Origin: a virus
IMG/VR virus record: IMGVR_UViG_3300010151_000201
Location: 1-22,396 of that record
Reading direction: 5' to 3' (one strand)
DNA: 22,396 nucleotides
Part shown: positions 1 through 22,396 of the stretch, one piece after another
How the letters are laid out: every line of letters starts with the position of its first letter
Position numbering within the stretch: the stretch's first letter is position 1
Translations under genes and position numbers: made by a program
The notes under the pieces: generated by a model
Told to the model about the DNA's origin: nothing
The model's database searches: none
The model's input: the letters and a program-made list of their open reading frames with translations, nothing else

Positions 1-1
1 A

Positions 2-742
2 TATTCACAATCTTATGGTGAAATGGATATGGGAGCAGTGGGATTGGCTGTAGCTGATACTACTCCACAACAGGCTCAAAATTTAGTAGGTGCTGCTATG
101 AACTTGCAAGGTGAAGATGTTCTTGGTCAATTAAAGAATATGTTTGAGGGTAGTAAAATTGGTACAGCTGTGATGACTGGAGCAGCTAAAGAAGCGATAG
201 GAAAGGCGGGGGGGCAAACAGGAGCGGCGGTTCAAGCATTACAAAAAAAGGTAGGAGTAATAATGAATCCCCATAAGGCGATGATTTATCAAGGTCCAGG
301 AGGATTTCGGACTTTCTCTTATACTTTTACTATGTCTCCAGAGAGTTTAGCTGAAGCTGACGTGGTGAAAAATATAGTCTATTTTTTTAAATATCATATG
401 CATCCTGGAATTGCAGGAATTGTACCTTCTCCTGGTGGTCCCCACGGCGAACAGTTTGCACTAACAGGCGAGGGGGCGAATATTAATACTTCAGCCGCTC
501 TTACTTATCCAGAAGAATTCGAAATTAAAATGTTAATTAATAGAGCTTCATCGAGGATGGGAACAAACCCCCCTTTATTTAATATTGGAAAATGTGTTAT
601 GGAATCCTTTAATGCAGATTATAGTACTTCCGGTGGCCCTGCCTTTTTTTCTGATGGTGGTGAACCAGTAACAACCACTATAAGTCTTGGATTTAAAGAA
701 ACAGTTCTTATGACTAAACAAATGATAAGAAAAGGATACTAA
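2..742 (+). CDS. Baseplate tail-tube cap/initiator (gp48/gp54-like), 5'-truncated
   Basis: This protein probably sits on the hub and starts or caps the tail tube in the assembled baseplate. The frame is open to the left edge of the window, with no stop before the first ATG at 23, so the real start is probably outside. About 246 residues are visible; T4 gp48 and gp54 have 364 and 320. From about residue 95 of the ATG-started product the text is typical of tube-associated baseplate proteins: an aromatic beta strand (FRTFSYTFTMSP), a helix ending in FFKYHMHPG, then TYPEEFEIKM, FNIGKCVMESFNADY and a C-terminus close to SLGFKETVLMTKQMIRKGY. The N-terminal 80 residues are Gly/Ala-rich and helical. 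gp53 follows after 1 bp. The family assignment is by recognised C-terminal pattern and position beside gp53; I cannot decide between gp48 and gp54. A run of seven G (208-214) lies in the gene without breaking the frame. Confidence 0.75.
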   Translation, partial: YSQSYGEMDMGAVGLAVADTTPQQAQNLVGAAMNLQGEDVLGQLKNMFEGSKIGTAVMTGAAKEAIGKAGGQTGAAVQALQKKVGVIMNPHKAMIYQGPGGFRTFSYTFTMSPESLAEADVVKNIVYFFKYHMHPGIAGIVPSPGGPHGEQFALTGEGANINTSAALTYPEEFEIKMLINRASSRMGTNPPLFNIGKCVMESFNADYSTSGGPAFFSDGGEPVTTTISLGFKETVLMTKQMIRKGY

Positions 743-743
743 T

Positions 744-1328
744 ATGTCAGAATATTTTTCTAATTTTCCTAGAATACTCTATGATATTGAAGGTAAAAAT
801 TCTACTACTCCAGAGCATATTGTTGCAGTAAATCTTATGATTCGACAAAAATTTAGGGATGCTATTAAGGAAGAAATTTCTATGTATTATCCCTATGTCA
901 TTCCAGAAGAAATGAGCAGGCCAGATGTTCTTGCATTTAATATCTATGGTGATGTAAAATATACATGGACTATTTTTATGGTTAATAATATACTTGATCC
1001 TTATTGGGAATGGCCTATGGATAGTAAGAACTTTGGAATGTATTTAAGTAATAAGTATGGTTCAGTTGACACATCAAAGATTACTCTTCATCATTATGAA
1101 CAAATTATTCATTCTAGAACAGAAGTAACAGGAACTGCAGACTCAATTCCAGAGAGAGCAGTAGAAATAGATTATACTACTTATCGCGCGGTGGGGGAAG
1201 ATAATAGAAAAATAGTATACGCGTATGAATATGAAGTTGATAAAAATGAAGCAAACCGTTCAATTAGTCTTGTTGATGCATCATATATTTCTGGTGTATT
1301 GGATGAGACAAGACAATTATTTAGATAA
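744..1328 (+). CDS. 53: Baseplate wedge protein gp53
   Basis: gp53 is a structural wedge protein that helps bind wedges to the hub and to each other. The 194-aa length is close to T4 gp53 (196 aa). Family features visible are the N-terminal EYFSNFPRILYDIEG, a central YYPYVIPEEMSRPDVLAFNIYG (written here only as a pointer to residues 48-70), then WTIFMVNNILDPYWEWP (about residues 75-92) and a following FGMYLSNKYG. The RP-D-x-x-A-x-x-x-YG and N-x-I-x-DPYWEWP segments are the most diagnostic. The start codon is separated from the upstream stop by one base; AAAGGA at 731-736, inside the upstream gene, gives a well-spaced ribosome site. The C-terminal 50 residues are charged and less recognisable. 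It is soluble, with no membrane segment. Confidence 0.88.
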   Translation: MSEYFSNFPRILYDIEGKNSTTPEHIVAVNLMIRQKFRDAIKEEISMYYPYVIPEEMSRPDVLAFNIYGDVKYTWTIFMVNNILDPYWEWPMDSKNFGMYLSNKYGSVDTSKITLHHYEQIIHSRTEVTGTADSIPERAVEIDYTTYRAVGEDNRKIVYAYEYEVDKNEANRSISLVDASYISGVLDETRQLFR

Positions 1329-1333
1329 TAATA

Positions 1334-3238
1334 ATGGCAGGAACTTTAACAGATAAGGAAAGAAAGTCCGCTTATAACCCTAAAACGCCAGGAATGTTTC
1401 CTGGTGATTATAAGGTTACAAAGTGTAGACTTATCTCTCCGACTAGGGGCGCGGATAATCCAATAGACCTTCAAAAAGATGCTTCAGCATGGCAAGAAAT
1501 TAATTTTTATGAGGACTTGTATAGTCCTATAGTTTCTGGAGATATTACAATTCAAGATGGGGTTGGATTGATTGAATCTGTTCCTATTGTTGGAGAAGAG
1601 GTTTTAGAAATATCTATGGCTACGGCTGGCGCCGTACCATCACCAATAGGAAGTCCTGCAGGATCTGAAGCTGATATTGATGTTAAGGATTTACCAAATT
1701 TAATTATTAATAGATTTAGGATTTATAAAGTTGATCCACCAGTAAAAATTAATGACAATTTTCGGTCGGTTAAATTATATTTTGTGTCTGATGCTCAAAT
1801 TACAAACATGATGGTAAAGGTTCAAAAGACTTATCCAACCGCAGAATTAACATCTTATAAAAAACCAGAAAATCCCTTAGAGGATAAGACATATACTATT
1901 GCAGATATGGTGAGGGATATTTTTTATGATGCATTTTTAGGAAAGAAAAAACCAGCAAATCATCGACCAACATCTAAGAATTTATTAGTGGAACCGACTA
2001 AGGGAGTTTATTCAGCATGTATTCCTAATTGGACTCCATTTAAGGCTATCAATTTTTTAGCCACTAGAGCCCTATCAGCCAATCCTTATTCTAAAGGTGC
2101 TAATTTTGTATTTTATGAAACTCTAAAGGGATTCAGATTTGTAGCTATTGAAACACTTATGCAGGGTGGATTTCGAGGATATAAGATGACGCAAGATTTT
2201 CCTACAAAGTTTAAACATTATAATACTTATAAAACTGAAAGTGATGCGGGGGGAGCAAACACCGCCTTTATACCAGTTTATGATGGAGGCTCAGAACCTG
2301 GGGCAGAACCATTTACTCCTCTTATTGGAACAGCGGGTAAAAAACCATTTGTTGCAGTATATGTTCACAGGCCTGGAAATTTAGATACTGTAAGTGAAGC
2401 AGAAAAAAGATATTCCGTTACAGAGTTTCATGTTGTACATACTTTTGATACAGTAAGAAATCTTGGACTTGGAATGTATGCTAATAGAGTTCTTACTCAT
2501 GATTTAGTTCGGATGAAATGGTCAAAAAATGATTTTCATTATGTAAACCCTGAAGAGACAATAAGTTTTGTTGACGCGACTACTGGTGCAGAAACTATAC
2601 GGCCCAATCCAGATAAACCAGCTAAAGAAGAGAATACTTCAGAAGATGATTTTTTCAAGGCAGACCCAGGCAAAGTGTGTTCAAATGCAGCAGATATGCT
2701 TGGAAAGCCAGAAACTTATACTTCCCTTTATCCATCAAATAAGGGAATATATTTTAAATTTGCAAAGGGAATTAGGTCTACGGCATTCATTGATAAAGAA
2801 GGAGATCTTTCTCCAGGTGGAGATTTTGAAGCACAGACTGTACATGGTGGACCTCCATCAGATAATCCAAAAGAAACAGAAAAAAGAGTTGAAGAATGGT
2901 TAGGACAAAGAACTTCACAAAAAAGACAATTAGAAACTATTAAACTTCAATTTAGTGTACCAGGCGATTCAGCAAGAGAGGTGGGAGATTTAATATGGTT
3001 TCAATATCCATCAGAAAATCCAGAACCAATGTTGGGAAACAAGCCTGTAGAACCTCATAAGTATTATAGTGGAAAGTATTTAATTACAGCATTAAAGCAT
3101 AAACTTACGGGTTCAGAATATACTATCCACATTGAAGCAATTAAGGATGGATACAGGTCTCAAATTTCACCCAATTTTGGCTTGGTAAATCCAGTGATAC
3201 AATCCCCAGATGGAGTAGGAGTGGCGAGTGGCAACTAA
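1334..3238 (+). CDS. Baseplate central hub protein (gp27-like)
   Basis: This is the likely trimeric hub that forms the cup connecting tail tube and gp5 spike. At 634 residues it is much longer than T4 gp27 (391). The N-terminal hub domain contains WQEINFYEDLYSPIVSGDI followed by DGVGLIESVPIVGEEVLEIS (about residues 53-93), the beta-barrel pattern of gp27/gpD-type hubs. The C-terminal part has LETIKLQFSVPGDS, VGDLIWFQYPS, YYSGKYLITALKHKL and YTIHIEAIKDGY, the usual closing strands of such hubs. A Gly/Pro-rich stretch near residues 300-345 and an acidic one near 420-440 look like insertions relative to T4. It lies directly before the gp5-like spike gene and overlaps it by 11 bp, which supports the hub assignment. 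The ribosome site is weak: only AGAT and A-rich bases precede the ATG, so coupling to gp53 five bases upstream is likely. Confidence 0.75.
   Translation: MAGTLTDKERKSAYNPKTPGMFPGDYKVTKCRLISPTRGADNPIDLQKDASAWQEINFYEDLYSPIVSGDITIQDGVGLIESVPIVGEEVLEISMATAGAVPSPIGSPAGSEADIDVKDLPNLIINRFRIYKVDPPVKINDNFRSVKLYFVSDAQITNMMVKVQKTYPTAELTSYKKPENPLEDKTYTIADMVRDIFYDAFLGKKKPANHRPTSKNLLVEPTKGVYSACIPNWTPFKAINFLATRALSANPYSKGANFVFYETLKGFRFVAIETLMQGGFRGYKMTQDFPTKFKHYNTYKTESDAGGANTAFIPVYDGGSEPGAEPFTPLIGTAGKKPFVAVYVHRPGNLDTVSEAEKRYSVTEFHVVHTFDTVRNLGLGMYANRVLTHDLVRMKWSKNDFHYVNPEETISFVDATTGAETIRPNPDKPAKEENTSEDDFFKADPGKVCSNAADMLGKPETYTSLYPSNKGIYFKFAKGIRSTAFIDKEGDLSPGGDFEAQTVHGGPPSDNPKETEKRVEEWLGQRTSQKRQLETIKLQFSVPGDSAREVGDLIWFQYPSENPEPMLGNKPVEPHKYYSGKYLITALKHKLTGSEYTIHIEAIKDGYRSQISPNFGLVNPVIQSPDGVGVASGN
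3216..3221 (+). promoter_or_regulatory. Ribosome binding site that decides the GTG start of the gp5-like gene
   Basis: TAGGAG lies six bases before the GTG at 3228, within the end of the hub gene. It favours the GTG over the ATG at 3243, which would remove the first five residues and has no comparable site. The two genes overlap by 11 bp, so translational coupling is likely. Confidence 0.6.
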
Positions 3239-5054
3239 TTTTATGGGAAAAGATGGGTTTATCTGGTGGCAAGGAGTTGTTGAAGACCGCCATGACCCAC
3301 TCTTTTTAGGTAGATGTAGAGTCAGAATTCTTGGATGGCATACTGAAAATAAATCTGAAATGCCAACGGAGTCTCTTCCTTGGTCATTTCCAATTCAACC
3401 AATTACATCAGCGGCACAAACTGGAGTAGGAACCAGCCCAACTGGTCCAGTAGAAGGAACGTGGGTTGTTGGATTTTTTAGAGATGGAGATGCTGCACAA
3501 GAACCAGTTTTCTTTGGTACTCTTGGTGGAATTCCAGAAGACCAAGCACCAGACCCTTCTAAACAAATAGGATTTGCGGACCCAAGAATAGAAAAACCAG
3601 ATGAAGAACACCCATATGTTTTATCCAACAAAAGGCTCTTGTCTTATGATGTAGATGCAGATGCGAGAGTTCCTAGAGCTCCAAAACTTGTTAGTCATTT
3701 TTCTGGTGCAGATAAAATTGATGTAACAAAAGAATCTACAAAAAATGAAACAACTAAAATAATGTCAGGGATTATGGGGGATAATCCACAAATTCAAGTT
3801 GTAGTAGAAGAGCATGGAAGTCGATCAGCATATCCAGACATAAACTTCATGTATGAACCAACTACTCCACGTTCTGCTCGGGGCATCTATGGTAATTTTA
3901 ATGAGGTATCCGGCCCACTTAGTAAGTATGGACTCATCAATCAAAAGAAGAAATGGAGACAAGCACTTGGTGCAGGGTTTGGTGTAGCAGAAAACACTAA
4001 AGATAAATGGAATGAACCAGATCCAGAGGCAATGTATGGAGCAAGATATCCATACAATCATGTAACACAATCAGAGAGCGGTCATCTTATTGAAATGGAT
4101 GACACTCCGAGTAAGGAAAGATTACATTGGTATCATAGGTCAGGAACATTTACAGAAATAGGTTCTCTTGGTCACAGAATTACTAAGGTGGTTAGTGAAG
4201 ACTTTAAGATTAATCTTATGAATGATTATCATAGGGTAGTTGGAAGTAAGTATGAGAACATTGCTGGGAAATTAGATATTGTTTCTCAGAAATATTTTCA
4301 TAAGGTAAAATCTGGTGTGTTTAAAGTGGAGGCTCAGGGAGATATTATATTTGACAATCCTACTGCGGATTTTACAGTCAATTCTAGGGGTATTACTCTT
4401 GATGCAGCTGGTGGTGCTATTGTCATAAAAGGAAGAAGTATTTCTATTGAAAAGGCGACAGCTGCAAGTACTGAAAATACTAAAGGGAGTGAAACTAAGA
4501 AAGTAGGAGGAAAATATTCTTTACGTTCTGGATCTATGGCTTTGTCTTCTAGAGGAACTTCTGGAATTACTTCAGGTGGTGCTATCAATTTTACTGCTAC
4601 TGATAATATTCAAGAATCTGTAATGAATTTGGTAGGTGGGGTGATGGGAGCTCCAGCCCGCTCATTCAAAGCTGCGTTTGGAGATATTTTATTTGAAACT
4701 ACTCTTTTAGGGGGAGTTGATTTAAATGTTGGACCTGCGGGATTATTAGGATCTATTTCAATAAGTAAACTTGGAGAAATTACAATAAAGGGTGCTGGTG
4801 GATTATCAGAAATAACTTTAGGGTTTACGGGAATTGAATTATCATATATGGGATTGTCAACCATATCACTGGGACCTAGTGGAGTAGAGGTTTCTGGATT
4901 GAAAGCTACAGTGTCAGGAACGGTTTCTGCTGCACTTGAAGGTGTGACAGCAAGTGTAAAGGGAACTGCTACAACAAAGGTGGAGGGAGCTTTAGCAAAT
5001 CTTGAAGCATCTGGAATAGCAACCGTTAAAGGTTCAGTAACAATGATTGGATAA
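3228..5054 (+). CDS. 5: Baseplate spike/needle protein gp5-like, without lysozyme domain
   Basis: This is the central puncturing spike below the hub. The N-terminal OB-fold domain (about 1-125) matches T4 gp5 closely: GVVEDRHDPLFLGRCRVRI, then PTESLPW, IQPITSAAQTGVG, SPTGPVEGTWV, FFGTLGGIP and GFADP. The T4 gp5C entry motif recurs at about 274-293 (ARYPYN, ESGHLIEMDDTP), followed by HRSGTFTEIG and a long Gly/Val/Ile/Thr-rich repetitive C-terminus that should form the triple-stranded beta-helix needle. Between OB fold and needle there are about 150 residues in which I find no lysozyme catalytic pattern (T4: Glu, Asp, Thr within a compact domain), so muralytic activity is probably absent. Length is 608 aa (T4: 575), so the needle is longer than in T4. 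The start is GTG at 3228, with TAGGAG six bases upstream. The next in-frame ATG (3243) lacks a good ribosome site. Confidence 0.9.
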   Translation: MATNFMGKDGFIWWQGVVEDRHDPLFLGRCRVRILGWHTENKSEMPTESLPWSFPIQPITSAAQTGVGTSPTGPVEGTWVVGFFRDGDAAQEPVFFGTLGGIPEDQAPDPSKQIGFADPRIEKPDEEHPYVLSNKRLLSYDVDADARVPRAPKLVSHFSGADKIDVTKESTKNETTKIMSGIMGDNPQIQVVVEEHGSRSAYPDINFMYEPTTPRSARGIYGNFNEVSGPLSKYGLINQKKKWRQALGAGFGVAENTKDKWNEPDPEAMYGARYPYNHVTQSESGHLIEMDDTPSKERLHWYHRSGTFTEIGSLGHRITKVVSEDFKINLMNDYHRVVGSKYENIAGKLDIVSQKYFHKVKSGVFKVEAQGDIIFDNPTADFTVNSRGITLDAAGGAIVIKGRSISIEKATAASTENTKGSETKKVGGKYSLRSGSMALSSRGTSGITSGGAINFTATDNIQESVMNLVGGVMGAPARSFKAAFGDILFETTLLGGVDLNVGPAGLLGSISISKLGEITIKGAGGLSEITLGFTGIELSYMGLSTISLGPSGVEVSGLKATVSGTVSAALEGVTASVKGTATTKVEGALANLEASGIATVKGSVTMIG

Positions 5055-5065
5055 AGGAAAATATT

Positions 5066-7453
5066 ATGGGTGTACCAGTAGTGGTATTTGTAACAGCAAA
5101 TTCAAATGATTCAAATACTGCCAATAGTTATGGTAAGGATCATTATGGTGAAGTATTTAATGACAAGGTTCCTCAATCTGGGAAATATGGAACTGACTCA
5201 TCAACTCCTGAGGATTTGCGTGGAGAATTTCAAGTAGATGTATATAACTTGGAAAGGTCCATAACTGGTGTACAACATTTATATTCAAATGGTGATCCAA
5301 TTGTTGGTTCTACCGTTTATAGTACTGCATATTCTACTCGGTCTACTTTAGGCACTTTCCCATTAGGAGGAGGTGGATTTGAACAAATGGAATTTAATAC
5401 TGGAGATAATACCTCATCTATTTCGGGTCAAACATCTGGAGCTGGAACGTTTCATAATTATGTAGCATTTGCTAATACTGGAAATGGGAATAATATTAGT
5501 TATAGTGCAACTGGCGGGATAAATCCTACTGGTTCAGCAGGTACTTCACATGGGCCGACTACGGCATATAATAGTTCTACACCTTTTGCGAATATTGAAT
5601 TTGATTGTTCACATACATCATGTTCATTGAAAGCATCATCTGGAATTATAGTTTGGACACCAACTGCGGGTGGAGGTCATGGGGGCTCAGCTGGTACGGC
5701 TCTTGCTAATAATGTAACTAAGGGAATTTTTGCTCCGGAGTATGTGGATACCTACAATCAAGAGCAGGAAAACTGGACGCATACTTTTTCACCTATAAAC
5801 AGTGAGTCGCGAGGTGGAGGGTACACTCGGGCGGGATTCTTAGAGAGAGCGTGGAGTTCAAACGGCGCAGGAGAACTTACCACTTATACTGGTTATTATG
5901 GTGGCAGAGCTGAAATGTGGTATCCAGGATTATCATATTCAAATGAAACCCCTAGCGGAAGTATGGTAGAGTCTCATAGAGGCTCAATAATTTTTAAGGT
6001 TATGCCAGATACAGAACACACTATGACAGCAAATATGGTTACAACTACTGTAGGAGTATCAAGTATATCAGTTAGTGCGCATGGTTCTAGTATAGGTTCT
6101 AGTGGACCACAATCGGGTTCTCCTACATCATCTGGAGCCCCAATTGCTACACACTCACGGGTAACTGTTACTACTAGTGCTGCACATAAAATGACAGATA
6201 CACAGAATCAAGTAGTAATTGCTGGAGGAACAAATATTACTCATGTAAATGGGTTATGGAATGTAGCAACAGTTCCTTCTACAACTTCATTTACCTATGA
6301 TGTTCCATATAGTTCAGCCAGCACGACTTCTGTTACTGGAACTCTTACTTGTGTGACTTTTGATGGAATTGATAAAACAGGTGCAATAGTAAAATCTGGG
6401 TCTAGTGTAGTAGGAGAAATTGTACATGGAGGCAATGCTGGAAATAATAAAGTTATTTTAAGGGGGGATGTAAGTCTTAGTGGATCTCATACTATTCATT
6501 CTAATTCTACATCTACTTCAATAGCGACAGTTAATTTTACTGGAAGTCGAACATATAAATCAATGTTTCATGATGCTGGATTAGAATTAAATGAGACTAC
6601 TGGAGCGATTACCAGTAATGGAACTTTTGATGGAATTAATGATAAAGGACTAAAACAATTAGATGGTTATTTTCCTAAGTATAAGAATGGGAGAGATTAT
6701 GCAGTTAATCAAACAAAAACGGATGGTACAATTTCACAAGCTCCTATTGCAGTAGGGGCTGATTCAGATATTGTAACTATTCATGGGGGTGATGGTGAAC
6801 TTCCAAGTTCTGTATTTTTTAAATCTGTAATTTATGCAAATGGACATACAGCGAATGTAAAATATGCGACAGCATTAGGAAATTCTAGTGTTAAACCTTC
6901 TGTTTCAGTGGAGAATATCGCAACGATTTCAGGTCCTGATGAAGGAGCTGCTGGAGAAACATATTCATTAACTTATAATGATATACAGTTTCCGACACCA
7001 AATACTTCTTCATATTGGGCGCTGAAACGGGCAGACAGTTTGAGAATTATTGATCCTGATGACACTAGTTCTTCACCAGATATTTTAACATATGTGTCAA
7101 CTGCTGAAATGTTTTATACACCAGTTCATTTTACAATAAGAGCGATGAAAAATTCTTCTCATTCTCCAACCGGTAGTTCAACTAAGACTATTAGTGGTTG
7201 GGGAACATATGAAAATGGAGAACACAATTATGTAGATGGAAGACTATACTTAAAGGTTTATAATAATACAGATGCGGATAGAGATGGTATAATAACAGTT
7301 TATGGAGATGCTAATAATGCAGACTCTGCCACGTCTGATAATTTTAATAGAAATGAAACCGCAAAAAAGATAGACAATGTTGCGGTGACTAATGAAGAAT
7401 TTTTACAAAACAACTACTCTAACGGGAATTTTACCGTTATTAGTTCAGTTTAA
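5066..7453 (+). CDS. Virion structural protein of unknown role, 795 aa, in the spike region
   Basis: I do not recognise this protein as a T4 homologue. It is Gly/Ser/Thr/Asn-rich, low in Lys and Cys, and reads as beta-rich throughout, like phage fibre or spike decorations. Residues 365-429 form a short beta module (AAHKMTDTQNQ, then NGLWNVATVPSTTSFTY) resembling the FCCH-type modules of phage tail proteins; a related copy is in the large wedge protein at 14757-14987. A further patch near residues 455-500 is rich in short beta strands (KVILRGDVSLSGSHTIHS). Near residue 736 there is DADRDGIITVYGD, which is only partly like a calcium loop. No signal peptide, membrane segment or chaperone motif was seen. 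It lies between the gp5-like needle and the PAAR tip gene with 11-bp gaps on each side, so a role at the needle, such as sheath, decoration or receptor contact, is an inference from position. Confidence 0.6.
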   Translation: MGVPVVVFVTANSNDSNTANSYGKDHYGEVFNDKVPQSGKYGTDSSTPEDLRGEFQVDVYNLERSITGVQHLYSNGDPIVGSTVYSTAYSTRSTLGTFPLGGGGFEQMEFNTGDNTSSISGQTSGAGTFHNYVAFANTGNGNNISYSATGGINPTGSAGTSHGPTTAYNSSTPFANIEFDCSHTSCSLKASSGIIVWTPTAGGGHGGSAGTALANNVTKGIFAPEYVDTYNQEQENWTHTFSPINSESRGGGYTRAGFLERAWSSNGAGELTTYTGYYGGRAEMWYPGLSYSNETPSGSMVESHRGSIIFKVMPDTEHTMTANMVTTTVGVSSISVSAHGSSIGSSGPQSGSPTSSGAPIATHSRVTVTTSAAHKMTDTQNQVVIAGGTNITHVNGLWNVATVPSTTSFTYDVPYSSASTTSVTGTLTCVTFDGIDKTGAIVKSGSSVVGEIVHGGNAGNNKVILRGDVSLSGSHTIHSNSTSTSIATVNFTGSRTYKSMFHDAGLELNETTGAITSNGTFDGINDKGLKQLDGYFPKYKNGRDYAVNQTKTDGTISQAPIAVGADSDIVTIHGGDGELPSSVFFKSVIYANGHTANVKYATALGNSSVKPSVSVENIATISGPDEGAAGETYSLTYNDIQFPTPNTSSYWALKRADSLRIIDPDDTSSSPDILTYVSTAEMFYTPVHFTIRAMKNSSHSPTGSSTKTISGWGTYENGEHNYVDGRLYLKVYNNTDADRDGIITVYGDANNADSATSDNFNRNETAKKIDNVAVTNEEFLQNNYSNGNFTVISSV
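6158..6352 (+). repeat. FCCH-like beta module, copy in 795-aa protein
   Basis: Residues 365-429 contain SAAHKMTDTQNQVVIAGG followed by NGLWNVATVPSTTSFTYDV, parallel to the module at 14757-14987. The two share the NGL-x-x-(V/I)ATVP core. One copy only is visible in this gene. Confidence 0.45.
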
Positions 7454-7464
7454 AGGAGAATATT

Positions 7465-7752
7465 ATGACAATGCCCGCATCAGTATCAGGAGATATGTCT
7501 TTAGGACATACAGGATTTAGCCCATCTCCTATTATACCAACAACTGCTACAGTTCTTGTAATGAATATGCCACCTCATGTTATGGGGGATATGATTGGAC
7601 CTCATGTACTTGGAACTTCAGTTCATCCTGGTAGTATTATACAGACTTCCACTAAAGTTTTTTTTGCAAACAAGGGGGCGGCACGATTAATGGACAAGGG
7701 GAATTGCGGTGCGATGTTGATGGGATCTGGTAGTACAGTATTAATATCATAG
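7465..7752 (+). CDS. 5.4: PAAR-domain spike tip protein (gp5.4-like)
   Basis: This small conical protein caps the gp5 needle and sharpens its tip; T4 gp5.4 is the equivalent (97 aa; here 95 aa). The sequence shows the PAAR pattern: an early GHTGFSPSP (His15), two further His at 38 and 47, HPGSII with His54, and near the end KGAARLMDKGNCG with Cys81, then MGSGSTVLI. PAAR tips usually bind a metal through three His and one Cys, and such a set is available here (His15, His38 or His47, His54, Cys81), but the exact ligands are inferred. The usual P-A-A-R tetrad is here GAAR. The ribosome site AGGAGAATATT immediately follows the stop of the preceding gene. Its place one gene after the needle gene fits its function. 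Confidence 0.9.
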   Translation: MTMPASVSGDMSLGHTGFSPSPIIPTTATVLVMNMPPHVMGDMIGPHVLGTSVHPGSIIQTSTKVFFANKGAARLMDKGNCGAMLMGSGSTVLIS

Positions 7753-7761
7753 GAGAATAAT

Positions 7762-7926
7762 ATGGCTTTAGAGTGGCAAAAACCAGGAGAATCTAAACCA
7801 GAAATGGTTAAGACATTAGAGGACCTTAAAGATGCAGCACATGAGGCAATTCGAGAACTAAAAGAAAGAAGAAAAAGGTTAAAGGAAAAACTCTCAGAGG
7901 ACAAAGATGGCGAAATGGGAAAGTAA
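7762..7926 (+). CDS. Small charged helical protein, 54 aa, unknown function
   Basis: A short gene with a good ribosome site: GGAG overlaps the stop codon of the PAAR gene and sits 7 bases before the ATG. The product starts MALEWQKPGESKPE, then from about residue 15 to 48 is almost entirely helix-forming and strongly charged (EDLKDAAHEAIRELKERRK), with hydrophobic residues spaced in a heptad-like way, so a short coiled coil is likely. It ends with an acidic and Lys tail. No catalytic motif is visible. It overlaps the next gene by 20 bp in a different frame, which with the ribosome site argues for real translation. A chaperone, linker or minor virion component of the spike region are all possible; none can be shown from sequence. 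Confidence 0.72.
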   Translation: MALEWQKPGESKPEMVKTLEDLKDAAHEAIRELKERRKRLKEKLSEDKDGEMGK

Positions 7927-9826
7927 AACTCTAGCTGAAAGTGGTATTATAAAAGCAGTAGGAGAACAAGCTACTTCTGCTATTAATACTGTTAATTCTG
8001 TACTAGAATTAATTTCTGGTGGAGCAGAAATAGCAAAGAAGTTTCTTACTGCTTTAGGAAATCCTGCAGCTGCAGCAATAGCTGCGCTTGCTGATCAAAT
8101 AATTGCCGCTCTTAATGATTATAAAGAATTGGGATTTTTTGCTCTAGTTATCAATCCATTTGATGAAAATTATGGGGGGAAAATTAAAGGAGAATATGGA
8201 CTTGAAATGGTTACAGATGATAATGGGAATCCATATTTTAAATCTAGTCAAGTAATGAATCCTGATTCTCCATTTGATGGATTTACATTTACTGTAAGTG
8301 AGAACTATAGAGAGACTTTAACTCTTGAAAATTTAACAGCTGCAGAAGGTGGTCCTTGGAGAGATAGATTAGGAAGAAGTAAAGAAATGAAGGGGTTTGT
8401 TCCACCAATTCCAAAAATTGTTACACCACCCAAATTTGTTCTTGGTGGATATGACCCCGCTACATGGACAGGAACTATTCAATCAGTAGATACTTTTCCT
8501 TCTCTTCCTGCTCCTGATTGTATAAAATTAATGGCAGACTCATTTGATGATGAGGGGGATATCCCAAAATATGAAGTTATTAATAAAACAGAACCTATTT
8601 CTAAGGGTCCATTTACAGAGGGTGGAGGAGCAGTTTCTACTTATGATCCCCTTAAAGATTATACTATTCCTCTTTTTAAATCCGCAAATACACAACTAAC
8701 AACCGCAGAAAGAGTCCCATTAACCAGACAGATTCAATCTGGTAGACCGAATTATTTGGGAAGTCCAGGAGTTAAAGTTTCAGCTCTTGCTATTGTAGTT
8801 GCAGCTTCTGATTTCCAAGAATTTATCGATGCATTTAAATCTTTGGGTAGTTTCTTAGGGAAAGGTGTTCCAGATTTAAGTAAAATAACAGATGCACTTG
8901 AAGACTTATTGACTCCTGACCCTATTGCTCTTACGATTGAAGTTAATACAACTTATGGAACATTTGCAGAAGGGGATGTTATTAAAGGAGATGATTCAGG
9001 AACAGTAGGAAAGGTTTCAAAAGTTATAAGTGCGGAAGCTTCTATTAGAACTAGAACAATTTATACTTTACAAAATGATGAATTTGGGGATCTTAATAAA
9101 ATAGTTAAAGAAGTAATTGATACTAATAATCCTGTCATTTGGGAGGATACAAAAATAGAATATCAACCCCTTTGGGATCCGACAAATCGTTTTATTCCTG
9201 GAGAAAAGGTATATCAAGCAGAAGAAAAAGTTAGAGACAATCCAGATGGGACATCGACAAAATATTATAGAATTATAGGAAGTCAATATAAGAATAATGT
9301 ACTTGGAATGAATTTTGGCAGAGCTGATTTTACTAGTGAAGATTCTCTTCCAAAATATGGACACATTAAGGGAATAGATGCAATTGCCCCAAATTCAATT
9401 CCACCAGATTTCTTTTCTATTAAAGCGGCGGAATTGGTTCCTGGATATACTGATTTCTTTGATGGTCTTATAGAAATGGCTAATGGTCTAAAAGGATTTG
9501 CTGTAGAGACTTCAGAGTTTATAGATGCATTAATTGATGTTATAGATGACTTGATTGAATTCTTTGAAGAGTTGGTGGCTAAGATTACTGCTTTCTTAGA
9601 ATTTTTCACAAAAGGACTTCCACCAACTGGAATTTATATGCTTGGAATTACTACTACTGCTGGCAATGATGCAATAAAGACTGCATTAACAAGTTCAGAC
9701 AATTCACCTCCTGAATCATTGAAATATAGTGGTGGAGTTCTTTTGGTATCAGTTGAAATTAATGGGGTTGACCCCTTGGTTACTTTTGGGGGGTTATTAG
9801 GATTAGATTTTGAATCAGTTGGATAG
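7907..9826 (+). CDS. Virion structural protein of unknown role, 639 aa, with amphipathic helices
   Basis: I do not recognise a T4 equivalent. The N-terminus (about 17-75) is a long Ala/Leu/Ile-rich helix region (NPAAAAIAALADQIIAAL) followed by LGFFALVINPF. The centre (about 80-510) is mixed and beta-rich, with several Pro-rich loops (PPIPKIVTPPKF near 166-178) and one GE-x-I-x-G type module near 348-373 (TFAEGDVIKGDDSGTVGKV). The C-terminal part has a second strongly amphipathic acidic helix (about 538-570, FIDALIDVIDDLIEFFEEL) followed by KGLPPTGIYMLGI. These helices are not classic transmembrane segments because they carry regular Asp/Glu, but they could bundle or touch membranes. The start ATG at 7907 overlaps the 54-aa gene by 20 bp and has GAGG just upstream. 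Position between the PAAR tip and gp25 suggests a baseplate or spike-associated part. It is probably the last gene of the hub/spike transcript, since a promoter-like motif follows it. Confidence 0.65.
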   Translation: MAKWESKTLAESGIIKAVGEQATSAINTVNSVLELISGGAEIAKKFLTALGNPAAAAIAALADQIIAALNDYKELGFFALVINPFDENYGGKIKGEYGLEMVTDDNGNPYFKSSQVMNPDSPFDGFTFTVSENYRETLTLENLTAAEGGPWRDRLGRSKEMKGFVPPIPKIVTPPKFVLGGYDPATWTGTIQSVDTFPSLPAPDCIKLMADSFDDEGDIPKYEVINKTEPISKGPFTEGGGAVSTYDPLKDYTIPLFKSANTQLTTAERVPLTRQIQSGRPNYLGSPGVKVSALAIVVAASDFQEFIDAFKSLGSFLGKGVPDLSKITDALEDLLTPDPIALTIEVNTTYGTFAEGDVIKGDDSGTVGKVSKVISAEASIRTRTIYTLQNDEFGDLNKIVKEVIDTNNPVIWEDTKIEYQPLWDPTNRFIPGEKVYQAEEKVRDNPDGTSTKYYRIIGSQYKNNVLGMNFGRADFTSEDSLPKYGHIKGIDAIAPNSIPPDFFSIKAAELVPGYTDFFDGLIEMANGLKGFAVETSEFIDALIDVIDDLIEFFEELVAKITAFLEFFTKGLPPTGIYMLGITTTAGNDAIKTALTSSDNSPPESLKYSGGVLLVSVEINGVDPLVTFGGLLGLDFESVG

Positions 9827-9830
9827 ACTA

Positions 9831-9842
9831 ACTAAATAAATA
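9831..9842 (+). promoter_or_regulatory. Candidate T4-type late promoter before gp25
   Basis: In the 29-bp gap before gp25 the sequence ACTAAATAAATA contains AATAAATA (9835-9842), one base off the T4 late consensus TATAAATA. Its first eight bases, ACTAAATA, recur at 18971-18978 in the gap before gp8. T4-like late promoters need only this -10-like element. If it is used at canonical spacing the transcript would begin about at the gp25 ribosome site (GAGGA, 9848-9852), leaving a very short leader, which is a reason for caution. Confidence 0.4.
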
Positions 9843-9855
9843 CAATAGAGGAAAA

Positions 9856-10248
9856 ATGCCTACTTATACTAAAGGATTTAAGGACATAGATTTAGATTTT
9901 ACTGCTAACCCCGTTACTGGAGATGTGGTTACAGTTAAAGATTCTGTGTCAGTAAAAAGAGGAATTAAAAACATTCTTCTGACAGAAGAAGGTGAAAGAC
10001 TCATGCAACCAGAACTTGGTTCTGGTATTAGAAATATGCTTTTTGAGCAGATGACAGATCTCAATGCTCAAAGATTAGAGACTGAAATAGTATCAGCGAT
10101 TGAAGCATGGGAAGCAAGAGCTCGAATTATAGCAATTGTTGTTACACCAGAAGAAGAATATAATCGCTACAGGGTTGCCGTTACTTTTAGAATTATTAAT
10201 GAACTTGAGGAGCAAGAACTGGAGCTATTTCTACAAAGAGAGAGATAA
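9856..10248 (+). CDS. 25: Baseplate wedge protein gp25 (gp25/lysozyme-like family)
   Basis: gp25 is the smallest core wedge protein. It binds the gp6 dimer and helps seed sheath assembly; homologues occur in all contractile injection systems. The length of 130 aa is nearly that of T4 gp25 (132). The family core is clear: FKDIDLDFTANPVTGDVV, then VKRGIKNILLTEEGERLMQP, ELGSGIRNMLFE (about 53-64), the alpha helix LETEIVSAIEAWEARARI and the C-terminal strand pair ending ELELFLQRE. The conserved segment usually seen as E-R-x-x-x-P-x-F/L-G-x-G is present as ERLMQPELGSG. Despite the family name no lysozyme activity is expected. The gene starts after a 29-bp gap with a promoter-like motif and is followed after 6 bp by gp6, its binding partner. 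Confidence 0.93.
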   Translation: MPTYTKGFKDIDLDFTANPVTGDVVTVKDSVSVKRGIKNILLTEEGERLMQPELGSGIRNMLFEQMTDLNAQRLETEIVSAIEAWEARARIIAIVVTPEEEYNRYRVAVTFRIINELEEQELELFLQRER

Positions 10249-10254
10249 CAGAAT

Positions 10255-12141
10255 ATGTCTGATGTTGCTTCAAAACTCAAAGTATCTGAATTAGATTTTG
10301 ATACTATAAAAACTAATCTAAAAAACTTCCTGAGTGATCAAAATGAATTATCTGACTACAACTTTGATGGGTCAGCTATGTCTGTCCTTTTGGACTTGCT
10401 TGCCTATAATACACATTACAATGCATTTTATTTGAACATGATTGTAAATGAGATGTTTCTTGATACAGCATCTATTCGCAATTCTGTAGTATCAAGAGCA
10501 AAACATCTTGGCTATACTCCATTATCTGTTAGGGGAGCAAAGGCTTATGTGGATCTTACAATTACTCCAGCAGATACTCCCGCAACCATTGTTGTTGAAA
10601 AAGATACACAATTTTCATCTACGATAAATGGAATTAGTTATATATTTGCTACAGCTAATTCTACTACAGTTAATGTAAATTCTAATGGAGTATACACTAC
10701 AGCAAATGTAGAGTTGTCACAAGGCATTCCACTTACTCATCGTTATACAGCAAATACTCAAGATCCTGACCAGAAATTTGTGTTACCAAATGCTAACACA
10801 GATACTAGTACTCTAACAGTAAGAATACAAACTTCAGCTACAAGTTCAAATCTTTATGCTTATGCTCTTGCAAATGATACAACAACAGTCAACTCTACAG
10901 CTAATACATATTGGTTAGAAGAATCTGAAGATGGAAAATATGAGGTAGTATTCGGAGATGGGGTTGTTGGTAGGAAGCCAATTACTGGTAATATTGTTTT
11001 ACTTTCCTCATTGGTTGCGGATTCTACAGAAACTAATGGAGCAAAAACCTTTTCTGCAGTTAGCGATGTTGGTGGATATTCTAATGTAGCAATTTCTACA
11101 AGAACAGTAGCATCTGGTGGTTCAGATAGAGATTCAATTTCTAAAATTAAGTTTAATGCACCAAGAAATTATCAAGCACAAAATAGAGCAGTAACTATTA
11201 ATGATTATATAAGAATTTTACAAAGAGATTATCCTGCTGCTGAATCTGTTATTGCATGGGGTGGAGAAACAAGTGACCCGCCAGTTTATGGGAAGGTATA
11301 TATTGCGATAAAGCCTGCATCTGGACTTACTCTTTCTACTGCGACAAAAAATTATATTAAAGATACAGTTCTTGGAAAAAGAAATGTAGTTTCTATTACT
11401 CCAGAAATTCAAAATCCAGATTATATGTATGTGACAATAGATTCAACTGTTAAATATGACTCTACAAAAACTACAAAATCTGCTGAAACGATTAAATCAA
11501 CAATTTCAAATACCATATATCAATATGGAGTAGATAATCTTGAGAATTTCTCGAATGAATTTAGGTATTCTCCTATGGTGAAAAAAATTGATGAAACTGA
11601 ATCATCTATTGAAAGTAGCTTAACAACAGTAAAACTTAAACGGTCTTTTACTCCAACTTTAAATGTTGCTTTATCTTATACCTTAAATTATTCTAATGAA
11701 CTTTTTCAAATTGCAGGAGCGGCATCAATTTCTAGCACCCAGTTTTCTCATAGAGATGATAGCGAGGTGTTAAGAACAGGTTGTTCTTTACAAGATTCTA
11801 ATGGGATAATGCAGGTTTATAGAACTGTTGGAGCATCCAGGGTTACTGTTGCAAATAATGTTGGATCTGTAACGTATGGTTCTGGAAAAGTAGCACTTAC
11901 AACTTTTGCTCCAGTGGTTATTTCAGATGGCTCAGCAAATGTAGCGATTACAGTTACTTTAGCATCTAGTGATGTTACTCCAATTAGAGATCAGATTCTT
12001 CTTATTTCAAATTCTGATATTACAATTGCTATGGTTGATACTGCGGGAACAGGAACTGACACTTCTGTAAGTTCTACTTCCGCTAGTGGTTCTACTACTG
12101 GTGGTTCAGCTGGAAGTGGTGGAGCGGGGAGTAGCTACTAA
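10255..12141 (+). CDS. 6: Baseplate wedge protein gp6
   Basis: gp6 forms the continuous inner ring of the baseplate by dimerising between wedges. The product has 628 residues (T4 gp6: 660). The N-terminus is strongly family-like: KLKVSELDFDTIKTNLKNFL, SDYNFDGSAMSVLLDLLAYN, THYNAFYLNMIVNEMFLDTA and SRAKHLGYTPLSVRGAKAYV (within residues 7-100). A baseplate J-like core follows, with YEVVFGDGVVGRKP near 225-240 and INDYIRILQRDYPAAESVIAWGG near 315-340. The last 30 or so residues (from about 598) are a pure Ser/Thr/Gly/Ala tail, which looks like a flexible extension. The stop codon TAA shares its last base with the ATG of the next gene, so the two are translationally coupled. gp25 lies 6 bp upstream, so gp25, gp6 and the giant protein behave as one unit. 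Confidence 0.92.
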   Translation: MSDVASKLKVSELDFDTIKTNLKNFLSDQNELSDYNFDGSAMSVLLDLLAYNTHYNAFYLNMIVNEMFLDTASIRNSVVSRAKHLGYTPLSVRGAKAYVDLTITPADTPATIVVEKDTQFSSTINGISYIFATANSTTVNVNSNGVYTTANVELSQGIPLTHRYTANTQDPDQKFVLPNANTDTSTLTVRIQTSATSSNLYAYALANDTTTVNSTANTYWLEESEDGKYEVVFGDGVVGRKPITGNIVLLSSLVADSTETNGAKTFSAVSDVGGYSNVAISTRTVASGGSDRDSISKIKFNAPRNYQAQNRAVTINDYIRILQRDYPAAESVIAWGGETSDPPVYGKVYIAIKPASGLTLSTATKNYIKDTVLGKRNVVSITPEIQNPDYMYVTIDSTVKYDSTKTTKSAETIKSTISNTIYQYGVDNLENFSNEFRYSPMVKKIDETESSIESSLTTVKLKRSFTPTLNVALSYTLNYSNELFQIAGAASISSTQFSHRDDSEVLRTGCSLQDSNGIMQVYRTVGASRVTVANNVGSVTYGSGKVALTTFAPVVISDGSANVAITVTLASSDVTPIRDQILLISNSDITIAMVDTAGTGTDTSVSSTSASGSTTGGSAGSGGAGSSY

Positions 12142-15100
12142 TGCAATCTGATGGTGGAGTTCTTTATACTCAAATAGAAGGTCAACTCCCTTCATTTATA
12201 CAAACCAATCATAGCAAATTTACTACGTTTGTTGAGAAGTATTATGAATTTCTTGAACTCAATCTCCTTACCTTTACTGATCTTGATCTTAATGAAGATA
12301 AACCAGTACAAGAAAGTGCTGATGTAACTTATGTAGTTTCAGTTACCACAGGTAATAATGATTTTAGTGCTAACACCAACAAATTTTATCTTGATGGAAC
12401 GGTTTCTCCAGACGTTACCATAGACCCCACTAAGAAAACTATTTTTGACCAAGGTGATATTTCACTTCTTACTCATACTTTAAAAATATCTGACACTCCA
12501 GATGGAATTTGGGGAGTTGGTGGGGAAGAAAATGCCAATACTGAAGTAACATATTTTTCTGGAATACAGGAAATTCTCTTTAAAGATGAAGCTGAAAATT
12601 CTTTAGTAAGTGAAGATGCTGTTCCTTTTTGTGCTGAGCTTGTTGATGTAGCAAGAACTATTATTGAACCCAATCCAGATAATGCAGGAAAAACCTTTTA
12701 TTATTATTGTAATACACATTCTGGAATGGGTGGTTCTATTGTCTTTTCTAATACATCTTCTTATATTTCTCTTGAGAATGGAAATACTGCAGTTGGTAAT
12801 ACTAATTTAAATTATATTGATTATGAAAATCCAAACAGACAAGGTGAACAATTCCTTAGTGGTGAAACAATTGAGGGAGCAAATTCTGGTGCACAGGGAG
12901 TTGTTAGAGGTAAGTATTCCACAACACAAGCATATATCCAAGAAACTAATAATGGGGCATTTCAAGTTGGTGAAACAATTTCTGGATTGGAATCTAGAGT
13001 TACTGCGAATGTTAGTTCTTATACCAGACAACCAATTAATGCATCAAGAAATGTTAAATCTTTCCAAGATGTTGATAAGGCACCATTAGGATTTGTTGAA
13101 CTTTTCCGCAAGGAGTTTTTACCAGGACTTCCTGCGGATATGCTTTCTAGAAAGCAAGACGCTCTTAAACATATTAAAGATTTCTATAGAGCGAAGGGAA
13201 ATGAAGATTCTTTTAGATATATTTTCAGACTTCTTTATGCAAAAGAAGATATATCTTTTTATTATCCTAGTACTGATATTTTACGATTGTCTGATGGTAG
13301 ATGGACTCTCGACAAATCAGTTAAGATAGCAACCTCTCTTGCTAATAATATTGGAGTTTTTGTTGGACGAGAGGTGGTTGGTGAAATTTCTAATGTAACT
13401 GCACTTATAGAAAAATCTGAAAGTTATCAAATAGGTGCTACAGGTGTTACTGAATTATATTTGTCAGGCATTGATGCTAATAATGCGACCTCAGGATATT
13501 CAACATTTAAAGTTGATGAAAAAATTACAACGACCACAGCAGATGATAATGGAGATTATGGATCTGCGAATACTACTGGAGTTCTTTCTGGTGTTTCTAT
13601 TGATGCTGGTGGGTCGAACTATCTTGTGGGTGATGATGTTCTAGTTTCTGGTGGTGGTGGTGCTCAAGCAGCGGCTAAGGTTGCATCAATATCTGATGCT
13701 ACAATTAGTCAATTTGATATTATTGATGCAGGAGATGGATATACAATAGGTGATACAGTCTCTTTTGTGAATGAGGGAACTGGTGGAACTGGTGGTGCGG
13801 CGCGTGTTAATTCTATTATCCCCACCTTTACTACTGTACATATTTCAGATATTATTAATACCTTTAAAGATAATAAAATTAATGCAGCAGCATATTCAGC
13901 GCCTTGGACAGAATATACTCGAAATAATCATATTACTTCAAATTCTACAACTACTTTTACTGTTCCTTATGATGGATTATCAGGTTCAGCACCAAAAGAG
14001 GGTGATTTAATAATATCATTTCAAAGTGGTGAGACTATTACAACTTATACTCCGGATAATTCCTTTTTTGCAACAGTTATTGCTGCAACTGGTTCAAGTG
14101 TAACATATGCTCAAGGATCAATAGTTTCTTCCAGCCTTACAGGTGATGTTACTATAAGGGGATTTAGTGATGATGATGCTGTAACTATCTATGATCTTAC
14201 AAAAAAAGGAGATGGTACAGTAATTGGAGCTGATGGAACCGCGGCGGCTTTTTATGCAACTGGTGGATCTTTTAATATCAATGGAACTCCAACTGCTAAT
14301 ACAGAAGCGGCGACCACATATGGAATGGCATCCGTATCAGATATTGAGTTAGGCGCTATTCGTGGTATTCAAATCCTTTCCTCTGGTCAAGGTTATGTAT
14401 CTATTCCACAAGTTACAGTCGCAAATACTATTACAGAATCTTATAAAGCTGATGTTTCAAAAACTGGAGCTAATTCTGTTTTTGTACAGCTTGCGGGTGC
14501 AACAGCAAATCAATTTACTGCTAATACAAGAATTGAAAATGATGCTCAAACTGCGGTTGGATTTGTTTTAGATTATATTGATAAACCTACAACTACAACA
14601 TTAGCTACTGGTGGTAGTGTAACTTTGGTGGCTACTGGTAACACCCATCTACGTGTCCAGATGATAACAGCGAATAGTTTTTCAGCTGATGAAAGATTAA
14701 CTACATTTAAGAATGAGGCGGGCGGAAGTCCAATAGGAATTGGAGATTTTACTACTGCTAATATTACACTTGCTGGTACTACAACCGCAACTCTTACTCA
14801 AGCAGAACATGGTTATTCTACAGCTCAAAAGATTAATTTATCTGGAATATCTACAGGGGTTACTGCTGATGATACTAAGTTTAATGGGCTTCATGCTATT
14901 GCTACGGTTCCTACTACAAACACATATACTATTACACTTTCTGGTACTACAACCACACAATCTGTACCTAATGCCTCAGTTAGAAAAATAGTTACCGCAA
15001 ATACTTCTTCATCTAATACCGTCTTTGCGAATACTGGAATACCTGGAAATAATGCAACCATTTCTATTGCATCTATTGCGATTGGTGCTATAGAATCTCT

Positions 15101-18100
15101 TACAATAACCAATTTTGGTGCGAATTATACTACATCACCCGAGATAGATGCATCAGGTTCAGGAGATGGAAACGCAACTCTTACTGCTCAACTTGGTGCC
15201 CTTGCTGAATATGCAGGATATTTTGATGGTAATTATGGTCTTTTAAGTACTATTGGTAAACTTCAAGACAATTATTATTATCAAGATTTTTCATATGTTA
15301 TTAAAACAGATGTGGATGTAAAAACCTATCGTGATAAGATTCTTAATTTGGTTCATCCATCTGGAATGCTTATGTTTGGAGAGATTGCTATTACTTCAGA
15401 CTCTTCAGCAAGTATGTTTGATAATGCTACACGGAATGCAGCAACTACCATTGCCAATACTCAACACGGAATAGATGTTCCTCTATATCAACATCATGAT
15501 ATTGAGATTATTAAACAAACAAACCTTGTACATAGTATGGCTGATACTCAACTTTGGCCAATACTTTTTCCTCCTAATGCTCAACGGGCTATAGATGCAA
15601 CTTTAGAAAGTCCACACGTTGACTTTGATATTGTTTTAGAACAAAATATAGATGGTATAGCGTTAGAAGAATCTGGACTTGATGGTAGTTTTTTATATGA
15701 ATCTACTGGAGAAATTCTTTTAGAATATGATGTTGATGGTAGAGATAGGATCATAGAAGAAACTGTTGATTATATTTTGAATGAGGATGGTACAGTAATA
15801 GTACATGAAGATATAGATGATACTATTAATTTAGTTTTTGAGCAGGGGGGATACCCCGTTACAGAAGTTGCAATACTTACAGCTGAGGGAGGAAGCTATG
15901 ATGAGTATGAGCTTGTTACAGAAACATTTAGTCAGCGTTTTGAATTCGAGCAAGCCACTGGTGGACAAAGATATGATGTAGAACATTCAGCTTCTTCCGT
16001 TGGAGGCTACCATCAAGGTACTGCGTATATGGAAATGGAAGTTTCTAGTGGTGGTGGAATCCCTGTTAATACAATCAATGCGGGTAATCGACTTGCTTAT
16101 ATGCAATTAGAAGATTATGATCGAAGCTCACCAGATGGGAAAAATTCACCTATAAACATATTACAAGAACAAGACCTTCTTTCTCACATTTTACATGAAG
16201 ACACTGAAGTTCAACTCTTACAGGAAGATGGTAGAACAGACTTTCCACACGTTTCTACAGAAGGAATTATTCTTTTAGACCAAACAGATGCACTTTCTAG
16301 GAATTTTCTTTTACATGAAGAAGAAAAACTTTCATATCATATTACTAATTCTCATGGTGGTGATGAATTTTATATTTTACCAGAAGCTGATGGCGATTAT
16401 TATTTCATAAGACAAGAAGGAATTAGCCCAGCAGATTATGGTGATTTTTTCTTCCTTGAAGATGGGCGTGTTGCGGAAGATTCAACAACTGGTGGAAGAG
16501 TTATGGGCTTTGATTCCATAGATGAGAAATCTTTTATCACACTCGAAAGACATGATTGGATAGATGATACTCATATGAAGGGAGAATCTACTTTTGAATT
16601 TGGCTATTCACTTCCAGTTATTCAAATGCCATATGCTGAAACGGGATCTGTTAAGATTGATTTCGGCCCCGCTTATGATCTTCTACTTGAGGATGGAAGT
16701 TATCTAATACTAGAAGACCCCAATGCACAAGCATATCCAACTTATCTTGCATTTGAAAACACCATGCAAGAAGAGATATCTAAGGATTATGTAGTTACAG
16801 TTTCTACTGGTACTGCTAATTTAGCAGATGGGATTGGATTAGAGGATGGTACAGGAGTTATAGAGATTGAAGGTGGTTTAGATAAGATTCTTTCTGAAGC
16901 TGGTGGCGATGTAATGTCTGATGTGATAAGAGAACCAATTGCTTTTGAAATCACACCTAAAGTTACTGTATCAGCAGTAACTTCAGACCTTATTCTTGAA
17001 GATGGTGGTAGAGCTGTACTTGAAGATTCTGAATATTCTGAAGATCTTTCCAGAAGTATTATTAGACTTGAAGAAGAATTGCTTCCTTTTGTTTCTCTAA
17101 CTTCTGGTTCATCACAATTTCAACATGCTGCTACATGGGGCAGAATAGATGAATACACAATACTTGGAAGTTTAATTTCTGCACAAGTTGGAGGTAAGGA
17201 AGAATTTGTTGCATTTGAATCAGTAGATATAGCACAAGCTGGTGTAGTTCTTCTTGAAGATGATTCTGGGAAAATGATTACAGAAAGATCAGTTATTCCT
17301 TCTTTTCCAGATGTTCAACCATTAGAAATTAACATTCCACTATCATCAGCTTTAGATCAAGCTCCTGGAGATGAAGTTGCACTTGAAGATGGTTCTGGTG
17401 CGGTTAAGCTTGAAGGAGATTATATTGGTCTTGAAGATGGTACTGGTGGAATTGCATTAAATCATACTTATGGAAGATTGGCAGAAGAAGATTTTGGTAG
17501 ACTTGCTACAGAAAGAAGAAGACTTCTAAATGAAATGAATTGGGCAAGGGCTGAATCTGATGGTGCAGTATCTAATTATTTTTATGAAGCACAAGGTGAA
17601 TTATCTCTTACAGGTGGAGAAGAATTTGAACTCTTGGCAGAAAATGGTGATAAGTATGTATCTGAATCTGTCGAAACTCCTATTTCTATTTCTTCTCTTA
17701 CTACTGAGGGGGGAGATTTTCTAGTTCAAGAGTCAGATCATTCTTCAAGGATAATAGGAGAATTTTCAGCAGATATAGACCAAACAGCAAAAATACTTTC
17801 AGCAGATTATGGAAGAAAAAATGAGGCTGTTGGAACTAATACACAATTTGAGGTTGACTTTGCTGCTCCTGTAACTTTAGAAGACGGAACCTTAATAACC
17901 CTTGAGACAAATACTTCACAAGATTATTTACTTGTTCTTGAAAATTCCAATGATAGAATATATGAATCCTTAGTTTTAGAATCTAATACTACAGGTGCTC
18001 CTGGTAGAATATCATCTGAAGAAGAAATTCAATATACTACCCAAAGATTGGTTTATCATGATCTTTTAGATCTAGTAACAGAAGAAGATAACATTTTGAC

Positions 18101-18971
18101 AGAAGAAATAGATAATGTTTTACAAGAAGATTATCTTGATAATATTGTACAAACGATTCCAATGGAAGATTTTGTAGCAAATATAGCTCTCGAAGGAGAT
18201 AAAACAGCGGATAGTATTTTACTTGAAAGTTATACTCCAGATACTACAGAGGGTGCGGTTACTGTGGGTGCTAATACTTATGCAAAACAATGGGGTGATA
18301 GTCAGATTACTCAATCTGGAACTACTGTTTCTATCGCCAGTGGTATATTCCCTTATGGAGCGGCTGGAGGAACTTTAAGATATGCAAATGGAACTGTTAC
18401 AGATATCACAGCTCTTAATGCGACCATGACACAAATTACTGTTGATAATTCAGCAACCGTTGGTTCCGCTCAAGATTATAGAATTTATTATGGAGATTTT
18501 GAATCTACACCGATACTAAATCCAAGAGTTATGAAGTGTGAAGTAGGAACTACAGATACTAATGAAATTGGAAGAGAATATCAATTTCTAATTAATGATT
18601 GGATTGATATAACAATACAAGGACTTTACAATCGACATGGAAATGATATTGTTCTTGAAGATGGTGAGAGAATACTTTATGAAGATGGAGAACTTACACA
18701 AGATGAAAATGTTATACTGTTAGATGATACAACTACAGATACGCCAACATCTTCTACAATAGGAAAATTAGGATATGAAGGTGATAATAATTTATTATTT
18801 GAAGATATACATTATAATGCGAAAATGCTTTTGTATGACGCTGAGAGATTTAGAATCAAAGAAATTGCTAATAACACTAGTATGATTATGTCATCAACCG
18901 AAACGGACTTTCAGACCCCAAGGTCTGATATAACTTTCTTTATAGAGCGAGAAGAGAGAATAACTTCTTGA
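12141..18971 (+). CDS. Giant modular wedge/structural protein in the gp7 position (2276 aa)
   Basis: Located between gp6 and gp8, where T4 has gp7 (1032 aa, peripheral wedge protein), so it is probably the functional gp7 equivalent; that is inference from order and from a framework known in marine T4-like phage proteins. Framework pieces: residues 15-42 (QLPSFIQ, FVEKYYEFLEL), 310-395 (FRKEFLPGLPADML, HIKDFYRAKGNEDSFRYIFR, YYPSTDILRLSDGRW) and 1045-1091 (YYYQDFSYVIK, LNLVHPSGMLMFGEIAI). Between the first two sit a cupredoxin-like domain (61-205) and two GE-x-I-x-G modules (233-293). Residues 480-1040 are beta-rich, with GG-x-NY modules and an FCCH-like module (873-949). From about 1150 to the end the protein is acidic, with degenerate LEDG repeats. 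No signal peptide or membrane segment was seen. Translation is coupled to gp6 by the TAATG overlap, with GGGGAG nine bases upstream. The single frame stays open for 6831 bp. Confidence 0.8.
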   Translation: MQSDGGVLYTQIEGQLPSFIQTNHSKFTTFVEKYYEFLELNLLTFTDLDLNEDKPVQESADVTYVVSVTTGNNDFSANTNKFYLDGTVSPDVTIDPTKKTIFDQGDISLLTHTLKISDTPDGIWGVGGEENANTEVTYFSGIQEILFKDEAENSLVSEDAVPFCAELVDVARTIIEPNPDNAGKTFYYYCNTHSGMGGSIVFSNTSSYISLENGNTAVGNTNLNYIDYENPNRQGEQFLSGETIEGANSGAQGVVRGKYSTTQAYIQETNNGAFQVGETISGLESRVTANVSSYTRQPINASRNVKSFQDVDKAPLGFVELFRKEFLPGLPADMLSRKQDALKHIKDFYRAKGNEDSFRYIFRLLYAKEDISFYYPSTDILRLSDGRWTLDKSVKIATSLANNIGVFVGREVVGEISNVTALIEKSESYQIGATGVTELYLSGIDANNATSGYSTFKVDEKITTTTADDNGDYGSANTTGVLSGVSIDAGGSNYLVGDDVLVSGGGGAQAAAKVASISDATISQFDIIDAGDGYTIGDTVSFVNEGTGGTGGAARVNSIIPTFTTVHISDIINTFKDNKINAAAYSAPWTEYTRNNHITSNSTTTFTVPYDGLSGSAPKEGDLIISFQSGETITTYTPDNSFFATVIAATGSSVTYAQGSIVSSSLTGDVTIRGFSDDDAVTIYDLTKKGDGTVIGADGTAAAFYATGGSFNINGTPTANTEAATTYGMASVSDIELGAIRGIQILSSGQGYVSIPQVTVANTITESYKADVSKTGANSVFVQLAGATANQFTANTRIENDAQTAVGFVLDYIDKPTTTTLATGGSVTLVATGNTHLRVQMITANSFSADERLTTFKNEAGGSPIGIGDFTTANITLAGTTTATLTQAEHGYSTAQKINLSGISTGVTADDTKFNGLHAIATVPTTNTYTITLSGTTTTQSVPNASVRKIVTANTSSSNTVFANTGIPGNNATISIASIAIGAIESLTITNFGANYTTSPEIDASGSGDGNATLTAQLGALAEYAGYFDGNYGLLSTIGKLQDNYYYQDFSYVIKTDVDVKTYRDKILNLVHPSGMLMFGEIAITSDSSASMFDNATRNAATTIANTQHGIDVPLYQHHDIEIIKQTNLVHSMADTQLWPILFPPNAQRAIDATLESPHVDFDIVLEQNIDGIALEESGLDGSFLYESTGEILLEYDVDGRDRIIEETVDYILNEDGTVIVHEDIDDTINLVFEQGGYPVTEVAILTAEGGSYDEYELVTETFSQRFEFEQATGGQRYDVEHSASSVGGYHQGTAYMEMEVSSGGGIPVNTINAGNRLAYMQLEDYDRSSPDGKNSPINILQEQDLLSHILHEDTEVQLLQEDGRTDFPHVSTEGIILLDQTDALSRNFLLHEEEKLSYHITNSHGGDEFYILPEADGDYYFIRQEGISPADYGDFFFLEDGRVAEDSTTGGRVMGFDSIDEKSFITLERHDWIDDTHMKGESTFEFGYSLPVIQMPYAETGSVKIDFGPAYDLLLEDGSYLILEDPNAQAYPTYLAFENTMQEEISKDYVVTVSTGTANLADGIGLEDGTGVIEIEGGLDKILSEAGGDVMSDVIREPIAFEITPKVTVSAVTSDLILEDGGRAVLEDSEYSEDLSRSIIRLEEELLPFVSLTSGSSQFQHAATWGRIDEYTILGSLISAQVGGKEEFVAFESVDIAQAGVVLLEDDSGKMITERSVIPSFPDVQPLEINIPLSSALDQAPGDEVALEDGSGAVKLEGDYIGLEDGTGGIALNHTYGRLAEEDFGRLATERRRLLNEMNWARAESDGAVSNYFYEAQGELSLTGGEEFELLAENGDKYVSESVETPISISSLTTEGGDFLVQESDHSSRIIGEFSADIDQTAKILSADYGRKNEAVGTNTQFEVDFAAPVTLEDGTLITLETNTSQDYLLVLENSNDRIYESLVLESNTTGAPGRISSEEEIQYTTQRLVYHDLLDLVTEEDNILTEEIDNVLQEDYLDNIVQTIPMEDFVANIALEGDKTADSILLESYTPDTTEGAVTVGANTYAKQWGDSQITQSGTTVSIASGIFPYGAAGGTLRYANGTVTDITALNATMTQITVDNSATVGSAQDYRIYYGDFESTPILNPRVMKCEVGTTDTNEIGREYQFLINDWIDITIQGLYNRHGNDIVLEDGERILYEDGELTQDENVILLDDTTTDTPTSSTIGKLGYEGDNNLLFEDIHYNAKMLLYDAERFRIKEIANNTSMIMSSTETDFQTPRSDITFFIEREERITS
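12321..12755 (+). other. Cupredoxin-like domain within the giant wedge protein
   Basis: Residues 61-205 read as a cupredoxin-type Greek-key domain: a first strand (VTYVVSVTTG), KFYLDGTVSPDVTI, then IFDQGDISLLTHTLKISDT with His112, and near the end KTFYYYCNTHSGMGG. The spacing Cys190-x2-His193-x2-Met196 equals the copper-ligand loop of amicyanin, and His112 sits where the first His ligand is expected (sequence like F-D-Q-x-D-x-S-x-x-x-H-x-L-x-x-S). Codons: His112 at 12474-12476, Cys190 at 12708-12710, His193 at 12717-12719, Met196 at 12726-12728. The fold call and metal binding are inferred from this pattern; a metal-free structural role is possible. Confidence 0.6.
12840..13022 (+). repeat. 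Tandem GE-x-I-x-G beta modules
   Basis: Two degenerate copies follow the cupredoxin-like domain: QFLSGETIEGANSGAQGVV (about residues 237-255) and AFQVGETISGLESRVTANV (273-291). Related single copies occur in the 639-aa protein (near 8959), later in this gene (near 14015), in gp8 (near 20384) and in the DUF4815 protein (near 21183). They look like small surface beta modules common in phage virion proteins. Confidence 0.55.
12958..12980 (+). repeat. 23-bp near-identical repeat, copy 1 (giant wedge gene)
   Basis: This stretch encodes FQVGETI and matches 21183-21205 in the DUF4815 gene at 22 of 23 bases (T versus A at the tenth base). Both lie in GE-x-I modules, so the match may reflect module copying or only codon preference on a shared motif. 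Confidence 0.55.
13578..13817 (+). repeat. Paired GG-x-NY / G-x-GY modules in the giant wedge protein
   Basis: Residues 480-559 hold two copies of a glycine-rich module: VSIDAGGSNYLVGDDVLVSG with GGGAQAAAKV, then FDIIDAGDGYTIGDTVSF with GTGGTGGAARV. More divergent copies are IQILSSGQGYVSIPQVTVA (near 14368) and LTITNFGANYTTSPEI (near 15100). A related one is in gp8 (ITVIAGGNNYSNATISIV, near 20056). They suggest stacked beta repeats. Confidence 0.55.
14757..14987 (+). repeat. FCCH-like beta module, copy in giant wedge protein
   Basis: Residues 873-949 contain AEHGYSTAQKINLSG, then FNGLHAIATVPTTNTYTITL. The order A-x-H-G/K, Q-x-I/V, N-G-L, ATVP-x-T-x-x-F/Y-T matches residues 365-429 of the 795-aa protein encoded at 5066-7453. 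Modules of this sort in phage tail proteins are often annotated as E1 FCCH-like; the name is from memory of the family and implies no ubiquitin function. Confidence 0.45.
15775..18710 (+). repeat. Degenerate LEDG repeat array (acidic C-terminal region of giant protein)
   Basis: Across residues about 1212-2190 the unit (hydrophobic)-L-E-D-G-(S/T/G/R)-x(3-6)-(L/I)-x-E-(D/G) recurs irregularly. Clear LEDG copies: FFLEDGRVAED (near 16450), LLLEDGSYLILEDP (16681), IGLEDGTGVIEIEG (16831), LILEDGGRAVLED (16990), VALEDGSGAVKLEG and IGLEDGTGGI (17378-17455), VTLEDGTLITLE (17871), IVLEDGERILYEDGE (18647). Variants include ILNEDGTVIVHED (15775), LLQEDGRTDF (16216) and VLLEDDSGKM (17248). Spacing is uneven and copies are diverged, so this is a protein-level repeat, not a DNA tandem repeat. 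The region is strongly acidic. Confidence 0.7.
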
Positions 18972-18984
18972 CTAAATATAAAAG
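18971..18984 (+). promoter_or_regulatory. Candidate T4-type late promoter before gp8
   Basis: The 49-bp gap before gp8 begins with CTAAATATAAAAG. Together with the last base of the preceding stop it contains ACTAAATA, the same 8-mer as before gp25, and overlapping it TATAAAAG, which matches the T4 late consensus TATAAATA at six of eight positions. A start site near 18990 would leave a leader of about 30 bases with the strong ribosome site TTGGAGGAA (19005-19013). Similar TATAAAT strings also occur inside genes (6554-6560, 19513-19519), so the motif alone is weak. Confidence 0.45.
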
Positions 18985-19020
18985 AACAACAATTTTAAAT
19001 ATTTTTGGAGGAAATTCAAA

Positions 19021-20733
19021 ATGCCTGCTATAGTAACTAACAAATTTCGTATTCATAACGCCAAGCAATTTGTGGAGGCGTTTGACGAGGTGTCCACTAC
19101 CTCTGGGGCGGCAGTCTCCGACTCTGGCGGGCTCCTTAACACAAATATGTACCTTTTCATAGGAAAAGTTACAGCGTGGTCCGAAGGCGATTCGACACCA
19201 CCAACTCCCACTGATGCGGTAGCTAATACCCATTATGAGAACTGGCGAGACATGATCGCAGCGAAGAAGATTACTTCTTCAGATGTTTCTCATGTGATTC
19301 CACGTAAAAACTGGACTAATAATACCAATTATTTTGCATATACTCACACAGAAGCGGATCTTTATAGTCAAGATTTTTATGTTATGACAGATGCTTATAA
19401 TGTGTATAAATGTTTGTCAAATAGTGATGTTACATCTGCTGGAGCTGATGCGACAACTTCTACAGTTAAACCAACTGGAACAGGAACTAGTATTATTTCA
19501 ACTACTGATGGCTATAAATGGAAGTTTATGTATCAAATTTCAGCGGCAGATGCCTTGAAGTTTGTAACACCAAATTACATTCCTGTCGCTACAGTCAGAA
19601 GAGCGAATGGTTATCTTGCCAATACTTATGATAATGCCCCTGGTCAAGTTCAGTTTGATGTAGAAACTGCGACTGCAGCAGCTGCTGGAGGAAATGGAGC
19701 TATTGAAGTTATCCATATGACCACACGGGGATTGGGTTATCATGGTGAAGTTTCTACTGTCCAAGCAGGTGCAACTCCATCTACAACTTCATGTGAAATT
19801 GCTGATGGTTCAAGTTTTGCCACTGATGCTCTTGTGAATAGTGATATCTATTTTACAAGTGGTTCTGCGAGTGGACAGGGTGGAACTATTACTGATTTTA
19901 ATACAAGTACTGATGTAGTAACATGGACTCCCGCTATAACAGCACCATCTTCTGGAGATTCTTATGTAATTGGACCAAAGGTTGTAATTTCTGGTGATGG
20001 ACAGGGTGCTAATGCAAGAGCAACAGTTAATTCTACTGGTGGAGTTAATGCTATAACAGTGATTGCTGGGGGGAATAATTATTCCAATGCAACTATTTCA
20101 ATTGTTTCAAATACTACTGGTCAGTCTATTTCTGCTACGACATTAACACCTATTGTCGGCCCAGCTGGTGGACATGGTGGAGATGCTATTAAAGAACTTG
20201 GTGGATATTATGTTCTTACCAATGCTAGACTTGAGTATTCTGAATCAAATAATTTTACTACAAATAATGATTTTCGTAAAGTAGGACTTCTTGCTCAACC
20301 AACTTGGGCAAATGGAGATATTTCTACTGCATCAGTTATTGATCAAGCAACTACAGTTGTTATTACATCTTGGAATGGAACAGTATTTGCTACAGATGAA
20401 TTAGTAACTGGAGCGACTTCTGGATGCACAGGAAGAGTGGTTGATTTTACAAGTAATAATACTTTGAGATTGACAGATATTATTCCGGCTGGGAATTCTA
20501 CTACAGATGGATATAATGGTATCGATGGATATTTTACTACGACAGAAGTTATCGCCGCCAATACTGGTGGAAATGGTGGTTCTGGTGCATCTGCTACAGC
20601 TAATGGTTCTGGTGCGGTTACAGGAGGAGATTTGACAAGATTTTCTGGAGACATTCTCTATGTGGAAAATCGTTCGCCAGTAACACGGGCGTCAGATCAA
20701 ATTGAAGATGTTAAGTTGATTATAGAATTTTAA
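19021..20733 (+). CDS. 8: Baseplate wedge protein gp8, enlarged
   Basis: gp8 is a wedge component that binds gp6, gp7 and gp10 in T4. Recognised from both ends. The N-terminus has IVTNKFRIHNAKQFVEAF, then YLFIGKVTAWSEGDSTPPTP, IPRKNW, VYKCLSN and DGYKWKFMYQIS (within 1-185). The C-terminus LTRFSGDILYVENRSP followed by DQIEDVKLIIEF parallels T4 gp8 (LMRHSGEMIYMENRPP and DQTEEINILFTF). Length is 570 aa against 334 in T4. The extra 230 or so residues are glycine-rich modules in the middle: DIYFTSGSASGQGGTITDF, GDGQGANARATV, ITVIAGGNNYSNATISI and ATDELVTGATSGCTGRVV. The ribosome site GGAGGAA is the strongest in the window, and the first 80 codons are visibly richer in G and C than the neighbours. 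It follows a 49-bp gap with a promoter-like motif. Confidence 0.88.
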   Translation: MPAIVTNKFRIHNAKQFVEAFDEVSTTSGAAVSDSGGLLNTNMYLFIGKVTAWSEGDSTPPTPTDAVANTHYENWRDMIAAKKITSSDVSHVIPRKNWTNNTNYFAYTHTEADLYSQDFYVMTDAYNVYKCLSNSDVTSAGADATTSTVKPTGTGTSIISTTDGYKWKFMYQISAADALKFVTPNYIPVATVRRANGYLANTYDNAPGQVQFDVETATAAAAGGNGAIEVIHMTTRGLGYHGEVSTVQAGATPSTTSCEIADGSSFATDALVNSDIYFTSGSASGQGGTITDFNTSTDVVTWTPAITAPSSGDSYVIGPKVVISGDGQGANARATVNSTGGVNAITVIAGGNNYSNATISIVSNTTGQSISATTLTPIVGPAGGHGGDAIKELGGYYVLTNARLEYSESNNFTTNNDFRKVGLLAQPTWANGDISTASVIDQATTVVITSWNGTVFATDELVTGATSGCTGRVVDFTSNNTLRLTDIIPAGNSTTDGYNGIDGYFTTTEVIAANTGGNGGSGASATANGSGAVTGGDLTRFSGDILYVENRSPVTRASDQIEDVKLIIEF

Positions 20734-20788
20734 ACATTAATTTAAAATTCACAAAATAATTATATTAAATCAATTAGGAAAAGTATAA
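20734..20788 (+). other. AT-rich intergenic spacer, no clear signal
   Basis: This 55-bp gap is almost purely A and T. It holds an AGGA (20776-20779) nine bases before the next ATG, which serves as ribosome site. No convincing hairpin terminator was seen. TTATATTAAATC (20759-20770) might act as a promoter element but matches the late consensus poorly. Confidence 0.4.
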
Positions 20789-22396
20789 ATGGCGCTTTCT
20801 ACAGACTTTAATGTTGATCCCTATTATGATGATTATGATGAGACTAAGAATTTTCATAGGGTTTTATTTAAACCAGGATATGCGGTTCAAGCCAGAGAAG
20901 TTACACAGCTTCAGACTATTCTACAGAAACAAATAGAAAGGCATGGTGAACACCTTTTTAAGAATGGTAGTATAGTTCTAGGATGTGAACTTAATTATGA
21001 CAATGAAGCAAAGTCTTTGAAACTTGAAACTCAGTATTCAGGTGCTGATGTTTCTGTTTCAAGTTTTGCGAACACAATCATTAATGGTGGAACTTCTAAT
21101 GCAAGGGGCAGGATTGTATCTACTGAGGCAGGAACTGCTTCAGAGCAACCTACTCTTATGTTTCATTACATGAATAATAATACATTTCAAGATGGTGAAA
21201 CAATTACAATTGTTGGCTCTTCTATATCTGCTAACACAATAAGCGCGGCTGGGGTTTCTGGTCTTGCTGATGCTGTAGCAAATAGTTCAGTATGTAGTAT
21301 TAATTCTGGAGTTTTTTATGTTGGGGGATTCTTTGTTATGCTGGATGCCCAGACATTAACTCTTGAAAAATATACTTCTACTCCTTCTTACCGTGTTGGA
21401 ATTCAGGTTACTGAAACCATTACAACTTCTGATGGGGATGGTTCTTTACTTGACCCCGCTCAAGGAGCATATAACTATGCTGCTCAGGGGGCGAATAGAT
21501 ATACGCTTACTTTATCTCTTAGTAAGAAAGCCTTTTCCGCTGCTGATCCAGTAGAGGCGGCAGCTGATGAGAACTTTTATCAACTTTTAAAAGTTAGTTC
21601 TGGGCAAAAGCTCCAGGAAGTAAAATATCCAGTTTATTCAGAATTAGAAAAAGTTCTTGCTAGAAGAACTTCTGATGAATCTGGAGATTATACAGTTATA
21701 CCATTCAATCTTCAAAAGGTTGCTCATCAAGGAATTACAGGCACTACAGCAAATTCTGGAACTGGTCTAGCATCTAGATTGACAGGAGCTGGAACTCTTT
21801 TTCAAAAAGAACTTTCAATAGGTGATATTGTATATTTAAGTGGGGCTACAACAACAACAGCAACAGTTGATACAATTATATCAAATACTGTAGTAACTCT
21901 TGATGGATCTTTAGCTACTGATACTTCTGGACAGAGTATACATTTTGAAAATAAGTATTCTGCTGGTCTTGATCCTGGCAAGGCATATGTTAAGGGATAT
22001 GAATATGAAAATATTTCAACTAAGTATGTCACAGTAGATAAGGGGCGTGATACTGCGAATGTATCTACATTTGGATTGAATACTTCTTTTGGAAATAAAC
22101 TTCATGTTGAACGTGCTAATGGATATTTTGATGTTAGTGCCCATCAAATTTTAGATTTACATTCTGTTCTTTCTGCAAATGTAGTAACAGGAACTGATAC
22201 AGTTGATACTATACATGGAACAACAAACTTAACAAATCAGTCAAGAACTAAAGTGGGAACAGCCCGTGTCAGAGACATGGATTGGTATACTGGATCTGGA
22301 AATGATGCAAATGGTTCTCATTATCATTCAGATTATATTATGTATCTTTATGATGTGAGATCATCAAATAATAAAACTGGAGTTGTTGGCGATACA
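20789..22396 (+). CDS. DUF4815-type virion structural protein, 3'-truncated
   Basis: The gene starts at ATG 20789 and stays open to the window end (536 codons, no stop), so its 3' end is outside. The N-terminus is characteristic of DUF4815 phage proteins: DFNVDPYYDDYDETKNFHRV, LFKPGYAVQARELTQLQ-like text (here AREVTQLQTILQKQIERHG) and HLFKNGSIVLG (within residues 6-65). Further family-like segments are VFYVGGFFVMLDAQTLTLEKY with PSYRVGIQVTE (about 171-208), LDPAQGAYNYAAQGANRYTL (about 217-236) and DPGKAYVKGYEYE with VTVDKGRDTANV. Inserted beta modules include FQDGETITIVG (near 21186) and FQKELSIGDIVYLSG (near 21801). Members are seen in the tail and baseplate modules of marine T4-like phages. 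After gp8 T4 has gp9 and gp10, so a role at the wedge periphery or in tail-fibre attachment is plausible but not shown. Confidence 0.78.
   Translation, partial: MALSTDFNVDPYYDDYDETKNFHRVLFKPGYAVQAREVTQLQTILQKQIERHGEHLFKNGSIVLGCELNYDNEAKSLKLETQYSGADVSVSSFANTIINGGTSNARGRIVSTEAGTASEQPTLMFHYMNNNTFQDGETITIVGSSISANTISAAGVSGLADAVANSSVCSINSGVFYVGGFFVMLDAQTLTLEKYTSTPSYRVGIQVTETITTSDGDGSLLDPAQGAYNYAAQGANRYTLTLSLSKKAFSAADPVEAAADENFYQLLKVSSGQKLQEVKYPVYSELEKVLARRTSDESGDYTVIPFNLQKVAHQGITGTTANSGTGLASRLTGAGTLFQKELSIGDIVYLSGATTTTATVDTIISNTVVTLDGSLATDTSGQSIHFENKYSAGLDPGKAYVKGYEYENISTKYVTVDKGRDTANVSTFGLNTSFGNKLHVERANGYFDVSAHQILDLHSVLSANVVTGTDTVDTIHGTTNLTNQSRTKVGTARVRDMDWYTGSGNDANGSHYHSDYIMYLYDVRSSNNKTGVVGDT
21183..21205 (+). 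repeat. 23-bp near-identical repeat, copy 2 (DUF4815 gene)
   Basis: It encodes FQDGETI and matches 12958-12980 in the giant wedge gene at 22 of 23 bases. The flanking DNA is not obviously similar. Confidence 0.55.

Follow-up and report, generated by a model that had tools for sequence, protein, structure and literature searches.

Amicyanin, the secreted periplasmic electron carrier of methylamine dehydrogenase, has a ligand loop whose exact C-x2-H-x2-M spacing is shared by a module that sits, in contrast, inside a phage wedge protein. Wedge proteins of the gp7 kind are known from the Kyanoviridae (Melnitz, Mosig, HTVC008M), and these agree with the carrier of the module in gene position, N-terminus and central region but have a short linker at the site where the module is found. 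Here, we describe this module and its relatives, starting from a stretch of virus DNA (22,396 bases; in the following, the window).

The wedge protein and its insertion

Genes in the window are ordered as tail tube cap, gp53-like wedge subunit, tail protein, hub/lysozyme, PAAR protein, gp25-like protein, gp6-like protein, a wedge protein of 2276 aa and gp8-like protein, and the order gp25-gp6-wedge-gp8 is also that of Melnitz, Mosig and HTVC008M. The 2276-aa protein is assigned to T4-like gp7 by its place in the gene order and by wedge homology in parts other than the module: its residues 297-1099 match PHROG 17744 ('baseplate wedge subunit', E 2.4e-40), and it scores 25.4 bits against Pfam Baseplate_wedge, slightly under the 27-bit cut-off. 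The C-terminal half (residues about 1200-2276) carries recurrent L-E-D-G motifs, with eight exact copies of LEDG in residues 1101-2276 vs 0.09 expected from shuffles, and to judge by its sequence this half looks like a degenerate repeat region. Two ORFs within the baseplate block, 5066-7453 (795 aa) and 7907-9826 (639 aa), gave no match in a PHROG search at 1e-5. The features that matter here are these:

22,396 bases: virus record (IMG/VR-type) with the gene content of a T4-like baseplate block
12141..18971, + strand: baseplate wedge protein, 2276 aa, in gp7-like position between gp6 and gp8 homologues; carrier of the module
12141..12314, + strand: conserved wedge N-terminus (residues 1-58), immediately preceding the insertion
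12321..12755, + strand: cupredoxin module (residues 61-205), an insertion that follows the conserved N-terminus of the wedge protein
12474..12476, + strand: His112 codon (candidate copper ligand 1; in the family, the motif is FDQSDSSNSxHPLRF; invariant in profile A1, see below)
12708..12710, + strand: Cys190 codon (candidate ligand 2; also present in L003 and L076; lost only jointly)
12717..12719, + strand: His193 codon (candidate ligand 3; also present in L003 and L076; lost only jointly)
12726..12728, + strand: Met196 codon (candidate axial ligand; also present in L003 and L076; lost only jointly)
12846..13340, + strand: wedge sequence after the insertion, from about residue 237, with the GETI-x-G motif; BLAST homology resumes

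The module in this wedge protein is an insertion. While residues 1-58 are 35-47% identical to their counterparts in Melnitz, Mosig and HTVC008M, the module is absent from this site in four relatives that share the N-terminus (the same three and S-RIM12); in the first three, homology starts again past the linker at the GETI motif (window residue 237), and BLAST aligns residues 237-556 with Melnitz 82-396 (33% identity, E 3.8e-39), Mosig and HTVC008M being similar. A wedge orthologue, L076, has the module at the same site and in a form more canonical than the window copy, which contains a 23-residue insertion relative to it. Between the two, the N-terminus shows a dN/dS of 0.08 and the flanks are 79% (the N-terminus) and 67% identical, the module 43%, and all four ligands are kept.

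A first-pass annotation of this DNA had named His112, Cys190, His193 and Met196 as a complete copper-ligand set and, checked residue by residue, all four are where it had put them: His112 in the context F-D-Q-G-D-I-S-L-L-T-H-T-L, and Cys190, His193 and Met196 in the C-terminal loop YYYC-NT-H-SG-M-GG. An upstream His combined with Cys, His and Met in a C-terminal loop, which is how a type 1 site appears in sequence, is thus found in the window copy and also in the family profile. Our data support the view that residues 61-205 are an autonomous cupredoxin domain whose candidate ligand set is complete and of amicyanin spacing. We also considered Cys190 as a disulfide partner and rejected this for want of a conserved second Cys: such a role is unlikely because the 2276-aa protein has three Cys in total and one of them, Cys164, is missing in L003.

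Kinship to blue-copper proteins

Taken alone, the window copy has no significant cupredoxin match in Pfam, NCBIfam or the PDB sequences, which is due to its divergence and to the 23-residue insertion. A profile of 104 relatives, built without the window sequence and without its close wedge orthologues, nevertheless finds the stretch with 54.3 bits (E 7.5e-15 for 10,000 sequences) and aligns all four ligands, a result far removed from chance. The coordinates first given for a cupredoxin-like domain in this protein, residues 61-205, are right. Kinship of such profiles to cupredoxin families is likewise borne out, their best matches among solved structures being plastocyanins, amicyanins and rusticyanin. 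For profile A1 (108 members) the six best PDB matches are plastocyanins and a pseudoazurin, albeit weak ones (E 0.2-0.4); profile A5, which is small and made of divergent members, matches plastocyanins only (best E 0.015); and profile A4, which includes one bridging flavobacterial cupredoxin, reaches E 3.7e-5 with its best PDB match and has amicyanins (E 0.25-0.8) and rusticyanins lower in its list. In the plastocyanin alignments of A4 the first His is one column off (HP vs PH), so its equivalence to the plastocyanin ligand rests on the H-x-phi-x-F pattern together with structure.

As for Pfam PF00127 (Copper-bind), a module from Woeseiaceae passes with 24.8 bits vs a cut-off of 21.2, and 20/108 phage modules match at E up to 1, the best at 8.1e-4 and below the curated cut-off; by that family's own cut-off, the phage copies examined are not members. 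A PF00127 search of this virus record gave no match. Profile-profile comparison (hhalign) of the module with bacterial pseudoazurin-type proteins is weak, with a probability of 49% if the bridging L537 is included and 3% if it is not, and aligns the loop and not the first His; we do not count it as support. Scores of the module against classical cupredoxins are marginal at the sequence level. The profile searches and the Pfam match of the Woeseiaceae module support membership of the module in the cupredoxin superfamily.

Predicted structures agree with this, and the earlier expectation of a cupredoxin fold held, cupredoxins filling the top of the match lists for both models that we compared. 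The AlphaFold model of the window copy, made together with 107 relatives, is of moderate confidence (pLDDT 74.5, with a low-confidence stretch at model residues 70-84), and that of L042, a canonical relative, has a pLDDT of 97.5 and a pTM of 0.90. With VIA-align, both best match the N-terminal domain of 2dv6 (window copy: Z 9.2, rmsd 3.5 A over 103 residues; L042: Z 9.6, rmsd 2.5 A over 97 residues), and these values exceed the Z of 8 below which a match may reflect just a common arrangement. Foldseek and VIA-align matches of the window model include bilirubin oxidase, rusticyanin, laccases and copper nitrite reductase, nearly all its top rows being multicopper oxidases, copper nitrite reductases or rusticyanin, and one superfamily dominates the lists of both models. 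Judged by strand content and top matches, the fold is the Greek-key beta sandwich of about eight strands typical of cupredoxins.

Joint conservation and joint loss of the ligands

The upstream His, which was not contained in our loop search pattern (C-x2-H-x2-M, DNA level), is present in 98% of 116 full-length copies among the modules found by the loop pattern alone. Modules collected by N-half motifs only have C-x2-H-x2-M in 84/85 readable cases, which upholds the amicyanin-type spacing claimed for the loop, and the 85th has exchanged His for Asp and Met for Leu together. All four ligands are invariant in profile A1. We then consider a set of 227 distinct modules with readable sites, drawn from three further anchor scans that avoid the ligand positions: 207 are intact, none has a single loss and 2, 6 and 12 have double, triple and fourfold losses, respectively, so the four positions are conserved and lost only in groups. 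Independent permutation of the four ligand columns (5000 trials) predicts about 55 single losses, with a minimum of 38, and in control sets made up of four different conserved columns, single losses amount to 29-96%. Since no single loss is seen where about 55 are expected, the four ligands act as one unit.

The ligand-loss rate of about 9% in this set is an overestimate, as loci already fetched by the loop pattern were excluded, which leaves the zero count of single losses unaffected; and in view of their relatedness we estimate that the degenerate copies represent perhaps a dozen independent lineages rather than twenty. Degenerate modules, whose loops were read by eye, match at control columns in 75% vs 91%, and the domain remains recognisable. 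Joint loss is weaker evidence within the three loop ligands, which lie in a seven-residue span, than is the coupling of the loop to His112. Even so, the loss pattern is the strongest evidence for a metal site, and the simplest unit that combines a cupredoxin fold with these four residues is a type-1 copper site. Joint retention and joint loss of the ligands point to a metal, probably copper, in many marine phage particles; copper binding itself we infer from fold, family and ligand set. We therefore favour, at a probability of roughly 75%, a reading in which residues 61-205 are an autonomous cupredoxin that is inserted as an accessory module and, most likely, holds one copper ion in the released virion.

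A contrary view sees fold reuse only: the cupredoxin sandwich would act as a spacer or adhesion module of the Ig-like kind, its ligand residues being an inherited relic or a structural motif. Ig-like accessory domains are common in phage tails, some members of the module family have weak matches to carbohydrate-binding modules, and ligand-free modules do occur in phage structural proteins. In one such lineage (L398, L407, L415, L432, L439) the body is intact (FDQSD..N and EYTTGVT) with all four ligands replaced (LPLRF, YYYAEGT), and this is apparently a metal-free branch of the family. Given these ligand-free copies, the fold persists without ligands and is useful without metal in some proteins. 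A relic, however, should decay residue by residue, and 0/227 modules with a single loss is not what such decay leaves behind; neither is the L076 module, which is down to 43% identity with its ligands still fixed. To our minds, fold reuse alone is an unlikely account.

We see only a slim chance that the site is purely structural and made for a metal other than copper (Zn(II), Ni(II)) or for Cu(I) only. The protein is synthesised in a reducing cytoplasm, where zinc would be likelier to enter a Cys-His-His-Met set, and structural metals are already found at the spike of T4-like tails, the window itself encoding a PAAR protein. Yet Met is uncommon as a fourth ligand for zinc, the Cys-x2-His-x2-Met loop with its upstream His is the type-1 copper set, and the module's relatives by fold and by sequence are copper proteins. 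Finally, the idea that His, Cys, His and Met came together by chance in a beta-rich insertion of unrelated origin, which could draw on the window copy alone having no significant Pfam or PDB sequence match, is already refuted by 54 bits from a profile without the window sequence, by conservation of the ligand set in hundreds of relatives and by the structural matches to cupredoxins, and deserves practically no credence.

Spread, possible roles and comparison with known systems

The loop pattern YYC-x2-H-x-GMGG occurs at no fewer than, that is at least, 120 loci in viral contigs, and motifs from the other half of the module in at least 600 IMG/VR stretches, 595 of them confirmed. Among GenBank phages, 47 records match at E 1e-5, these being cyanophages, pelagiphages and Methylophilales phages in which the carrier protein usually goes by the annotation tail fibre or virion structural protein, and the BFVD structures contain 67 viral matches at E up to 1e-3. 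Cultured carriers include cyanophage S-TIM5, pelagiphage Baldr and Melnitz, which grows on OM43. With a length of about 100 aa, the module is mobile and occurs in wedge proteins, tail fibres and further virion proteins of marine phages: Melnitz has it in a tail-fibre gene and not in the wedge, L076 and the window have it in the wedge, and it thus moves from one virion gene to another; in the wedge-like proteins L054, L110 and L037, modules are placed elsewhere. Since most modules match PHROGs 708, 27200, 30742, 677, 693 and 6005 (wedge, fibre, virion structural), these groups contain the domain. One type of phage protein, 200-290 aa long and met repeatedly (L128-L131, L135 and numerous viral loci, L042 among them), starts with a sequence like M-x-FASGR-x-YGISDRSGFRY and ends exactly with the module. 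Two beta-sandwich proteins in BFVD, A0A481Z6J5 and A0A481Z7Q7 from Pithovirus LCPAC302 and LCPAC304, match the phage module in structure (E about 1e-5, 22-23% identity).

Most of the 80 matches listed for prokaryote genomes are from marine organisms, and some of them lie on phage-like contigs; a plasmid search with the module gave no match. By architecture, the cellular carriers are lipoproteins with an LxACGGGG signal and cadherin domains, found in SAR86 as well as in further gammaproteobacteria, and one subtilase that has a P-domain (marine gammaproteobacterial lipoprotein and subtilase loci L149, L151, L173, L176, L182). A 'peptidase S8' of phage S-BM3 also carries the module and, set beside the bacterial subtilase, suggests that whole architectures have been exchanged. 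The proposal that a cupredoxin fold is displayed on the baseplate wedge stands as far as its presence there goes; it is not special to the wedge and is widespread in virion proteins of marine phages and surface proteins of marine bacteria.

How might a copper-loaded accessory domain work? Once inserted into the gp7-like wedge protein, the module would be made as an apo-protein in the reducing host cytoplasm and probably loaded at lysis or in seawater, so that the released virion would hold one ion, most likely copper, with another soft metal as an alternative. The metal would most likely lock and stabilise the outward-facing accessory domain, which could then act as a display or contact module on baseplate and fibres. 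Possible uses are a metal lock, surface contact through a metal-shaped binding loop, and a redox or copper-dependent trigger; we prefer lock and surface contact because carriers are spread over many different virion proteins and ligand-free copies persist. By analogy, sharing of the module with bacterial lipoproteins suggests a role at cell surfaces. That marine tailed virions bear copper-loaded, possibly redox-active cupredoxins on their outside and use the metal in infection seems to us improbable; it might take the form of a latch of baseplate and fibres that responds to redox state or to copper, or of docking on copper-handling systems at the host surface, a copper counterpart of the iron 'Ferrojan horse' that has been proposed.

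The 'Ferrojan horse' literature discusses iron in phage tail fibres, and of the unusual virion chemistry first claimed for this locus it is the blue-copper type of site that is unusual, a metal on the virion not being unprecedented. Our literature search, in a library with few subscription journals, turned up no description of cupredoxins in phage virions. Should the site be loaded, a substantial fraction of marine phage particles would be copper proteins with a redox metal on the virion surface, linking phage structure to the trace-metal chemistry of the ocean; copper, chelator and ligand mutants would offer a handle on how phages of SAR11, OM43 and picocyanobacteria attach; and several large PHROGs known only as wedge or fibre proteins would gain a functional label. 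Since SAR86 lipoproteins have the module in common with phages, one may ask if copies from phages and from bacteria encounter each other on a shared surface.

In comparison with known systems, the plastocyanin/azurin family (PF00127) has in common with the module its beta-sandwich, an upstream His in an H-x-phi-x-F strand context and a C-terminal Cys-His-Met loop. Its members are free electron carriers, whereas the module is inserted into virion proteins and, in bacterial lipoproteins, placed at the C-terminus; after the first His it has Pro in place of Asn (Thr in the window copy), and the signature YYYC..HSGMGG is different from theirs. The best structural match of both models, the N-terminal cupredoxin domain of the Hyphomicrobium denitrificans copper nitrite reductase (2dv6), is 14-16% identical to the phage module and part of an enzyme, while no enzymatic domain adjoins the latter. 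In the six PHROGs above, the annotation refers to the protein as a whole and mentions neither a cupredoxin nor a metal site. What we describe is a known fold with a known site in a new and widespread setting.
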